From: Lactobacillus panisapium
GTDB lineage: Bacteria > Bacillota > Bacilli > Lactobacillales > Lactobacillaceae
DNA length: 64,000 nt
Direction of reading: 5' to 3'
Assembly (NCBI RefSeq): GCF_019469265.1
Contig: NZ_CP048268.1
Span: forward strand, 1-64,000
The notes below the pieces were generated by a model. That model was not told the origin of the DNA and did no database searches. It saw only the letters and a list, made by a program, of their open reading frames with translations. Numbering within the stretch: the stretch's first letter is position 1; every line of letters begins with the position of its first letter. This document shows positions 1-64,000 of this stretch, piece by piece. Both the position numbers and the translations under genes were made by a program.

Positions 1-353
1 CTAAAATGTAAGCAAGTTATGAAAACAGCCACTAACTAATTCAATGAAGTTGAATTCTTCACGCGTTTACCTTGCAGTTAAGCTAAAAGCAGTTAAGCTA
101 AAAAGCACTGGTATAAGTTTTATTTTATGCATGCTAATCGCTATCATCTTTTTTTAATAAAAAGTGTTTTGCCCATGAACAACCGCTAGCATGAATTAGT
201 TAATTTTGAGCTTTAATTTGTAAAACAAGCAGCCCCTTTTTACCGACAATAGCATTTTTATTATTCAATGTATTTAGGAGCAAATTGGTACCAAGTTTTA
301 ACATTTTTTCAGATAATTACTTATGTATCTTGTTTACAAAAGACCGGCATTTT

Positions 354-570
354 TTATCCACAATTTATGACACACAGCAGTTTGCACAAGTTTATCCACA
401 AGACACAACCTGTTAAAAAAGATATTCACAGCATGTGGATATCTCGCTGCCTTATTCATCTCTTTTACTGGTAAATTAATAAAAATAATCCACAGGATTG
501 CCTGCAAATTTCTCATTTCAAGATTTATTTCTCGCAAAATTTGTGTATCTTTCTAAAATATCTATCCACA
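354..570. other. oriC: oriC, DnaA-box cluster upstream of dnaA
   Basis: Two perfect DnaA boxes TTATCCACA lie at 354-362 and 392-400. Near-matches follow: TGTGGATAT at 434-442 (reverse), TAATCCACA at 486-494 and CTATCCACA at 562-570. Clusters of this kind upstream of dnaA are the double-stranded DnaA-binding part of Firmicute origins. No convincing gene is present in bases 1-665; the rest of that stretch is AT-rich, with nothing else recognised. A further TGTGGAAAA at 602-610 overlaps the likely dnaA promoter (-10 TACAAT at 627-632), which would allow DnaA autoregulation. Confidence 0.88.
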
Positions 571-665
571 ACTTGTTGATTTTGGATTAATGTTATTCAC
601 TTGTGGAAAACATTTTATTTAGATGGTACAATAAGTTTTGCTTAACGTTATCGGAGGGACTTATT

Positions 666-2033
666 TTGTTTGACATCAATAAATTTTGGCAGCATTTTAA
701 CGATGAAATGCGTGAACGTTTTAATGAAGTTGCCTACAATGCTTGGTTTAAAAATACTAAACCCGTTTCCTATAATAAGGAAACTCATGAACTAAAAATT
801 GCCGTCCAAAATCCGGTTACTAAAGGATATTGGGAAAAGAATTTGTCTACGCAGCTCATTCAGTCAGCATACGGATATGCCAATATTGAAGTGATTCCTG
901 TTTTTCAGATCGAAGGCGATAGCAGTACTGAACGGCTCGTAACCCCAAAGCCGCAGACACAGCCATTACGTGAAAAGACGCAAAGACAAGAAACCAATGC
1001 ATTTGTCCGCAATCTTAAGCTGAATGATAAATATACTTTCGATAACTTTGTTCAAGGTGAAGGAAATAAACTTGCAGCAGGTGCTGCTTTAGCTGTTGCC
1101 GATAGTCCTGGTAGTTTTTATAATCCGCTTTTTATCTTTGGTGGCGTGGGGCTAGGTAAGACACACTTGATGCAAGCGATTGGTCACCAAATGCTGGCAG
1201 AACGACCAAATGCGAAAGTCGTTTATATCCAAAGTGAAACCTTCGTTAACGACTTCATCAATTCCATTAAAAATAAAACGCAGGATCAATTCCGGGAAAA
1301 ATATCGTACCTGCGACTTATTGTTAGTCGACGATATCCAATTTTTTGCCAAAAAAGAGGGTATTCAAGAAGAATTCTTCCATACTTTTGAAACACTCTAT
1401 AACGATCAAAAACAGATTGTTATGACGAGTGACCGGCTGCCAACCGAAATTCCTGACTTGTCCGAAAGACTGGTATCTCGGTTTACCTGGGGGCTGCAAG
1501 TTGAGATTACGCCACCCGATCTGGAAACGCGAATTGCAATCTTGCGGAAAAAAGCCGAAGCTGAAAATCTCATTATTGATGACAGCACACTCGATTACAT
1601 TGCTTCACAAGTTGATACCAATATTCGTGAGCTTGAGGGTGCCTTGGTTAAAGTCCAGGCGCATGCAACAATTGAGCATGAAGACATTAATGTCAATTTA
1701 GCTCGCGAAGCCCTAGCAGATCTAAAACTGGTGCAAAAAAATCAAGGCTTACAAATTTCTAAAATCCAAGAAGTCGTTGCTAATTATTTCCAAACTTCAA
1801 CTTATGAATTGAAAGGAAAAAAGCGGGTAAGGCAGATTGTCGTACCGCGCCAAATTGCAATGTACCTGTCTCGTGAATTAACTGATTCCAGCTTACCTAA
1901 AATCGGCCAAGAATTTGGCGGCAAGGACCACACAACGGTGATGCATGCTTGCGATAAAATTAGTCGCGAAATAAAAACGGACTCAGATATCAAAACAGCA
2001 GTTTTTGATTTGAAACAGATGCTTGATCGCTAA
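666..2033 (+). CDS. dnaA: Chromosomal replication initiator protein DnaA
   Basis: This is the initiator ATPase that binds the DnaA boxes and opens oriC. It has 455 residues, the normal length. The N-terminal domain begins FDINKFWQ. The AAA+ Walker A motif GGVGLGKTH is near residue 159, Walker B is LLLVDDIQF, and the DNA-binding signature DHTTVMHACDKI is near residue 420. The chosen start is TTG at 666, because GGAGGGAC at 653-660 is a good ribosome binding site and lactobacillus DnaA proteins begin at this point. The frame is open upstream to a GTG at 603, but that lies in the promoter and DnaA-box region. It is the first gene of the origin block, followed by dnaN. Confidence 0.97.
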   Translation: MFDINKFWQHFNDEMRERFNEVAYNAWFKNTKPVSYNKETHELKIAVQNPVTKGYWEKNLSTQLIQSAYGYANIEVIPVFQIEGDSSTERLVTPKPQTQPLREKTQRQETNAFVRNLKLNDKYTFDNFVQGEGNKLAAGAALAVADSPGSFYNPLFIFGGVGLGKTHLMQAIGHQMLAERPNAKVVYIQSETFVNDFINSIKNKTQDQFREKYRTCDLLLVDDIQFFAKKEGIQEEFFHTFETLYNDQKQIVMTSDRLPTEIPDLSERLVSRFTWGLQVEITPPDLETRIAILRKKAEAENLIIDDSTLDYIASQVDTNIRELEGALVKVQAHATIEHEDINVNLAREALADLKLVQKNQGLQISKIQEVVANYFQTSTYELKGKKRVRQIVVPRQIAMYLSRELTDSSLPKIGQEFGGKDHTTVMHACDKISREIKTDSDIKTAVFDLKQMLDR

Positions 2034-2039
2034 AAAGTG

Positions 2040-2192
2040 CTTAAGTGTGGAAAACTTTCAGTCTTGTACACATTTTCTTAACCGTCATAATTACGTTATT
2101 TTAGGGCAAATTAAGTTTTTCAACAGAAATCACAGGACCTACTAATACTACTTAATTAAATATATAATTAATAAATAAAACAAATGCCAATC
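2040..2192. other. dnaA-dnaN intergenic, probable second part of oriC (unwinding region)
   Basis: This spacer holds a reverse DnaA-like box TGTGGAAAA at 2046-2054. It is followed by a very AT-rich tract at about 2142-2182 rich in TA-type triplets (TACTAATACTACTTAA). That arrangement fits the duplex unwinding element of a bipartite Gram-positive origin. The assignment is inferred from position and composition. The dnaN ribosome binding site AGGAGGT lies just downstream. Confidence 0.6.
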
Positions 2193-2205
2193 TAGGAGGT
2201 AACAA

Positions 2206-3336
2206 ATGAAATTTACCGTAAACAGAAATCTGTTCGTTGATAATCTAAACAATGTAATGCATGCTATTTCTTCTCGCGCTACGATACCGATATTAAGCGG
2301 AATCAAACTCAACTTAACTGAAGATGAACTTCTTTTAACTGGTAGTGATTCTGACATTTCAATCGAAATTAGAATTCCGGTAAGTGAAGATTTAACTGTT
2401 GAATCAACTGGTGCAATTGTGTTACCAGCCCGGTTTTTCAGTGAAATTATTAGACGTTTGCCAGGTAAGGAATTTTCACTTGAAGTAAAAGAAAGTTTCC
2501 AAACACAAATCATCTCTGAAAATAGTGAATTCACGATTAATGGTCTTGATGCCAATAACTATCCAAGATTACCGGAAATTCCTGACGAGTCCTCTTTTAT
2601 CATCTCAGGAAAAACTTTCCGTGAAATCATTAATGAAACCCAATTTGCAGTTGCAACCCAGGAAAGCCGTCTGGTTTTAACAGGTGTTCACTTTGACTTT
2701 GGCCCTGAGCGGATTCACGCTGTAGCGACTGACTCACATCGTCTTTCGAGTCGCGCATTGACGTTAGAAAATGGACCACAAGCTAAAACTGACTTAATTA
2801 TTCCTGGTAAAAGCCTGCTTGAATTAGCACGTATTATCGGGGAAACTGATCCAGAAATTAAAGTTTGTCCGGGTGAAAATCAAGTACTCTTTGAAATTGG
2901 TAATATTCTGTTCTATTCACGTTTGCTTGAGGGCAGCTACCCTGATACTGAACGCTTGATTCCAAGCGAAAGCACGACAAGTGTTGAATTTGATTTAGCT
3001 GAGCTTTCTAGCGCACTTGACCGTGCAAGTCTGTTAACTCACGCTGGCCGCAACAATGTTGTTGATTTAACCCTAGATACTGAAAATCAAACAGCTAAAT
3101 TATCGGGTGAATCGGCAGAAATTGGTAACGTAGAAGAAGATGTTGCCTTTAAGAAATTGGAAGGCAAGAACTTGAAGATTTCCTTCAACCCTGATTATTT
3201 GCGTGATGCTCTGCGAGCTTCGGTAACTGATTCGGTTGTAATGGAATTTACCCAGCCGCTGCGGCCTTTCACTGTAAATCCAGATAAAGATGATATCGAC
3301 TTTGTGCAATTAATCACACCAGTTAGAACTTTTTAA
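2206..3336 (+). CDS. dnaN: DNA polymerase III beta subunit (sliding clamp)
   Basis: The ring-shaped processivity clamp for DNA polymerase III, active at replication forks. The 376-residue product is full length, with the usual three repeated clamp folds. It starts MKFTVNRNLF and ends with the conserved clamp tail PVRTF. The start ATG is preceded by TAGGAGGT at ideal spacing. It lies second in the dnaA-dnaN-yaaA-recF order typical of Bacilli. A terminator follows at 3361. Confidence 0.97.
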   Translation: MKFTVNRNLFVDNLNNVMHAISSRATIPILSGIKLNLTEDELLLTGSDSDISIEIRIPVSEDLTVESTGAIVLPARFFSEIIRRLPGKEFSLEVKESFQTQIISENSEFTINGLDANNYPRLPEIPDESSFIISGKTFREIINETQFAVATQESRLVLTGVHFDFGPERIHAVATDSHRLSSRALTLENGPQAKTDLIIPGKSLLELARIIGETDPEIKVCPGENQVLFEIGNILFYSRLLEGSYPDTERLIPSESTTSVEFDLAELSSALDRASLLTHAGRNNVVDLTLDTENQTAKLSGESAEIGNVEEDVAFKKLEGKNLKISFNPDYLRDALRASVTDSVVMEFTQPLRPFTVNPDKDDIDFVQLITPVRTF

Positions 3337-3360
3337 ACAAACTTTTAGTTAATAATGAAA

Positions 3361-3385
3361 AAGGCCATCGAAATGATGGTCTTTT
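3361..3385 (+). terminator. Rho-independent terminator after dnaN
   Basis: The arms AAGGCCATC and GATGGTCTT (one G-U pair) form a nine-pair stem with a short loop, followed by TTTCTTT. It separates dnaA-dnaN from the yaaA-recF-gyrBA group. Confidence 0.75.
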
Positions 3386-3553
3386 CTTTGGCAATTTTCT
3401 CAAAATAGACAAAAAAGGCGTCTTATTCTATTTTTACTGTCATTCACTGTGATATGTTTATTTATAAAAAAATCGTTTATAGGGCTTTATATTGCGCTTA
3501 AAGTTGTATTTTACCTGTGAAACGCATATACTTAACTATAGGTAATTAAAGTG

Positions 3554-3775
3554 ATGAAGGTGGATATTATCAAAGAGTTTAAGGTAAAGGGTGAGTATGT
3601 CACTCTCAGTCAATTTTTAAAAGAAGAAAGTATCATTTCTTCCGGTGGTCAAGCTAAGTGGTATCTGCAAGAAAATCCCGTTATCTTGAATGGGATTAAG
3701 GAAAATCGCCGTGGAAAAAAGATTAGACCTGGCGATCAGATTGAAGTTGCCCAAGAAAGATATGAATTTCGGTAA
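3554..3775 (+). CDS. yaaA: S4-domain RNA-binding protein YaaA
   Basis: A small S4-type RNA-binding protein conserved between dnaN and recF in Bacilli; its exact role is not established. It has 73 residues. The S4 core is visible as YVTLSQFLKEE, then SGGQAKWYLQENPVILNG, ending in NRRGKKIRPGDQIEV, as in other YaaA/RlbA-like proteins. The start could be GTG 3551 or ATG 3554. Only a weak AGGT lies upstream, and ATG is preferred. The stop is five bases before recF, so the two are probably co-translated. Confidence 0.85.
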   Translation: MKVDIIKEFKVKGEYVTLSQFLKEESIISSGGQAKWYLQENPVILNGIKENRRGKKIRPGDQIEVAQERYEFR

Positions 3776-3780
3776 CCTGA

Positions 3781-4917
3781 ATGTATCTCAAGCACTTTAT
3801 TGCACAAAATTATCGTAATTTACAGCAATTAGACGTAGTTTTTGATCCCAATGTCAATATTTTTATCGGGCAAAATGCGCAGGGCAAGACTAATCTGCTT
3901 GAGGCGATTTACTTTTTGGCATTAACGAGATCACATCGGACAAGTAGTGATAAAGAATTAATTGCTTTTGACCAGGATTATGCAAATATTTCTGGTCATG
4001 TATATAAAAGCCAAATTGATTTATCCTTAAGGGTATTAATTACCAAAAAGGGTAAAAAAGTCTGGGTTAATCGGATCGAACAAGCCAAACTGTCAAAGTA
4101 TGTTGGACAGTTAAATGCAATTTTGTTTTCTCCAGAAGATTTAGATTTAATTAAAGGAGCACCGACACAAAGGCGGCGCTTTATGGATCAAGAATTTGGC
4201 CAGATTAATTCGGAATATCTTTATTTTGCCGGTAAATACAGACAGGTATTGCAACAAAAAAATAACTATCTGAAATTACTGGCAAAAGGACAAGCACGGG
4301 ACATGATGTTTCTAGATGTTTTGTCCGATCAATTGGCTGGGGTTGCGGCTGAAGTGATTGTTCGGCGATTTAAATTCTTAAAGTACTTAGATCGTTATGC
4401 TCAAAACGCATATGAACACATAAGTTCCAGCAATGAAAAATTGACACTTCATTATCGACCATCAGTCAAGGAAGTAACTGAATCTGATAGTGTCGAAGAG
4501 GTATATCGCAAACTACTTGCTAATTACCAAAAAAATCAAAAGGTCGAATTACTGAAAAAAACAACTCTTAGTGGACCTCATCGTGATGATATTGAATTTG
4601 AATTAGATGGCAAGGATGCACATTTATATGGCTCGCAAGGCCAACAGCGAACAATTGCGCTTAGTGTTAAACTTGCGGAAATCCAATTAGTACATCATTT
4701 AACTGCCGAATATCCATTACTTTTACTCGATGATGTAATGAGTGAGCTTGATCATGACCGTCAAAGTGCTCTGCTCAACTACATTCATGGTAAGACACAA
4801 ACTTTTATTACAACAACAGATCTCGAAGGTATTTCCTGGGAAATAATTAAAAAGCCTAAGGTATACCGGATTAAATCAGGGAAGATTTATTTAGAAGAGG
4901 GGAAATTGAATGGCTGA
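3781..4917 (+). CDS. recF: DNA replication and repair protein RecF
   Basis: An SMC-like ATPase that helps load RecA on gapped DNA (RecFOR pathway). The 378-residue length is normal. Walker A is GQNAQGKTN near residue 29, the signature motif is LSGPHRDDI, and Walker B is [12 protein letters not shown]. The stop overlaps the gyrB start by eight bases (ATGGCTGA), indicating translational coupling. No strong ribosome binding site precedes its own ATG, which suggests coupling to yaaA just upstream. Confidence 0.96.
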
Positions 4918-6874
4918 TCAGAAGAAAGACAACCTCGACCAAATCAAGCAATATGAAAAAGAAGCTGATAAATATAATGCCAGCCAAATTCAAGTTTTAG
5001 GCGGGCTTGAAGCTGTTCGTAAACGGCCGGGTATGTATATTGGCTCCACAAGTTCTCAAGGCTTGCACCACCTAGTTTGGGAAATAATTGATAATGGTAT
5101 TGATGAGAGCTTGGCAGGCTTTGCAACTAAGATCGAAGTTACCATCAATGAAGATGGTAGCGTAACTGTTCAAGATGATGGACGGGGAATTCCAGTTGAC
5201 ATTGAGAAAAAGACCGGTCGTCCAGCGCTTGAAACTGTCTTTACTGTTCTTCACGCCGGTGGTAAATTTGGCGGTGGCGGCTATAAAGTATCTGGTGGAT
5301 TGCACGGTGTTGGTGCTTCAGTAGTTAATGCATTATCAACCAAGCTAGATGTTACAACAATGCGTGATGGCAAAAAGTACTTTATTGACTTTGATCACGG
5401 TCGTGTTGATCATGAAATGAAAATGACTGGTACTGTGCCGTTGACTGATCATGGTACAATTGTTCACTTCTTCCCAGATCCTGATATCTTCACTGAAACT
5501 ACTTCATTTGATGATAAAATCTTAAAAAATAGAATACGTGAATTAGCCTTTTTGAATAAAGGCTTAAAACTGACGTTTACGGATAAGCGAAAAGATAGCG
5601 CCGAAACGGATGTTTATCATTACGAGGGTGGTATTCAAGAATACGTTTCGTTCCTAAATCGTGATAATGAAGTTTTATTTGATAAACCAATTTATGTAGA
5701 GGGGACTTTCAGCGACATTAATGTCGAAGTTTCTTTGCAATATACTAAGGGTTATAAAACAACTTTGATGACTTTTGCTAATAACATTCATACCTACGAA
5801 GGCGGAATGCATGAAGCAGGGTTCAAGACAGCCTTAACGCGTGTAGTTAACGATTATGCTCATAAGACTAAATTACTGAAAGATAATGATGATAATTTGT
5901 CTGGTGAAGATATTCGTGAGGGTATGACAGCAATCGTTTCTGTTAAGCACCCAAACCCACAATTCGAAGGTCAGACTAAGACCAAATTAGGTAATTCCGA
6001 TGCTAGAACGGCAGTTGACCGGGCATTTTCTGAAACTTTCAATGCTTTCTTAATGGAAAATCCGCAAGTTGGCCGAAAGATTGTTGAAAAAGCACAGTTA
6101 GCTGAACGTGCTAGAACTGCTGCTAAGCGTGCTCGTGAAGTTACCCGAAAGAAATCAGGCTTAGAAATTGCTAATTTGCCAGGGAAATTGGCAGATAATA
6201 CAAGTAATGATCCAAGTATTTCAGAATTATTCATTGTCGAGGGTAATTCAGCTGGCGGTTCTGCTAAGCAAGGCCGTTCAAGATTAACACAAGCAATTTT
6301 ACCGATTCGTGGTAAAATTCTGAATGTTGAAAAAGCTTCGATGGATCGTATTTTGGCCAATGAAGAAATTCGGTCATTATTTACAGCATTAGGAACTGGT
6401 TTTGGAGCTGATTTCGATGTTTCCAAGGCCCGTTACCATAAGCTGATTATTATGACTGATGCCGATGTCGACGGGGCCCATATTAGAACGCTGCTGTTAA
6501 CACTCTTTTACAACTATATGCGTCCAATGATCGACAAAGGATATGTCTATATCGCTCGTCCGCCTCTATACCAAGTTCGTCAAGGCAAGGTAATCAGATA
6601 TTTAGATACTGATGAGGAATTGCATGACTACCTAGGCAGCTTGCAGCCAAGTCCAAAGCCAACGGTTCAGCGGTATAAGGGATTGGGTGAAATGGACCCA
6701 GAACAATTATGGGAAACGACCATGAATCCTGAAAATAGGCGGCTAGATCGGGTTAGTCCGGAATATGCTAAAAATGTCGATGAGGTGTTTGAATTACTTA
6801 TGGGTAACGAAGTCGCACCGAGACGTAGTTTCATTGAAAGCAACGCTAAGTACGTTGAAAACTTGGATGCTTAG
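4910..6874 (+). CDS. gyrB: DNA gyrase subunit B
   Basis: The ATPase subunit of DNA gyrase, which introduces negative supercoils. It has 654 residues. The GHKL ATP site is seen in [10 protein letters not shown] and DDGRGIP, with the [14 protein letters not shown] loop. The Toprim metal-binding motifs are EGNSAGGSA and [14 protein letters not shown] precedes the ATG inside recF. It overlaps recF and is followed nine bases later by gyrA, forming one operon. Confidence 0.98.
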
Positions 6875-6883
6875 GAGGTTTAA

Positions 6884-9373
6884 ATGGATAACGACAACCA
6901 AAGTCAAGATCACAGAATAAGAAACGTTGACTTGACCAACGTGATGAACAGTTCATTTTTGGATTATGCGATGTCAGTTATCGTAGCACGGGCTTTGCCT
7001 GATGTTCGCGATGGTTTGAAACCAGTCCAGCGTCGTATTCTTTACGGAATGAGCGAATTAGGCGTTACACCTGATAAACCATATAAGAAATCGGCCAGAA
7101 TAGTTGGGGAAGTTATGGGTAAGTTTCACCCCCACGGAGATTCCTCAATTTATTTGGCGATGGCGCACATGGCACAAGATTTTAGCTACCGGTATATGCT
7201 GGTGGACGGTCACGGTAACTTTGGTTCGGTCGACGGTGATGAACCAGCCGCAATGCGTTATACCGAGGCACGAATGAGTAAAATCGCGGTTGAAATGCTG
7301 CGTGATATCAATAAAAATACTATTGATTGGCAACGTAACTACGATGACTCTGAAAATGAACCAGTTGTTTTACCAGCTAGGATTCCTAACCTGCTTGTCA
7401 ACGGGACAAGTGGAATTGCCGTTGGTATGACCACGAATATTCCACCACATAACCTTTCTGAAGTTATTCAAGGATTGCATATGTTGATGGACAATCCAGA
7501 AATAACTACTAAAGAGTTGATGAAGGCAATTCCGGGACCAGATTTTCCAACTGGCGGAACGATTATGGGTCGAGGCGGTATTTACCGCGCTTATGAAACT
7601 GGTCGGGGCAACATTGTTGTTCGGGCTAACACTAATATCGAAACCGAAAAAAGTGGTCGTGAGCGAATTGTAGTTACTGAGATTCCGTACTTGGTCAATA
7701 AGGCTGAATTAGTAAAGAAGATTGCTGATTTAGCTCGTTCTAAGACAATTGACGGAATCACTGGCGTTCGTGATGAATCCGACCAATCTGGGATGCGAAT
7801 TACCATTGATGTTCGGCGTGATGCCAGCGCAAGTGTTATTTTGAATAATTTATTCAAGCAGACACAGATGCAGGCCAACTTCGGCATGAATATGGTGGCA
7901 ATTGTTGATGGCGCCCCACATTTCCTAAGCTTAAAGGAAATGCTGCAATACTACTTGCAACACCAAGAAGATGTTGTTACTAGAAGAACCAAGTTCGATC
8001 TTGCTAAAGCTGAAGCTAGAGCTCATATTCTTGAAGGTTTGAAGATTGCACTAGATCACATTGATGAAATTGTTCATATTATTCGTCAAAGTGAATCAAG
8101 TGATATTGCTAAAGCTGCTTTAATTAGTCGGTTTGGATTAGATGACAAGCAGTCGCAAGCGATCCTGGATATGCGGTTAGTTCGCCTGACCGGATTGGAA
8201 CGCGATAAAGTTGAAGCTGAATATAAAGAATTAAAAGCCAAAATTGCGGACTACCAAGATATTCTTGCACGACCAGAAAGAATTAACGAGATTATTTATG
8301 ACGAACTGCTTGATATTCAAAAGCGCTTTGGTGATGATCGCCGAACCAAGATTGGCGAAGGAGAAGTTGTTTCGATTGAAGATGAAGATTTGATCGAAAA
8401 ACAAGATGTCTTGTTAACCTTGACTCACAGTGGCTACATTAAGCGGATGCTGATTAATGAATTTAAGACCCAAAACCGTGGTGGTAAAGGGATTAAAGGC
8501 ATGGGCATTAAAGATGGTGACTTCATCGAAAACTTAATGTATTCAAGCACGCATGATTTATTGTTATTCTTTACTAATAAGGGAAAAGTCTACTCTAAGA
8601 AAGCTTACGAAATTCCTGAATTTGGTCGGACAGCTAAGGGTTTGCCGATTGTCAATCTCCTTCAGTTTGAGAAGGGCGAAAAAATCCAGACAATCATTAA
8701 TATTCCTGAAGATGCAGATGATAAGTACCTCTTCTTCATTACCAAGATGGGAACTGTCAAACGGACCCACGTTAGTGAATTTGCCAATATCAGAAATAGT
8801 GGTTTAATTGCTCTAACGCTGCGCGATGGTGATGAATTGAGTAATGTCTTACCAACCGATGGTAAGCAAGATATCTTGATTGGTACTCATTTGGGCTATG
8901 CTGTTCGCTTTAACGAAACAACTGTCCGCTCTATGGGACGAACTGCTGCTGGTGTCCGGGGAATTAATCTTCGTGACCATGACTATGTAGTCGGTTCCGG
9001 TGTCGTTAAAGATAGCGATGAAGTTTTAGTCATTTCTGAAAAAGGCTACGGCAAACGGACCAGCGCTAGTGAGTATCCGGTTAAAGGCCGTGGCGGTAAG
9101 GGAATTAAGACTGCCAATGTCACGGAAAAGAATGGACCATTGTCTGGCGTTACTGTAGTAGATGGTTCACAGGATATTATGGTCATTACGGATGACGGAA
9201 TTATGATCCGCTTTAAGATTACGGATGTTTCTCAAACTGGTCGAAGCACAATTGGTGTTCGCTTGATTAAAGTTGGTGATGGTAGTAAGGTTGCAAGTCT
9301 TGCTGTTGTGCCTGCTGAAGAAGACCAAGAAGTTGCAAATGACGAAGAAACAACTGCTGAATCAGAAGAATAA
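6884..9373 (+). CDS. gyrA: DNA gyrase subunit A
   Basis: The DNA-cleaving subunit of gyrase, 829 residues. The active-site tyrosine is Tyr126 in AAMRYTEAR. The quinolone pocket reads [12 protein letters not shown]: the serine equivalent to E. coli Ser83 is present, but the position equivalent to E. coli Asp87 is Leu91 rather than an acidic residue. The C-terminal beta-pinwheel carries several repeats and the GyrA-box-like QNRGGKG. The tail is acidic ([11 protein letters not shown]). TAGGAGG precedes the ATG at good spacing. Confidence 0.98.
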
Positions 9374-9504
9374 TTAAGAAAAAAATTATCAGACTTTTTT
9401 GCGTATTTAATTGTGAGGGATGAAAAAATTCCTTGTAGGATCACGTGAAGATAGTTTGGTAATTTTTTGTTTCTGTGCTAAAATTAGTGCTTGCGAGTAA
9501 TAAA

Positions 9505-9550
9505 ACTAAATTACTCCTTGTTCTTGAATTTTTAGCAAGAACCATTTAGT
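9505..9550 (+). promoter_or_regulatory. Structured leader of rpsF, candidate S6:S18 autoregulatory element
   Basis: A two-stem structure precedes the rpsF ribosome binding site. The outer arms are ACTAAAT (9505-9511) and ATTTAGT (9544-9550). The inner arms are GTTCTTG (9520-9526) and CAAGAAC (9536-9542). An asymmetric internal loop TACTCCTT faces a single C. Many bacteria carry an S6:S18-binding leader upstream of rpsF. Position and two-stem shape fit, but I cannot confirm the published consensus. Confidence 0.5.
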
Positions 9551-9571
9551 CCAAAAGGAGGTGCACTAGTA

Positions 9572-9868
9572 ATGACAACTACTAAGTATGAAATAACTTA
9601 TATTATTAAGCCTGATATTGATGAAGAATCAAAAAAGGCGCTAGTTGAAAACTATGATAAGGTTATTGCCGATAATGGTGGTACGATGGTTGAGTCAAAA
9701 GACTGGGAAAAGCGTCATTTCGCATATGAAATTAACAAATACCGTGAGGGAACTTATCACGTTATGACTTTCACTGCAGACAACGCTGACGCAGTTAACG
9801 AATTTGACCGTTTATCTAAGATTGACACTGCTGTTTTGCGTTCAATGACTGTCAAAGTTGGCGAATAA
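9572..9868 (+). CDS. rpsF: 30S ribosomal protein S6
   Basis: A ribosomal protein of the 30S platform that binds S18. The product has 98 residues. The core runs from [14 protein letters not shown] through [23 protein letters not shown] to [14 protein letters not shown], which is diagnostic. AAAGGAGG precedes the ATG. It is the first gene of the rpsF-ssb-rpsR operon. Confidence 0.98.
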
Positions 9869-9918
9869 AAAATAGTAACTTATCGTTTTCGTGATTTAGG
9901 AAAGGAAGGACCTAAAGT

Positions 9919-10446
9919 ATGATTAATCGAGTTGTACTTGTTGGCCGTTTAACACGTGATCCTGAATTACGTACTACTGGGAGTGGAATCTCGGTTGCTA
10001 CGTTTACTCTTGCCGTTGATCGTCAGTATACTAACGCTCAAGGCGAGAGAGGTGCGGATTTTATTAGCTGTGTAATTTGGCGAAAAGCAGCAGAAAATTT
10101 CTGTAACTTTACGTCTAAAGGATCACTTGTTGGTATTGACGGCCGAATTCAAACCAGAAGTTACGATAATAAAGATGGGCAAAGAGTATATGTGACCGAA
10201 GTTGTCGTTGATAACTTTGCATTGCTTGAATCACGTAAAGATCGTGAAGCCCGTGGTCAAAATGGTGGCTTTACACCAACTGATAACGGCAATTTTGGTA
10301 ATCAAAATACCAATAATTCGCCAAACATGGGACCATCTAATCAGAATAATCCGCTAAATAGCAGTAATCAATCTGATAATACCCAAGATCCATTTGCTGG
10401 TTCGGGTGACACGATTGATATTTCTGATGATGATCTTCCATTCTAA
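9919..10446 (+). CDS. ssb: Single-stranded DNA-binding protein
   Basis: Protects single-stranded DNA and recruits repair and replication partners. It has 175 residues. The OB fold occupies about residues 1-105 ([18 protein letters not shown] at the start). It is followed by a Gly/Asn/Gln-rich flexible linker and the acidic tip DDDLPF that binds partner proteins. AGGAAAGGA precedes the ATG. It lies between rpsF and rpsR, as is usual in Firmicutes. Confidence 0.98.
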
Positions 10447-10468
10447 TTTTAAGGAAAGGACCTAGGAT

Positions 10469-10705
10469 ATGGCTCAACAAAGAAGAGGCGGCCATCGTCG
10501 TCGTAAGGTTGACTTTATCGCAGCCAACCACATTGATTACGTTGACTACAAGGACGTTGATCTGTTGAAACGTTTTATCTCCGAAAGAGGTAAAATCTTA
10601 CCACGTCGTGTCACTGGCACTAGCGCTAAGAATCAACGTAAAGTAGCTAAGGCAATCGAAAGAGCTCGCATTATGGGCTTGTTGCCATTCGTTACTGAAG
10701 ACTAA
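10469..10705 (+). CDS. rpsR: 30S ribosomal protein S18
   Basis: The S6 partner in the 30S platform. It has 78 residues, with the basic N-terminus [13 protein letters not shown] and the conserved core [30 protein letters not shown] precedes the ATG. It is the last gene of the operon and is followed by a strong terminator. Confidence 0.98.
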
Positions 10706-10721
10706 TTAAGTCAAATAAAAT

Positions 10722-10754
10722 AAAAGGCGGAAAAGTTAATTTTCCGCCTTTTTT
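10722..10754 (+). terminator. Terminator of rpsF-ssb-rpsR
   Basis: The arms AAAGGCGGAAAA and TTTTCCGCCTTT give a 12-pair stem with a five-base loop and a T run. It also has an A run on its left side, so it may act in both directions and serve the converging DUF4260 gene. Confidence 0.92.
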
Positions 10755-10817
10755 GTGGTTTATTAAATATTTTTTTGTAAAGCGGCAGTTAATTCCGCCC
10801 AAAACTAAAATTATTCT

Positions 10818-11141
10818 TTATCGCGGCATTAAGCCCCAGCCAAATGTCCGGTCTAAGCAGATATGTGCCAGCCATATTAGGTTAAAGTTGATTAACTGGG
10901 TTGTTCTTAAATGGGGAAACAAAGTCAAAATGGTCAAAAAGATTAACGGAAATACAAGTAAATGACCGAGATTATAAAGAACATTTCCCACCTGAGGTGA
11001 TATTGCATAGCCAGCTGCCCCAAGATCAAAAACTAGGTACCAGGCAATAAAAAATAGTAATGAACCATCGTTTTTCCAGTATGCTACTAATAGAAAAATT
11101 AGTGCGGCAAGATAGTCCAATTTATAAAGATAAGCAATCAT
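10818..11141 (-). CDS. DUF4260 family small membrane protein
   Basis: A 107-residue protein with three to four hydrophobic segments. The pattern GYAISPQVGNVLYNLGHLLVFP plus a C-terminal WLAHICLDRTFGWGL matches the DUF4260 family as I know it; its function is unknown. A GGAAGG ribosome binding site lies upstream. It starts 16 bases after the MerR regulator stop and is probably expressed with it from the MerR promoter. Its 3' end faces rpsR. Confidence 0.75.
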   Translation of the reverse strand: MIAYLYKLDYLAALIFLLVAYWKNDGSLLFFIAWYLVFDLGAAGYAISPQVGNVLYNLGHLLVFPLIFLTILTLFPHLRTTQLINFNLIWLAHICLDRTFGWGLMPR

Positions 11142-11157
11142 ATTTTTTCCTTCCAGT

Positions 11158-11556
11158 TTATAATTCGCCTAACTGTTTTAAGCTATTTTCGATTTCGTCA
11201 ATTGAGGCTTCTTCTTCAATTTTGTTTTTAAGTTCAGCTAGAATTTTTGTCATTTTGGTATAAAAAATGGCTTGTTGCTGACAATCCTGTGCTTTTTTCG
11301 TTACTAGTTTTAAGGTCTCTTTGTCGCAGTAATTGCTTTTAGGGCTTTGATATAAGGCAACAGCTTGTTTAACTTCTGGTAACTTGAGCTGTGCGTGACG
11401 CAGATTGGTAATAAACTTCATTAATGCAGCATCGGCATCAGTGTAGTCTCTATAGCCATTTCTGTTACGTTGGGGATGCAATAGCCCAATTTTTTCATAG
11501 TAACGCAGGGTATCAGTACTAATATTTACTAGTTTAGCGAATGCGGCAATTTTCAT
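11158..11556 (-). CDS. MerR family transcriptional regulator
   Basis: A DNA-distorting activator/repressor of 132 residues. The N-terminal MerR helix-turn-helix reads MKIAAFAKLVNISTDTLRYY, followed by the wing YEKIGLL and NRNGYRDYTDAD. A coiled-coil dimerisation helix fills the C-terminus. The ATG at 11556 is chosen because GGAGG lies nine bases upstream. The open frame extends further, but only across the promoter. A lone cysteine is present in the effector region (NYCDKET). It probably controls itself and the downstream DUF4260 gene. Confidence 0.88.
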   Translation of the reverse strand: MKIAAFAKLVNISTDTLRYYEKIGLLHPQRNRNGYRDYTDADAALMKFITNLRHAQLKLPEVKQAVALYQSPKSNYCDKETLKLVTKKAQDCQQQAIFYTKMTKILAELKNKIEEEASIDEIENSLKQLGEL

Positions 11557-11578
11557 TATCCAAAGCCTCCATGAATTC

Positions 11579-11609
11579 AGTATCACATTGGAGTATACTC
11601 CAAAGTCAA
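11579..11609 (-). promoter_or_regulatory. MerR-type promoter with 19-bp spacer and palindromic operator
   Basis: On the minus strand, -35 TTGACT (11604-11609) and -10 GATACT (11579-11584) are separated by exactly 19 bases. The spacer contains the perfect 16-bp palindrome TTGGAGTATACTCCAA (11588-11603). An overlong spacer with a central dyad is the classic architecture of MerR-activated promoters. It reads into the merR-DUF4260 pair. Confidence 0.88.
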
Positions 11610-11897
11610 GAATTAATAATATAAAAATAGCGCCTAGTACCACCAGCTAGGTGACTTTTTATCCGCTGTTTTGCTGACTTTAATTTTTAAGCACCAATTT
11701 TTATTAGAATGATGCAAGGAAAGCAAGCAGCCTGCTCCAGCCTGCGATAATCGTCGACTTTAGCTTAATTTAAAGATAACCCGGTACCTGCTACTTGTTA
11801 GCAGCAATAAAAGCTTAATATTCAGGAGTTTCTTATCAAGTGATTACAAGGTATAATAATAATGATGTACTATACATTAATTTAGGAAGGATCTTAC

Positions 11898-13919
11898 ATG
11901 AAAGATTTTTTACGTAAGCTTGAATTTCCTGCTTTTATCAAGGATTCACGTTTGACAGCTTCTGTCATTATCATCTTGGCACTGTCACTTTTAGGCAGTA
12001 TTGTTGCGATGATCATGAATCCATTATTCGGTTTGGCAATGGTACTAATTTTTATTTTGACTGTTGCTTGTACCGTTTATGGTGCTTATATACTTGCTGG
12101 TAACGCGAATAACTTTGCTGTCAGTTTGTCTTATCGGATTAAGCGCAGCGAACAAGAAGCGATGATTAAAATGCCTCTTGGCATCTTGCTGTATGACAAG
12201 GACAGACAAATTCAGTGGGTAAATCCATATTTACAGCTTTATTTAAAGGATGAAGACCTGATTGGACACACGATTAAATCAGTTGATCCAGATTTAGATA
12301 AGTTAATTGATGATTTGTTAAAGGCTAAAACTGCTGAAAATCACGTTGTGAATTGGGATGGTCACCAATTTGAAATGGTCATCCAGAATAATTTGGGTGT
12401 GATCTATTTACTTGATATTACGCGTTATGCGAAAATTGAACAGAAATATAATAATGAGTTGTTAGCAATTGGCCAAGTATTTATTGATAATTACGATGAA
12501 CTAAGCGAAACGATGCATGATCAGGAACTTACGACTACGAGTTCTTATGTGCAAAATACTCTGAGTGATTACGCCAAAAATTACAATGCCTACCTTAAGC
12601 GGATTGATGAGGATCATTTCTTGCTACTGTTACATATGCAGGATTTAGCTAAAATGGAAAAAGATAAGTTCTCCGTTTTGGATAAAATGCGGCTAGAAAC
12701 CAGCCGTAATAATACGCCATTGACCTTATCGATTGGAATTGCTTTTGGCAGTAGTTTAATTACCGAATTGGCTGACCAAGCCCAGTCTAACCTTGACTTG
12801 GCTTTAGGACGAGGCGGTGACCAGGTTGTTTTAAGTCAACCTGGAAAGGCCGCGCGTTTTTATGGCGGCAAGTCCAATCCAATGGAAAAACGGACACGTG
12901 TGCGTGCACGAATGGTTTCCCAAGCAATTAGTGAATTGTTTAAAGAAGCTGACCGGGTTTTTGTTGTTGGTCATGCTAATCCGGATATGGATTCAGTGGG
13001 TAGTGGAATTGGTGTCGTTAAGATTGCCAGATTGCATAATGTTAAGGCGAACTTTGTGCTAGACGTCAACAAGACAAACTATGATGTTGGCCGGTTAGTT
13101 GCCAAGATGCAAAAAGTTAAAGAAGACACCGATATGTTTATCTCGCCAGACGATGCTTTGGAAAGTTTAACTGACAAGTCAATGCTAGTTATGGTTGATC
13201 ATTCAAAATATTCGATTACTTATTCAAAAGATTTATACGATCGGCTGAAGAATCGCATTATTGTAATTGATCACCATCGCCGCGGTGAAGAATTCCCTGA
13301 AAATCCTATGCTGACATACGTTGAGCCCTATGCCTCGTCCGCATGTGAACTTGTCACTGAAATGGTAGAATACCAACAACCAAGTTCAGGTCAGCGGGTC
13401 TTGACCGATTTGGAAGCGACAGCAATGCTAGCTGGTATTACGGTTGATTCACGTGAATTCTCGCTAAGAACGGGAACGCGGACATTTGATGCGGCGAGCT
13501 ATCTGCGCTCAATTGGTGCTAGCTCTGTTGGCGTAAGCGAGCTGCTTAAGGAGGATATCGATAGTTTCCTTGAGCGCACACGCCTAGTCAGCAGCCTAAA
13601 AATGATCGGGCCAAAAATGGCTGTTTTGTGCGGTGATGATGACCAGATTATTGATCCAATAATTACTGCTCAAGCCGCGGATACGGCACTTGATTTGGAA
13701 AATGTTGAAGCTAGTTTTGCAATTACTCGGCGCAGTAAAGACACCATTAGCATTTCTGCTCGTTCGATGGGCGAAATCAATGTCCAGGTAATTATGGAAA
13801 AATTAGGCGGTGGCGGCCATTTATCTAATGCTGCAACGCAAATTAAAGGTGTTACAGTTCAAGAGGCACTTGCCAAACTGCTTAATGCAGTTGATACTTA
13901 TGAAAAAGAAAATGAATAG
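11898..13919 (+). CDS. gdpP: Cyclic-di-AMP phosphodiesterase GdpP (YybT family)
   Basis: A membrane phosphodiesterase that degrades c-di-AMP and so affects osmotic and cell-wall homeostasis. It has 673 residues. Two N-terminal transmembrane helices (about 18-65) are followed by a PAS-like domain and a degenerate GGDEF domain. The DHH motifs are [13 protein letters not shown] near residue 359 and VIDHHRR; the DHHA1 motif is [10 protein letters not shown] near 636. GGAAGGA precedes the ATG. A possible -10 TATAAT lies at 11852. rplI follows after 11 bases, the usual neighbour. Confidence 0.95.
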
Positions 13920-13930
13920 AGGTAAGCAAA

Positions 13931-14386
13931 ATGAAAGTTATTTTTACTAAAGATGTTAAAGGCCGCGGCAAACGTGGTGAAGTTAAGAACGTTCCAGATG
14001 GCTACGCCCAAAACTTTTTATTAAAACGCGGTTTAGCTAAAGAGGCTAATAAGGCCAACATGCACACTTTAGAGCGCGTAGAAGCCAATGAAAAGGCTGC
14101 TTACGAAAGTGAAAAGGCAGAAGCTGAAAAAATTAAGGCTCAGCTTGACCAAGATGAAACTGTAGTCAACTTTAAGTCAAAGGCTGGTTCAGATTCACGT
14201 CTCTTTGGTTCAATTTCCGGCAAGAAAATTGTTGAGGGCTTAGAGGATCAGTTCGGAATTAAGCTCGACAAGCGCAAATTAAACCTGCCTGAGCCAATTA
14301 AAACCTTAGGCTATACAAATGTACCTGTTAAGTTATTTAAGGGCATAGAGGGCAAAATTCGTGTCCACGTTACTGAACAGGAATAA
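13931..14386 (+). CDS. rplI: 50S ribosomal protein L9
   Basis: A large-subunit ribosomal protein that binds 23S rRNA, 151 residues. The N-terminal RNA-binding domain begins [27 protein letters not shown] (read in segments), then a long central helix rich in Lys and Glu, then the C-terminal domain. GAGGTAAG precedes the ATG. It lies between gdpP and dnaB, as in other Bacilli. Confidence 0.97.
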
Positions 14387-14416
14387 CTTTAATTTAATAA
14401 AAAGTGGTCATGATTA

Positions 14417-15802
14417 ATGGATAATATCGTTTCGCAACAAATACCGCACGATGATGAAGCGGAAAAAGCCGTTTTAGGTGCAATTTTTATTGATCCAGAG
14501 GCAATTGCCGACGCCAGTGCGGAGGTTGAGCCGGGTGACTTTTATAAAAAAGCTAATCAATTAATCTTTCAAGCAATGCTTGATTTATCAGATCGCGAAG
14601 ATGCAATTGATCCGCTAACTTTACAAGATGAATTAACCAAAAAGAATCAGCTGGATGATATTGGCGGAATTGCTTATGTTTCGGAACTTGCCATTGCCAC
14701 CCCTACGGCTGCTCATATCGTTTATTATGCCAAGATTGTTCACCGTAAGGCATTATTGCGGCGGCTTATTTCTGCCAGTCAAAAAATCATTTCGAACGCA
14801 ATGCAGGATTCAGACGATGTTACTGCAATTCTAGATGATGCCGAAAGTGAAATCATGAATGTTTCTTCGGAAAACAATGCAAATGGCTTTCGGGGAATCA
14901 AGGATATTGTTAATGCCGCAATTGAAGAAATCAATAGTATTCCTGAAGACGGCAACATGGTTACTGGTCTGCCCACAGGCTTTGTCGAACTAGATAAAAT
15001 GACTACGGGTTTCCACGATGATGAATTAATTATTATTGCTGCCCGTCCAGGTGTTGGTAAAACTTCTTTTGCACTGAATGTTGCTCAGTATGTTGGGTTG
15101 CATACTGACAAAACGGTCGCCATGTTTTCTTTGGAAATGAGTGGCGAGCAGCTGGTACAAAGAATGCTAGCCTCTGAAGGCCTAATTAATTCGCAGCATC
15201 TAAGGACTGGTCAATTGGACGAAGAGGAGTGGCGCAAATTGATCGTAGCGTCTGGCTCTTTGGCCAATGCCAGCATCTATATTGATGATACGCCAGGAAT
15301 TAAAATGAGTGAGATTAGAGCACAGGCTCGCCGACTTGCCAAGGAAAAAGGCAACTTAGGCTTAATTGTGATCGATTATCTGCAGCTGATTGAAGGGCCA
15401 CGCAGCGAATCACGCCAACAAGAAGTCTCGGCAATTTCGCGGCAATTGAAAAAATTGGCTAAAGAACTACATGTGCCGGTTATTGCTCTGTCTCAGTTAT
15501 CGCGTTCAGTTGAGCAGCGCCAGGACAAGCGGCCTGTCTTATCTGATATCCGTGAATCTGGTTCTATTGAACAGGATGCCGATATTGTTTCTTTTTTGTA
15601 TCGGGATGATTATTACCGCGAAGAAAATGAGGAAGATGGTGATGATCAACAAGAAGTTGGTGCAGAAGATGATAATGGTGAAGTAGAAGTCATTATTGAA
15701 AAGAACCGGTCTGGTAGCCGGGGGACGGTTAAATTAATGTTCTCTAAGCCATATAACCGCTTTTCAAACCTCGATTATAGTCACGATCAACCTGATCAGT
15801 AA
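14417..15802 (+). CDS. dnaB: Replicative DNA helicase DnaB (DnaC in Bacillus naming)
   Basis: The hexameric fork helicase, 461 residues. The N-terminal domain begins PHDDEAEKAVLGAIF. The RecA-like motor has Walker A ARPGVGKTSFA near residue 211, then FSLEMS, LIVIDYLQL and the arginine region RESGSIEQDADIV. A ribosome binding site is weak (AAAAGTGG), and spacing suggests translation following rplI. No tight terminator is visible downstream. The acidic linker EENEEDGDDQQE near the C-terminus is longer than in some homologues. Confidence 0.96.
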   Translation: MDNIVSQQIPHDDEAEKAVLGAIFIDPEAIADASAEVEPGDFYKKANQLIFQAMLDLSDREDAIDPLTLQDELTKKNQLDDIGGIAYVSELAIATPTAAHIVYYAKIVHRKALLRRLISASQKIISNAMQDSDDVTAILDDAESEIMNVSSENNANGFRGIKDIVNAAIEEINSIPEDGNMVTGLPTGFVELDKMTTGFHDDELIIIAARPGVGKTSFALNVAQYVGLHTDKTVAMFSLEMSGEQLVQRMLASEGLINSQHLRTGQLDEEEWRKLIVASGSLANASIYIDDTPGIKMSEIRAQARRLAKEKGNLGLIVIDYLQLIEGPRSESRQQEVSAISRQLKKLAKELHVPVIALSQLSRSVEQRQDKRPVLSDIRESGSIEQDADIVSFLYRDDYYREENEEDGDDQQEVGAEDDNGEVEVIIEKNRSGSRGTVKLMFSKPYNRFSNLDYSHDQPDQ

Positions 15803-15971
15803 ACAATACTATATAATTTGTGCTTAAAATATAAAAATCCTATTATTACAGCTGTTATTCTGAATACTAATCCAAAAATAAAGCATATTTAATGACTTAG
15901 TTAATTTAAGATTGTACTATTAAGGTGTAAATAGATTATTTTGCTTATTTTTTAGGAAAGGACCTAGAATT

Positions 15972-16130
15972 ATGGCTGATAAAGGATTTAAAGATAAAGT
16001 AGCAGGAAAAGCTAAAGAATTAAAGGGTAAGGTACAGCAAGCTGCAGGTGATATGAAAGACAAAGCCCAAGATGCTGCTGACAATGTCAAAGATAAAGTC
16101 GATGACGCCAAGGATAATATGAAAAAATAA
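15972..16130 (+). CDS. CsbD-like general stress protein
   Basis: A 52-residue, very hydrophilic Lys/Ala/Asp-rich protein. It begins ADKGFKDKVAGKAKELKGKV and contains repeated KDKA/KDKV segments predicted to be helical. This is the CsbD family pattern, small stress-induced proteins of unknown mechanism. AGGAAAGGACC precedes the ATG at good spacing. It is monocistronic, with its own terminator at 16142. Confidence 0.88.
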   Translation: MADKGFKDKVAGKAKELKGKVQQAAGDMKDKAQDAADNVKDKVDDAKDNMKK

Positions 16131-16141
16131 TACTTGGTAAA

Positions 16142-16176
16142 AAAAGAGTTGAGGAATATTTCCTCAACTCTTTTTT
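16142..16176. terminator. Bidirectional terminator
   Basis: The arms AAAAGAGTTGAGGAA and TTCCTCAACTCTTTT form a long stem with a three-base loop, A run on one side and T run on the other. It serves the CsbD gene and the convergent DUF2974 gene. Confidence 0.92.
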
Positions 16177-16198
16177 GTGTTACACGTGAAACTAATTG

Positions 16199-17398
16199 CT
16201 AACGTAATTTGTTTTTAACTTCTGGGGGCAGCTCCAAATTAGGGTGCTCCGGATCATAAAATTCGTAAAAGACAGGAGCCTTATTTGAATCATTACTCTT
16301 AGGATAGAGTTCATAATTATTAGCCATTAACGGCAGCGTCATATTATTTTTATAGGAATCCCAAATCTTACCTAAAATTTGAGCAATTAGCTTACGCTCT
16401 TGGGGCTCAAGTGATAAAAAGACCCGACTGAAACGGTAAGTTCCAACCAGTTTATTATTTGTCAGCTGATGTGCTTCCTCAATATCGGCATTTTCAAAGG
16501 CTTCGAATAAATCAGAAAATGCTTCACCGCGTTCTTCTTTGGGAATGGAATGATTAAAGTTAATTAGAGCATGACGGAGTACACGACTGCCAGAAGATAA
16601 TCCTTTTGCCAGGGTAAAACTGTCACGACCAACTGACCAGCGTCGTGGGTCATGCTGGTTGCGCATTGCCGCCGTACTTTTGACAACAATTGTTTGCTCA
16701 GGATGGTCAAGCATTGCACCAAAAATTGAACTCTGTGGAATGTAGGTTTTCATTTTAGGCATTGCCTGGACAAAACCGGGACTAGTATAAACCTTATGGA
16801 AAAATCCCGGACCATCAAAACTAAGCGCTTTAACCACTCTTTCTTGTGTTTCGGGCTTAGCAGCACTTAGGGCATATTGGGCAAAATTCCCGCCTTTTGA
16901 ATGACCCAAGAGATAAATTCGCTTTTCAGGAAACTTGGTCGCGATTTCTTCCAAATATTTTGCCGCTACGCTTTGACCGTAAATTTCCGGCAAATAGTTC
17001 ATGCGCATATCTTCTTTCCAACCAATCATGGTACCATCAGTACCACGAAAGGCGATAGCAATGGTATCTTTTGCAATTGAAAATGTTGCAGCACTGAATT
17101 GTAGTGGATACGGGTCGTCTTCTAGCCTGTCAGTCCAGTCAAGAATTTTTATATTGCCGATTCTAGGACTCTCGGCAAGTAAGATGATTTCTGCAGCAGT
17201 TTCAGAATGCATCTGGTGCTGAAAAGATGCCAAATTACGCAATTTTTCTGCTAATTCAGCTAATGTGTGTCCAACGCTAGAATCGTCTGCGGGAAGATAA
17301 ACTAATGAAGATAATAAAGCGGCATCGATACTGTTAAAAGGCTTTTCTGCGAAAGTAAGATCACCGCGCCAACGTAAATAATCAAGTGGACCAGCCAT
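16199..17398 (-). CDS. DUF2974 lipase-like alpha/beta hydrolase
   Basis: A 399-residue protein with no signal peptide. The lipase nucleophile elbow is LLGHSKGGNFAQYA, preceded by IAFRGTDGT, the lipase-3-like oxyanion motif. The class is known as DUF2974 (Mbeg1-like) in lactobacilli; the substrate is not established. The start ATG is preceded by AGGAGTAA. It lies alone between CsbD and MgtC. Confidence 0.85.
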   Translation of the reverse strand: MAGPLDYLRWRGDLTFAEKPFNSIDAALLSSLVYLPADDSSVGHTLAELAEKLRNLASFQHQMHSETAAEIILLAESPRIGNIKILDWTDRLEDDPYPLQFSAATFSIAKDTIAIAFRGTDGTMIGWKEDMRMNYLPEIYGQSVAAKYLEEIATKFPEKRIYLLGHSKGGNFAQYALSAAKPETQERVVKALSFDGPGFFHKVYTSPGFVQAMPKMKTYIPQSSIFGAMLDHPEQTIVVKSTAAMRNQHDPRRWSVGRDSFTLAKGLSSGSRVLRHALINFNHSIPKEERGEAFSDLFEAFENADIEEAHQLTNNKLVGTYRFSRVFLSLEPQERKLIAQILGKIWDSYKNNMTLPLMANNYELYPKSNDSNKAPVFYEFYDPEHPNLELPPEVKNKLR

Positions 17399-17466
17399 AA
17401 AAATTACTCCTTTTTATTAAAATTACCACTTTTCAGCAGCCATTGTAGCTAATTTGATTTTTAAGA

Positions 17467-17503
17467 ACAAAAAATAAGCAATAGTTAATTTCTATTGCTT
17501 ATT
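17467..17503 (-). terminator. Terminator of the mgtC gene
   Basis: The arms AATAAGCAATAG and CTATTGCTTATT form a 12-pair stem with a seven-base loop. On the minus strand it is followed by a T run. It ends the mgtC transcript just before the DUF2974 promoter. Confidence 0.88.
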
Positions 17504-17516
17504 GTAAAACAATCAG

Positions 17517-18218
17517 TTATTTACCGAGACTATCGTAACTGATTCGTTTAATGTCAGGATATTTCCGCAAGGCCATAATAATATCATTTTCATCAATATT
17601 ATTATTAATAATACCATCGGCAAAGAAAATAATCTTTTCATCACTAACAAATAAAATTTTGACAGAGGCATTTTCAACGTGATTTGCGGCTAATTCATGT
17701 TGAATTGTTTCCAAAATATGGGGGCGATTAACTGCCTCAATTTGAACATTAAACCGGATATGCATGATGATTTTATCAATAATATTGTCATCATGAAATA
17801 GCATCTGAATAACAAATAACAGGGCTGTAGCCAGAACGCCTAAGAAGTATAATCCAGAACCAATAGCCATACCAATTGCGGCTGTTGCCCAGATGCCTGC
17901 AGCTGTAGTCAATCCAGAAACCTGATCTTTTTTGATCAAGATTGTTCCGGCACCAATAAATGAAATACCAGATACAATTTGCGCGGCTATACGTGAGGCA
18001 TCAAATTCTATGCCGGAAGTTTTTATCACATCATAGAATCCGTACTTGGAAACGATCATAAATAGTGCAGAAGAAAATGCTACAACAATGTGGGTTCTAA
18101 CACCCGCACTCTTTCTCTGTATTGCTCGTTCATAGCCGATTAAGGCCCCGCATAAAGAGGCCACCAATAACCTTAATAACCAGGGTAATTGGGCATTAAT
18201 CGGTGTTATATTTGCCAT
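17517..18218 (-). CDS. MgtC/SapB family membrane protein
   Basis: A 233-residue inner-membrane protein. The N-terminal half has four to five transmembrane helices, including the family pattern LCGALIGYERAIQRKSAGVRTH and the segment VSGISFIGAGTIL. The C-terminal half is a soluble ACT-like domain. MgtC relatives are tied to magnesium limitation and membrane potential; the role here is not shown by context. It stands alone with its own terminator. Confidence 0.9.
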   Translation of the reverse strand: MANITPINAQLPWLLRLLVASLCGALIGYERAIQRKSAGVRTHIVVAFSSALFMIVSKYGFYDVIKTSGIEFDASRIAAQIVSGISFIGAGTILIKKDQVSGLTTAAGIWATAAIGMAIGSGLYFLGVLATALLFVIQMLFHDDNIIDKIIMHIRFNVQIEAVNRPHILETIQHELAANHVENASVKILFVSDEKIIFFADGIINNNIDENDIIMALRKYPDIKRISYDSLGK

Positions 18219-18435
18219 TATATCAATATCACTCCATTTCTAAATAAACCACGTTATATTATACTCTAAAATAAATGGTATTAGAATATAGTTTTTTAAT
18301 GTTTACGCAAAAATGGGCGGATAAGACCAGTAAAATCATTGACTTTATCGGGTTTCAGCAGGTTATCAAAGTGAAGTTGCTTTTTAAGTAGTCTATAAAA
18401 AATAATTATTAAGGTAGTAGATAATAATTACTTAA

Positions 18436-19191
18436 CTAATATTTATTTGGCTTTGAATACTTAACGACTTCGTTAGTTAATAAATCATTGAAAAGATAAA
18501 ACAATAAGTGATTGCTAATTGAATATTTATTGAGGTCACGGGCATTAGGCAAGATATAGGTTTCGGTTGTAGCAAAGGGCAGGCTCTTAGCAGCAGTGAC
18601 GGCAAACACATTTGCCTTACTTTTAACTGCACCGCCAGCAATGCTATTGGTCAAAGCGCTTTTACCGGAAACCGTATAAATGATGACTAAGTCACGTGGT
18701 TGAAAGACATAACTAAGATCGTCAGAATAGTAAATTTTTTCAACGACTTCACTATAAATATTCAAAGTCTGCAAATTATACTTCAATTGATCTGCGCAGG
18801 GGGACGATTTTCCGGTGGCCACAATCTTAATAGAAACAGATTGGAGGATTTGTTCAGCCAGTTTTTTAAGATTTAAATTAGTCGCAATTAACTGATCCAG
18901 CATTTGCTTATATGATTCAATCATCAGATTAATTGACGAGTTGTTTGAATTGCGGTCGATTTTTTGCGCAAAATACGCATTGACGGCATATTTAAATTCG
19001 GTGTAACCCTGAAAGCCTAATGTTTTACAAAAGCGCGTAACGGTATTGCGGGATACGCCGATACTTTGCGCTAAGCTAGTTATATTTTTTTCAACGACTA
19101 ATTCTGGAAATTCTAGTAGAGAATCAGCGACAATTTTTTCTTGCCTGGTTAATTGCGGAAGTGCAGATTTAATTAATAAAAAAATATCCAT
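18436..19191 (-). CDS. MurR/RpiR family regulator of the beta-glucoside locus
   Basis: A 251-residue sugar-phosphate-responsive regulator. The N-terminal RpiR helix-turn-helix includes SLAQSIGVSRNTVTRFCKTLGFQGY (read in parts). The C-terminal SIS domain contains ATGKSSPCADQLKYNL and VIIYTVSGKS. The ATG at 19191 is chosen because AGAAAGG lies just upstream. A longer open frame to 19239 would run into the promoter dyad TGTGC/GCACA at 19225-19238. It is divergent from the GH1-PTS operon, which it probably controls. Confidence 0.88.
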   Translation of the reverse strand: MDIFLLIKSALPQLTRQEKIVADSLLEFPELVVEKNITSLAQSIGVSRNTVTRFCKTLGFQGYTEFKYAVNAYFAQKIDRNSNNSSINLMIESYKQMLDQLIATNLNLKKLAEQILQSVSIKIVATGKSSPCADQLKYNLQTLNIYSEVVEKIYYSDDLSYVFQPRDLVIIYTVSGKSALTNSIAGGAVKSKANVFAVTAAKSLPFATTETYILPNARDLNKYSISNHLLFYLFNDLLTNEVVKYSKPNKY

Positions 19192-19292
19192 AACGGTTGC
19201 CTTTCTAAAGTTTGTTTCACTTTTTGTGCAGTCGCACATATAAAATATTATAGATGTGCTATTGCATAAGTAAAAGAAACATTTTAAAATTA

Positions 19293-19327
19293 GTAGTGAA
19301 TATACAATATAAGTTGTTATTCACTAC
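19293..19327 (+). promoter_or_regulatory. Inverted-repeat operator upstream of the GH1-PTS operon
   Basis: The arms GTAGTGAATA (19293-19302) and TATTCACTAC (19318-19327) are a perfect 10-bp inverted repeat with a 15-base spacer. It lies 24 bases before the glycosidase start, so it is a likely site for the divergent RpiR regulator. Confidence 0.65.
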
Positions 19328-19351
19328 TTTAAAGTAAAAGGAGGTACTTAG

Positions 19352-20755
<1,404 letters not shown>

Positions 20756-20779
20756 TGTTAATGATTGGGGGTTAAGCGA

Positions 20780-22183
20780 ATGGATGATAGATTATTTGCC
20801 CAAAAAATTCTTGAATTAGTGGGCGGTCAGGATAATGTTGAAAAATCCTGGCATTGTGCAACGCGTTTACGGATTATTCCTAATGATGCAGCAAAAATTA
20901 ACTTGGAGGAGTTAAAGAAACTTAAAGGTGTATTAGGTGTTGTTCAGAGTGGTGAACAATGTCAAATTGTTATTGGTAACCAAGTTGGCAGTATTTACCA
21001 AGAGTTTCAAAAATTGCTAACACAGAAAAACGACAATGCAAGTCAGCCAGCTAGCGAAACTAAACCCGAAAAAAAGAAGACTAACATTTTTAGTCGAATG
21101 TTATCAGCTTTAGTTGGTTGTATTACGCCGTTAATCCCAGTTTTGATTGCAGGCGGAATGGGCAAATGTATTGTCATGCTATTGCCAATGCTCAAAATCT
21201 TAGATAAAACTTCTAGTACTTATCAAATTTTATACTTTATCTTCGATTCATCGTTTTACTTCTTACCTGTTTTTGTAGCTATTGCAGCAGCTAAGCAGTT
21301 TAAAACAAATATTTACTTATCAGCCTTAGTTGGCGCGACTTTGATTAATCCGACTTTTATTGCGATGATTCAAAGCGGTAAACCGCAGAACTTGTTTGGT
21401 ATTCCGGTTGTCCCAGCCAGTTATGCCAACTCTATTATTCCTGCTATTGTGGCAATTTGGGCACTTAGTTATATAGAACATTTCTTTGACCGTTATCTTT
21501 GGCGGCCAATTAAAAGCTTTATGGCCCCTTTATTAAGTATTATGATCGTAGTACCGCTAACATTGTTGGCCATTGGACCAGCAATGACATGGGTCTCGAA
21601 GGGGATATCGTTAGTCATGTTTTTCCTAAGCGGAAAACTTGGGCCATTTGCTATTGCTATATTTGCACTAATCTACCCATGGATTGTAACTACAGGGATG
21701 CATTCGGCCTTAGCAATTGCAGGGCTAGAAGCAATTACCAAGCGCGGATTTGACCCGTTTACACGAGTGCTGACACTATTGCACAACATCACTCAAGGTG
21801 CTGCAACATTGGCAGTTGCTGTTAGAACCAAAGATGAGGAATTACGTGCAACAGCCATCTCAGCAGCGTTAACAGTCTTTTGTGCCGGTATTAGTGAGCC
21901 ATGCTTATACGGTGTAACACTAAAATATCGTAAGCCAATGTATTCTTGTATGATTGGCGGCTTTGCTGGTGGTATTTATGCGGGAATCATGGGCGTTAAT
22001 GCCTATGTCTTTATGACACCAGGATTAATTACCCTACCAATGTGGATTAACCCCAATAATACCGGTAACTTACAAAACTTACTAAATGCAGTCATTTCAG
22101 CAGCAATTGCTGCAATCGTGACTTTTGTTGTTCAGCTCTTCATGGGAATCGACGAGCCAAAACAAGAAGCAGTAAGTGAGTAA
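20780..22183 (+). CDS. PTS beta-glucoside-type EIIBC permease
   Basis: Imports and phosphorylates a beta-glucoside. It has 467 residues: an EIIB domain (about 1-85) with phospho-cysteine Cys26 in SWHCATRLR, a charged linker, then a multi-pass EIIC domain ending before a Glu/Lys-rich tail. The EIIA domain found fused in BglP is absent, so EIIA must be supplied in trans. The ATG at 20780 is preferred over an in-frame TTG at 20765, because GGGGG at 20767-20771 is the ribosome binding site. Confidence 0.92.
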   Translation: MDDRLFAQKILELVGGQDNVEKSWHCATRLRIIPNDAAKINLEELKKLKGVLGVVQSGEQCQIVIGNQVGSIYQEFQKLLTQKNDNASQPASETKPEKKKTNIFSRMLSALVGCITPLIPVLIAGGMGKCIVMLLPMLKILDKTSSTYQILYFIFDSSFYFLPVFVAIAAAKQFKTNIYLSALVGATLINPTFIAMIQSGKPQNLFGIPVVPASYANSIIPAIVAIWALSYIEHFFDRYLWRPIKSFMAPLLSIMIVVPLTLLAIGPAMTWVSKGISLVMFFLSGKLGPFAIAIFALIYPWIVTTGMHSALAIAGLEAITKRGFDPFTRVLTLLHNITQGAATLAVAVRTKDEELRATAISAALTVFCAGISEPCLYGVTLKYRKPMYSCMIGGFAGGIYAGIMGVNAYVFMTPGLITLPMWINPNNTGNLQNLLNAVISAAIAAIVTFVVQLFMGIDEPKQEAVSE

Positions 22184-22208
22184 AATTATTTGTAAATTAG
22201 ATTGAAAT

Positions 22209-22249
22209 AGCGATTTTAAGCCTTCAGCTGGCAACAAAATCGCTTTTTT
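22209..22249 (+). terminator. Terminator of the GH1-PTS operon
   Basis: The arms AGCGATTTT and AAAATCGCT with a nested GCC/GGC pairing are followed by a T run. Confidence 0.85.
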
Positions 22250-22282
22250 GCTGCAAAAAATAAATTTACTGGTAAAAAGTAC

Positions 22283-22311
22283 TTGCGTAAAGCTAACTGA
22301 TATGGTTTAAT
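22283..22311 (+). promoter_or_regulatory. Promoter of tRNA-Thr
   Basis: -35 TTGCGT (22283-22288) and -10 TTTAAT (22306-22311) are 17 bases apart and end 25 bases before the tRNA. Confidence 0.6.
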
Positions 22312-22336
22312 AAATATCGTTGTCGAGTTTGACAAT

Positions 22337-22409
22337 GCTGACTTAGCTCAGTTGGCAGAGCACGTCACTAGTAATGATGAGGTCGGAGGTTCGAATCCTC
22401 TAGTCAGCA
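22337..22409 (+). tRNA. tRNA-Thr (anticodon AGT)
   Basis: A 73-nucleotide cloverleaf. The acceptor stem is GCTGACT/AGTCAGC with discriminator A; the D stem is GCTC/GAGC; the anticodon stem CGTCA/TGATG carries the loop CTAGTAA with anticodon AGT. The T arm is GGAGG-TTCGAAT-CCTCT. CCA is not encoded. Its 3' end is the integration site for the element stack to the right. Confidence 0.93.
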
Positions 22410-22410
22410 T
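22399..22410. other. attL of the tRNA-Thr element stack
   Basis: The 12-base TCTAGTCAGCAT at the tRNA 3' end recurs exactly at 30594-30605 just after the integrase gene, and again in 32591-32602. These are the left and right attachment sites of the youngest element and an older one. Confidence 0.82.
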
Positions 22411-22432
22411 TTAGAAGAATTATTCAAATTCA

Positions 22433-22481
22433 TTAACCTTGATTTATCAACGTTTTACGCAGGTAAGTTAAGGTTAATTTT
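22433..22481 (+). terminator. Terminator of tRNA-Thr (sister copy at 41835)
   Basis: A 16-pair stem (arms TTAACCTTGATTTATC and GGTAAGTTAAGGTTAA, allowing G-U) with the loop AACGTTTTACGCA and a short T run. A sister hairpin at 41835-41884 has the same loop design and compensatory changes in the stem. Confidence 0.85.
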
Positions 22482-22709
22482 AGTTTATAAAAGATAATAA
22501 AGAACACAAACGGAACACGCAAAATAGCGTGTTCCGTGAAAAAACTTTTAGATAGAAATAAAAGCTAATATATCAACCTTATTAGCCACTTTTACGTGTG
22601 CAGAAGTGTGCACAAAACTAATATTGTATTATTGTTTTAAAATTAGAATTTCTAATAGTATACTGAATTATAAGAGAATTGCTTGAAAATAGAAGGAAGT
22701 AAAATTGAA

Positions 22710-23177
22710 ATGAATCAAATGAGTAATAATAGAATAAAAAAAGTAGTAATAAGTACAATTAGTATAGCTTTTACGATTTTATTATTTGGTTTATTTGCTA
22801 CGCATACTAATAGCAAAAATAATATTACTAATCAGGTACAAGCTTCAAGTCTCACAATTCCAAAAAAGATGCGTGGGACTTGGAAATCAAAACCAATCTA
22901 CTCGTCCGATGCAAAACATATTAAGAAGAATATGGCTGTTCCGGCTATGAAAATGAAGGTGACTGCTAAAAAAGTTAGATGGCATTTTATTGGCTATGTT
23001 CCAGCACCCTATAATAGAAAAAAACATACAATTAAATTGGTTTCTAAACAAAATGGCCAACCAGTATTAAAAGGCCATGGTCCATTTCGTGATGATAATT
23101 ACTTACAAATGAGTGGGAAAAAATTGATTCTTGCATATCATGGTGGCTTTAATCAATTTACTAAAGTAGCAAAATAA
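22710..23177 (+). CDS. Secreted basic protein, element cargo
   Basis: A 155-residue product. A Sec signal peptide is clear: a basic N-terminus (NNRIKKVV), a hydrophobic core and probable cleavage after VQA near residue 45. The mature part is very basic, with aromatic/Lys patterns such as MRGTWKSKP and KKVRWHFIGYVP, as in small lactobacillus extracellular proteins; no function is recognised. ATG 22710 is chosen because AGAAGGAAG lies at 22691-22699; an upstream in-frame start at 22683 lacks a site. It is the first gene inside the element. Confidence 0.7.
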   Translation: MNQMSNNRIKKVVISTISIAFTILLFGLFATHTNSKNNITNQVQASSLTIPKKMRGTWKSKPIYSSDAKHIKKNMAVPAMKMKVTAKKVRWHFIGYVPAPYNRKKHTIKLVSKQNGQPVLKGHGPFRDDNYLQMSGKKLILAYHGGFNQFTKVAK

Positions 23178-23258
23178 AAAAACTAGCTATTTAGTTAATT
23201 AAGAACAAATAGTTAGTTCGAATCGGATAGATCAATTTATACGAAAGAAGTTTTTATC

Positions 23259-24092
23259 ATGAGAAACAAGAAGTTATTAACAAACACAATTATTGCCGGG
23301 ACCTTATTATCTATTGGAACGAGTGCATTCCTATTTACTGATAATAATGTAGAAGCCAAAGCATTAACTGTAGCAACAGAAAAAGATTATAATAAATTAC
23401 AAAAATTAGCTAAACAACCAGGAACACACTACACGAAGCATAAAAAGCTATATACAAGCTTTATTCCTGGCAACAATGTAGAAGCTATTTATTATTTCAA
23501 GTCACATAAATTAACAGGTGCAAGAACAGATCCCGGAAAAGATGACTATCAACCTTGCATTGGTACTAAAAATATAGGTGGTACTGGTTATTTCATTATG
23601 AATAATAAGGAATCAACCGGTAAAGAAAAATTTTTAATTCCTGCTGAGTATTGTCAAGTACCACATGCTTATAAGTTTAAGAAAAAACATAAAGTTGTTC
23701 ATGATTATTGCGGCTCTTTAGCAAATGCTTGGAATGGCTACAATCCATATCGGGATGGCTATGGCGAAACCTTAACTAAAGAAAACATTATTTATAGTAA
23801 TCATAAGAATGGTACCTTTACTGTAACTTTAGATGAAGATGGTCAAAATACTGGTAAGAACCAAGGGTTCTGGATCGGTAAAACACCAATTACATTCAGA
23901 GTTGATGGTACTAACACCTATGAAGATTACTACCCATTGTACAACTATGATCCATCTGGTGAATTAGTAGTCAGCTACATTAAGACCGAAGATCTGGATC
24001 AATTCGAGCCAGCTACGGTTACTTACAATTGGTTAGGTACGATCACCAAGAATCACAAGTTTAAACCAGAAGATAAAAAGTTAGACCTTTAA
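23259..24092 (+). CDS. Secreted protein of unknown function, element cargo
   Basis: A 277-residue protein with a Sec signal peptide (MRNKKLLTNTIIAGTLLSIG, probable cleavage near VEAKA). The mature part is acidic/basic mixed and rich in Tyr, Gly, Asn and Asp, with three cysteines (QPCIG, EYCQV, DYCGS). No domain is recognised and there is no sortase motif or repeat. ACGAAAGAAG precedes the ATG. It follows the first cargo gene by 81 bases, and the pair may be one transcript. Confidence 0.72.
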   Translation: MRNKKLLTNTIIAGTLLSIGTSAFLFTDNNVEAKALTVATEKDYNKLQKLAKQPGTHYTKHKKLYTSFIPGNNVEAIYYFKSHKLTGARTDPGKDDYQPCIGTKNIGGTGYFIMNNKESTGKEKFLIPAEYCQVPHAYKFKKKHKVVHDYCGSLANAWNGYNPYRDGYGETLTKENIIYSNHKNGTFTVTLDEDGQNTGKNQGFWIGKTPITFRVDGTNTYEDYYPLYNYDPSGELVVSYIKTEDLDQFEPATVTYNWLGTITKNHKFKPEDKKLDL

Positions 24093-24161
24093 TTATCAGT
24101 AACGGAAGATAATTCATAATTCAATAAGTCGTATTATTTAGTATTATGAAAGGAATCATAC

Positions 24162-24230
24162 ATGTCTAGATTTAGTAATGTTATTTCTAAGACAAAGATT
24201 GTTAAAGATGAAGCGTATCGTTCGAAATAA
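24162..24230 (+). CDS. Possible 22-residue peptide ORF
   Basis: A short frame encoding MSRFSNVISKTKIVKDEAYR and two more residues. It has a good ribosome binding site GAAAGGA at 24148-24154. Its end overlaps the 3' end of the convergent XRE regulator by 29 bases. It could be a real small protein or the truncated start of a lost gene; there is no homology I recognise. Confidence 0.35.
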   Translation: MSRFSNVISKTKIVKDEAYRSK

Positions 24231-25206
24231 ATTGTTTTTCTAGCATATTCGAAAGACGCAGTTCGGGCATAATTCCAAGTTTTTCTAACAATTTAATATA
24301 ATGGTTATCTAGTTCTTTTAGCCATTGAATAATTAAGTCTATTGCAACTGTGCAAACAGTTAAAGCCTCATTATTGTTAGTGACTATTAATTTAATTTTG
24401 AAATAATTCCAAATAAAGTTTGAATTGAAAGATGATGAAGTATCATTTTTACTTTTTAAAATCATTGCTTGGAATAAAAGTAGTAGTGAATTCAGTTCTG
24501 AAGATATTGTCATTAGCATTTCATAAGCTCCATGAGGCACTTTTGTTGATTTTTCGTCAATAACATACATATTCTCCAACGAAAACAGTAAAAAAGTTTT
24601 TGGTTGTTCTGAAAAAGAAATATCGATACTTTTGTCTCCCTTATTTCGTTTTTCATTAAGAATGGAGTATTCCTGAACATCTTCATATGTAATTGTTAGT
24701 TGTTGAATTAATTCATTTAGATTCCAGTAATTTTTGGCTTCTTTATCGCCAGCTAAGTAAGCAGCTATATTATATCTATTTAGTAACAAAGGGATTTCTG
24801 TGGATCTAATAGCAACCCGTGAAAATAGTAATGCTAGTCTATAAACGACTTCCATAGTGTAATCTAGTATTTGCTGATGAGTGATAAAAAATGTTTCTAA
24901 ATAAGTGATGCCCAGAATCCTTGAAAGGGCTAATCGAATTCTATAATCCGCCGGACGAGTCGGCGGATTTTTTTTGTACCATTTTTTGATTGCTGAATTA
25001 GCACTGAGCTTTGGTTTTGAAGGAGCTAAATAATCTTTTGGGATTGAAATTAAAGTTAAGTTTTTATCGCCAGTAATTTTTTGAATTTCTTTATTAATTT
25101 GCTCGGCTAGGTCATTTTGTGAAAGGCTATTACTTTTTATGTAGTTACTAATGAACCTAGGCAGTTCATTTGGACAATCGATGATGCATTGTTTGGATTT
25201 AGTCAT
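24202..25206 (-). CDS. XRE-like regulator of the integrated element
   Basis: A 334-residue protein with an N-terminal helix-turn-helix region (SNYIKSNSLSQNDLAEQINKE), extended by an insertion before LSANSAIKKWYK. The C-terminal portion is helical and resembles effector domains of element regulators. ATG 25206 is chosen because AGGAG is seven bases upstream; the in-frame ATG 25212 would overlap it. It is divergent from the mobilisation genes, with a shared operator at 25291. It contains an antisense terminator-like hairpin at 24945. Confidence 0.65.
   Translation of the reverse strand: MTKSKQCIIDCPNELPRFISNYIKSNSLSQNDLAEQINKEIQKITGDKNLTLISIPKDYLAPSKPKLSANSAIKKWYKKNPPTRPADYRIRLALSRILGITYLETFFITHQQILDYTMEVVYRLALLFSRVAIRSTEIPLLLNRYNIAAYLAGDKEAKNYWNLNELIQQLTITYEDVQEYSILNEKRNKGDKSIDISFSEQPKTFLLFSLENMYVIDEKSTKVPHGAYEMLMTISSELNSLLLLFQAMILKSKNDTSSSFNSNFIWNYFKIKLIVTNNNEALTVCTVAIDLIIQWLKELDNHYIKLLEKLGIMPELRLSNMLEKQFISNDTLHL
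24945..24976 (+). terminator. Plus-strand terminator embedded antisense in the XRE gene
   Basis: The arms AATCCGCCG and CGGCGGATT form a GC-rich nine-pair stem with a seven-base loop, followed by eight T on the plus strand. It lies inside the minus-strand coding sequence (encoding PPTRPADY), so it would stop rightward transcripts reading in from the cargo genes. Confidence 0.7.
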
Positions 25207-25290
25207 GATCATTCTCCTCTTTATAATTTTTAGTACTTTAAAAAAATTAAAGTGTGCGATCGTAGGTTCTTATCTAATTTTACAATGAAA

Positions 25291-25320
25291 TTATGAAGTT
25301 TGGTGAATAGAACTTCATAA
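25291..25320. promoter_or_regulatory. Operator between XRE regulator and mobilisation genes
   Basis: TTATGAAGTT and AACTTCATAA form a perfect 10-bp inverted repeat with a 10-base spacer, in the divergent intergenic region. It is a probable regulator binding site. Confidence 0.68.
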
Positions 25321-25358
25321 AATTTTTTAAGGGCCCATGCCCAGAAAGGATCTCTATC

Positions 25359-25673
25359 ATGAGAACTAAATTAAGAAAAGGCGGCTATTCCGCTGATATA
25401 GCAGCCGCTTATATCAATCAAAGTCAACCAGTCCACAATCTTAGTGTAGAACTTGAACCGCAACATAAATGGCAAAATAACGAACCGACCGAAGAAATTA
25501 CCGGTTATCGCGCATGGTTCAGTCAAAAGGGACTAGAACCTTTTGCAGTCAAATTCGAAAGTAAAGTAAAACTGCCATCCTACTTATCAAAAGTAAGTTT
25601 TGACAACCTTGAGGCATGTGAAGTCAGGAATAACGTGTACTTCCGGGCTCAAGCAATTAAGGAGATAAAATAA
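25359..25673 (+). CDS. DUF961-like protein of conjugative/mobilizable elements
   Basis: A 104-residue protein whose second half (AWFSQKGLEPFAVKFESK, KLPSYLSKVSFDNLEACEV, NVYFRAQAIKEIK) matches the DUF961 pattern found at the start of Tn916-type transfer modules. Its role is unknown. AGAAAGGA precedes the ATG. One base separates it from the FtsK-like ATPase gene, indicating an operon. Confidence 0.72.
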   Translation: MRTKLRKGGYSADIAAAYINQSQPVHNLSVELEPQHKWQNNEPTEEITGYRAWFSQKGLEPFAVKFESKVKLPSYLSKVSFDNLEACEVRNNVYFRAQAIKEIK

Positions 25674-25674
25674 T

Positions 25675-26730
25675 ATGGACATGAAACAATATCTAACCAG
25701 GTGCATCGACATGGCGCTAGATGCTGGTAGCAACGAAACCAGCTATAATAATAGCTTTGAAATTGAAGTCAAGCCTAACGGCTTCATATTTGTGCCGAGG
25801 TTTCCTGCCGGTTTTATTCTTAATGAAAGCCTCTACCAACGTATTTATGAGATTGCAGCCGCGGCTGTCTACCCGGAGTACACAGTGTTGAAACAGTCTA
25901 GCATCTATTTCGTGCCATTAGGTAATCATATCTTCTCCGTTGAGCGTGGCCTATTTTATCCCTGGTTTAAAGGCACACCAACTAGGCTTAACATTGATGA
26001 TCTTGATAATTTTTTCAATTCTCGTAAAGATTATCGGGAAAAAATGTTGATTCCTTTAATGAAGGATTATTATGTCGATTATGAAAAAGTTACTAGTATT
26101 GCCATAGCTGGCTCAACAGGTAGCGGGAAATCAATGTTGCTGACCTATTTTCTTTCTGCATTAAGGCAGATTTCTCAGATAGTTATAATCGATCCGAAGT
26201 TCGATATGCCAGCACGTTGGGCTCGTGACCACACTGAGAAAGCAATTACGCCAAGCTCCAATTCATCAAAGTCGGACTTCGTTTCGGCAGTTAATGACGC
26301 TTTAGAATCGGCTCTGACTACTATCTACCAACGTCAACAGGCGCTTTTCCAGAATGTAAATGAACGGTTTCGACCACTGAGTATCGTCATCGATGAGTTG
26401 GCGGCTCTGACCATAGGCGTTAACAGAAATGTTAAGGACGCGTTCTTATCATTATTAAGTCAAATTTCACTACTCGGGCGGGCAACTAGTGTCCACCTGA
26501 TACTTGTATCACAGCGCTTTGACCATACCGTAGTACCGACAGCTATTAGAGATCAAATGAACGTATTGATTGAACTAGGTCATATTACGACCAAGAATGT
26601 GCAATTCTTGTTCCCAGATCTTGACCCTAGTGGCATCGTGATTCCCCAGGGTCCTGGTGTTGGCATCATCCAGATTATTGATGATCAACATTTTGACAAT
26701 GTTTTGCCGTTTTTAGCACCAACGTATTAA
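25675..26730 (+). CDS. FtsK/TcpA-like coupling ATPase
   Basis: A 351-residue single-domain ATPase, shorter than chromosomal FtsK and without transmembrane segments. Walker A is GSTGSGKSM near residue 145, Walker B SIVIDELAAL, followed by SLLSQISLLGRATSVHLILVSQR, the FtsK-HerA hallmark. In mobilizable elements of Firmicutes such proteins couple the relaxase-DNA complex to a transfer channel. GGAG lies upstream of ATG 25675, with a second in-frame ATG at 25681. Confidence 0.85.
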   Translation: MDMKQYLTRCIDMALDAGSNETSYNNSFEIEVKPNGFIFVPRFPAGFILNESLYQRIYEIAAAAVYPEYTVLKQSSIYFVPLGNHIFSVERGLFYPWFKGTPTRLNIDDLDNFFNSRKDYREKMLIPLMKDYYVDYEKVTSIAIAGSTGSGKSMLLTYFLSALRQISQIVIIDPKFDMPARWARDHTEKAITPSSNSSKSDFVSAVNDALESALTTIYQRQQALFQNVNERFRPLSIVIDELAALTIGVNRNVKDAFLSLLSQISLLGRATSVHLILVSQRFDHTVVPTAIRDQMNVLIELGHITTKNVQFLFPDLDPSGIVIPQGPGVGIIQIIDDQHFDNVLPFLAPTY

Positions 26731-26748
26731 GAAAAGAGTTAATTAATT

Positions 26749-27345
26749 ATGGAACAAATAAGACGAGCGTACAAAACAACAAAATATGCTGTATTAGAAA
26801 TTATTGCATTATTAGTAATACTGGTTGGAACACTAATACTCTTACCAGGATTTGCTCAGGCATTTAGCAATTTACCAATACTTGACTTGTGTGTACCTTA
26901 TATCATCAAATTTAAAGAATTTTTAGTTGAGGTGTCATGGTGGATTGCAATGGTCATATTGATTCAAGTAGTAATTATTATGATTAGTCAAAGATATAAA
27001 TCATTTAATGAGTACTACCAATCAATTAAAGAAACCTACCAATTACGGCGTTCTAGCTTGCAAACAATCAAATCTATAAGCACCCAAGATGGTCAGCAGA
27101 TTAAGCAACAAGACCCAACTATTTGGGCTTATAACAAGGCAATTAAGCAGTTCTATGTTGATATTAGTTCTACAACGGTAACTGCCTGGCTCAAAGTACC
27201 AGGTACTTTGCAAGGTCAAGAAATATTAAAACAAAATTTACCTATCATAGAAGAGAAAATCAGGACTGATAACCCAGCTTTTACATTTTCACAAGTGGAG
27301 CGCAATGGTAATTACTATATCATCGAAGGTACGATGATTGAATAG
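26749..27345 (+). CDS. Two-helix membrane protein of the mobilisation operon
   Basis: A 198-residue protein with two hydrophobic helices at about residues 14-38 and 64-84 and a soluble C-terminal domain of about 110 residues (from YQSIKETYQLRRSS). No family is recognised. AAAAGAG lies upstream. It sits between the coupling ATPase and the origin/Rep region, so a mobilisation or regulation role is likely but unproven. Confidence 0.65.
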   Translation: MEQIRRAYKTTKYAVLEIIALLVILVGTLILLPGFAQAFSNLPILDLCVPYIIKFKEFLVEVSWWIAMVILIQVVIIMISQRYKSFNEYYQSIKETYQLRRSSLQTIKSISTQDGQQIKQQDPTIWAYNKAIKQFYVDISSTTVTAWLKVPGTLQGQEILKQNLPIIEEKIRTDNPAFTFSQVERNGNYYIIEGTMIE

Positions 27346-27500
27346 CGGCTTTGCCGCTTTCGCCACTAGGCGAAGGAGCGGCAAGAAGCCGCCTAAAAAC
27401 AAATTTAATACAAATGTGCAACAGGCATAAATCCCTTATCAGTCGTGACATTTAACGGGCTCGTTATTAAAATGTCACGAAGTGTGCAACTGTGCAGACG
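27345..27500. other. Candidate origin of replication/transfer of the element
   Basis: The region combines several structures. An imperfect cruciform (GCGGCTTTGCCGCT.. with GGCGAAGGAGCGG..) covers 27345-27392. An 11-bp inverted repeat TCGTGACATTT/AAATGTCACGA lies at 27443-27453 and 27470-27480. TGTGCAAC is a direct repeat at 27415 and 27483. It lies directly before the HUH Rep gene, where nicking origins usually lie. The nick site is not identified. Confidence 0.58.
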
Positions 27501-27519
27501 ATAGAAAGGAGTGACGCCA

Positions 27520-28560
27520 ATGAAGAAAGAAATAAGAGCCAGACAGTTCATGTACGCCCAAGACCTAAACCATTTGAAAGTTAAGTCCCAAGAACTCCCT
27601 AATATACTAGATAATTCTGGCGCAATCGAATGGGCATACATCAATCATAATCACGATCAAGCTGAAAATGGTGAGCCAATTCGTGAACACTATCACGTAG
27701 TGCTTAAGTATGAACATCCGCAGACAATCACCAGTATTGCCAAGCTGTTCCAGGATGAACCCCAATATGTGCAAATATGGCATGGCCGGATCAACAACGC
27801 CTATTCCTATCTCATTCATGAGACGCAAGACGCCGAAAATGCCGATGGCAAGTACCATTACGCCACTACCTCGGTCAAAGCATCGTTTGACTATCCGAAG
27901 CGCTTAGAGCAAATTCGCACCAAAATCAAGCTTAGCCCAAAGTACGAAAATGAACAGATAAGGCGCTACGCCGAGCAAGCTATCAGCCGAGAGCAACTGA
28001 CTGAAGAGTTAGGTGTCTACGGTATAGCAAGACATCAGCAGCTGATCGACAAGATAGACGCTGAATTATTAGTTCAGAAGCATCAGGAATGGCTCAAAAA
28101 ATTCAGCGGTCATAAGATGACCACCTTGTGGCTCTATGGCAAAGCAGGCGTTGGTAAAACCCGCTTAGCTGAACATATCTTTCAAGGAAAAGATTACATT
28201 ACTCTAGGTAGTTCACGTGATCATTTCCAAGAATATCACGGTCAAAGATTCGTTATTCTGAACGACCTGCGGCCCAATGACTTCGAATACAGCGACTTGC
28301 TGCGGTTGCTTGACCCTTATCAGCACGATAAGGCCGCACCTAGTCGCTATCACGACAAGCGGCTCAACTTAGAAAAATTAATAATCACGACTCCATATGA
28401 TCCAATCAGTTTCTATCGCAATATCAATTCGATCAATGATATGGCGGTGGATTCGATTAATCAGTTGTTAAGACGCATTAAGCCAATCAAGGTCACAGAT
28501 CAAATGGTCAAGACAATTAAGCGCAAGGTCACTCGCCGAAAAAATAAAAAAGCTAGTTAA
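27520..28560 (+). CDS. HUH endonuclease-SF3 helicase Rep (non-canonical relaxase)
   Basis: A rolling-circle initiator of 346 residues with two domains. The N-terminal HUH nuclease shows HYHVVL near residue 57 and the catalytic tyrosine region AYSYLIHE near residue 95. The C-terminal superfamily 3 helicase has Walker A GKAGVGKT near 207, Walker B FVILNDLRP and motif C LIITTPYDP. This is the Rep_2 plus viral-helicase layout of pCRESS-type plasmids and of relaxases of some Firmicute mobilizable elements. ATG 27520 is chosen after AGAAAGGAG; the upstream GTG 27511 is inside that site. The C-terminus is strongly basic. Confidence 0.88.
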   Translation: MKKEIRARQFMYAQDLNHLKVKSQELPNILDNSGAIEWAYINHNHDQAENGEPIREHYHVVLKYEHPQTITSIAKLFQDEPQYVQIWHGRINNAYSYLIHETQDAENADGKYHYATTSVKASFDYPKRLEQIRTKIKLSPKYENEQIRRYAEQAISREQLTEELGVYGIARHQQLIDKIDAELLVQKHQEWLKKFSGHKMTTLWLYGKAGVGKTRLAEHIFQGKDYITLGSSRDHFQEYHGQRFVILNDLRPNDFEYSDLLRLLDPYQHDKAAPSRYHDKRLNLEKLIITTPYDPISFYRNINSINDMAVDSINQLLRRIKPIKVTDQMVKTIKRKVTRRKNKKAS

Positions 28561-28661
28561 ATCTCCCCAGATCGAAACTAGCCTTCTAAAAAATTTTTCA
28601 AATTAAGTATAAAACTAAATTTAGCAAAAAGAAACTTTATTAATATTGAAAGGAAATAAAT

Positions 28662-29027
28662 ATGAATAATTCAAAATTAAAAAATAAGTTCTCTTATTAT
28701 GATACGTGGATTATGCCACCTACATTTCAGCAATTATGCGATTTTGGCTTGATTGGCCGCAGAATCGGCGAAGTCAACATTATTGACTATCATGACAATC
28801 CAGGCGATAGCTTTATTGATGATGGAATCATCTGCCAAGTAGAAAATTGTATTAATGACCGAAATAAGCCACTCGAAATTCTTTTATTCTGCGATACAGT
28901 TGCCGATTATTCGAAATTCATTAATCAACCGGTTATAGCTGATGTAGGCAACTTTTATTGCCCAGGCTGGCAAGAAATACCTACCTATCAGGTCAAAGGC
29001 TTACGAATCGCAGGTGACAAGAAATGA
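28662..29027 (+). CDS. Hypothetical protein of the element
   Basis: A 121-residue soluble acidic protein with no recognised domain; features include YYDTWIMPPTFQQLCDFGLIG and a C-terminal YQVKGLRIAG. GAAAGGAAA precedes the ATG. Its stop overlaps the excisionase start (ATGA), so the two are translationally coupled and it may help regulate excision. Confidence 0.6.
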   Translation: MNNSKLKNKFSYYDTWIMPPTFQQLCDFGLIGRRIGEVNIIDYHDNPGDSFIDDGIICQVENCINDRNKPLEILLFCDTVADYSKFINQPVIADVGNFYCPGWQEIPTYQVKGLRIAGDKK

Positions 29028-29218
29028 CGTCAATTTTATTGAACGGCAAGCAGCTCTGTGAGCAGCTTAATATTAGTACCACCTTACTTTACAAGTTTCG
29101 CAAAGCTGGCATGCCTTATCATCAACTGCCACACGGCAGGGCCTATTATAATCTTAATGAAATCAAAGAATGGTTAACATCTGCTGGATATCACCAAGAA
29201 AAAACTTGGTCAAAATAA
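29024..29218 (+). CDS. xis: Excisionase-like helix-turn-helix protein
   Basis: A 64-residue winged-helix protein (LLNGKQLCEQLNISTTLLYKFRKAGMPYHQL, then NLNEIKEWL), the HTH_17/MerR-like fold of excisionases. It lies directly before the integrase gene, as expected for Xis, and overlaps the preceding gene by four bases. A terminator-like hairpin at 29228 separates it from int. Confidence 0.75.
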   Translation: MTSILLNGKQLCEQLNISTTLLYKFRKAGMPYHQLPHGRAYYNLNEIKEWLTSAGYHQEKTWSK

Positions 29219-29227
29219 TCTAAAATG

Positions 29228-29284
29228 AGATAGAATAGAAACAAGTGACTAATAACTAAGCTTTTATTTCTATCTTTTTTTATT
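29228..29284 (+). terminator. Hairpin between xis and int
   Basis: The arms AGATAGAA and TTCTATCT flank a 32-base loop and are followed by a T-rich run. It may uncouple integrase from the upstream operon. Confidence 0.5.
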
Positions 29285-29303
29285 TAAGAAAGGTAGAAAA
29301 ATA

Positions 29304-30506
29304 ATGATAAAGAAGGTAACAAAAGGAAAATATAAAGATAAGTATCAAGTTAGAATCCAACCAACAGATAATATAACTGGCAAGCGGATCAGCTGGACAG
29401 TACAATATGCCAACACAGAAAAAGATGCCAAAAAGATTGAGAGAAAAATGTGGGCTGAATATGAATCAGGCCTTAATCCAAGCGATGGCAAGGTTGTTTT
29501 TGCCAATGATTTTCAGCGTTATGTGAACCAACGGGCAAAATCATTAAGTCCTGTCACTCTAAAAGCCTGGCAAGAAACAGCTAACTCAGTGAAAGATTAT
29601 TTTGGCAAAGCAACTATTTCCAAAATAACCACGCCACTAATTAGTCAATATGCCCACGATTACGTCGAAAAACACCATGCAACGGTTAGCAACTCATCCA
29701 ATATTGCTAAAAGATTGGTCCACTTGCGTAATTACTTCAAATTTCTCGAAGGCAAAGTAGTTAAAGAAAATCCAGTCCCAGAAAGAGCCTTAAAATTATT
29801 TTTTAAACAAAGTGATTTCACGGTCTCACAGGATTGGCGAATTTTCACTAAATCAGAACTCAAGGCAATGCGGCAATCACTTATCACTGATTTGAAAAAT
29901 AATCCCGTGGAACTAAATGGCAGTAAATTAGCAATATTGATCGAAAGTTACACTGGCATGCGAGTTGGCGAACTGCAGGCTCTGAAATTTTCAGACATTA
30001 TGCAGATAGACAATTATTACACCTTCAGGATTAGTGACAGCTGGTCAGATTTGAGCAAGTCTTTTAATGGTTCGCTAAAAGCCCGGCCTAAAGGAGAGTC
30101 CCGGACTCTCTTGCCTATTCCGAAAGATGTAATCGATTTAGTAAAAGATTATCAGATTAAGCAAAATAGGTTTTTGACCGACCATAATTTAACCAACTTA
30201 CTAGATTTAATATTTTTGAATCTGCATGATTATAAAAAGGCTAATAATAAAGAGCCAATTACGCAAAGAAGTATTAATCAAATGCTGCAAAAAGTTTGTC
30301 AACAGTTAGATGTAAAATCTAATAAAAAACGTATGAGCCTGTATTCATTTAGGCATACAATTTGTACGCAACTAGCCAATACTCCAAAAATGTCTTATCC
30401 TTGGGCGGCTGATAAAATGGGACATTCGCTAAATATGTTTATGAATACGTATGTTGGCCTATCAGACGATATTAACAAGGCGATGGCTAATTTGTGGGTT
30501 AGCTGA
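29304..30506 (+). CDS. int: Tyrosine site-specific recombinase (integrase)
   Basis: Integrates and excises the element at tRNA-Thr. It has 400 residues: an N-terminal arm-binding domain (KYKDKYQVRIQ), a SAM-like core-binding domain, and the catalytic domain with Arg in TGMRVGELQAL (about 219), SFRHTICTQL (Arg-His near 349) and MGHSLNMFMNTY (His and the catalytic Tyr near 382). AAGAAAGG precedes the ATG. attR lies 71 bases after its stop. Confidence 0.93.
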   Translation: MIKKVTKGKYKDKYQVRIQPTDNITGKRISWTVQYANTEKDAKKIERKMWAEYESGLNPSDGKVVFANDFQRYVNQRAKSLSPVTLKAWQETANSVKDYFGKATISKITTPLISQYAHDYVEKHHATVSNSSNIAKRLVHLRNYFKFLEGKVVKENPVPERALKLFFKQSDFTVSQDWRIFTKSELKAMRQSLITDLKNNPVELNGSKLAILIESYTGMRVGELQALKFSDIMQIDNYYTFRISDSWSDLSKSFNGSLKARPKGESRTLLPIPKDVIDLVKDYQIKQNRFLTDHNLTNLLDLIFLNLHDYKKANNKEPITQRSINQMLQKVCQQLDVKSNKKRMSLYSFRHTICTQLANTPKMSYPWAADKMGHSLNMFMNTYVGLSDDINKAMANLWVS

Positions 30507-30576
30507 CCTGGGAACATTTTAAGAACATTTTTTCATTATCTTACTGTTGAAAATGTTGATATATAAGGATTTGTTG

Positions 30577-30605
30577 ACTAGAACCTCTATTCTTCTAGTC
30601 AGCAT
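30577..30605. other. attR of the youngest element (tRNA-Thr 3' end copy 1)
   Basis: TCTAGTCAGCAT at 30594-30605 is identical to the tRNA 3' end. The flank GACTAGAACC at 30577-30586 is shared with the relic at 36797. It makes an 8.2-kb element from 22410 to 30605. Confidence 0.85.
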
Positions 30606-30629
30606 AAATTAAACAATCTTTTGATTTTT

Positions 30630-30676
30630 AAGCCTGTTATTCAAGTTTTAAATAGCTTTGAATAACAGGCTTTTTT
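30630..30676 (+). terminator. Terminator following attR copy 1
   Basis: The arms AAGCCTGTTATTCAA and TTGAATAACAGGCTT form a perfect 15-pair stem followed by four T. It was probably the terminator of tRNA-Thr before the last insertion. Confidence 0.85.
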
Positions 30677-30769
30677 GATACTTTTGTATGATTTATACTC
30701 AGTTATAGGTAGTCATGAGAATTTAGACTTGCCACAATTTTTGCCACGCGGTTTTATTATTAAAGCTTT

Positions 30770-30933
30770 AAAAGGACTGTACAAAAAGTAGCGGGATAAT
30801 GATCAAAATATATCAGTTAACTATAATAAGCAAAAATCGAAGTAAAACTAAAAAGACTAAGTCCGATTGAATATCGGGCATTAGTCCTTGATTAAAATTT
30901 ATTAAACTGTCCTAATTTTGGGGTTCACATCAA
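30770..30933 (+). mobile_element. IS3-family transposase relic, copy 1
   Basis: About 164 bases nearly identical to 34078-34242. The plus strand ends with the codons for RLSPIEYRALVLD and stop at 30895, the C-terminus of an IS3-type OrfB. An end sequence TAAACTGTCCTAATTTTGGGG and GTTCA follows. Upstream YISYYNK-like codons are frameshifted. Only the right end of the IS survives. Confidence 0.75.
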
Positions 30934-30994
30934 ATTGTTGTTTCTATCTCTTTTTTCGAATCCTTATGGAATGATGAAGTAGATTATTTGTTAG

Positions 30995-31024
30995 TTGCTA
31001 CTGATTAGTAGTAGATGTTATAAT
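30995..31024 (+). promoter_or_regulatory. Promoter of the MqsR/Panacea pair
   Basis: -35 TTGCTA (30995-31000) and -10 TATAAT (31019-31024) are 18 bases apart, 28 bases before the toxin start. The spacer holds TAGTAGTAG repeats that could bind the antitoxin. Confidence 0.6.
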
Positions 31025-31052
31025 GGCTTGGAAATATACTTGGAGGTTTGTA

Positions 31053-31343
31053 ATGGAAGTTGCTGAGGCATTAGCAAGAGTAAAATTCCTTGTGAAGCAT
31101 AATCATTTTCAAATGGTTCGAAGAAGAGACAAAATGGCAATGCCAGTTTCAGTGACTTTGGCGAAAGAAATAGTTAAGCAATTGTCGATTAGTGATTTTG
31201 TTAAACATGAACGGAATAGAAGTAATCCGTTACAATTTGTCTGGGTATTTAAAACAAGCGATGGACAAGCTTATTACATTAAGTTCGTGTTTACTGAAGA
31301 TAATCAAAAAGTAGTATTTATTAGTTTCCATCTTGATTATTAA
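31053..31343 (+). CDS. MqsR-family toxin
   Basis: A 96-residue protein fitting the MqsR mRNA-interferase pattern: the start VKFLVKHNHFQMVRRRDK, a middle ISDFVKHERN, and the end GQAYYIKFVFTEDNQKVVFISFH. In the known family, MqsR cleaves mRNA and is neutralised by an adjacent antitoxin. ATG 31053 is chosen after TGGAGG, rather than the open-frame start at 31023. It is followed 13 bases later by the HTH-Panacea gene, the expected partner. Confidence 0.72.
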   Translation: MEVAEALARVKFLVKHNHFQMVRRRDKMAMPVSVTLAKEIVKQLSISDFVKHERNRSNPLQFVWVFKTSDGQAYYIKFVFTEDNQKVVFISFHLDY

Positions 31344-31356
31344 GGGAGTGGATTAT

Positions 31357-32280
31357 ATGGCTTACCAAAAGGATTTCATGACTACTTATACCATTAATGG
31401 ACATAGTTATACAGTAAAGGCACCGGCTCTTTTTGACAGTAAAACCAATGAATTGATTCCGGATAAGGTACTAGATGATCAAGCCGCTGAAATTGCCCGT
31501 CAAAAATATCGTGACGAGATGGGCTTATTGACACCAAAAGAAATAAAACAATATCGATCTAAAGTTGGATTAACACAACGCAATTTAGCAGAATTAACCG
31601 GATTAAGTCCAAATACGATTGCTCTTTACGAAGCAGGTGCATTTCCAACAAAGGCCAATAATAGGTTGTTAAAGTCTCTCATAAAAAGTGATAATGTACT
31701 TGAACAATATATTTCTGATGAGAAGAATAAATATTCTAGTGAATTGATTGCAAAGGTTAATTCTTATTTGAACCATAGTGATCGTGTTGTAGAATCCCAA
31801 ACTGAGCAGCCTAGATTCACTGCTGTGCAGTTAGCTAATTGGTTTCGAGTTGAGAATTATTTTGAGCGAGAAAATGATTTAAATATTGATCCATTAACGC
31901 AAATGAAAGTCATTAAACTTCTCTATTTTGCGTATGGTAGATTTTTAGCTGAAACTAGAAGTAAACTGTTTTCTTCTCCTATTATTCATTTTCAATACGG
32001 TCCATTAATAACTGAAGTACATAATAAGTTTAATGGCCAGCGTGTTTTAGATATTGATAAACCAGACAAAGAGGCCATGGATGACTATAATCTGGTTTCT
32101 AAAAATGGTGAGATTGTCGATTTACTAGATAAGGTTAATAAGGATTACATTAATTATAATGCTGCTCGATTAAGTAAGCAGACTCATCGGACTGGATCAC
32201 CATGGGATTTAACTCCGGAGCGAGAGGTAATTAAAGATCAGTTGATTTTTGACTCGTTTAAACGAGGAGTAGAAGAATAA
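31357..32280 (+). CDS. Antitoxin with MqsA-like HTH and Panacea (DUF4065) domain
   Basis: A 307-residue protein. An N-terminal strand region is followed by an MqsA-type helix-turn-helix (YRSKVGLTQRNLAELTGLSP, then NTIALYEAGAF) at about residues 65-100, and a C-terminal SocA-like Panacea domain (MKVIKLLYFAYGRF, then FQYGPLITEVHNKF). The zinc-binding CxxC pairs of E. coli MqsA are missing; the sequence has no cysteine. Panacea domains neutralise many toxin types. ATG 31357 follows GGGAG. It presumably binds the promoter and the toxin. Confidence 0.78.
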   Translation: MAYQKDFMTTYTINGHSYTVKAPALFDSKTNELIPDKVLDDQAAEIARQKYRDEMGLLTPKEIKQYRSKVGLTQRNLAELTGLSPNTIALYEAGAFPTKANNRLLKSLIKSDNVLEQYISDEKNKYSSELIAKVNSYLNHSDRVVESQTEQPRFTAVQLANWFRVENYFERENDLNIDPLTQMKVIKLLYFAYGRFLAETRSKLFSSPIIHFQYGPLITEVHNKFNGQRVLDIDKPDKEAMDDYNLVSKNGEIVDLLDKVNKDYINYNAARLSKQTHRTGSPWDLTPEREVIKDQLIFDSFKRGVEE

Positions 32281-32576
32281 TTTTAAAATGCATATAGTGA
32301 AAAATATATCATTGAATTTGTGCAATAAAAGCAAATAAATTATCAAAGAGTGGGAAATTAAAATCTAAGCAGGTTTTTCATTGTCTAAAGTTAAAATGTC
32401 AAATATCATTAACTTATACTAAGTGGTGTAAAAAGGAATACCGGTATTATTTTAAGACTTCTAATAACCCAAACCTACACTTAAATGGTTGTTCAATGAT
32501 TACTTCTAAAGGATTTAAAATTTAGAGTGGAGTGATATATAATAAAGGCAAGCATTGATAAATCAATAAAAAGCTG

Positions 32577-32605
32577 AGAACTATTGTTCTTCTAGTCAGC
32601 ATAAA
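32577..32605. other. Relic att site, tRNA-Thr 3' end copy 2
   Basis: AGAACTATTGTTCT followed by TCTAGTCAGCATAAA repeats attR copy 1 with few changes. The exact 12-base core TCTAGTCAGCAT is at 32591-32602. It marks the right edge of an older, 2-kb layer holding the toxin-antitoxin pair. Confidence 0.78.
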
Positions 32606-32617
32606 TATGCTTTGAGT

Positions 32618-32661
32618 AGTCTATTATCGAGTACTATGAATACCTTGATAATAGGCTTTTT
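32618..32661 (+). terminator. Terminator following att copy 2
   Basis: The arms AGTCTATTATCGAG and CTTGATAATAGGCT form a 14-pair stem (with G-U) and a T run, at the same distance from the att core as at copy 1. Confidence 0.8.
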
Positions 32662-32773
32662 GCTTTCTATTTATAGTTGATGGTTATGCAAAGAAAAACT
32701 TGGGCTAACTTTACCCTTCCTGAGATATTTTTGCGGTTATTAGAGAAGTGTTTCATCACTGTCAGATTGACTG

Positions 32774-33126
32774 ATGTGCACTTGTCGGCACACAATAGCA
32801 ACTAAGCTAGATAACATTCCAGGAATGTCTTTCCGTGTTAGTCATACAGTTAAAAGAATAGTTGCAAATCTAATTGGAAATATAACTACAATCTCTATAC
32901 GAACAGCGTATGCCGAAAAAAGGATAGCTAGTGAAAAGTAGCGAAATTATTAAACTTTGATTTTCCAATTTCAAGACCTGTGCCAAGGCAATATTCAAGG
33001 ACATTATTAGCAGACATTGTTGGAAAACTTAAACTCGCAGATTATAATAAGTATTTAAATTGGGAACAATTAAGAGTAATTAGAAATATGTTAGAACAAT
33101 TATTTTCAAGCAATAAGTTGGCATAA
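32774..33126 (+). pseudogene. Frameshifted remnant of an unrecognised gene
   Basis: Two consecutive frames look protein-like. The first, 32774-32941, includes LDNIPGMSFRVSHTVKRIVA and ends at TAG. The second, from about 32936 to 33126, includes RQYSRTLLADIVGKLKLADY and WEQLRVIRNMLEQLF. One frameshift joins them. There is no ribosome binding site or known family. It stops eight bases before the DMT transporter, so the intact gene may have been in an operon with it. The rest of 32281-33133 holds only att copy 2 and its terminator. Confidence 0.4.
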
Positions 33127-33133
33127 TAGTAAC

Positions 33134-34027
33134 ATGGTAATAAGCAATTTTTTATTAATTATATTTGCAATAGTGTCATCTTTATCCAGAGGAATAATCT
33201 CAGTAATTGATCGCTATCAGATGGGATACCGCCATCAAAGCTCAATTAATGTGAATTTTTTGAATAATCTTTGTAGTACTGCATTAGTAACCATATTTTT
33301 AATAGGCTTATTAAATAAGTTTCCCACGCCTAAAATAACGGGAAACTACGTTAGCAAAATTATTATTTATGGTTTGCTTGCACAGCTAGTTGCGTATGGG
33401 TACAGTTATGTTTTTAAAAAAGTAACGATAATGCAATCAATTGTCTTAAGCAAACTGACAGACTTGTTCATTCCCTTAGCCATCTGTTTAACCATGGGTT
33501 ACTTTAACAAATCATCATATTTGATCTCAATTATATCTACGATCATTGTAGTTTGTTACATTATTTTTAAGCAAAGACACAGTCAGATGAATGTGACCAC
33601 TCTGTTAAAAACATTTATGGTTATTGGTCCCCTGTTGATTGTACAAGCAGCACTATCACCACTATTAACTAAAGGTGTTATAAGGCTGGTTGATCTGGTA
33701 TATTTCACGATTGCGACGATTTATATTCGTTGTATCATTACAATTATTACTTTTTGGGTTAAGCATCATGGTTTGCGAATTAAGGGTGTAAGAATTAACA
33801 AACAGATCTTTTGGATTTATGGTGCCCGTGCAGTTTTGACAATACTAGCACAAGCGACGTATACGTTAGCAACTTCATCACCTAATTCGGGAATTGCGTG
33901 GATTTTTCTCAACATGACCAATTTATATAGTGTTATTTTTGGTAGCTTTGCATTAAAGGAAAAAATTCATGTTTCTGATGTGCTGCTGATTATTTGTATA
34001 TTTGTATTAGCGCTAATATCCAAATAA
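33134..34027 (+). CDS. DMT/EamA-like membrane transporter
   Basis: A 297-residue polytopic protein with about ten hydrophobic segments arranged as two similar halves, the drug/metabolite transporter layout. Late motifs such as GARAVLTILAQATYTLA and NMTNLYSVIFGSFALKEKI resemble EamA second repeats. Its substrate is unknown. No good ribosome binding site precedes the ATG, in line with past coupling to the broken upstream frame. Confidence 0.65.
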   Translation: MVISNFLLIIFAIVSSLSRGIISVIDRYQMGYRHQSSINVNFLNNLCSTALVTIFLIGLLNKFPTPKITGNYVSKIIIYGLLAQLVAYGYSYVFKKVTIMQSIVLSKLTDLFIPLAICLTMGYFNKSSYLISIISTIIVVCYIIFKQRHSQMNVTTLLKTFMVIGPLLIVQAALSPLLTKGVIRLVDLVYFTIATIYIRCIITIITFWVKHHGLRIKGVRINKQIFWIYGARAVLTILAQATYTLATSSPNSGIAWIFLNMTNLYSVIFGSFALKEKIHVSDVLLIICIFVLALISK

Positions 34028-34077
34028 TTAAGTTTAGTGACTGCAAAGGAAGCCATACAGTTTCATTATTCAAGCTT

Positions 34078-34242
34078 CAAAAGGGCTGTACAAAAAGTAG
34101 CGGGATAATGATCAAAATGTATCAGTTACTATAATAAGCAAAGAATCAAAGTAAATTAAAAAGACTAACTCCGATTGAATATCGGGCATTAGTCCTTGGT
34201 TAAAATTTATTAAACTGTCCTAATCTTGGGGTTCACATCAAT
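34078..34242 (+). mobile_element. IS3-family transposase relic, copy 2
   Basis: About 165 bases nearly identical to 30770-30933. It ends with codons for RLTPIEYRALVLG and a stop at 34203, then the right IS end TAAACTGTCCTAATCTTGGG. A one-base deletion breaks the frame upstream. It stops immediately beside the Rgg half-site at 34242, suggesting the insertion removed the other half of that site. Confidence 0.75.
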
Positions 34243-34263
34243 ATCAAATACGACTTTTTTGAT
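34241..34263 (-). promoter_or_regulatory. Truncated Rgg-type site after rgg1
   Basis: On the minus strand AAAAAAGTCGTATTTGAT lies about 18 bases past the rgg1 stop, directly against the IS3 relic. It matches one arm of the inverted repeats at 48538 and 50047. Confidence 0.55.
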
Positions 34264-34277
34264 TTTCTCATGTTTAT

Positions 34278-35126
34278 CTACAATGATTTATCTAGAATTT
34301 TTTTCATGTCTTTGCTAAACTCTGGCATACCCAACGAACTAATGTGATCAATTGCCATTCGAGCTTTATTTACATACTCATCCTTTTTTTCATAGTGATA
34401 ATTCACTATATTTTTAAGTATAAAAATGCAGTTTTTATAAAAAAACAGATTCGGTTTAGTAATAATTTGATCCGCTGCTTGAATAAAGAATTCTGTTTCT
34501 TTATATCTACTTTCCCTGATACACATAATTAACATGTTTATCGCTATTCCTAATATTGTTTCTTGAACATTCGAACTTCCCGAATAGCGAAATTGCGTGA
34601 TTACTCGCCGACTTATTAACAAATTGCTGTCAAGATCATAGAACGCCATCAAGTTACAATACAAATCTAATTTATTTTCGTCAAAATTAGAAATATTAAA
34701 AATTTTTTCTTTCAACTTATTTCGTTCTTTTTCATCAAAATCTTCTACGTGATTTCCAACTAAAGCGATAAGTGCATCTATAAATAGCAGCTGATCTTCT
34801 TTATCAGCTACTTCGCTATTTGCAATAACATTTTTAATATCCTTAAGCTGATCCTTATCATTATGATAAAACGCTTCATTCATTGCCTCGCCAATATCTC
34901 TGTTTTCATCATATCTTACTTTATCTTCTTGACTAAGCTTGCTAAAAAATTCCCACAGCTTAATGTTATTAGCATGCAATAATGCAATTAGATCCTCGGC
35001 TGTAATTCTGTGCTGATCTTTTTCAACTTTTGAATAATATGATGTGCTAATCGTATTACCAGCCCATTCTTTTTGAGTTTTCAATCTCTCAATTCGATAT
35101 TGCTTTAGCAATTGTCCTATTGTCAT
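34278..35126 (-). CDS. Rgg family transcriptional regulator (rgg1)
   Basis: A 282-residue protein. The N-terminal helix-turn-helix (GQLLKQYRIERLKTQKEWAG, then YYSKVEKDQHRITAEDL) is followed by a helical repeat domain typical of peptide-binding RRNPP regulators. It is paralogous along its whole length to the protein at 48587-49435, which has the same length. AGGAGGATC precedes the ATG. It is divergent from an MFS exporter, with tandem operator-like repeats between. A possible peptide gene downstream has been lost to an IS3 relic. Confidence 0.85.
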   Translation of the reverse strand: MTIGQLLKQYRIERLKTQKEWAGNTISTSYYSKVEKDQHRITAEDLIALLHANNIKLWEFFSKLSQEDKVRYDENRDIGEAMNEAFYHNDKDQLKDIKNVIANSEVADKEDQLLFIDALIALVGNHVEDFDEKERNKLKEKIFNISNFDENKLDLYCNLMAFYDLDSNLLISRRVITQFRYSGSSNVQETILGIAINMLIMCIRESRYKETEFFIQAADQIITKPNLFFYKNCIFILKNIVNYHYEKKDEYVNKARMAIDHISSLGMPEFSKDMKKILDKSL

Positions 35127-35145
35127 TCGTGATCCTCCTTAATTT

Positions 35146-35187
35146 CATTCAAATTTGGCGTTTAACATTCAAATACGACATTTTTGC
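35146..35187 (+). promoter_or_regulatory. Tandem operator repeats between rgg1 and the MFS gene
   Basis: CATTCAAATTTGGCGTTT at 35146 and CATTCAAATACGACATTT at 35166 repeat with an exact 20-base period, two helical turns. The second is followed about 21 bases later by TATAAC (35209-35214), a plausible -10 of the MFS gene. The CAAATACGAC core matches the other Rgg-type sites. Confidence 0.62.
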
Positions 35188-35252
35188 TATTCCTTATTAT
35201 ACCCACGTTATAACTTAAGATATAAAATATTTAATTTAGGAGTTATCAAATT

Positions 35253-36509
35253 ATGGACATTTTTATAAAGAATAAGGATTATAGAAAATTTACAATCGCC
35301 AGTTTCTTATCTGGTGCAGGCAATATTTTGTTTTACTTAGCACTTATTACTTACGCAAGTAAATTAAGAAATTACGCCTTGGCTATTTCATTGATTTCAA
35401 TTTCAGAATCAGTACCGCAAATTTTTCAAGTTTTTAGTGGATATTTAGCTGATCGTACAAAAAACAAATTCAAGCTAATGGTTTGGTTAGCCGCCATACG
35501 CTTTGGGCTCTATCTAATTGTCGGATTACTTTTCGCTAGTGGATTTGCTGGCTGGAACCTAGTTTTAGCTGTTATTGGCATTAACCTAGTATCGGATATT
35601 GCTGGCTCATACTCTGGCGGCCTTCAAATGCCTCTAGTTGTTAACATTGTTGGAGATGATGAAGTTGCCGAAGCTGAAGGATTTGTTAGTGGGATCAACG
35701 GTATTATCAATATGATTGCACAATTCATTGGTTCTGGTTTATTACTTTTCATGTCTTATTCCAGTCTGGCAATCTTCAATGCCTTAACATTTCTAGCGGC
35801 AGGTGCCCTTTTTGCCAGTGTCGGCCGTAATTATTACAAGACTCATCCTCAAAAAGGAACTACTTCAGTTAATGAAGAGGGGTTCTTTAAAACAATTGCT
35901 TTATCATTCAAACAAGTAAAAAAGGCAAAGGGATTGTTATCAGTCGTTCTAGTAATTGCGTTATTAAATGGAGTTTTAGGGACAATTGAACCTTTAATTT
36001 CAATCGTAATCGCCGGTAATAAGTCTTCTATGGTCATTGGAACATACAGTTTTACGATTGCCCTAATAGGAGGTGTAATGACTGCTAGTATGGCACTTGG
36101 TAGTATTGTAGGCACAAAATTATTCAAGAATATGTCATTATTCACTATCGCAATTATTTCAACAGCTTTAAGTATCGCAGTTATTGGTACAATGTTTATT
36201 AAAAATATTTTCATTTGTCTGCCAATCATGGCAAGCCTTGCAATATTTATTGGTACGGCTAGCCCTAAATTAACACAGTGGCTTGTTGAAGCAGTTGACC
36301 AAAACATTTTGTCATCAACTATGGGAATGCTTAACACAATTTTAGTAGTGACTGCGCCAGTTATGACAACTATTTTTACTACAATTACTGCTTCGTTCGG
36401 TATTACTATCGCATTAACACTATTATGTGTAACTTGTTTAATTATTTTAGCAACAATAGTTGGGGTAGTCTATTCTACCAATAAAAATGTAGCTATTAAT
36501 GAAGCATAG
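35253..36509 (+). CDS. MFS transporter, probable exporter
   Basis: A 418-residue protein with 12 predicted transmembrane helices. The loop 2-3 motif GYLADRTKNKFKLM is the MFS hallmark, and the order resembles MDR-type efflux proteins. AGGAG lies upstream of the ATG. It is divergent from rgg1 and shares its operator region, so it is likely Rgg-controlled. Export of a peptide or drug is possible; no substrate can be assigned. A terminator follows at 36665. Confidence 0.85.
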   Translation: MDIFIKNKDYRKFTIASFLSGAGNILFYLALITYASKLRNYALAISLISISESVPQIFQVFSGYLADRTKNKFKLMVWLAAIRFGLYLIVGLLFASGFAGWNLVLAVIGINLVSDIAGSYSGGLQMPLVVNIVGDDEVAEAEGFVSGINGIINMIAQFIGSGLLLFMSYSSLAIFNALTFLAAGALFASVGRNYYKTHPQKGTTSVNEEGFFKTIALSFKQVKKAKGLLSVVLVIALLNGVLGTIEPLISIVIAGNKSSMVIGTYSFTIALIGGVMTASMALGSIVGTKLFKNMSLFTIAIISTALSIAVIGTMFIKNIFICLPIMASLAIFIGTASPKLTQWLVEAVDQNILSSTMGMLNTILVVTAPVMTTIFTTITASFGITIALTLLCVTCLIILATIVGVVYSTNKNVAINEA

Positions 36510-36664
36510 CTATAAACAGATTTATTACATTTAACCTGTCCATAATTTATACCAAAGCAACTTATGTAATGTGCATTAAGCGAAGTTGCTACGAAACCCA
36601 GTGCTACTAGGCTAAAAACTGCAGCAAATAATTGTTTGTGAATTTAAAGTTGTATAGCAAAAGA

Positions 36665-36693
36665 GAAGACTGTTAAATCAGTCTTCCCTTTTT
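36665..36693 (+). terminator. Terminator of the MFS gene
   Basis: The arms GAAGACTG and CAGTCTTC with a six-base loop are followed by CCTTTTT. It lies 155 bases after the stop; the intervening bases hold nothing I recognise. Confidence 0.82.
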
Positions 36694-36796
36694 GTTACCT
36701 AGTAATTTCACAATTAGACCAATTGCTATATTTTTACTTTGTCTGAACTATGTGAATAGAGCGCAGGTTATAAATATTAATATTTAAAGTAATAAT

Positions 36797-36829
36797 GACT
36801 GGAACCCTTATTTTTCTAGTCGGCATAAT
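36797..36829. other. Relic att site, tRNA-Thr 3' end copy 3
   Basis: GACTGGAACC, then TTATTTTTCTAGTCGGCAT, aligns with the attR copy at 30577 (one change in the 12-base core). It marks the right edge of the DMT/Rgg1/MFS layer. The rest of 36510-36928 contains only the MFS terminator and the upstream region of the next gene. Confidence 0.72.
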
Positions 36830-36928
36830 TGAGATTGCACACTTAAGCGTAAGAAAATTGCTTGAAAGAGGACATCATGAAAGCTATAGTAAACTGAATC
36901 AAGGTTAAATAAAGGAATAGTTAGTCAT

Positions 36929-37603
36929 ATGAAAGTTTTAAAAGACATTAAAAATAGGGTGTTATACATTTGCTTATTTGTGATATTATTCGTAATTATT
37001 CAAATACCCACAATTAGTGAAGACTTTTTTAGGGGAGAAAGTTCGAAAAATATAAATTTATTTTTACATGTTGCTATCTCATTTTTTAGTACAATAATAA
37101 TATTTTTAATCATTGATACCGTTTATCGTCGCTTGAATCCCAAGCCAATGTTTTTGAAAAATAGTATGATTAGAAACTATAGCTTTGCAGCTATCTTTGC
37201 ACTATTTTCACAAGCTTTACAATTTATTATTACACTGCTTGAAAAGGGAAATGATCAAGACTTAGAGCTATTTGCTGTTTCGAAATCAAGACTTGCACCG
37301 CTTTTAATAATTACGTTAGTTGTAATTTCGCCACTTTTAGAAGTAGTGTTATGGCAAGGAATTTTACAGGGCGGAATTTTAAAAGATCTTTCTCCCCTTT
37401 TTTCCATAATAATTACAAGTGTATTATTCGCATTTGCTCATGGTTATTCCTTTAACTATGGCACTTTAGAATTATTATGTTCAGGAATTGCATACTCTCT
37501 TTTATATTATGTTACTGATGATTTGGGGTCGGTAGTATTCTGCCACGGTCTGTCAAATTTCATTGTCTATTTAATAAACTTTGTTTTTGAACTTACTATC
37601 TAA
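36929..37603 (+). CDS. CPBP/ABI family intramembrane protein with altered motif 1
   Basis: A 224-residue membrane protein with six to seven helices. The CPBP region is SPLLEVVLWQGILQ, then VLFAFAHG (motif 2) and FCHGLSNFIVYL (motif 3). The usual EExxxR of motif 1 is replaced by EVVLWQ, losing the second Glu and the Arg. The family includes CAAX-type proteases and bacteriocin self-immunity proteins. AAAGGAA precedes the ATG. Part of the gene is duplicated in decayed form at 39010. Confidence 0.78.
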   Translation: MKVLKDIKNRVLYICLFVILFVIIQIPTISEDFFRGESSKNINLFLHVAISFFSTIIIFLIIDTVYRRLNPKPMFLKNSMIRNYSFAAIFALFSQALQFIITLLEKGNDQDLELFAVSKSRLAPLLIITLVVISPLLEVVLWQGILQGGILKDLSPLFSIIITSVLFAFAHGYSFNYGTLELLCSGIAYSLLYYVTDDLGSVVFCHGLSNFIVYLINFVFELTI

Positions 37604-37646
37604 AAATCTATTTGTGATCGGGGTATTTAAAGAACGTAGCAAGCAA

Positions 37647-37679
37647 TATTACAATCTGTTTCATTAAGTTAAGCCAAAA
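37647..37679. repeat. 33-base direct repeat, copy 1 (copy 2 at 39067-39099)
   Basis: TATTACAATCTGTTTCATTA and the next 13 bases are identical at both places. It lies just after the CPBP gene, and copy 2 lies just after the decayed CPBP fragment, so it records a segmental duplication. Confidence 0.8.
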
Positions 37680-37711
37680 AGCTAGCGGAATAATAAATAA
37701 GGGACCTAAAA

Positions 37712-38317
37712 ATGATAATTGATAAAGTAAACTGGAATACATACTTGAATAAAGAAACTCTATTGGAAATTTTTTGTAATGATAAGTATCCTAATACTTT
37801 TTCTTTAGGTTATATGATTGCAAACATTGATAAATATTATATTTTTAAAACGATCGATGAAACTGGCTATCTTGATGGCTATGAATTATATCAAAAAGAT
37901 TCAATCAATAAGATAAAAAAAGATACTAATTATTGTAAAATGTTTACTTTTTATATTAATTATTTGAAAGAAAAAGATTGTTTTGACAATTTGGATTTAA
38001 AAACTGCTTACGATAAGGTACCTAAGGATAGTATTAATGGTATTTTGCAGTATTGCTTTGATCATGGCATGGTAATAACAATAACGCAGGTGGATGGAGA
38101 ATACTATGAAACTGGAAAAGTTATTTCTGTTACTAATCAAGAAATAGTATTAGATCAAAGAACATATACTGAAGACTTGGAAGAATCAGAGAATTTGGCA
38201 AAAGTAAGAAATAAAGCAATTAAAATTGACAATATTTTATCCTTAAAAATAATTACAAAAGAGACATATTTGTATCAGCGATATCTTGAGCAAAAAAATA
38301 AGAGGTTCATGCAGTGA
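37712..38317 (+). CDS. Unknown protein, member 1 of a three-copy family
   Basis: A 201-residue soluble protein. Two beta-rich segments are evident: an N-terminal LGYMIANIDKYYIFKTIDE, LDGYELYQKDSINKI block, and a C-terminal VITITQVDGEYYETGKVISV, QEIVLD block, ending KETYLYQRYLEQ. The arrangement looks like two small beta-barrels, but I cannot name a family. AAGGGACC lies upstream. It overlaps member 2 by four bases (GTGA). Members 2 and 3 (41161) share the order and motifs. Confidence 0.72.
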   Translation: MIIDKVNWNTYLNKETLLEIFCNDKYPNTFSLGYMIANIDKYYIFKTIDETGYLDGYELYQKDSINKIKKDTNYCKMFTFYINYLKEKDCFDNLDLKTAYDKVPKDSINGILQYCFDHGMVITITQVDGEYYETGKVISVTNQEIVLDQRTYTEDLEESENLAKVRNKAIKIDNILSLKIITKETYLYQRYLEQKNKRFMQ

Positions 38318-38892
38318 AATTAAAAAGAAAAGATTGGGATTCATGTTTACACAAAAATGTTTTGTTAGAAATTTATTTGAAAAGCCGAAATTCTAGCTTT
38401 TTTTCTTTGGGTTACATGATTGCCAAAATAGGTAAGTTTTATATTTTTAAAACAATTACTGAATATGGTGATCTTGACGGCTATGTTTTATATAGAAAAT
38501 ACGGCATTGAAAAAATTAAAACAGCTGATAATTATACGAAGGTATTTAATAATTATATTAATTTATTACAAAATGATAATCATTTTGATAACTTAGATCT
38601 TGAAAATCTTTATAATAAAATTCCAATTGGCAGTATTAATAGTATTGTTAGATATTGTTATGATCATAACCTAGTGGTGACGATTGATGATTTTTATTGC
38701 GACTGTTTGTTGACTGGGACGATCAAATCATTTAATCGGCAAGAATTAGTCTTAGATCAAGAAGAATACTGCAAAGATTACGACGTGAATAATGATGAAA
38801 AAATAGTAACCGTCAAACTAAATAATATTTCTGGTTTTGATTTAGTAACGCAAAAGACTTATCTTTACCAGCAGTATCTCAGGCAAAAATAA
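38314..38892 (+). CDS. Unknown protein, member 2 of a three-copy family
   Basis: A 192-residue paralogue of member 1. Shared segments are WDSCLHKNVLLEI, LGYMIAKIGKFYIFKTI, LDGYVLY, PIGSINSIVRYC and KTYLYQQYL. The start is GTG, overlapping the preceding stop, with AAGAGG upstream, so translation is coupled. Sequence divergence between the two is high, indicating an old tandem duplication. Confidence 0.72.
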   Translation: MKLKRKDWDSCLHKNVLLEIYLKSRNSSFFSLGYMIAKIGKFYIFKTITEYGDLDGYVLYRKYGIEKIKTADNYTKVFNNYINLLQNDNHFDNLDLENLYNKIPIGSINSIVRYCYDHNLVVTIDDFYCDCLLTGTIKSFNRQELVLDQEEYCKDYDVNNDEKIVTVKLNNISGFDLVTQKTYLYQQYLRQK

Positions 38893-39009
38893 ATTAAGCA
38901 TTGTGAAAGTTGGAAGGAAGCTTATCTATCCTGATTAAGAGATATCAAATTTTCATACGGTTATATTTTGGAAAAAACAACAAATCACATTCAAAAATTG
39001 CATTGATTT

Positions 39010-39100
39010 TAATATTTATGTTAATTGTGACCTCCTCCACTTTTAGAAGTAGTGTGATGGCAACATTATTACAATCTGTTTCATTAAGTTAAGCCAAAAG
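39010..39100 (+). pseudogene. Decayed fragment of a second CPBP gene
   Basis: Bases 39010-39066 align with 37304-37361, the CPBP motif 1 region (shared CCACTTTTAGAAGTAGTG). The alignment then jumps to the 33-base repeat that follows the intact gene. An internal deletion of about 285 bases and frame breaks remove function. Nothing else is recognised between 38893 and 39184 apart from the hairpin at 39091. Confidence 0.65.
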
Positions 39101-39140
39101 CTCAGTTAACTAGTTGTAACTGAGCTTTTGGCTTGTCTTT
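39091..39140 (+). terminator. Long stem terminator
   Basis: AAGCCAAAAGCTCAGTTA and TAACTGAGCTTTTGGCTT form a perfect 18-pair stem with an eight-base loop, followed by GTCTTTTAATT. The copy after 37671 keeps only the left arm. Confidence 0.8.
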
Positions 39141-39184
39141 TAATTGTATTAAATCAGAAGATAAAGAATAAATGTTAAATATTG

Positions 39185-39245
39185 TTGACATTTTATAAAA
39201 ATAGTCTAATATATGTGACATAAAGATGTTAGATATATATGACAT
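39185..39245 (+). promoter_or_regulatory. Promoter and operators of the XRE-DUF3278 pair
   Basis: -35 TTGACA (39185-39190) and -10 TAATAT (39207-39212) are 16 bases apart. TATATGTGACAT (overlapping the -10) and TATATATGACAT (39234-39245) are direct repeats placed to allow autorepression. Confidence 0.7.
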
Positions 39246-39264
39246 CATAGAAAAGGATTGATCT

Positions 39265-39471
39265 ATGAATCACGTGAAGGAATATCGTAAACGAAAAGGT
39301 TTATCGCAAAAGGCATTGGCTGATGAAATTGGCGTTGCCAGACAAACAATCAACCTAATTGAAAAAAATAAGTATAATCCGTCATTAAACTTATGCTTGA
39401 AATTGGCTAATGCTCTAGGGACAGACCTCAATTCATTGTTTTGGTCTGGAAATAACAATATGTCTGAGTAA
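39265..39471 (+). CDS. Small Cro/CI-type XRE regulator
   Basis: A 68-residue protein that is almost only a helix-turn-helix: VKEYRKRKGLSQKALADEIG, then VARQTINLIEKNKYNPSL. This YozG/Xre-like class is usually encoded with a membrane protein. AAAAGGATTG precedes the ATG. It probably represses itself through the repeats at its promoter, and is followed by the DUF3278 gene. Confidence 0.88.
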   Translation: MNHVKEYRKRKGLSQKALADEIGVARQTINLIEKNKYNPSLNLCLKLANALGTDLNSLFWSGNNNMSE

Positions 39472-39583
39472 AAATTGTGTGCTGAAAGCTTTCAGTTAGA
39501 AAATACTGAGTATTTCCAAGCAGCAAGTTCAGGTTTTACGATGGAGATTTTTGAGAAATAAATTGATCAAGGAGAAAGATGTT

Positions 39584-40108
39584 ATGGAAAAGAAAAATAG
39601 CTTGTTTTTTCGTTATATGAAATATTGGTATGGCATTTATGGTCCATTAGATGAATATAAGAGATCTGAAGTAGAAAGGATTGGTAACAATGCATTCTTC
39701 ATTGTCTCTTTACCAATGAACTTTGTGATGATACTAGCAATTGTTGTTAGTAATTTACAGATTGCCTATAAAACTACTCTTGCTTATATCATTATGTTGT
39801 TTGGCTGGTTTATTCTTGAGTTAACTGCTGATTCTTATATTTTACATCAATTAAAAAAGTTTAAATTGCAAATTTATGAAGTAGAAAATAGTCAAGTTAA
39901 AAATGTCAAAAAGAAAATCTGGACTACAAGTTGGATTAGCGGATTATTCTTTGGAGTGTTGATGACAGCAGTAAGTAATGTGATTACTCATCAAGATTTA
40001 ACTAGCTTCTACACGTTATTTGAATTTTTACTCCTTACTGCTGTGATGGCGTTGGCTAATGGTTTCGAACGAACAAGGCACATTAAACTGGTAGAAGATG
40101 AGGATTAG
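39584..40108 (+). CDS. DUF3278 family membrane protein
   Basis: A 174-residue protein with four hydrophobic helices. The N-terminus reads YMKYWYGIYGPLDEYKRSEV, then ERIGNNAFF, the DUF3278 pattern that commonly follows a small XRE gene in lactobacilli. Function is unknown. ATG 39584 is chosen after GGAGAAAG; the frame is open further upstream. Confidence 0.78.
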   Translation: MEKKNSLFFRYMKYWYGIYGPLDEYKRSEVERIGNNAFFIVSLPMNFVMILAIVVSNLQIAYKTTLAYIIMLFGWFILELTADSYILHQLKKFKLQIYEVENSQVKNVKKKIWTTSWISGLFFGVLMTAVSNVITHQDLTSFYTLFEFLLLTAVMALANGFERTRHIKLVEDED

Positions 40109-40343
40109 ATGCTAAGCTTTAAATGCATTAGATAAATGCAATTTAAAGAGTAAATAGTTAATACAAGTATTAACACTACCTGTCTAGGTAAAGACTAAAA
40201 TTATTGCTCCTATAAATAATTATAGGTTTAGGCAAAAAACTGCTTAGGTAATGGTAATTAGTTTAAGCACTATAAAACTGTTTTACCTGAAAGTGTAATC
40301 GTAATATAAAAATAGAGCTAATTGGTAAAGCAAGGTAGAGATT

Positions 40344-41000
40344 ATGAATAAGAGAAGATTTATTAAATTACATGTTGGAATATTAACAGCAACCTTATTA
40401 TCACTTGGGGGAATTTCTTCAGTAGTAGTTGCTAAGAATAAACCGATTTATGAAAAGCACGTTTTTCGTACTCCGGCTTATGGTGTAGCCAATTTTCACA
40501 CTAGTTATTCAGGCAAAACGCATAAGATTACCTTTAGCGGAACGGCGTCGGGATTTCGAGATTTAGTTATTAAGTATGATGGAAAGGTAGTCAAGGAATT
40601 TAAACTTAAGAAAGCTGATAGACATTTTAAAACAACAATACCGTTTAAAGGTTATAAGACTTTTAAAATTCACGATGGCAATGGTCATATGCTAAAAGAT
40701 ATCTCTGCTGCACAGTATGCAACTAAAAAGCCAAGAATTAATTCATATTACCAAACAAATGAACATTTAAAAATAGAATTGTCAGGCAAAAAGGGTGATA
40801 TTGTAACGATTTGGAAAAATGGCAAGGCAGTTAAACGCAAGCGTATAACGGATAAATTTGGTACAATAATAACAGTACCAAATACTTTGTTTGAAGATAA
40901 TTCTAAGATTACTGTTACCAGGCATACTATTGGAAAGAAAACTAGTAAAGGTGTAAAGATAAATAAATCAAAGGATAACAGCATCTCAATTGATAAATGA
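40344..41000 (+). CDS. Secreted protein of unknown function
   Basis: A 218-residue protein with a Sec signal peptide (RRFIKLHVGILTATLLSLGG, cleavage near VVAKN). The mature part is basic and beta-strand-like (HKITFSGTASGF, VVKEFKLKKADRHFKT) and may contain two small Ig-like units. It has no sortase motif and no cysteine. AAGGTAGAG lies upstream. The spacer 40109-40343 holds only a short CCTATAA/TTATAGG dyad at 40209. Confidence 0.68.
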   Translation: MNKRRFIKLHVGILTATLLSLGGISSVVVAKNKPIYEKHVFRTPAYGVANFHTSYSGKTHKITFSGTASGFRDLVIKYDGKVVKEFKLKKADRHFKTTIPFKGYKTFKIHDGNGHMLKDISAAQYATKKPRINSYYQTNEHLKIELSGKKGDIVTIWKNGKAVKRKRITDKFGTIITVPNTLFEDNSKITVTRHTIGKKTSKGVKINKSKDNSISIDK

Positions 41001-41045
41001 TAGAAATGAATCACTAAAAATTGTTTTACAATAAGGCCATATGAT

Positions 41046-41090
41046 TCTAATCGCATAAATTAACAATCTTTTGATTTTTAAGTCTGTTTC
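41046..41090. other. Relic att site, tRNA-Thr 3' end copy 4 (degenerate)
   Basis: TCTAATCGCATAAATTAACA and the following ATCTTTTGATTTTTAAGTCTG repeat the attR copy 1 region at 30594 with few changes. The terminator that follows copy 1 is lost here after its left arm. Confidence 0.65.
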
Positions 41091-41160
41091 ATTTGAATAC
41101 TACATTATTCGTGAGATTTTGAATTTATCAGTCGAAAAAAGTATAAATAAGGGGAATAAG

Positions 41161-41736
41161 TTGAAAATTAATAAAAATGATTGGAATACGTATTTAAATA
41201 AAGATGTTTTATTAAAAGTTTATTCTGTGGATGGTGAATCTGATGAATTTTTGTTGGGATATATGGTCAATGATATAGATAGCTACTATATTTTTGAGTC
41301 GATTGATGAATATGGTGGGCTAGATGGCTACATTTTATATAAAAAAGACGCTATTCTTAAAATAGAGCGTGATAATGATTATACTGCTGTATTTGATTTT
41401 TACATTAGCTACTTAAAAGAGCGAAAAGCTTTTGATGTGTTGAACTTAAGTGCTGTCTATGAAAAAGTTCCAAAAAATAGCATTGATAGCATTCTGCAAT
41501 ATTGCTACAAAAGCAATCTTGTAATAACAATATCGCAGGCTGAAAGCGAAATTTGTCCAACTGGAAAAATTATTTCACTTAATGAAAAAGAAGTGTCTTT
41601 GGATCGAAAAAGGTATCGGAATGATTTTGGAATAGAGCAAGAAGCTGAAGATGCTCCTATTAGTATTTCTGATATTTTGACTGTAGATATTACTACAAAA
41701 GAAACATATCTTTATCAAAAGTATCTTGAAAAGTAA
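41161..41736 (+). CDS. Unknown protein, member 3 of a three-copy family
   Basis: A 191-residue paralogue of the proteins at 37712 and 38314 (WNTYLNKDVLLKV, LGYMVNDIDSYYIFESIDE, LDGYILYKKDAI, PKNSIDSILQYC, KETYLYQKYLEK). The start is TTG 41161 with GGGG upstream, matching member 2's KLK start. The frame is open back to 41071, but that stretch is the relic att repeat. It is separated from members 1 and 2 by the XRE-DUF3278 genes and a secreted protein gene. Confidence 0.7.
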   Translation: MKINKNDWNTYLNKDVLLKVYSVDGESDEFLLGYMVNDIDSYYIFESIDEYGGLDGYILYKKDAILKIERDNDYTAVFDFYISYLKERKAFDVLNLSAVYEKVPKNSIDSILQYCYKSNLVITISQAESEICPTGKIISLNEKEVSLDRKRYRNDFGIEQEAEDAPISISDILTVDITTKETYLYQKYLEK

Positions 41737-41834
41737 TCATATTATTGCCACGCTATTTCGACGTCAGTGACTGGATATAGCAATAAAGTTCATACGAAGC
41801 TTATATTCGCACTATAGAAGTTGATTTAAAATAA

Positions 41835-41884
41835 TTAAGCTTAATTTATCAATGTTTTACAGAGATAAGTTAAGCTTATTTTTT
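41835..41884 (+). terminator. Sister of the tRNA-Thr terminator, far end of the stack
   Basis: A 15- to 16-pair stem, arms TTAAGCTTAATTTATC and GATAAGTTAAGCTTA, loop AATGTTTTACAGA, then six T. The loop and stem match the hairpin at 22433, with compensatory CC/GG to GC/GC changes. It probably is the original terminator displaced by insertions. The rest of 41737-41962 holds nothing recognised. Confidence 0.8.
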
Positions 41885-41962
41885 GCGTAACAATCAGTCG
41901 AGCTCACAAATAAGAAGATGTCTTTTACTTTAGGTTTTATTATTCAAAACAGTAAATAGCCC

Positions 41963-42805
41963 TTAGGCTATCAAATTTGCTTTCAGCGAATTGAAAATTT
42001 CTAAAAAATAGGATGCCATGTGTTTCATATTTAGTTTTGTTAGCAAGGTGATGATTTGTAAGATTTCTTGGTCATTTTGATTTTCTAAATAATCCATAAG
42101 AGAGTTTAAAAAATATCTGCCCATGATTAGTTGCATTTCATTTTCTGGCAATATGACGAGGTCAATCTTATTCAAAATACTTTGAGCGTATTTAAACTCG
42201 GAAGCTTTTAATAAACTAATAATTGCTTCAAACAAAGTAGTAATTGCAAAGTGTAAAGTGTTTTTCCCGGCTTTACTGATGAAATCGAAATTGGCAATAA
42301 CCTGCGAACTAATTTGAAAGATAATTGACGGACTAAGAATGTTTGTAACATTTTGGAATAACGACAAATTTTCTTGCGACCAGATTGTAAGTTTAGAAAG
42401 TTGCTTATTCAGTTTATTTTGATCAGCCACTGGAAAAATATTAATTTTGCTGATGCGCTGATATAATGCGCAAGAAAGAGCCGCATAATCAAGACTAAAT
42501 AATTTATTGTCTTGGTGAAACTTAGCGAGACTTTTTTGAGCGATGATTTTTAATTCCTGCTCATTTTGGGTATTCCATGCGGATTCTAATTCTTGTGCTT
42601 CATTGTCAGGCATATCCAGCTTGTTTAAAGCAATATATTCCGAAGTGGTGATATTAATTCGTTCAAATAATTTAATCGCTTTATGAAGGTCCATATTCCC
42701 TTGGCCGTTTTCCCAGCGAGATAACATTGGAACAGAACATATTCCTTTAGATGCATCAGTTAGCGTAATATGTTGTTCTTTTCTTAGTTTTTTAAAATTC
42801 ATCAT
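41963..42805 (-). CDS. Rgg-like XRE regulator (rgg3)
   Basis: A 280-residue regulator. The N-terminal helix-turn-helix is FKKLRKEQHITLTDASKG, then PMLSRWENGQGNMDLHKAIKL; the rest is all-helical, as in Rgg/GadR/MutR proteins. Start choice among ATG 42811, 42805 and 42802 is open; 42805 best fits AGAAAG at 42813-42818. It is divergent from an ABC transporter gene with a dyad between them, so it likely controls that gene. It is more distant from the Rgg proteins at 34278 and 48587. Confidence 0.78.
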   Translation of the reverse strand: MMNFKKLRKEQHITLTDASKGICSVPMLSRWENGQGNMDLHKAIKLFERINITTSEYIALNKLDMPDNEAQELESAWNTQNEQELKIIAQKSLAKFHQDNKLFSLDYAALSCALYQRISKINIFPVADQNKLNKQLSKLTIWSQENLSLFQNVTNILSPSIIFQISSQVIANFDFISKAGKNTLHFAITTLFEAIISLLKASEFKYAQSILNKIDLVILPENEMQLIMGRYFLNSLMDYLENQNDQEILQIITLLTKLNMKHMASYFLEIFNSLKANLIA

Positions 42806-42858
42806 GAACATCTTTCTTTTATAAAATCTGGCTAAATTTATCATATATGAAAGAACTG

Positions 42859-42879
42859 CAAATACAACTGAAGTATTTG
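42859..42879. promoter_or_regulatory. Dyad between rgg3 and the ABC transporter
   Basis: CAAATAC and GTATTTG arms with a seven-base spacer lie in the 113-base divergent spacer, just before a TTTAAT -10-like box. CAAATAC is also the core of the other Rgg-type sites here. Confidence 0.58.
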
Positions 42880-42918
42880 TGATTTAATATGATCAACTTA
42901 AGTCAAGAGGAAAAAATT

Positions 42919-44499
42919 ATGTCATTAAAGTTCGCAAATAAAGGGAAACTGGCACTGTATGTTCTGTTAGCAACAATTAGTGCTTGTGGCAATGTTGTTA
43001 TTGCTTATATTACCAAAATTATGTTGAATAGTGCGCAATATCATTATGGGACGCTTAAGCAGTTAGTTTTAATTGCGCTTACTGGAGCTGGGATCTTAAT
43101 TGTAATTATGTTTACTAATTTCGCTTATCGCTACCTTCGCTGTGATATTGTACGTGACATCAACGTTGAGCTTAAGGACAAAACCATTAGCTACATTATT
43201 CAGCAGCAATCCGATTCGCAAAAAGATGGTTTAAACTTAATGACTAATGATTTAAAGCAAATCGAAACCTCGAAGATCACTAATGAATTAATGATTATTT
43301 CTGAGGCGCTTGCTTTCGCGATTTCAATTATTGTTGGCTTACTTAATTCTTGGGTTCTAACTTTAATTTTCGTCATTGCAACGGCTATTCCTGGCTTTAT
43401 CCAAAAATTTTTCATTAAGAGTATTCAGGAAAAATCTGCCGAATGGGAAAAACAAAATGCAGAATACACTCAAGCTGTATCAGATGCTATTAATGGCTCA
43501 AAAACCGCGATGCTTTATGATGTGCAAATTCCAGTTGTTTCCTATGTGATTAAGCAAGCCAAGCAAATGGAAGATGCCTTGCGTTCGTTGAATTATGCTC
43601 AAGGGGCGGTTACAACCGTCATTATAACTGTTGCAGACATTTTTAGTTTTATCATTCCGTTTTTGGTTGGGGCTATTCTGATGTTTAACGGGCAAATTGG
43701 TGCTGGTACTTTAGTCATGATTGTCCAATTGTCTAATGACTTCATTAATCCCGTTACGATGATTTTTGATCAGATTAATCAAATTCGATCTACTAAGCCA
43801 ATGTGGGACAAAGTTGAAAAAGCACTGGCAATTAAAGCAATCAGTTCGGAAAATAAGGCCGCACAATCTTTTACTCAATTGGACGTTGAGAATCTTGCCT
43901 ATGAGCAAAATAGTAAATTGCTTTTTGCTAACGTTAACTTTTCGCTAAAGTCTGGTGAAAAAATCCTGCTAATGGCACCTAGTGGCTGGGGTAAAACGAC
44001 TTTACTACGTTTATTGGTAGGGCAAATTTCTCCAAGTAAGGGGACAATCAAAATCGATCAAGAGTCGATTAACGGTAATTGGGCCAAAGCTCACGATTAC
44101 TTTGGCTACATTAATCAGAAACCGTTTATTTTCGACCGCGATTTAAAATTCAATGTTACTTTAGGCAAGAACGTCACTGATCAGCAACTTGAGGATGCTA
44201 TCGAAGAAGCTGGCCTGGCTAAACTGGTGAAGGAAAAAGGACTAAATTATGCTGTGGGACAAAATGGCAGTAACTTATCTGGCGGTCAAATTCAAAGAAT
44301 AGAAATTGCTCGTGCGCTGCTTGCCAAGCGGCCAATTCTGTTAGCAGATGAAGCAACTAGTGCATTAGATGCCAAACTTACTTTACAAATTCATCAAACC
44401 TTACTCAATAATCCTAAAGTTGCTGTAATTGAAGTTGCACATAAAATTTCTGAGCAAGAAAAAGCAATGTTTAATCGCATTATTAAACTAGGGAGTTAG
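42919..44499 (+). CDS. ABC transporter, fused membrane and ATPase half (A)
   Basis: A 526-residue half-transporter with six transmembrane helices (about 1-300) and a C-terminal ATPase. Walker A is APSGWGKTT near residue 353, the signature LSGGQIQRIEIARAL, Walker B ILLADEATSALD with the catalytic Glu, and the H-loop EVAHKIS. Residues look functional. ATG 42919 follows AAGAGGAAA. It is homologous to the protein at 45718; the two could form a heterodimer exporting a peptide or lipid-like substrate. It is divergent from rgg3. Confidence 0.88.
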   Translation: MSLKFANKGKLALYVLLATISACGNVVIAYITKIMLNSAQYHYGTLKQLVLIALTGAGILIVIMFTNFAYRYLRCDIVRDINVELKDKTISYIIQQQSDSQKDGLNLMTNDLKQIETSKITNELMIISEALAFAISIIVGLLNSWVLTLIFVIATAIPGFIQKFFIKSIQEKSAEWEKQNAEYTQAVSDAINGSKTAMLYDVQIPVVSYVIKQAKQMEDALRSLNYAQGAVTTVIITVADIFSFIIPFLVGAILMFNGQIGAGTLVMIVQLSNDFINPVTMIFDQINQIRSTKPMWDKVEKALAIKAISSENKAAQSFTQLDVENLAYEQNSKLLFANVNFSLKSGEKILLMAPSGWGKTTLLRLLVGQISPSKGTIKIDQESINGNWAKAHDYFGYINQKPFIFDRDLKFNVTLGKNVTDQQLEDAIEEAGLAKLVKEKGLNYAVGQNGSNLSGGQIQRIEIARALLAKRPILLADEATSALDAKLTLQIHQTLLNNPKVAVIEVAHKISEQEKAMFNRIIKLGS

Positions 44500-44640
44500 T
44501 AGGCAAACAAAGCGGTTTATGATAACGGGTTGAATGAGTGGGGCGATTATCTATTAAATAAAAATAATGAGATTATCCAAAGTGATACGAGCTATTTAAG
44601 GGAACAGCAAAAAGGAAAACAAAAAACCAGTTCAATTTAA
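44500..44640 (+). other. Open fragment without start
   Basis: A frame ending at 44640 (GLNEWGDYLLNKNNEI, then DTSYLREQQKGKQ) looks protein-like but has no ribosome binding site or start. It may be a remnant of a deleted gene after the transporter. Confidence 0.25.
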
Positions 44641-44650
44641 TGAACTGGTT
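44624..44650 (-). terminator. Terminator of the membrane protein gene at 44668
   Basis: The arms AACCAGTTCA and TGAACTGGTT form a 10-pair stem with a six-base loop and a T run on the minus strand. Confidence 0.85.
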
Positions 44651-44667
44651 AACGTCTAGCTTAATTT

Positions 44668-45225
44668 TTATTGTACATTATCCATATCATCTTCGGATAA
44701 TCTCTTGTTATATAAACTTTGATCAGTTTTATCTATATCTGTCGATAAAGCTTCTTCAATGGCTTTTTGTATATCAAGAGCACTCTGCTTATCATAAAAT
44801 GGAACTTGGATTTCATAAGCAGAACCAGCTTTTTCAATCGATAATTTTGTCATAATCCCATTTAAAAATATACCGACACCAATTAACAACAAAATAACGC
44901 CAAATAGTGTGCTAGAACCAAACATTGCAAGCCCAATAAAAGCTATAATGATTCCAAAAATAAAGTCCTTTACTGAATATGATGTATCAACTGAAGCATC
45001 AGATATATTTTTTAAGGGAATATTTTGCTTATGTGAACCAGCAGGAATTAAGCCCAAAACAGTGTTTTGTTCAACTACTTTTACAAATCTGTAATCAACA
45101 GATACGGATCCCTTAATCCAAAAAAGCAATGCACTAGCAGAAAATTCTTTTTTAAACCACGTTCTATCACGTGATTTATTCATTTCTACTTTGGTTTCTC
45201 CTGTTTCCCTATTTACTTCTGGCAT
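44668..45225 (-). CDS. Membrane protein of unknown function, PH-like
   Basis: A 185-residue protein. The N-terminal region has a strand-rich segment resembling a small PH-like domain (SVSVDYRFVKVVEQNTVLGLIPAG); two adjacent transmembrane helices follow (about 92-130), then another strand segment and an acidic tail. ATG 45225 is chosen after GGGAGGAA. It lies inverted between the two ABC halves. The stretch 45244-45717 beyond it contains its promoter and no convincing gene. Confidence 0.65.
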   Translation of the reverse strand: MPEVNRETGETKVEMNKSRDRTWFKKEFSASALLFWIKGSVSVDYRFVKVVEQNTVLGLIPAGSHKQNIPLKNISDASVDTSYSVKDFIFGIIIAFIGLAMFGSSTLFGVILLLIGVGIFLNGIMTKLSIEKAGSAYEIQVPFYDKQSALDIQKAIEEALSTDIDKTDQSLYNKRLSEDDMDNVQ

Positions 45226-45717
45226 AATTGTTCCTCCCACCAAATATTAATCAAAATTTTGAAAAGTCTTATAACACTATATCACATTATATGCCTTACT
45301 TACAGTGGAATATAATATTTTTATTTGCTTTATATTTAAATGAAAATTGTGCAGGAAGTGTATCTTTATTACGGAACTTGCGATTAAATATTCTGTTGAT
45401 AAGCATGTTCATGAGTAGTGATATTGAAACTAATTTTTATATAGAAAAGTTAATTTGGCCCCACTATTACAATTGCTTATTATGGGATGCTTTTACGTTA
45501 ATAAATTGGTTTTCAGAGCTTTGTAATTTTATGCTATTTAAAATTGCTAATAGCTAAAAATATTGACAGGCTTTTTTACTGCCCAAAAAAGACCGCTTAT
45601 CCTCAAATTCATTACCAATAACGCGAAAAGCATTGTAAATTTTATTTTTATCAGGTTTAATAATAGCAATATCTTTAAATAAAAATAATAACAATATTAA
45701 AATCGCGGAGAACAGCA

Positions 45718-47301
45718 ATGATTTACCACAATTACTCACATTTTAGATTCTTTTGGTTAAATATTTTTGGCCTGATTTATAGTACTGAAAACATTATTAT
45801 GGCGTATATTGTCGGCAGTTTGACTAATATGGCTGCTAAAAGACAATTCGTTGCCTTACCATCGCTGATCGGCCAAATCATTGTTGCATTGGTGATCGTG
45901 TTAGCTTCTGGCTTAATGTTTAATTACCTTAAGACTGATGCGATTAAGCAAGTCAACGTCAAATTGCGTACTAAAGTATTAAAAGGAATGTTGCTAAATA
46001 ATCGAGAAGATAGCAGTGATCTGGGCTTTTTAACTAATGACTTTAAGTTGCTTGAAACCAACCGTTATGAGGCTGAAATTCAAATTTTGATTTATACTTA
46101 CACGGTTGTTTTGGCACTGGGCTATGCACTTTACTTAAATTGGTTTGTTACCTTGATTTACTTGGTAGGATCGCTCTTGCCAACAATTGCTTCAAGCTTT
46201 TTTCAAAAATCGATTCAAAAAGCTTCGGGTGACTGGACCGCGGCTAGTGACAAGTATGTAAGTCAAACCAAAAATACCTTAGCTGGAACTGGTACTTTTA
46301 ACTTATATGGCAAACAAGATAATGCTGTCAAACAAAATAAGCGTGTGGTTGAACGGCTAGAAGAAAAACTGGCCAAAATGAACTTACTTAATGAGAATAC
46401 CAATACTTATTTAAATATTATTGCAATTGGTGGCACGTTTTTACTTCCATTTGCAATTGGTACAGGACTAGTAATTAAAGGCCATATTACGTTAGGAGCT
46501 CTTTTTGCAATAACGCAGCTGTCTAACTCATTTGTGAATCCTATTTTACAGATTTTAAATGAACGAAATAACTTATCGACAACAAAGGGAATAGTTAAGA
46601 AAATTAAGCAGTATATTGCTAAAAGTGAGCAGAAGGAAAATAGTGCAAACCTCCCTAAAAACTTTGCTGAGCTAAAGGTGCAGGAGCTTGCACTCGTACG
46701 CCAGGATAAAAAACTGGCAGATCACATCAACCTTACGGTTAAAAAAGGTCAAAAGATTGCAGTAATTGGCCCTTCAGGTTCAGGTAAATCAACGATGCTG
46801 CAATACTTGATGTATGGCGACTATGGTAAAGCTGAGAAAGTACTGCTTAATGAGAAAGACGCTGCGGCCGGCAATTTTACAAAGTTATTTTCATATTCTA
46901 GCCAAAGTGCTGTGATTTTTGCCGATACGCTTTGGTTTAATCTGACTCTCGGAGAAACTTTTGCTCACGACGAGGTTAAACAGGTTTGTCAGAATCTTGG
47001 TCTAGGACAGCTAATTAAGGAAAAAGGTTTTGACTATCAGTTAGGGGATAATGCGGATCAACTGTCAGGTGGACAGTTGTCACGAATTGAACTTGCACGG
47101 GCCATTTTAGCTGGCCGGCCAGTTATGCTGCTGGATGAGGTCAATGCATCGCTTGATAAGCCAACTTCAAAAATGATTCATGATTATTTATTTAACACTG
47201 ACTTTACTTTTATTGAGGTAATTCACCATTATGAGCCTGAAGAACTAAGGCGTTATGATGTGGTGATTGATTTTGACAACTACATAGACAAATTAAAATA
47301 A
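45718..47301 (+). CDS. ABC transporter, fused membrane and ATPase half (B)
   Basis: A 527-residue half-transporter homologous to the one at 42919 (shared FNYLKTDAIKQVNVKLR-like helix and LTNDFKLLETN loop). Walker A is GPSGSGKST near residue 351, the signature LSGGQLSRIELARAIL, Walker B VMLLDEVNASLD and the H-loop EVIHHYE. GGAG precedes the ATG. It presumably pairs with half A, although 1.2 kb and an inverted gene now separate them. No leader-peptidase domain is present. Confidence 0.87.
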   Translation: MIYHNYSHFRFFWLNIFGLIYSTENIIMAYIVGSLTNMAAKRQFVALPSLIGQIIVALVIVLASGLMFNYLKTDAIKQVNVKLRTKVLKGMLLNNREDSSDLGFLTNDFKLLETNRYEAEIQILIYTYTVVLALGYALYLNWFVTLIYLVGSLLPTIASSFFQKSIQKASGDWTAASDKYVSQTKNTLAGTGTFNLYGKQDNAVKQNKRVVERLEEKLAKMNLLNENTNTYLNIIAIGGTFLLPFAIGTGLVIKGHITLGALFAITQLSNSFVNPILQILNERNNLSTTKGIVKKIKQYIAKSEQKENSANLPKNFAELKVQELALVRQDKKLADHINLTVKKGQKIAVIGPSGSGKSTMLQYLMYGDYGKAEKVLLNEKDAAAGNFTKLFSYSSQSAVIFADTLWFNLTLGETFAHDEVKQVCQNLGLGQLIKEKGFDYQLGDNADQLSGGQLSRIELARAILAGRPVMLLDEVNASLDKPTSKMIHDYLFNTDFTFIEVIHHYEPEELRRYDVVIDFDNYIDKLK

Positions 47302-47414
47302 AAATTAGACAAGTGGATGAGTGAAAATTGGCCTGAGATTAAAGCAAAAGATGGATAATTTTTTACAAAGTAAGTGTATTAATTTAAAAAGAATGAAATG
47401 GGATCAACCTGAGG

Positions 47415-47458
47415 ATGCCATAAAAAAACCACCAGACTTTCTGGTGGTTTTTTATGCA
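47415..47458. terminator. Bidirectional terminator
   Basis: AACCACCAG and CTGGTGGTT form a nine-pair stem with A and T runs on either side, extended by ATGC..GCAT pairing. It serves the ABC gene and the convergent small membrane protein. Confidence 0.88.
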
Positions 47459-47703
47459 TGATATTTTTTCGAAAAATGGTCAATACATTTTTGATAAATC
47501 ATTGGTGCAGGGAAAATAAATACGAAAAGATATGCGAAACATATCAGATCATCCGGAAGTTTGCTAAAGATACCTATACTATGAATAAAATTTAGTATTT
47601 GAGTTTTAAACTCACCTAGCAAAAACATAATCAATACAAGCCAAAAGAAATATATGATAAATAGCAAACGCTTATTTTTTTTGAATTCATTTTTATCTTT
47701 CAT
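47452..47703 (-). CDS. Small membrane protein, candidate immunity protein
   Basis: An 83-residue protein with a basic N-terminus (KDKNEFKKNKR), a hydrophobic helix at about 13-31, a second at about 55-72, and a basic end KKYHA. The size and topology resemble bacteriocin immunity proteins, but no family is recognised. It is 42 bases downstream of the secreted Gly/Ala-rich protein on the same strand, hence the suggestion. Confidence 0.5.
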   Translation of the reverse strand: MKDKNEFKKNKRLLFIIYFFWLVLIMFLLGEFKTQILNFIHSIGIFSKLPDDLICFAYLFVFIFPAPMIYQKCIDHFSKKYHA

Positions 47704-47745
47704 AGAGAATATTCCCGACCTTTTACGTATATATAAAAATTATTT

Positions 47746-48279
47746 TTATTGATATCCCCAACTAATTGCGGAACCTTTATTACTAAATCTTACGTAAATT
47801 CCTCTGTCACAAGCTTTACTTCCAGCACTATTAGCAATAGAAGTTATAGTTGCTGCTACGGTTCCTGCAAGGTAAGGATGTCCAGCTGCAGTCAATGCGG
47901 CTCCGATAGCCGTAGCAACAGCTGCAGATCCACCATAAACTGCTAACTTAACAATAGCACTGTTTACATAAACGGTAAAGCCATGCTTATTGGTTTTAAT
48001 ATACGTACCACCACGCCGCATCATATCTTGCATTAAAGCAGCTTGATAATCTTCTTTACCTAAAATACTTTTTACATCATAGCCTTTGGCTTCAAGTGTA
48101 TCAAAAATTTCTTTGTTAGAAATTGATACGACTTGATCATCATTATTGGATTGTTTAACATTTGTAATAGTATCAGCATGTACAACCTGGGTTGTTAAAA
48201 TACTATTTCCTAGTGTTGATGCTACTGGACTCAATGCTAATGTAGTCAATCCTGCAATCACTGCTTTTTTAAATTTCAT
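47746..48279 (-). CDS. Secreted Gly/Ala-rich bacteriocin-like protein
   Basis: A 177-residue protein with a Sec signal peptide (KFKKAVIAGLTTLALSPVAS, cleavage near VVHA-D). A soluble middle part contains RRGGTYIKTNKHGFTVYVN. The C-terminal part is a long small-residue helix region (YGGSAAVATAIGAALTAAGH, GTVAATITSIANSAGS) like a membrane-inserting glycine zipper, ending SAISWGYQ. This layout recalls large secreted bacteriocins, but I do not recognise a named family. AGAAGGAG precedes the ATG. It lies downstream of a peptide ORF and rgg2. Confidence 0.7.
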   Translation of the reverse strand: MKFKKAVIAGLTTLALSPVASTLGNSILTTQVVHADTITNVKQSNNDDQVVSISNKEIFDTLEAKGYDVKSILGKEDYQAALMQDMMRRGGTYIKTNKHGFTVYVNSAIVKLAVYGGSAAVATAIGAALTAAGHPYLAGTVAATITSIANSAGSKACDRGIYVRFSNKGSAISWGYQ

Positions 48280-48431
48280 AATTATTTACTCCTTCTAAAT
48301 TTAATAAACAGATTATATAGTCATGATTATAATAATTACTAACCTTAAGTTGTTGATTAAGCTTTAAACATTAATTTCGTTATAATCACCTCCTTTAATT
48401 AAGTGTGCCAAACATCTTACATAAAATTATC

Positions 48432-48482
48432 TCAACAATACTTAGAAACAAGTAATATTAACTCGCGTAATAATTTAAACAT
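48432..48482 (-). CDS. 16-residue hydrophobic peptide ORF, candidate Rgg signal precursor
   Basis: The frame encodes MFKLLRELILLVSKYC. A strong ribosome binding site TAGGAG lies eight bases before the ATG. A -10-like TATACT is at 48512-48517 and a large inverted repeat at 48538-48585, immediately after rgg2. Basic N-terminus plus hydrophobic core fits a pheromone precursor of the short-hydrophobic-peptide type, though it is shorter than known examples and ends in Cys. It could also be a leader peptide for the secreted protein gene. Function is inferred from position only. Confidence 0.5.
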   Translation of the reverse strand: MFKLLRELILLVSKYC

Positions 48483-48537
48483 TTATATTTCTCCTACTAA
48501 TTTATATTTTCAGTATATTAATAATTAAATTAAAATA

Positions 48538-48585
48538 CTAAAAATGTCATATTTGATTCTCAAAAACCAAATATGACATTTTTAG
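48538..48585. promoter_or_regulatory. Inverted repeat upstream of the peptide promoter, Rgg-type site
   Basis: CTAAAAATGTCATATTTG and CAAATATGACATTTTTAG form a perfect 18-bp inverted repeat with a 12-base spacer. It lies two bases after the rgg2 stop and 20 bases upstream of the TATACT -10 on the minus strand. It could also form a terminator for rgg2. Similar half-sites are at 34242, 35166 and 50047. Confidence 0.68.
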
Positions 48586-48586
48586 T

Positions 48587-49435
48587 TTATTCATTTGCAA
48601 TTAAAAGTTCTTCTAATTCTTTACTGTAATCTGGCATGCCCGCTAGTTTGATACTTTTAATTATTATTTCTGTTTCATCTAGGTACTTTTTATTATATGT
48701 ATTCTGATATTTAACAATATTATAAAATGCTGGTACTAGCATCTTATAAAAGAAAATTGCTGGCGTTGTTTTTATTTGATCTGCATAATTGACAAATACG
48801 TCAGCTTCTTCAAAGCGTTTATTTCTAATACAAAAAATCAACATATTAATAATAATGGCTAAAATTTTTCCTTGTATTTTAACACTACTGGTTCCAATGC
48901 ACTGTTTAATTATTTTTTTAGACAGCAATAAATTACTATTCAAATCATAGAAACTCATAAAATTACAATATAGAATCAAACCATCTTCGTCGAAATTAGA
49001 AATATTAAAAACTTTCTCTTTTATTTTATTTATGGCTTCTTTACCCAACATCGTGGGATCTTTACTAATTACCGCAATATAGGCATCAATCAGCAGTAAT
49101 TCATCGCTTTTATTTGGCAATTTACTTTCTGCAACTACATCTCGTATTTGCTGTAATTCTTTTTTAGAATTTTGGTAATAAGCTTCATTTATGAGCCGAT
49201 CTATTTCCAATTCTTGTTGATGAATCAATTTATCTTTTGGACGTAACTTGCTAAAAAAATCGATTAGGGGAATTTGATTGAAATGTAGTAATTCAATTAA
49301 GTCATCGGCAGAAATTCGGCTTAGATTTTTTTCAACTTTCGCATAAAAAGAGGCACTGATCACGTCACCAGCCCATTGCTTTTGTGTTTTACACTGACTA
49401 ATCCGGTAGTCTTTTAATAATTCTCCTGTTGTCAT
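48587..49435 (-). CDS. Rgg family transcriptional regulator (rgg2)
   Basis: A 282-residue paralogue of the regulator at 34278, collinear along the whole length (GELLKDYRISQCKTQKQWAG, VFNISNFDEDGLILYCNFMSFYDL). The helix-turn-helix is at the N-terminus and the rest is the helical peptide-binding domain expected of RRNPP proteins. A GAAGGAA site precedes the ATG. It lies upstream of the peptide ORF and secreted protein gene, and pepO lies on its other side; both have matching inverted repeats at their promoters. Confidence 0.87.
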   Translation of the reverse strand: MTTGELLKDYRISQCKTQKQWAGDVISASFYAKVEKNLSRISADDLIELLHFNQIPLIDFFSKLRPKDKLIHQQELEIDRLINEAYYQNSKKELQQIRDVVAESKLPNKSDELLLIDAYIAVISKDPTMLGKEAINKIKEKVFNISNFDEDGLILYCNFMSFYDLNSNLLLSKKIIKQCIGTSSVKIQGKILAIIINMLIFCIRNKRFEEADVFVNYADQIKTTPAIFFYKMLVPAFYNIVKYQNTYNKKYLDETEIIIKSIKLAGMPDYSKELEELLIANE

Positions 49436-49603
49436 GATTATTCCTTCTAACTTTTGCTTGCTAAATGAGCCATATTTTCTTTATTATAACGAAAATATAG
49501 TTAAGTCATAGAAAAGAAGAATAAATTAATTCAAGAAGTCAGCTTAAATGACCAATAATTGATGGTCAGAATACTTACACGTAACAATGCACTTAAAAAG
49601 AAA

Positions 49604-49626
49604 AAACCACCAATGATTTTGGTGGT
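49604..49626 (-). terminator. Terminator of the small membrane protein gene at 49632
   Basis: ACCACCA and TGGTGGT with a seven-base loop, followed on the minus strand by six T. The stem resembles the one at 47427, hinting at shared ancestry. Confidence 0.82.
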
Positions 49627-49631
49627 CAAAA

Positions 49632-49841
49632 TTATTCTGCTTTTTTGGGCCATAAATAAATTAAAATCAAAATTTGAATAATAATTAATACCAAATTTAA
49701 CCAAATTGGTAAATGGCGGAAAAAGTATTGTTGAATATTACAATTAATAATATTGGTTGCAAAAAAGATATATCCTAATAATTCTATTACAACGTAACCA
49801 TAAAATAGGTTATTTCTATGCGATCTTATCCAATTTATCAT
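49632..49841 (-). CDS. Small two-helix membrane protein, candidate immunity protein
   Basis: A 69-residue protein with two hydrophobic helices (about 14-30 and 45-63) and the short polar end WPKKAE. The start MINWIRSHRNN has no strong ribosome binding site. There is no family I recognise. Its place between rgg2 and pepO and its size make an immunity or accessory role possible. Confidence 0.5.
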   Translation of the reverse strand: MINWIRSHRNNLFYGYVVIELLGYIFFATNIINCNIQQYFFRHLPIWLNLVLIIIQILILIYLWPKKAE

Positions 49842-50046
49842 GCTTTTATACCTTAAAAGAAAAAGATAACAGTTTTGACAATAGCAATGATACCCGCTAA
49901 TTTTTATTTTAATGAAATTGTGTATTCCTTATATGCTTGTAAATATTTAGTATAGCAGAAAAAATAAATTTAAATAAAAAATGGCTAACATGACAATTTT
50001 TAATCATATTAGTCATTTTTTTCTACTAATCAGAGCACGGTTTTTC

Positions 50047-50099
50047 CATAAAAAGTCGAATACGACTTTTTATGAGAATTTGCTAAATTGCTTATATAC
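50047..50099 (+). promoter_or_regulatory. pepO promoter with Rgg-type inverted repeat
   Basis: CATAAAAAGTCG and CGACTTTTTATG form a perfect 12-bp inverted repeat with a four-base spacer (50047-50074). A -10 TATACT lies at 50094-50099, 19 bases away, with no good -35, as expected for an activated promoter. The layout copies that of the peptide promoter at 48512-48585. The rest of 49842-50139 has no gene I can support. Confidence 0.68.
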
Positions 50100-50139
50100 T
50101 TAAAAGCATATTTAGAAGTTAGTGAAAAGGAGAAAATAA

Positions 50140-52086
50140 ATGATTAATTTTAATGTGCGCGGTGGCGCTGGTAATTCGACTAAAGCCGATCCTAATGTCC
50201 GGCTACAAGATAACTTTTATCTTGCTGTTAATTCACAATGGATGAAAGACAATCCAATTCCCCAGGGCGAGCCGTGGATAAATAGTTTTGATGAAATTGC
50301 TAAAAAGACGCGTGAGCGGCTAATGCAAGATTTTGAAGAATTTGCCGATGGCCAAAAAACAATTCCGGCAGTTAGGAACTTTGACAAAGCCATTGAATTT
50401 TATCGTATTGTTAAAGACTTTGCCAAAAGAGAAGAAGATGGTGCAGCTCCAATTAAAGCTGATCTAGCTTTTTTGGAAGGTTTAACTAGTATTGATGATA
50501 TTAATCAAAACCTGTCGCGACTACTACTAGATGGTAATTTGCCTTTTGGTTTTGAAGTTATGCCCGATTTTAAGGACGCGCAATTAAATGTTGTCACGTT
50601 TAATCGACATACTCTAATTTTAAATGATACCAGTTATTATGATGGAAAACGGACGGATGAATTGCTTGCAACTTGGCAAAGACAGACTACAAATTTGCTG
50701 ACAATGGCGGGGATCGAAGAAAATAAGGCACAACAATATGCAAGTGATAGTGTAAAACTAGATCGGCGGCTTGCAAAGGTCTACCAGTCTGCCCAAGATA
50801 ACGCCCAGATTGAAAACACTTATCATCCAATGAGTGTTGCAGAATTTACAAAAAAGAGTCAGAACCTTAATTTAGCCGGACTGTTAGAAGAGATGGGGCT
50901 TGAACAGACTAAATTTGTGATTGTAAGTGAACCAAAATACCTGGACAGTTTTGATAATCTATTCAATGACAAACATTTTGCCGAGCTAAAGGGGTGGCTG
51001 ATTTCACAGTTTATTAATTATAGTGCTACCTATTTGTCACGCGCCTTTAGAGCTGCCACGTTACCGCTTAGAAAAGCAATGTGGGGCATTAATGAATTGC
51101 CCGTAGATAAACAATTTGTTTACGATCAAACGACTAAATTGTTTGGAGATGTGATTGGGCAATATTATGGCCAGAAATACTTGGGCGAAAAGGCTAAGAC
51201 AATTGCAACTGAAATGGTTGAAAATATGGTCGAAGTCTATCAAGAAAGGCTGCATAATAATTCCTGGTTGTCATCTGTGACTAAAGAAAAGGCAATCAAG
51301 AAGCTGGCTACTTTAAAACTAAAAATTGGTTATCCAGAGCATATCCAGAAATTTTATGATCAATTTAAGGTGGTTCCTACGCAAGCCGGTGGTACTTTTT
51401 ACTCGAATGTCAGGGACAATCAGCGTGTTAAAATTAAAGCTAATTTTAGCAAGATAAGTCAGCCAGTTGATCATTCTATCTGGACCATGTCGGCAATTGA
51501 TGCCAATGCTTGTTACGATCCGCAAAATAACGATGTCACTTTACCGGCAATCATTTTGCAAAAGCCTTTTTATAGTTTAGATCAGGACCGCGCTGCTAAT
51601 TATGGCGGTTTCGGCACGGTGATTGGCCATGAAATTTCCCATGCTTTTGACAATAATGGTGCTCAGTTTGATGAACTGGGCAATATGAAAAATTGGTGGA
51701 CAGATAAGGACTTCGCTGAATTTAATCAGCGGGTTAAAGCAGAAATTGCTTTGTTTGATGGGGTAGAAGTTGGTTCAGTAAAATTAAACGGCAAATTGTG
51801 TGTTTCTGAAAATATTGGCGATCAAGGTGGGTTGACTGTCGCACTTGAGGCCAATAAGAAGGATGGTGGCGATGCAGCCACTTTGTTTAATAGCTATGCT
51901 CGGATTTGGGAGACCAATTCAACTACTGAATTTTTACAGTTGCTTACTTCAATTGATGTTCATGCTTTGCCTCAAGCTAGGGTAAATGTTCAAGTGCAGT
52001 GCCAAGACGAATTCTACCGGGCTTATGATGTTAACCCAACTGATGGTATGTGGCTTGAACCCGCTAAACGAGTACAGATCTGGTAA
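50140..52086 (+). CDS. pepO: M13 family oligoendopeptidase PepO
   Basis: A zinc metallopeptidase (neprilysin type) that cuts short peptides, 648 residues. The zinc site is GHEISHAFD near residue 497, with the third ligand and acid in SENIGDQGG, NNGAQFD after the HExxH, and the usual end AKRVQIW. There is no signal peptide, so it is cytoplasmic. AAAAGGAG precedes the ATG. The Rgg-type inverted repeat at its promoter links it to the neighbouring rgg2. In Streptococcus pyogenes PepO has been reported to degrade Rgg pheromones. Confidence 0.95.
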   Translation: MINFNVRGGAGNSTKADPNVRLQDNFYLAVNSQWMKDNPIPQGEPWINSFDEIAKKTRERLMQDFEEFADGQKTIPAVRNFDKAIEFYRIVKDFAKREEDGAAPIKADLAFLEGLTSIDDINQNLSRLLLDGNLPFGFEVMPDFKDAQLNVVTFNRHTLILNDTSYYDGKRTDELLATWQRQTTNLLTMAGIEENKAQQYASDSVKLDRRLAKVYQSAQDNAQIENTYHPMSVAEFTKKSQNLNLAGLLEEMGLEQTKFVIVSEPKYLDSFDNLFNDKHFAELKGWLISQFINYSATYLSRAFRAATLPLRKAMWGINELPVDKQFVYDQTTKLFGDVIGQYYGQKYLGEKAKTIATEMVENMVEVYQERLHNNSWLSSVTKEKAIKKLATLKLKIGYPEHIQKFYDQFKVVPTQAGGTFYSNVRDNQRVKIKANFSKISQPVDHSIWTMSAIDANACYDPQNNDVTLPAIILQKPFYSLDQDRAANYGGFGTVIGHEISHAFDNNGAQFDELGNMKNWWTDKDFAEFNQRVKAEIALFDGVEVGSVKLNGKLCVSENIGDQGGLTVALEANKKDGGDAATLFNSYARIWETNSTTEFLQLLTSIDVHALPQARVNVQVQCQDEFYRAYDVNPTDGMWLEPAKRVQIW

Positions 52087-52247
52087 AGCTGACAGATATA
52101 ATCCTATAGAAAGTAAACTTAACAGAGGATTGCTAAAACTATTTAAAATAATTTTAAAAAGTTAATAATCTAACTATAATTCAATAAATCTCATTGTTAG
52201 AATATATTTATGTTAATTTATTTTTGAAATTTTGATAGGAGAAAGTT

Positions 52248-52463
52248 ATGAGATTAGTGCAAAAAATAATGGAAATACTGGCAATTGTTTTATGGATTTT
52301 AGTAATTGGTACATTTGCTGTGGCAATTGTTAAACATCAATTATGGAGCATGGGACCAATAATAACGTATAATCGGCCGCGTAACTTTCTTGGCTGGATG
52401 ATTGTTGGTGCAATTGCTTCAACAGCAGTCAGTGCGGTTTTAAAATTGGTGCAAGGAAAGTAA
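52248..52463 (+). CDS. Small membrane protein
   Basis: A 71-residue protein with two hydrophobic helices (about 8-27 and 46-66) joined by a basic loop (YNRPRNF). ATAGGAGAAAG precedes the ATG. Nine bases separate it from the following hydrolase gene, so they may be co-transcribed. No family is recognised. Confidence 0.6.
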   Translation: MRLVQKIMEILAIVLWILVIGTFAVAIVKHQLWSMGPIITYNRPRNFLGWMIVGAIASTAVSAVLKLVQGK

Positions 52464-52472
52464 ATATTATAA

Positions 52473-53249
52473 ATGGATAAAAAGTATTACGCTACGAAGT
52501 TGGGTCAAATTGCATATTCCGGTAGAGCAGGCAAGCCACTAATTGTTTTTCTCAATAGTTTTGGCAGCTTTGATACTGCGCAGAGTTTTAGCAAAGTAAT
52601 CGACGAGTTGCCCGCAGAAGATGGCATATTTGCACCTGATTATTTGAATACCGGCTTTAGCGGCAAATCAACTGTGTCTTACACAATCACAGCAGAAGCA
52701 GATGAACTAGCCAAAATGATTAATAGTTTTAATGCCGCAAAAGTAATCATCGTGGCGCACAGTATTGGCGGCGTTTATGCTTTTCAAATGCAAGCAAAAG
52801 TAAAAAATCTGCGTGCCCTAATTTTGATTGAACCGACGACGAGGGAAATAATATTAAATCCGCCAAGAGAGCAGGGCTATCTTGACCAGGAAAAACAAGA
52901 ACGCAATGCAGAACAGTTTATTCATGACAAAATTTTTAGCTTATTTTCTGAACAAGAAGCAATGGCTTTTTGGCAAACTACAGAAAAGAATGCAGATCAG
53001 TTTGATGACCAAGCAAGCCAAAATGCCATTAGTGCGATGAAAAACGACCATTTCTGGCAGTCAACTATGCGAATGAACGATGACATTCCGGTATTTATTT
53101 TTACGGAGGCATACCGCCAAAAAGAATACGAACGTTCAGAATACAATAATCGCAAAGCTAAAATTATCCCGTTAGGTACATTTCATTATATTCAGTGGGA
53201 ATATCCTGAAGAAATTGCTCAAGCAGCTATCTTGTCTTCTGGCAGTTAA
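52473..53249 (+). CDS. Alpha/beta hydrolase, copy 1
   Basis: A 258-residue cytoplasmic hydrolase. The nucleophile motif is VAHSIGGVYAF, the acid region is FIFTEAYRQKEYERSEYNN, and the late histidine is in GTFHYIQWEYPEEIA. The second copy at 53654 is the same length and shares most of the sequence, including PTTREIILNPP versus LDPP. The ribosome binding site AAGGAAAG is inside the upstream gene. The substrate is unknown. Confidence 0.82.
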   Translation: MDKKYYATKLGQIAYSGRAGKPLIVFLNSFGSFDTAQSFSKVIDELPAEDGIFAPDYLNTGFSGKSTVSYTITAEADELAKMINSFNAAKVIIVAHSIGGVYAFQMQAKVKNLRALILIEPTTREIILNPPREQGYLDQEKQERNAEQFIHDKIFSLFSEQEAMAFWQTTEKNADQFDDQASQNAISAMKNDHFWQSTMRMNDDIPVFIFTEAYRQKEYERSEYNNRKAKIIPLGTFHYIQWEYPEEIAQAAILSSGS

Positions 53250-53653
53250 TTTACTAAAACGAATAACTGACTTTATTAAAAAAGCGCCTTAGTATAATCT
53301 GATTCCCTAATCTTTCTTTTTTAGGGTCTGGTATTAGTAACGGTAAGTACACTTTTTTCTTTTATAAATTTTAATCTAGGATTTCTAATTTAGCTGGCTT
53401 GATATTTAACTATATCAACGATATCGGTATCAATATATATTTATAATTAGATCCGCTTAATGTATAATCAATATCATCTTTGATTAATGACAGAAAAATG
53501 AGAAATAGTATTGGCAATCGCTGTGCTTAGCTTAAATATCATTGATTGTCATTTGAAAGTACTAGGTAAAAATTAGTCATAAGCATAAATAATCTGATTA
53601 CTTTGCTAATGTCAGGCTACTATAGCCTTCAAGTTGATACGGAGAAAATAATA
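53250..53653. other. Spacer between duplicated hydrolase genes
   Basis: No gene is supported in these 400 bases. It has a CCCTAA..TTAGGG dyad near 53306 and AT-rich sequence with repeated TATATCAA/GATATC words near 53410-53450. The last bases hold the upstream region of the second hydrolase. Confidence 0.5.
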
Positions 53654-54430
53654 ATGGATAAAAAGTATTACGCTACGAAATTGGGCCAAATCGCATATGC
53701 TGGTAAAGAAGGCAAGCCACTAATTGTTTTTCTTAATGTTTTTGGTACTATGGATACCGAGCAAAATTTTGCTAAAGTAATTGCTAGATTGCCTAAAGAA
53801 TATGGCATTTTTGCCCCCGACTATCTGAATACGGGCTTTAGCGGAAAATCAAATGCACAATATTCACTCACAACGGAAGCAGACGAATTGGCCGCAATAA
53901 TTAATGGTTTTAATGCCGCAAAAGTAATTATCGTGGCGCACAGTGTGGGTGGTGTTTATGCGTTTCAAATGCAAGCTAAGATTAAGAATTTACACGCTCT
54001 TATCTTTATTGAACCGACGACGAGGGAAATAATATTAGATCCGCCAAAAGAAAAAAGTTATCTAGATCATGATAAAGAAACCGCTGATACTGATCAATTT
54101 ATTCATGATAAAATTTTTGCATTGTTTTCTGACCGAAAAGCAAATGATTTTTGGCAAACAACATTGGCAAATGAGGCTCGTTTCGATGAGCAATCAGAAC
54201 AAGAGCTTGCTAGTGCGATAGAAGAAGATGGCTTTTGGCAGTCAAGTAAAAAACTGGATGGTAAAGTACCCGTGACTATTTTTACGGAGGCATACCGGCA
54301 AAAAGAATATGAGCGTTCAGAATACAATAATCAGAATACTAAGATCATTCCGTTAGGTACATTTCATTACATCCAGTGGGAATATCCTGAAGAAATTGCT
54401 CAAGAGATTATCTCGGCGAGTGCTGATTAA
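53654..54430 (+). CDS. Alpha/beta hydrolase, copy 2
   Basis: A 258-residue paralogue of the gene at 52473, sharing MDKKYYATKLGQIAY at the start, VAHSVGGVYAF around the nucleophile, and HYIQWEYPEEIAQ near the end. ATG 53654 is chosen after GGAGAAAA, although the frame is open to 53603. The middle (residues 135-200) has diverged most, which suggests different substrate or lid regions. Confidence 0.82.
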   Translation: MDKKYYATKLGQIAYAGKEGKPLIVFLNVFGTMDTEQNFAKVIARLPKEYGIFAPDYLNTGFSGKSNAQYSLTTEADELAAIINGFNAAKVIIVAHSVGGVYAFQMQAKIKNLHALIFIEPTTREIILDPPKEKSYLDHDKETADTDQFIHDKIFALFSDRKANDFWQTTLANEARFDEQSEQELASAIEEDGFWQSSKKLDGKVPVTIFTEAYRQKEYERSEYNNQNTKIIPLGTFHYIQWEYPEEIAQEIISASAD

Positions 54431-54535
54431 TCAATAGTGAACTGGCATGATTTTAAACCAAAAAAGTTTAAAACGATCCTCATTGTGTAAGCTTTTAGCT
54501 AAACTTTGGGGAAGCGCAATCGAATAGTATAATGA

Positions 54536-54569
54536 GTTTCAAAGTTGTTTAGACTTTGAAACTTTTTTT
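54536..54569 (+). terminator. Terminator after the second hydrolase
   Basis: GTTTCAAAGT and ACTTTGAAAC with a seven-base loop, then seven T. Confidence 0.9.
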
Positions 54570-54590
54570 GCTAAATTGGTGGTGATCCAT

Positions 54591-54956
54591 ATGAATAAAG
54601 GGCATAAATTCACTTATATTTTATCGGTATTAATTGCTTTACTAGTAAGCTATCTCTGGTATTTTTTTCACTCGGAATTATATATTTCCTATGAGTTAGA
54701 CTATCAAGTTAACGCGATGATCAAAAATCATGATATTAAAAAGATGAGAGCGGTATCTAAAGACAAAAAGATTTATACTTTCTTAGTTCATCTTAATAAG
54801 AATGATTCTTGCCAAAATACCTCTGATTACCAGGGCGGAACTCAGAATATTTATTGGTATGGAACAGAAATCAAGAAAAAAGCAATAGGAGTTGATATGA
54901 AAAAAGAAAATAACATCTACTGGAAAGTGGACAAACTATATTTTACGAAAAGGTAA
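54591..54956 (+). CDS. Membrane-anchored small protein
   Basis: A 121-residue protein with one N-terminal hydrophobic helix (HKFTYILSVLIALLVSYLWY) and a soluble, probably extracellular domain of about 95 residues. One cysteine (DSCQN) is present. GGTGGTGA precedes ATG 54591; the frame begins earlier but lacks a site. No family is recognised. Confidence 0.6.
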   Translation: MNKGHKFTYILSVLIALLVSYLWYFFHSELYISYELDYQVNAMIKNHDIKKMRAVSKDKKIYTFLVHLNKNDSCQNTSDYQGGTQNIYWYGTEIKKKAIGVDMKKENNIYWKVDKLYFTKR

Positions 54957-55031
54957 AGTAGTGCTGTTAAAGCAGGAAGGAATACTTAAAATTAGATTGT
55001 GACGAGATAAAGAATGGAGTTTAGTAATATA

Positions 55032-55343
55032 ATGATTAAATATAAAACTACTATCGCTGAGCATCTGTTAACACCACATGCTTATAAAATTATACGGTGG
55101 ATTGCGCTATGCGAATTCGTAATAGTTTTAATCTTACCGTGGTTTAAGCTAATGGATTTAAGCATCGGTGCTTTAGGCTGTCATTCGCTGACTTTAATGG
55201 ATTTGTTGACAGAATTCTTTCAGCGTCACTATGTTAATTTCTTTATAAGCTTGTTTTTAGGAACAATTTTGACTCTAATAGTTTGTGTTATTTTTCTTGT
55301 TTATATTATCTGGGCTTCAGGCAATATGTACTTTGAAAAATAA
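55032..55343 (+). CDS. Small membrane protein
   Basis: A 103-residue protein with two long hydrophobic stretches (about 20-38 and 70-96). The N-terminus IKYKTTIAEHLL is basic. ATG 55032 lies 11 bases after GGAGT; an earlier ATG at 55014 overlaps that site. It is followed by a terminator at 55438. Function unknown. Confidence 0.55.
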   Translation: MIKYKTTIAEHLLTPHAYKIIRWIALCEFVIVLILPWFKLMDLSIGALGCHSLTLMDLLTEFFQRHYVNFFISLFLGTILTLIVCVIFLVYIIWASGNMYFEK

Positions 55344-55437
55344 GAGGTAATATTGAAAATAACTGCCACTATTTGTTAACACCGCCTATATGTTAATTCA
55401 ATGAAGTGGCTGATAAGAGGTTTACTAGACGAGAGGG

Positions 55438-55463
55438 GCGATCCACATATGGATCGCTTTTTT
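55438..55463 (+). terminator. Terminator
   Basis: GCGATCC and GGATCGC with a six-base loop, then six T. It ends the small membrane protein transcript. The following 55464-55600 contains nothing I recognise. Confidence 0.85.
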
Positions 55464-55608
55464 ATTGGCTTTATTAGATTTCAAACAAAAATTTACGCGC
55501 ATCTTGGGTAATACCAAGGAGCCAAAAATAATTTTTTAGTAACTTGCGGTGGTCTTCTCAGTCACCCCTTTAGTGGGTAAACATTGAAAAGGAAAAGCAA
55601 AAAAAGCC

Positions 55609-55668
55609 TTGACAACTATTGGGAAGCGCATACAATATGAACTATAAACTTTGTTAACCGGTTAACAA
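55609..55668 (+). promoter_or_regulatory. LacI-operated promoter reading antisense into lacI
   Basis: -35 TTGACA (55609-55614) and -10 TACAAT (55631-55636), 16 bases apart, form a strong promoter. The spacer holds GGGAAGCGCATACA, close to a catabolite (cre) site. The perfect 18-bp palindrome TTGTTAACCGGTTAACAA (55651-55668) follows, and then AAAGGAG at 55692. It faces the 3' end of the convergent lacI gene, so no sense gene follows. Confidence 0.75.
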
Positions 55669-55701
55669 AAAATAAACAACAAATCACTGTAAAGGAGCTG
55701 A

Positions 55702-56706
55702 TTAAAAACTGGCACGCAAAATTTGCTGAGTCGGAATCAATTTTAAAGTGGGCTGACGCAGCAGCTTATGTTCAAGCTTTTGCTTAAGAATGTGCATAGC
55801 AACTTTACCAATGGAATATGAATCTTGGTGGATGCAGCTAATTGCTGGTGTCATTACTTGCATCCAGTCAAATTCTTCATAAGTTGCTACACCATAGTCT
55901 TGAGGGTAGGAATAACCGAGTTGCTGCATTGCCTGAAGTAGACGTAAAAGTACGCGAGCATTCATACAAAAGAAACCAATCTTGCTGGTATTATTGCGCT
56001 GCATGATTGAACTGATATTTTGCGTGAATTGCTGATATTCAATTTCTTTACCGTGATGAGGCACGGCAATCAAATGGTTTAGAGTTGAATAATTTGTCGC
56101 CCTGATAAATCCTTCGTAGCGCTGGGTTCTAGTACTGATATTTTGGAACGGCCAAGTGACAAAATAAAGGTTGTCATAATCTTTGTTTTTCATCTGTTCA
56201 ACCAAATTTTGAACTGATGTCATATTATCTGTTGCCACGGTATCAATAATTAATTTATTAGACTGGCGGTCAACCATTACTGTATTTTGGTTTGATAAGG
56301 ATTCATAAATAGGGCTATCAGGATTAACCGGATCAACAATAATTCCGGCAACACCTTCATTTTGTAAACGTGTAATATTATCAATTTCTTTTTGCTCACT
56401 ATTACCAGCATTAGTGAATAGGACACGGTAGCGGTAATTATCGCACTGCTCATAAATACCTGATAAAACCTGTGAAGTGAACGGGTTGGTAATATCTGCA
56501 ATGGAAACGCCAATAGTTTTATTTTCGTTTTTTGCTAAATTGCGAGCGGTAGAGTTAGGCCGAAACTTAGTATCACTAATTATTTGGCTGAGATTTTTAC
56601 GCGTTTCTAAAGACATGTGATCATAATTGCCATTAAGGTAATTTGATACAGTAGCAGTTGAAACATTAGCCATCGTAGCAATGTCTTTGATTGTTAGTTT
56701 TCCCAT
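55702..56706 (-). CDS. LacI family repressor of the sugar operon
   Basis: A 334-residue repressor. The N-terminal helix-turn-helix is LTIKDIATMANVSTATVSNYLNG; the periplasmic-binding-like effector domain starts NKTIGVSIADITNPFTSQVLSG. The start ATG is preceded by AGGAATAAT. Operators of the expected type lie both upstream (56793) and past its 3' end (55651). It is divergent from the EIIC operon, which it most likely represses until a phosphorylated sugar or intermediate binds. Confidence 0.92.
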   Translation of the reverse strand: MGKLTIKDIATMANVSTATVSNYLNGNYDHMSLETRKNLSQIISDTKFRPNSTARNLAKNENKTIGVSIADITNPFTSQVLSGIYEQCDNYRYRVLFTNAGNSEQKEIDNITRLQNEGVAGIIVDPVNPDSPIYESLSNQNTVMVDRQSNKLIIDTVATDNMTSVQNLVEQMKNKDYDNLYFVTWPFQNISTRTQRYEGFIRATNYSTLNHLIAVPHHGKEIEYQQFTQNISSIMQRNNTSKIGFFCMNARVLLRLLQAMQQLGYSYPQDYGVATYEEFDWMQVMTPAISCIHQDSYSIGKVAMHILKQKLEHKLLRQPTLKLIPTQQILRASF

Positions 56707-56792
56707 AATTATTCCTCAATAAATACTTTATATCTTAAGTATAACAAGTATAGCGTACTTTTTTATGACTTAAAGGGATAAATCTCGTAAAT

Positions 56793-56831
56793 TTGTTAAC
56801 CGATTAACATTGATCACAACTGATCAATGTT
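56793..56831. promoter_or_regulatory. Operators between lacI and the EIIC operon
   Basis: TTGTTAACCGATTAACAT (56793-56810) is a near-copy of the LacI palindrome at 55651. Overlapping it is an 11-bp perfect inverted repeat AACATTGATCA/TGATCAATGTT (56806-56816 and 56821-56831) with a four-base spacer. The divergent spacer 56707-56939 otherwise holds the promoter regions. Confidence 0.78.
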
Positions 56832-56939
56832 GCTGAATGGCTACCATGAATGTGGTAAAGATAGCCGATCACAGCAGAAATCAGCCGCAAATTTACGGTT
56901 GGTTAAATAATTTCCTTTTTAAAAAAGGGGGATGAGGTT

Positions 56940-58394
56940 GTGTTAGAAACTGTTAATCGCATTTTTCAAATTTTTGGTGCTAGCGTTGTAGTACCACTGA
57001 TGATTTTTATAGTTGCATTATGTTTAAGAGTTAAACCAAAAACGGCGATGATGAGCGCTTTTTATGCAGGCGTTGGCTTAACCGGCTTTGGCTGGATAAT
57101 CCAAGCGTTCACGCCCACTATCACTAAGATTATTAGGCAAATGGTGAGTATTACCGGCATTAAATTACCAATTGTTGATATTGGCTGGCAAGCCGGCTCA
57201 CTTGCTTCCTTCGGCTCAACGGTCGGACTTAGTTTCTTTGTTTTTGGGTTGATCGCTGAAGTTTTACTGTTTGCCTTGGGCGTAACCAAAATATTTATGG
57301 CTTCCAATTTGTGGAATAACTTTGGTTTTATGATTTGGGGCACGATGTGTTATTACGTTACCCATAATTTTTGGTTGTCACTGGGCTTATCATTTTTTAT
57401 GTTGCTTTACGCACTAGTTTTAGCAGAAATCCAGGCAGATCGTTGGTCAGATTATTATGGTGTAAAAAACGCTTCGGTTGCCTCCCTGCATAATATTGAG
57501 CAGGTTATCCCGGCGATCTTGCTAGATCCACTGTGGAATCTGCTTGGATTCAATAAGGTAAAAATGACGCCGGAATATTTTAAAAACAAACTTGGCGTTT
57601 TCGGCGAACCAACGACCCTAGGAGCGCTATTAGGTTTGTTAATCGGTATTTTGGGTAATTTAACGAGTCTGGGCAAATTGCAAGCCTGGGGTCAAATCTT
57701 AACGGTAGCAGTTCAATTGTCAGCTGTTATGACCATTTTTCCATTAATTACTAACGTTTTTTCTAAAGCTTTTACGCCATTAGCTGATGAAATTGATAAA
57801 AATACGCATAAAAATGCATCGCCTTCAAAGGAAGATGCAGTGGCTGCAACGAGTAAAAAGCGCTGGTTCTTGGGCGTTGATGATGGTGTTGGTTATGGCG
57901 AGCCCGCAACGATTATTGCCGGCGTCATTCTAATTCCGATTATGGTAGTGATTGCCTTCATTCTTCCCGGTAATAAAACATTACCCATTGTGGATTTGAT
58001 TTCTTTGCCCTTTATGGTGGAATCAATCGTTGCTTTAACTCGTGGTAATATTTTAAAGGTAATTGCTAACGGAATTGTTTGGTTCAGTTTGGGCTTATAT
58101 GCGTCAAGCTGGCTTGGCACTTTTTACACTGGGGCGGTAGCACATTATGGTGTTGCTTTACCTGCTGGCATTGTTTTGATTACCAGCTTCAACTTGATGG
58201 CACGGCCACTAAATGCTTTAGTATTTGCGGCTTTTGTATCACAAAATCCGCTTTATATTGGCTTAGCCATCTTAGTTTATTTGGCTTTATTGTACGGCTT
58301 GCGGCGCTATCGGCCTCAGATTTGGCAATACTTAGACAACATGGCTGCCAAAAATGTTGGCTATTCTGGGAGTAATGAAAAGATAACTTATTAA
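56940..58394 (+). CDS. PTS EIIC, galactitol/ascorbate superfamily
   Basis: The membrane channel component of a PTS, 484 residues with about 11 transmembrane helices. The sequence resembles GatC/SgcC-type permeases (MLETVNRIFQIFGASVVVPL, GFGWIIQAFTP, the loop NWWSDYYG-like DRWSDYYGVKNASVASLHN). EIIA and EIIB domains are not fused and no separate genes are found in this window. The start is GTG after GGGGGATGAGG. It is the first gene of the operon, so the sugar probably enters as a phosphate if EIIAB genes exist beyond the window. Confidence 0.85.
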   Translation: MLETVNRIFQIFGASVVVPLMIFIVALCLRVKPKTAMMSAFYAGVGLTGFGWIIQAFTPTITKIIRQMVSITGIKLPIVDIGWQAGSLASFGSTVGLSFFVFGLIAEVLLFALGVTKIFMASNLWNNFGFMIWGTMCYYVTHNFWLSLGLSFFMLLYALVLAEIQADRWSDYYGVKNASVASLHNIEQVIPAILLDPLWNLLGFNKVKMTPEYFKNKLGVFGEPTTLGALLGLLIGILGNLTSLGKLQAWGQILTVAVQLSAVMTIFPLITNVFSKAFTPLADEIDKNTHKNASPSKEDAVAATSKKRWFLGVDDGVGYGEPATIIAGVILIPIMVVIAFILPGNKTLPIVDLISLPFMVESIVALTRGNILKVIANGIVWFSLGLYASSWLGTFYTGAVAHYGVALPAGIVLITSFNLMARPLNALVFAAFVSQNPLYIGLAILVYLALLYGLRRYRPQIWQYLDNMAAKNVGYSGSNEKITY

Positions 58395-58413
58395 TAAAAA
58401 GGAGATAATTACG

Positions 58414-59385
58414 ATGAAGAGAATTGATGGACACTTGCATTTGGTTCGGTCAGTAGCAGGCTTATCTGCCAAGGGCCGAATGACGCCTTTAGGCAATGGC
58501 AAGGCGATTTGGGATAACGGCATGTTCTTAAACCTGATCCCAGAAGGCTGGGGCGATCATGATTTTACGGCTGAATCAGCATTGAAGGTAATGCAAGAGA
58601 ATGATGTCGAAAAAGCTGTGCTGCTTCAGGGCAGTTTATACGGTTTTCAAAATTATTATTCTTACCAGGCTGCTAAAAAATATCCCGATAAGTTTATTGC
58701 CGCTTTTTCAGTCGATCCGTTTGCGGATAATGCCATGGAAATTGTCAGACGTCATGTTGAGGATTTGGGCTTTCGGGCAATTAAGTTGGAGATTAGCCAG
58801 GGTGGAGGTCTGCACGGCTACCACAAGCCATTCCGTCTGGATACGTCACCCGAATTGGGAAAAATTTTCCATTTCTTCGCTGATTATCCTGGCTTTGTCA
58901 TAACCGTTGATTACGGCGACTACACGCAATATAGCTATGAGCCAGAGGCAATTGTTAATTTGGCTCAGAGGTACCCCAAATTAGACTTTGTCGTCTGTCA
59001 CCTATCGTTTCCGAATGCCGATCATTTAAATCGTTTGGAAAACGCACTTCAGCAATGGGAGCCGTATGCTAACATCTACACCGAGATTTCCGCAATTCAA
59101 GATATTGAAAAAGAAACAGAATTTCCGTTTCCACGTTGTCAAAAAGATGTTGCTTTAGCTAAAAAGGTGCTAGGTGCTAAAAGAATCTTTTGGGGAACTG
59201 ATTCGCCATGGTCATCAACGTTCAATTCCTATCACAACTTGGCAACATGGCTAGAAGCAACGGATATCTTTACTGAATCAGAACTAGAAGACGTTATGTA
59301 TAATAATGCCAACCGCATTTACTTTAAGCCGCAAAACGTGCAAGCAATGCGTGATAGTGTAGATCCAGTTTTTAAAAATAAATAA
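58414..59385 (+). CDS. Amidohydrolase family metal-dependent hydrolase
   Basis: A 323-residue TIM-barrel enzyme of the amidohydrolase_2 group. Metal-binding features are HLH in RIDGHLHLV, the Lys/Glu strand FRAIKLEIS, a histidine in VVCHLSFPNADH and the Asp in IFWGTDSPWSS. Such enzymes include lactonases and decarboxylases, so it may open a lactone or process a sugar acid. AAAGGAG precedes the ATG. It lies 19 bases after EIIC in the same operon. Confidence 0.82.
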   Translation: MKRIDGHLHLVRSVAGLSAKGRMTPLGNGKAIWDNGMFLNLIPEGWGDHDFTAESALKVMQENDVEKAVLLQGSLYGFQNYYSYQAAKKYPDKFIAAFSVDPFADNAMEIVRRHVEDLGFRAIKLEISQGGGLHGYHKPFRLDTSPELGKIFHFFADYPGFVITVDYGDYTQYSYEPEAIVNLAQRYPKLDFVVCHLSFPNADHLNRLENALQQWEPYANIYTEISAIQDIEKETEFPFPRCQKDVALAKKVLGAKRIFWGTDSPWSSTFNSYHNLATWLEATDIFTESELEDVMYNNANRIYFKPQNVQAMRDSVDPVFKNK

Positions 59386-59397
59386 AGGAGCTAGAAG

Positions 59398-60354
59398 ATG
59401 AGCAAAATAAAAGTATTGGTAACAGGGATTATTCCCGAGGCAGGACTTACCGAATTAAGGAAAAACTTTGATGTAACCTATGAGCCTGAGAAGGAAACGC
59501 GCGAATGGGTGTTAGAGCATTTATCTGAATATGAGGGCCTACTCATTATGGGGCTGAAAGGTGACCGTGAATTGATTGATGCGGGAACCAATCTCAAAAT
59601 TATTACCGCTAACGGTGTGGGCTTTGATCATATTGATATTGAATATGCTAAACAAAAAGGGATTGTTGTCGCTAATTGTCCGCAAGGCGTCCGGGTTCCA
59701 ACTGCTGAAATGACCTTTACCCTATTATTAGCTACTGTGCGTCATTTGCATTTTTATGATAAAGTCGTGCGCTCAGGTAACTGGATTGATGTTTCAGAAC
59801 CCAAATATATGGGGATGAGCTTACAGGGTAAAACACTAGGTGTTTATGGTATGGGCAGAATTGGCTCTGAAGTTGCTAAATTTGCTCAGGTATTCGGCAT
59901 GAAAGTAATTTATAATGATGCGCATCGCTTGGATAGTGCATTAGAAACAAAGCTTGACGTTAAGTACGTTGATTTTGCCACAATGGTTAAAAATTCAGAT
60001 GTGATTACGCTGCATGCGCCAGCGCTACCATCAACTACGGGAATTTTTAATGCGGAAGTCTTTAAGGAAATGAAAAACTCGGCTTATATCATCAATGCTG
60101 CGCGGGGTCAGCTGATTAAACAGGATGATTTAATTGCAGCTCTTAAAAATGGTGACATTGCTGGTGCTGGTCTGGACGTTTATGAAACAGAACCAAATAT
60201 TCCGCAAGCACTGCGTGACTTAGATAATGTAGTTTTATCCCCACACGCTGGAACCGGAACTTTAGAAGCAAGGACTGCGATTGCGGCTGAAGCATCACAG
60301 AACTTGATTTCTTATTTACGAGATCATCAACCGTTAAACCAAGTTAACCAGTAA
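59398..60354 (+). CDS. D-2-hydroxyacid dehydrogenase
   Basis: A 318-residue NAD-dependent dehydrogenase. The Rossmann motif is LGVYGMGRIGSEVAKF. The catalytic Arg is in INAARGQLI, the Glu in DVYETEP and the His in LSPHAGTGT. The family covers glyoxylate, 2-keto-gluconate and phosphoglycerate dehydrogenases. In this operon it probably interconverts a keto acid and a hydroxy acid of the sugar-acid pathway. AAAGGAG precedes the ATG. Confidence 0.88.
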   Translation: MSKIKVLVTGIIPEAGLTELRKNFDVTYEPEKETREWVLEHLSEYEGLLIMGLKGDRELIDAGTNLKIITANGVGFDHIDIEYAKQKGIVVANCPQGVRVPTAEMTFTLLLATVRHLHFYDKVVRSGNWIDVSEPKYMGMSLQGKTLGVYGMGRIGSEVAKFAQVFGMKVIYNDAHRLDSALETKLDVKYVDFATMVKNSDVITLHAPALPSTTGIFNAEVFKEMKNSAYIINAARGQLIKQDDLIAALKNGDIAGAGLDVYETEPNIPQALRDLDNVVLSPHAGTGTLEARTAIAAEASQNLISYLRDHQPLNQVNQ

Positions 60355-60394
60355 AATTTTTCTAGCTCTTAGGTCAAGGTGCTTGATTGCTAGT

Positions 60395-60441
60395 GCATTC
60401 ACAGAGCAATCTCCAAGTTCATCCGGGGATTGCTTTTTTTA
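60395..60441 (+). terminator. Intra-operon terminator
   Basis: AGCAATCTCC and GGGGATTGCT (one G-U) with a 20-base loop, then seven T. It lies between the dehydrogenase and the next gene on the same strand, so it would reduce expression of the downstream genes unless they have their own promoter. Confidence 0.78.
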
Positions 60442-60465
60442 AAGTTAATTACTTGAGGTAAATAG

Positions 60466-61470
60466 ATGAAATTTAGCAAAATTTTTAGCGACCAGTTGGA
60501 TCACTGTTATGCAATCATGCGTCTGCAAGCTTTAGACCGTGATTTTATCATTGTCGCTTCGGAAGAAAACCAACCATGTTACGCCTATGATTTGGATAAT
60601 CACTTTAAAAAAACGACGGTTTGGTCAACTGTTGGCGGCACAATGACTTTAGTGCCGCTACCGGGAAGTCTGAATTTTTTAGCTACACAAAAGTTCTATC
60701 CCGGTTTCAACTCCCAGCATTGCCGCATTGTGAAGGAGACCTTTAACGGGACAGGCTGGGACCAAACTGTCATCGGCGAATTTCCGTATATTCACCGTTT
60801 TGACCTGATTCCGCAACCTGAAAGTGGTGCTTACTGGTACGTTGGCTGTTCGATTGCCAACTCCAAAAAATTTACTGATGATTGGTTAGATCCTGGCAAA
60901 GTCTGGGTTGGCACTTATGACGATGAACAAGCAAAATTGACGGATTTACGTGCTTTACCAATTAGAATTACTAAAAATCACGGCTATCACCGCATGGCGG
61001 GTTATTCACTAATTACCGGTGCTGAGGGTATCTTCAGACTTGATTATCCCAGCCAAACGAGTGATTGGCACTTGCAGCAGTTAGCACAAAAAGAAACTTC
61101 AGATATTGCCGCAGCAGATATTAACGGTGATGGTCAACTGGAATATTTGGCAATTGAGGGTTTCCATGGCTCGCGTTTGCGAATGTATGATGCGAATTTT
61201 AATTCTGTAGCAACTAGCAAATTTGCAACACCGTTTGGCCACGCAATTTGGGGTGGAGAAATTGCTGGACGTGATTATTTCTTATTCGGCTGGCGTGCAG
61301 GAAAGCAGGGCCTTGAATTAATTAAAGATCTTCAGTTAGACGCGACACTGATTGGTGAGCACTTAGGACCAAGTAATGTGACCGTTTTTGCCAAAAATAA
61401 GCAGCAATATTTATTATCCGCCAACCGCGAAGCTAATGAAGTAGCGGTTTATCAAATCAGTACTAAATAG
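60466..61470 (+). CDS. FG-GAP/VCBS-like beta-propeller protein
   Basis: A 334-residue protein with no signal peptide. The calcium-loop-like motif DIAAADINGDGQLEYLAIEG marks an FG-GAP repeat, and strand-loop repeats along the chain suggest a propeller. The catalytic role is unclear; it could be a lyase or isomerase in the pathway, or a sensor. TGAGGTAAA precedes the ATG. It is followed directly by the kinase gene, with a ten-base gap. Confidence 0.62.
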   Translation: MKFSKIFSDQLDHCYAIMRLQALDRDFIIVASEENQPCYAYDLDNHFKKTTVWSTVGGTMTLVPLPGSLNFLATQKFYPGFNSQHCRIVKETFNGTGWDQTVIGEFPYIHRFDLIPQPESGAYWYVGCSIANSKKFTDDWLDPGKVWVGTYDDEQAKLTDLRALPIRITKNHGYHRMAGYSLITGAEGIFRLDYPSQTSDWHLQQLAQKETSDIAAADINGDGQLEYLAIEGFHGSRLRMYDANFNSVATSKFATPFGHAIWGGEIAGRDYFLFGWRAGKQGLELIKDLQLDATLIGEHLGPSNVTVFAKNKQQYLLSANREANEVAVYQISTK

Positions 61471-61480
61471 GGTGAATAAA

Positions 61481-63001
61481 ATGAATTACTTTTTAACCAT
61501 TGATAATGGAGGAACTAATACTAAGGCAATCATTATTGATGCACAAGGTCACCAGCTAGGTAAGGCGTCATTTGGCACTAAGAGACTAACACCTCAGCCT
61601 GATTTTCAAGAAATTGCTCTAACTACGCTGTTAACCGATATTGGTCATGTCATTCAAAAGGCCTTGCAAAACGCCCAGATTATGCCCGAGCAAATTAGTG
61701 CGGTAGCTGTTGTTGGACACGGTAAGGGATTATACGTGCTTGACCAAAATGGCAAGATTTTTATGAACGGTATTTTGTCAACGGATAATCGTGCTAAAAA
61801 GATTGCGGCAGCGTTAAATAAGCAAGTAGCACGGATTTATCCGCTTAGCCATCAACAAGTTATGGCTAGTCAGGCACCGGTTATTTTGCACTGGTTAAAG
61901 GAAAACCAACCAGAAAAGTATCGACGGATTGGTTATGTTTTATCCAATAAAGATTTTATTCGCTATTTATTAACGGGAAAAATTTACCAGGAATTGGGTG
62001 ATGCTTCTGGTAATAACCTAGTTAATTTGAATACCGGTTCGTATGATTTACACCTGTTAGACTTTTTTGGAATACCAGAAATTTATCCTAAACTGCCACC
62101 AATCATTCATGCAACTGATTATGCTGGTGAAATTACTGCTGCGGCTGCCCAAGCTACTGGTTTACGGCAAGAAACGCCGGTTTATGGTGGGATGTTTGAT
62201 ATTGATGCTTGTGCCCTGGCAACAGGAGTGTTGGATGAGCAATTATTCAGTATGATTGCTGGGACGTGGAACATGAACATTTTTCCTAGCAAGCAGCAAG
62301 CTCCGATTACGGCAGGCTTAATGAATTCAATCTTTCCAACGGGTGAAAATCTCATCGAGGCTTCTAGTCCAACTTCCGCTGGTAACCTTGATTTGATGCT
62401 GAAAATGTTGCTAGCAGACGAAAGGCAAAACGCCCAAGCCAATCACAAATCAATCTATGATTATTTGGAAACAATGCTCGAAAACACTGATGCAAATTAT
62501 GCACAGCTGGTGTTTTTCCCATTTTTATACGGTAGTAACGTTGATCCAAACGCTGAAGGTGCCTTTATGGGGATTCAAAGCTCAACAACGAAGTCAGAAA
62601 TGATTAGGGCCGTTTATGAAGGAATCTGTTTTGCCCATCATTATCACGTTGATCAGTTGTTAAAGGTTTTAGGGCATCCACCAGTTGCCATTCGCATGTC
62701 TGGGGGAGCTTGCAATTCTAAACAATGGGTTCAAATGTTTGCGGATGTTTTAAATTTACCGATTGAGCTCACGGCAGCAACTGAACTTGGTGGGTTAGGT
62801 GGCGCAATTGCTTGTGCCGTCGGTTCTGGTGTTTATCCGGATTTTCTGACGGCAGTGAGCAAAATGACCCGGGTAGTTGCGCGCTATGAGCCGCGCGAAG
62901 CAGCAACAAAGATATATGAGCAAAAATATCATGTGTACAGGTCCTTATTGCAGGCGCTTGATGGCAATTGGGCTGGATTAAACGACTTAAAAAGGAGTTG
63001 A
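61481..63001 (+). CDS. FGGY family carbohydrate kinase, probably L-xylulokinase type
   Basis: Phosphorylates a pentulose or related sugar, 506 residues. The phosphate-binding start is FLTIDNGGTNTKAIIID. Middle motifs are YGGMFDIDACALATGVLD and the C-terminal FGGY pattern MSGGACNSKQWVQMFADVL. Substrate is most likely L-xylulose, given the adjacent UlaE/UlaF-type epimerases. ATG 61481 is chosen after GGGTGA; GTG 61472 lies inside that site. The upstream stop is ten bases away. Confidence 0.88.
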   Translation: MNYFLTIDNGGTNTKAIIIDAQGHQLGKASFGTKRLTPQPDFQEIALTTLLTDIGHVIQKALQNAQIMPEQISAVAVVGHGKGLYVLDQNGKIFMNGILSTDNRAKKIAAALNKQVARIYPLSHQQVMASQAPVILHWLKENQPEKYRRIGYVLSNKDFIRYLLTGKIYQELGDASGNNLVNLNTGSYDLHLLDFFGIPEIYPKLPPIIHATDYAGEITAAAAQATGLRQETPVYGGMFDIDACALATGVLDEQLFSMIAGTWNMNIFPSKQQAPITAGLMNSIFPTGENLIEASSPTSAGNLDLMLKMLLADERQNAQANHKSIYDYLETMLENTDANYAQLVFFPFLYGSNVDPNAEGAFMGIQSSTTKSEMIRAVYEGICFAHHYHVDQLLKVLGHPPVAIRMSGGACNSKQWVQMFADVLNLPIELTAATELGGLGGAIACAVGSGVYPDFLTAVSKMTRVVARYEPREAATKIYEQKYHVYRSLLQALDGNWAGLNDLKRS

Positions 63002-63010
63002 ATAGTAATT

Positions 63011-63889
63011 ATGACCGTTAATTCACTAGGTATTTATGAAAAAGCTCTGCCACAAGAACTATCTTGGCGAGAGACCTTTGAACTCACCCATGAACTGGGC
63101 TTTAATTTTTACGAATTTTCCGTTGATGAAAGCGATGCTCGCTTGGCCCGGCTTGACTGGAGTTACGAGGAACGCAGCCGCATGCGCAGCTTAATGTGGC
63201 AAACGGGGATGCGGATCAACAACTTAATGCTGTCCGGACACCGCCGCTTTCCGCTGGGGTCAAAGGATCCTGCTGTCCGGCAAAAGTCTGTGCAGATGCT
63301 AGCTAAAGCCGTCGACTTATGCGTTGATTTAGGCATTCACAATATTCAGATGGCTGGCTATGACGTCTATTATGAGGACAAAAGTGCCTTATCGCGCGAA
63401 TTATACGTTGAAAATCTAACTAAATGCGTGCACCTAGCAGCTAAAAAGAATGTGATGCTATCGATTGAAACCATGGATGACCCGTTTATTAATAACCTAG
63501 CCAAGATCAGTCACTACCATGACTTGGTTAAAAGCCCGTGGCTGCAGGCTTACCCTGATTTAGGTAATTTAAGCGCCTGGCCGGAAAACGATGTCCCAGC
63601 AGAACTAGAAAACTACATTGACACCATTTGCGCGATTCACCTAAAGGACAGTAAACCGGTAACGGCCACTTCTAAGGGGCAGTTCAAGAACGTGCCCTTT
63701 GGCCAGGGTTGCGTTGACTTTGCCGGTCTGCTGCGGCTGCTTGTCCGGTTAAACTATAGTGGCAGTTTTACCATTGAGATGTGGTCTGGTGATAATGGCG
63801 ATGAACAGGCAGTGGAGGAAGTCAAGGCTGCCAAAGCCTTTTTCGATCAAATTTTTGCTCAAGTAGGGATTGAGCAGGAAGCAATTTAA
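63011..63889 (+). CDS. ulaE: L-ribulose-5-phosphate 3-epimerase (UlaE type)
   Basis: A 292-residue TIM-barrel sugar-phosphate epimerase of the UlaE/SgbU family, which converts L-xylulose-5-phosphate to L-ribulose-5-phosphate. The start SLGIYEKALPQELSWRE and the motifs MAGYDVYYE, LSIETMDDPFINN, YPDLGNLSAW and IHLKDSKPV are characteristic. AAAGGAG lies inside the preceding gene end. Coding style is more GC-rich than elsewhere in the operon. The 4-epimerase follows 18 bases later. Confidence 0.92.
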   Translation: MTVNSLGIYEKALPQELSWRETFELTHELGFNFYEFSVDESDARLARLDWSYEERSRMRSLMWQTGMRINNLMLSGHRRFPLGSKDPAVRQKSVQMLAKAVDLCVDLGIHNIQMAGYDVYYEDKSALSRELYVENLTKCVHLAAKKNVMLSIETMDDPFINNLAKISHYHDLVKSPWLQAYPDLGNLSAWPENDVPAELENYIDTICAIHLKDSKPVTATSKGQFKNVPFGQGCVDFAGLLRLLVRLNYSGSFTIEMWSGDNGDEQAVEEVKAAKAFFDQIFAQVGIEQEAI

Positions 63890-63907
63890 GTAAGAAAGGA
63901 GCTAAAG

Positions 63908-64000
63908 ATGCTCGAACAATTAAAGCAAGAAGTCTATGAAGCCAACATGCAGCTGCCTAAGCTGGATCTAGTCACCTTTACCTGGGGTAATGTTTCTGGC
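63908..64000 (+). CDS. L-ribulose-5-phosphate 4-epimerase, partial (UlaF/AraD type)
   Basis: Only the first 31 codons are in the window: [19 protein letters not shown], then [11 protein letters not shown]. The TWGNVSG motif is typical of class II aldolase family 4-epimerases, which make D-xylulose-5-phosphate. GAAAGGAGC precedes the ATG. It continues beyond base 64000. Confidence 0.88.

Follow-up and report, generated by a model that had tools for sequence, protein, structure and literature searches.

The window, the whole stretch of 64,000 nucleotides that was analysed, comes from a Lactobacillus that is a relative of honeybee-gut species. A sequence-only reading had placed rgg2 between a 16-codon peptide ORF with a secreted-protein gene on one side and pepO on the other, and this gene order was confirmed from the ORFs (Table 1). 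rgg2 is the rgg gene nearest to pepO, and rgg1 sits 14 kb away. Both regulators have the C-terminal Rgg domain, Rgg2 at 46.7 bits for Pfam Rgg_C (cut-off 27) and 48 bits for NCBIfam RGG_Cterm (cut-off 36.9), and Rgg1 at 53.6 and 63.4 bits. For HTH_3, Rgg1 scores above the cut-off of 23 bits (26.2) and Rgg2 below it (13.2); the two proteins align gap-free across their first 75 residues. Rgg2 has no match among PDB sequences at E 0.001, which leaves the domain match unaffected.

The peptide ORF has an AGGAG 5′ of its ATG. The secreted protein matched no known family in Pfam and NCBIfam profile searches, and its predicted fold (mean pLDDT 65.8) has no PDB match at E <= 0.001; its homologues are in genome G010 and on a Lactobacillus helsingborgensis plasmid. 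The 83-aa membrane protein has 56% relatives behind Rgg pairs in two genomes (G010 and G033).

Table 1. Genes, boxes and promoter elements of the two rgg regions in the window
Feature	Position	Strand	Basis
C-type box behind rgg1; outward partner and peptide gene missing here	34242-34259	+	box scan
rgg1, C-type HTH (Y30, H39), proposed pepO regulator	34278-35126	-	profile and clade comparison
C-type box before MFS gene	35167-35184	+	matrix score 26.5
MFS transporter gene, divergent from rgg1	35253-36509	+	Pfam MFS_1 48.6 bits, cut-off 33.4
83-aa membrane protein	47452-47703	-	putatively immunity-like, by position
Secreted protein, 177 aa	47746-48279	-	ORF call
Candidate signal peptide ORF, 16 codons, MFKLLRELILLVSKYC	48432-48482	-	ORF; relatives behind other rgg genes
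-10-like TATACT, peptide promoter	48512-48517	-	23 nt after box
Peptide-side inverted repeat	48537-48586		perfect 19-bp arms, 12-nt loop
T-type box facing peptide gene, AATCAAATATGACATTTT	48541-48558	-	matrix score 23.0
Second outward box, facing rgg2 end	48565-48582	+	matrix score 17.0
rgg2, Rgg-family regulator, 282 aa, T-type HTH (F30, S39)	48587-49435	-	profile matches, HTH residues
69-aa membrane protein, between rgg2 and pepO	49632-49841	-	ORF; no Pfam family
pepO-side inverted repeat	50047-50074		perfect 12-bp arms, 4-nt loop
C-type box before pepO, AGTCGAATACGACTTTTT	50054-50071	+	matrix score 25.8; conserved in clade A
-10-like TATACT, pepO promoter	50095-50100	+	23 nt after box
pepO, M13 endopeptidase, clade A	50140-52086	+	Pfam M13 domains, HEISH/ENIGDQGG, tree

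Boxes and peptides beside rgg genes

The inverted repeats claimed for the peptide and pepO promoters were both found, and neither promoter has a good -35: in a consensus scan the only partner given for the pepO TATACT is ATGAGA (9/12), and the peptide-side TATACT does not appear. Arms of 19 bp, as on the peptide side, were reached by none of 200 resampled sequences (largest 11), and the 12-bp arms of the pepO side by three, so that the pepO palindrome is weaker on its own. The likeness claimed for the two repeats held in part. They belong to one box family, and TATACT begins exactly 23 nt past an 18-bp box at both promoters, but the peptide-side repeat is two 18-bp boxes pointing outward, which together make the long palindrome, and the pepO-side repeat is a single box with symmetrical halves. 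The double box is predicted to form a hairpin (-26.7 kcal/mol, z -8.09) that a terminator scan also scores, and possibly doubles as a terminator.

Comparison between genomes showed the shared operator to be an 18-bp box (a dyad) around GTC(A/G)AATA(C/T)GAC. Many Lactobacillus rgg genes have such boxes alongside, often ahead of an MFS gene that runs divergently. With a box matrix seeded from sites already seen, 52 of 76 rgg genes have an adjoining box above the 99% null level and 24 are without one. Of 116 distinct boxes, 49 are followed by a -10-like hexamer at a distance of 23 or 24 nt; among 1209 control positions, 26 are. The 2.19-Mb genome has four exact copies of the core AATAYGACWTTTTT, all of them adjacent to rgg1 or rgg2. 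At pepO the core has a single mismatch, and the core with one mismatch is not commoner than its reversed control (20 genome matches for each); the case for the pepO box accordingly comes from its conservation and not from its rarity.

The proposed Rgg/peptide unit gained support from related peptides that recur behind other rgg genes. The two best matches to the window's peptide among 3540 micro-ORFs lie directly behind such genes, and relatives scoring at least 15 make up 5 of 37 micro-ORFs behind rgg versus 16 of 3502 elsewhere, in a test for which some family members had already been seen. A DNA pattern derived from the two peptide starts is not enriched (22 matches, 54 for the reversed control), and its match in G033 is singled out only by a position behind an rgg. 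The 83-85% Rgg2 orthologues that were read lack both the outward box and the peptide. By its sequence, the candidate has the SHP-type layout of a short hydrophobic ORF beside rgg with its own predicted regulated promoter, and these comparisons support its identification as an Rgg-linked signal peptide.

PepO and the conservation of its box

PepO has the M13 domains (Pfam, 280 and 175.9 bits), with HEISH at 497 and ENIGDQGG at 557. It scores 579 bits against the lactococcal PepO equivalog NF052391, below the cut-off of 1000, and is therefore a PepO relative rather than the lactococcal equivalog. PepO is present in 74 of 75 genomes of the genus. The search for boxes covered 45 PepO ORFs plus a G029 piece, fewer than the genus-wide PepO matches: 11 of the 45 have a strong box, three pieces without a true 5′ end were left out, and the other 31 have none, although one of these reaches a weak score of 10.3, a stop interrupts at least one, and six are from other genera or distant in the tree. 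Counting one genome per species and near-identical orthologues separately, the box lies 80-86 nt before the ATG in all seven testable members of clade A and in all five of a second, rgg-linked clade B. An eighth clade A member, cut by a contig end (G018), is outside the seven, the G076 pepO, broken by a stop, was judged from its 5′ piece, and a G002 box in front of an MFS remnant, at a distance of about 240 nt to pepO, is outside the five. Two of the 12 pepO boxes (G012 and G089) score 15.1 against a threshold of 14.9. In the tree the box-bearing PepOs are two separate clades, neither of them the housekeeping one. This conservation supports Rgg-type control of pepO.

The operator letter and the regulator at pepO

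Rgg2 had been named as the regulator of both promoters. That an Rgg controls pepO is supported by the Rgg-type box at a fixed position in two PepO clades, but the choice of Rgg2 is not. Compared by Rgg clade, the boxes of the Rgg2 clade (n=17) have T (TATGAC) in all 16 boxed members, whereas the pepO box has C (TACGAC), as at rgg1; the Rgg1 clade has C in four of five members. The letter is matched in the helix-turn-helix, with Y30 and H39 in 23 of 24 C-type Rggs and F30 in 22 of 26 T-type Rggs, a code partly confounded by ancestry; Y30 occurs in three of ten T-type Rggs outside the Rgg2 clade. In G029 an Rgg1 orthologue lies directly 5′ of pepO, and the MFS and pepO boxes are identical (AATGTGAC), with the same two-base change in both; the stretch of its HTH with positions 30, 39 and 42 is unchanged despite the altered operators. 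In G093 about 3 kb separate the Rgg1 orthologue from pepO, while G022 and G091 have a C box at pepO, yet only a 44% Rgg1 relative.

Conservation of the locus was likewise split: the repeat-pepO order is kept in 12 genomes, but in none of the seven other genomes with an Rgg2 orthologue (at least 68%) does it stand beside a pepO, and the gene order of the window was rejected as a conserved unit. Rgg2 is probably wrong as the named regulator of pepO, to judge from letter and synteny.

Proposed circuits, alternatives and known systems

We consider it fairly probable, from these comparisons, that a C-type Rgg, likeliest Rgg1, activates pepO, whose product may be a signal-peptide cutter, and that rgg2 governs a separate peptide operon. 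Rgg/micropeptide circuits of Lactobacillus would share one operator, GTC R AATA Y GAC, placed 23-24 nt ahead of the -10, and an Rgg bound there would take over the role of the absent -35. Two such circuits, which differ in their operator letter, would lie in the window. The T-type Rgg2, via the double box behind its own gene, would drive the 16-aa hydrophobic peptide as well as the secreted protein, which is bacteriocin-like, and a small membrane protein. At the C-type box of pepO the activator would be Rgg1 or another C-type Rgg (for example that at 95 kb), which would activate the MFS transporter together with pepO. As an apparently cytoplasmic enzyme, PepO would cleave signal peptides after their import and so limit the response.

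It is somewhat doubtful, but a reading of some weight, that PepO under Rgg control serves nutrition, peptide maturation or other peptide turnover instead of pheromone destruction. This is a general endopeptidase family, found almost throughout the genus, and in the window's own genome no peptide gene lies behind rgg1, the likely regulator; against this, the box is on two separate clades and not on the housekeeping one, although the link to small peptides is indirect. The single self-limiting loop first suggested, in which Rgg2 at both repeats would switch on the peptide gene together with pepO, agrees with the proximity of rgg2 to pepO and with boxes of one family at identical spacing to TATACT, but is unlikely as stated, given the operator letter, orthologues away from pepO in 7/7 other genomes, and pepO orthologues that retain the box with no rgg2 alongside. 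A loop via Rgg1, or cross-talk, is possible. Distinctly unlikely, in our estimate, is that Rgg1 in the window's species is a receiver-only circuit that has lost its peptide gene and kept its boxes at MFS and, by operator type, pepO; it would hear the peptides of neighbouring lactobacilli and respond with a peptidase that breaks those peptides down, an inducible quorum quencher. In G023 the peptide behind an Rgg1 orthologue is MNTSTFGWIIIIHF. Terminators or chance palindromes with a spurious peptide ORF are very improbable, even with the very stable, terminator-scored hairpin and the resampling result at pepO, since distances to -10 and start codons are fixed, boxes are conserved between species with a letter that tracks Rgg clade, and the peptide recurs behind rgg genes; chance palindromes were rejected on position and conservation.

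The favoured reading, with a C-type Rgg at pepO, offers a testable operator for Rgg signalling throughout Lactobacillus, a candidate two-residue rule that would sort targets among paralogous Rggs within the same cell, and a recurring arrangement that puts the peptide-cutting enzyme itself under an Rgg-type switch. If the PepO substrate is the signal, its turnover is built into the circuit, and species living together could disturb one another's signalling.

Streptococcal Rgg2/Rgg3-SHP quorum sensing likewise pairs the Rgg regulator with an adjacent gene for a short hydrophobic peptide, whose promoter lacks a good -35. Here, in contrast, the peptide is behind rgg on a double box and has 14-16 aa in the window type, shorter than SHP precursors, and a divergent, boxed MFS gene accompanies many of the rgg genes in this genus. 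The leaderless RopB/SIP signalling of Streptococcus pyogenes also has a very short, leaderless-looking peptide beside an Rgg-family regulator, but the peptides are unrelated by eye to those here, and we know of neither this operator family nor MFS and pepO targets for RopB. PepO of S. pyogenes, which is reported to degrade Rgg pheromones, is another M13 enzyme tied to Rgg signalling; its gene is controlled there by CovRS, unlike the Rgg-type box at pepO in 12 genomes here.

Gene layout and the operator box

The gene layout proposed in the sequence-only reading is as it was read (see table). The genome (2.19 Mb, one contig) encodes three full Rgg2 paralogues (36–48% identity), a distant one (26%) and a fragment; the nearest, rgg1, lies inside the window. 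Orthologues of Rgg2 at 83–85% identity were found in L. huangpiensis, L. laiwuensis, L. kullabergensis, L. kimbladii and Lactobacillus sp. W8174, which we take to be honeybee-type lactobacilli.

Features of the rgg1 and rgg2 regions in the window
Feature	Position	Strand	Remarks
rgg1	34278-35126	minus	nearest Rgg2 paralogue
MFS gene	35253-36509		adjoins rgg1, divergent from it
two ABC exporters	42889-44499, 45718-47301		best NCBIfam match the streptosactin exporter GggC, far below cut-off
16-codon ORF MFKLLRELILLVSKYC	48432-48482	minus	behind rgg2
secreted 177-aa protein gene		minus	behind peptide ORF
83-aa membrane protein gene		minus	behind peptide ORF
rgg2	48587-49435	minus	Rgg C-terminal domain above Pfam cut-off, HTH match below its cut-off
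69-aa membrane protein gene	49632-49841	minus	other side of rgg2, towards pepO
pepO	50140-52086	plus	PepO above the Pfam cut-offs

The inverted repeats claimed at the two promoters are both present: a perfect palindrome with 19-bp arms on the peptide side (reached in 0 of 200 resampled sequences) and a palindrome with 12-bp arms on the pepO side (3 of 200). Comparison with rgg1 and with relatives yields as their common unit an 18-bp box around GTC(A/G)AATA(C/T)GAC, and two copies of it, facing outward, make up the peptide-side palindrome. Boxes, and the Rggs that go with them, are called C-type or T-type by the letter at the C/T position. Outward pairs occur behind 10 of 86 rgg genes with footprint starts 23–24 bp apart, which by our arithmetic separates the dyad centres by about two turns of the helix. 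The exact core has four copies in the genome, every one adjoining rgg1 or rgg2; when one mismatch is allowed, the core shows no enrichment there over a reversed control (20 vs 20). Scoring with a position matrix places a box beside 52 of 76 rgg genes at scores exceeding the 99% level of the null.

A −10-like hexamer starts 23 or 24 nt past the box in 49 of 116 distinct boxes and in 26 of 1209 control positions; it stands at other offsets (15 to 31 nt) in 11 boxes, and none was found in 56. The distance from box start to start codon is 77–102 nt for MFS targets (n = 36), 81–86 nt for pepO targets (n = 9) and 76–84 nt for peptides (n = 4, from five strings queried). This spacing suggests the layout of an activator replacing the −35 element.

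The box at pepO and its probable regulator

Among 45 PepO ORFs in the loci examined, 3 of them pieces without a true 5′ end, a strong box was found within 250 nt upstream of 11, always 80–85 nt before the start, and 31 had none; a twelfth, from genome G029, is cut by the contig end and has its box at 86 nt. In a 43-protein tree, the PepO proteins whose genes have a box form two well-supported groups. Clade A holds the window's PepO (G000) and those of G022, G091, G093, G029, G094 and G076, with a box in all seven testable genes, the G076 gene, broken by a stop, being judged on its 5′ piece. Clade B (G011, G012, G013, G031, G089) has a box in all five; each gene is paired with a divergent rgg, and the box lies between the two. 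All 31 box-free PepOs, including the window genome's second, fall outside both clades. The pepO loci of G022, G091, G093 and G076 share with the window a small gene downstream of pepO, and rgg2 is absent from all four; since clade-A genes keep the box there, it accompanies pepO and not the rgg2 neighbourhood. Of the conservation looked for in relatives, the pairing of box and pepO held and the presence of rgg2 beside them did not.

The operator letter makes it unlikely that Rgg2 activates pepO as well as the peptide, as was proposed. Among 86 Rgg proteins placed in a tree, the Rgg2 clade has 17 members, 16 with boxes, all T, whereas the window's pepO box has C. The Rgg1 clade (n = 5) has C in four and GTGAC in G029. 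These comparisons point to a C-type Rgg, most likely Rgg1, as the regulator of pepO. In G029, pepO directly follows the Rgg1 orthologue (86%), and the MFS and pepO boxes are identical, AATGTGAC, a form that none of the six remaining testable clade-A genes has; in G093 the orthologue (93%) lies about 3 kb from pepO. Rgg1 orthologues of at least 86% occur in five genomes, three with a clade-A pepO (G000, G093, G029) and two without (G023, G072); Rgg2 orthologues of at least 68% occur in eight, two with it (G000, G093). Across the proteins aligned, HTH residues track the operator letter: Y30 and H39 are found in 23 of 24 C-type Rggs, and F30 in 22 of 26 T-type Rggs (not counting G029), including 7 of the 10 outside the Rgg2 clade. 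Within the window's genome, Y30/H39 occur in Rgg1 and in a further C-type paralogue at 95 kb, and F30 in Rgg2 and the 2.03-Mb Rgg. Two observations keep the assignment from going beyond a C-type Rgg with Rgg1 as the likeliest candidate: the pepO box is present in G022 and G091, yet their nearest Rgg1 relative is just 44% identical and of the 95-kb type; and in G029 the operator is altered but HTH positions 30, 39 and 42 are not.

Beside the operator, its spacing and conservation, its letter by clade and the peptide family, all of which emerge from sequence comparison, we propose that Rgg would activate box-bearing promoters, that leaderless peptides may leave the cell through the MFS protein, and that PepO would cut imported peptides in the cytoplasm. 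PepO has no signal peptide by eye, and its HEISH and ENIGDQGG motifs are intact. Behind the window's rgg1 both the peptide unit and the outward box are missing, and a 22-base stretch of the relatives' unit has no match in the genome with up to 3 mismatches. The rgg1-linked peptide is present as MNTSTFGWIIIIHF in G023; the corresponding stretch in G093 and G072 has no in-frame start. Because the window's rgg1 has no peptide unit, the link between pepO and a signal would join different circuits or reach out to the signals of neighbours. Streptococci signal through Rgg/SHP and RopB/SIP, and PepO cleaves SHP; set beside these systems, three features look new: an operator that recurs across the genus in a C and a T form, micropeptide genes on a double box behind rgg, and, in 12 genomes, the presence of a box of the Rgg type before pepO.

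Candidate signal peptides and the genes behind them

Behind the Rgg2 orthologue of G097 (73%), a double box, TATACT, ribosome site and ORF MFDLLRGVIIFFPF are arranged as in the window. A pattern from the starts of the two peptides was not enriched over control in 75 genomes; its matches include one, MFELLRTIFIVLTNNK, that follows another rgg gene, in G033. In the sister group with G033, a peptide-like ORF follows three of the four rgg genes read (including MLDFLRGLFIFVIF and MDRLFHSIIIVIMNNGITDNNLI) and is absent behind that of G032. Among 3540 micro-ORFs (12–30 aa, ribosome site required), the G033 and G097 peptides score highest against the window peptide, self-match excluded. Scores of at least 15 were reached by 5 of 37 behind rgg genes vs 16 of 3502 elsewhere (p = 1.7e-6, some family members having been seen beforehand); MSDLLRTVIIIIVHPKSNQ of G022, which is among these five, was found through the ranking alone. 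G010 has a similar 16-aa ORF, MDQLFRFVFLLFRKLS, ahead of a homologue of the window's secreted protein; the HTH regulator beside it is a different one, its Rgg_C match falling short of the cut-off, and the box scan found no box there.

Counting against the peptide, the outward box and peptide are absent from the loci of the five 83–85% Rgg2 orthologues (L036–L040), where other sequence replaces them from the same loop point, and are likewise replaced at the 68% orthologue (L041). The expected conservation behind rgg2 was seen in G097 and not in L036–L041. By eye, foreign sequence starts at one common double-box loop point (TTTGAT.TTGA.GTGA.C...) at window positions 34150-34260, by rgg1, and just behind rgg in L036–L040, as if an element inserted there repeatedly.

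Micro-ORFs behind rgg in loci L139, L141 and L134 (MDLKDVVIIIITGK..., MSLLDVVIIIVTGK... and MKPEDVVIIVIKG) resemble the streptococcal SHP core, DIIIIVGG. A decayed third circuit lies at 90.65–91.2 kb of the window's genome (L052:4650-5540), where a fragment of rgg is accompanied by a 16-codon ORF, MNDSLRGTPIIIFFSE, and by a 124-aa membrane protein that by eye closely resembles the protein behind the G097 peptide.

Secreted and small membrane proteins are encoded downstream of the peptides in combinations that vary between loci, a layout that suggests bacteriocin and immunity functions. The 177-aa secreted protein is rare, occurring in 2 of 41 genomes (the window's included), and a fold search with it found nothing. 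An L. helsingborgensis plasmid also encodes a protein of this type with a small membrane protein behind, and has neither rgg nor box in the 18.5 kb read. In G022 (L156:2980-3290) a small Cys/Thr-rich ORF ending AFTCLITCGYTEKK and then a large gene come after an MFxLLR-kind peptide, in an arrangement that may be a lanthipeptide cluster. Three Rgg-box operons (L149:4922-7113, L163:2748-4670, L166:3940-4160) look like small peptide-modification clusters; L149 encodes a protein of the ThiF family (135 bits in Pfam) and has a weak M16-type peptidase match, and micro-ORFs behind the boxes end GPAPYIGTW (L163) and GPPPYIGTW (L166).
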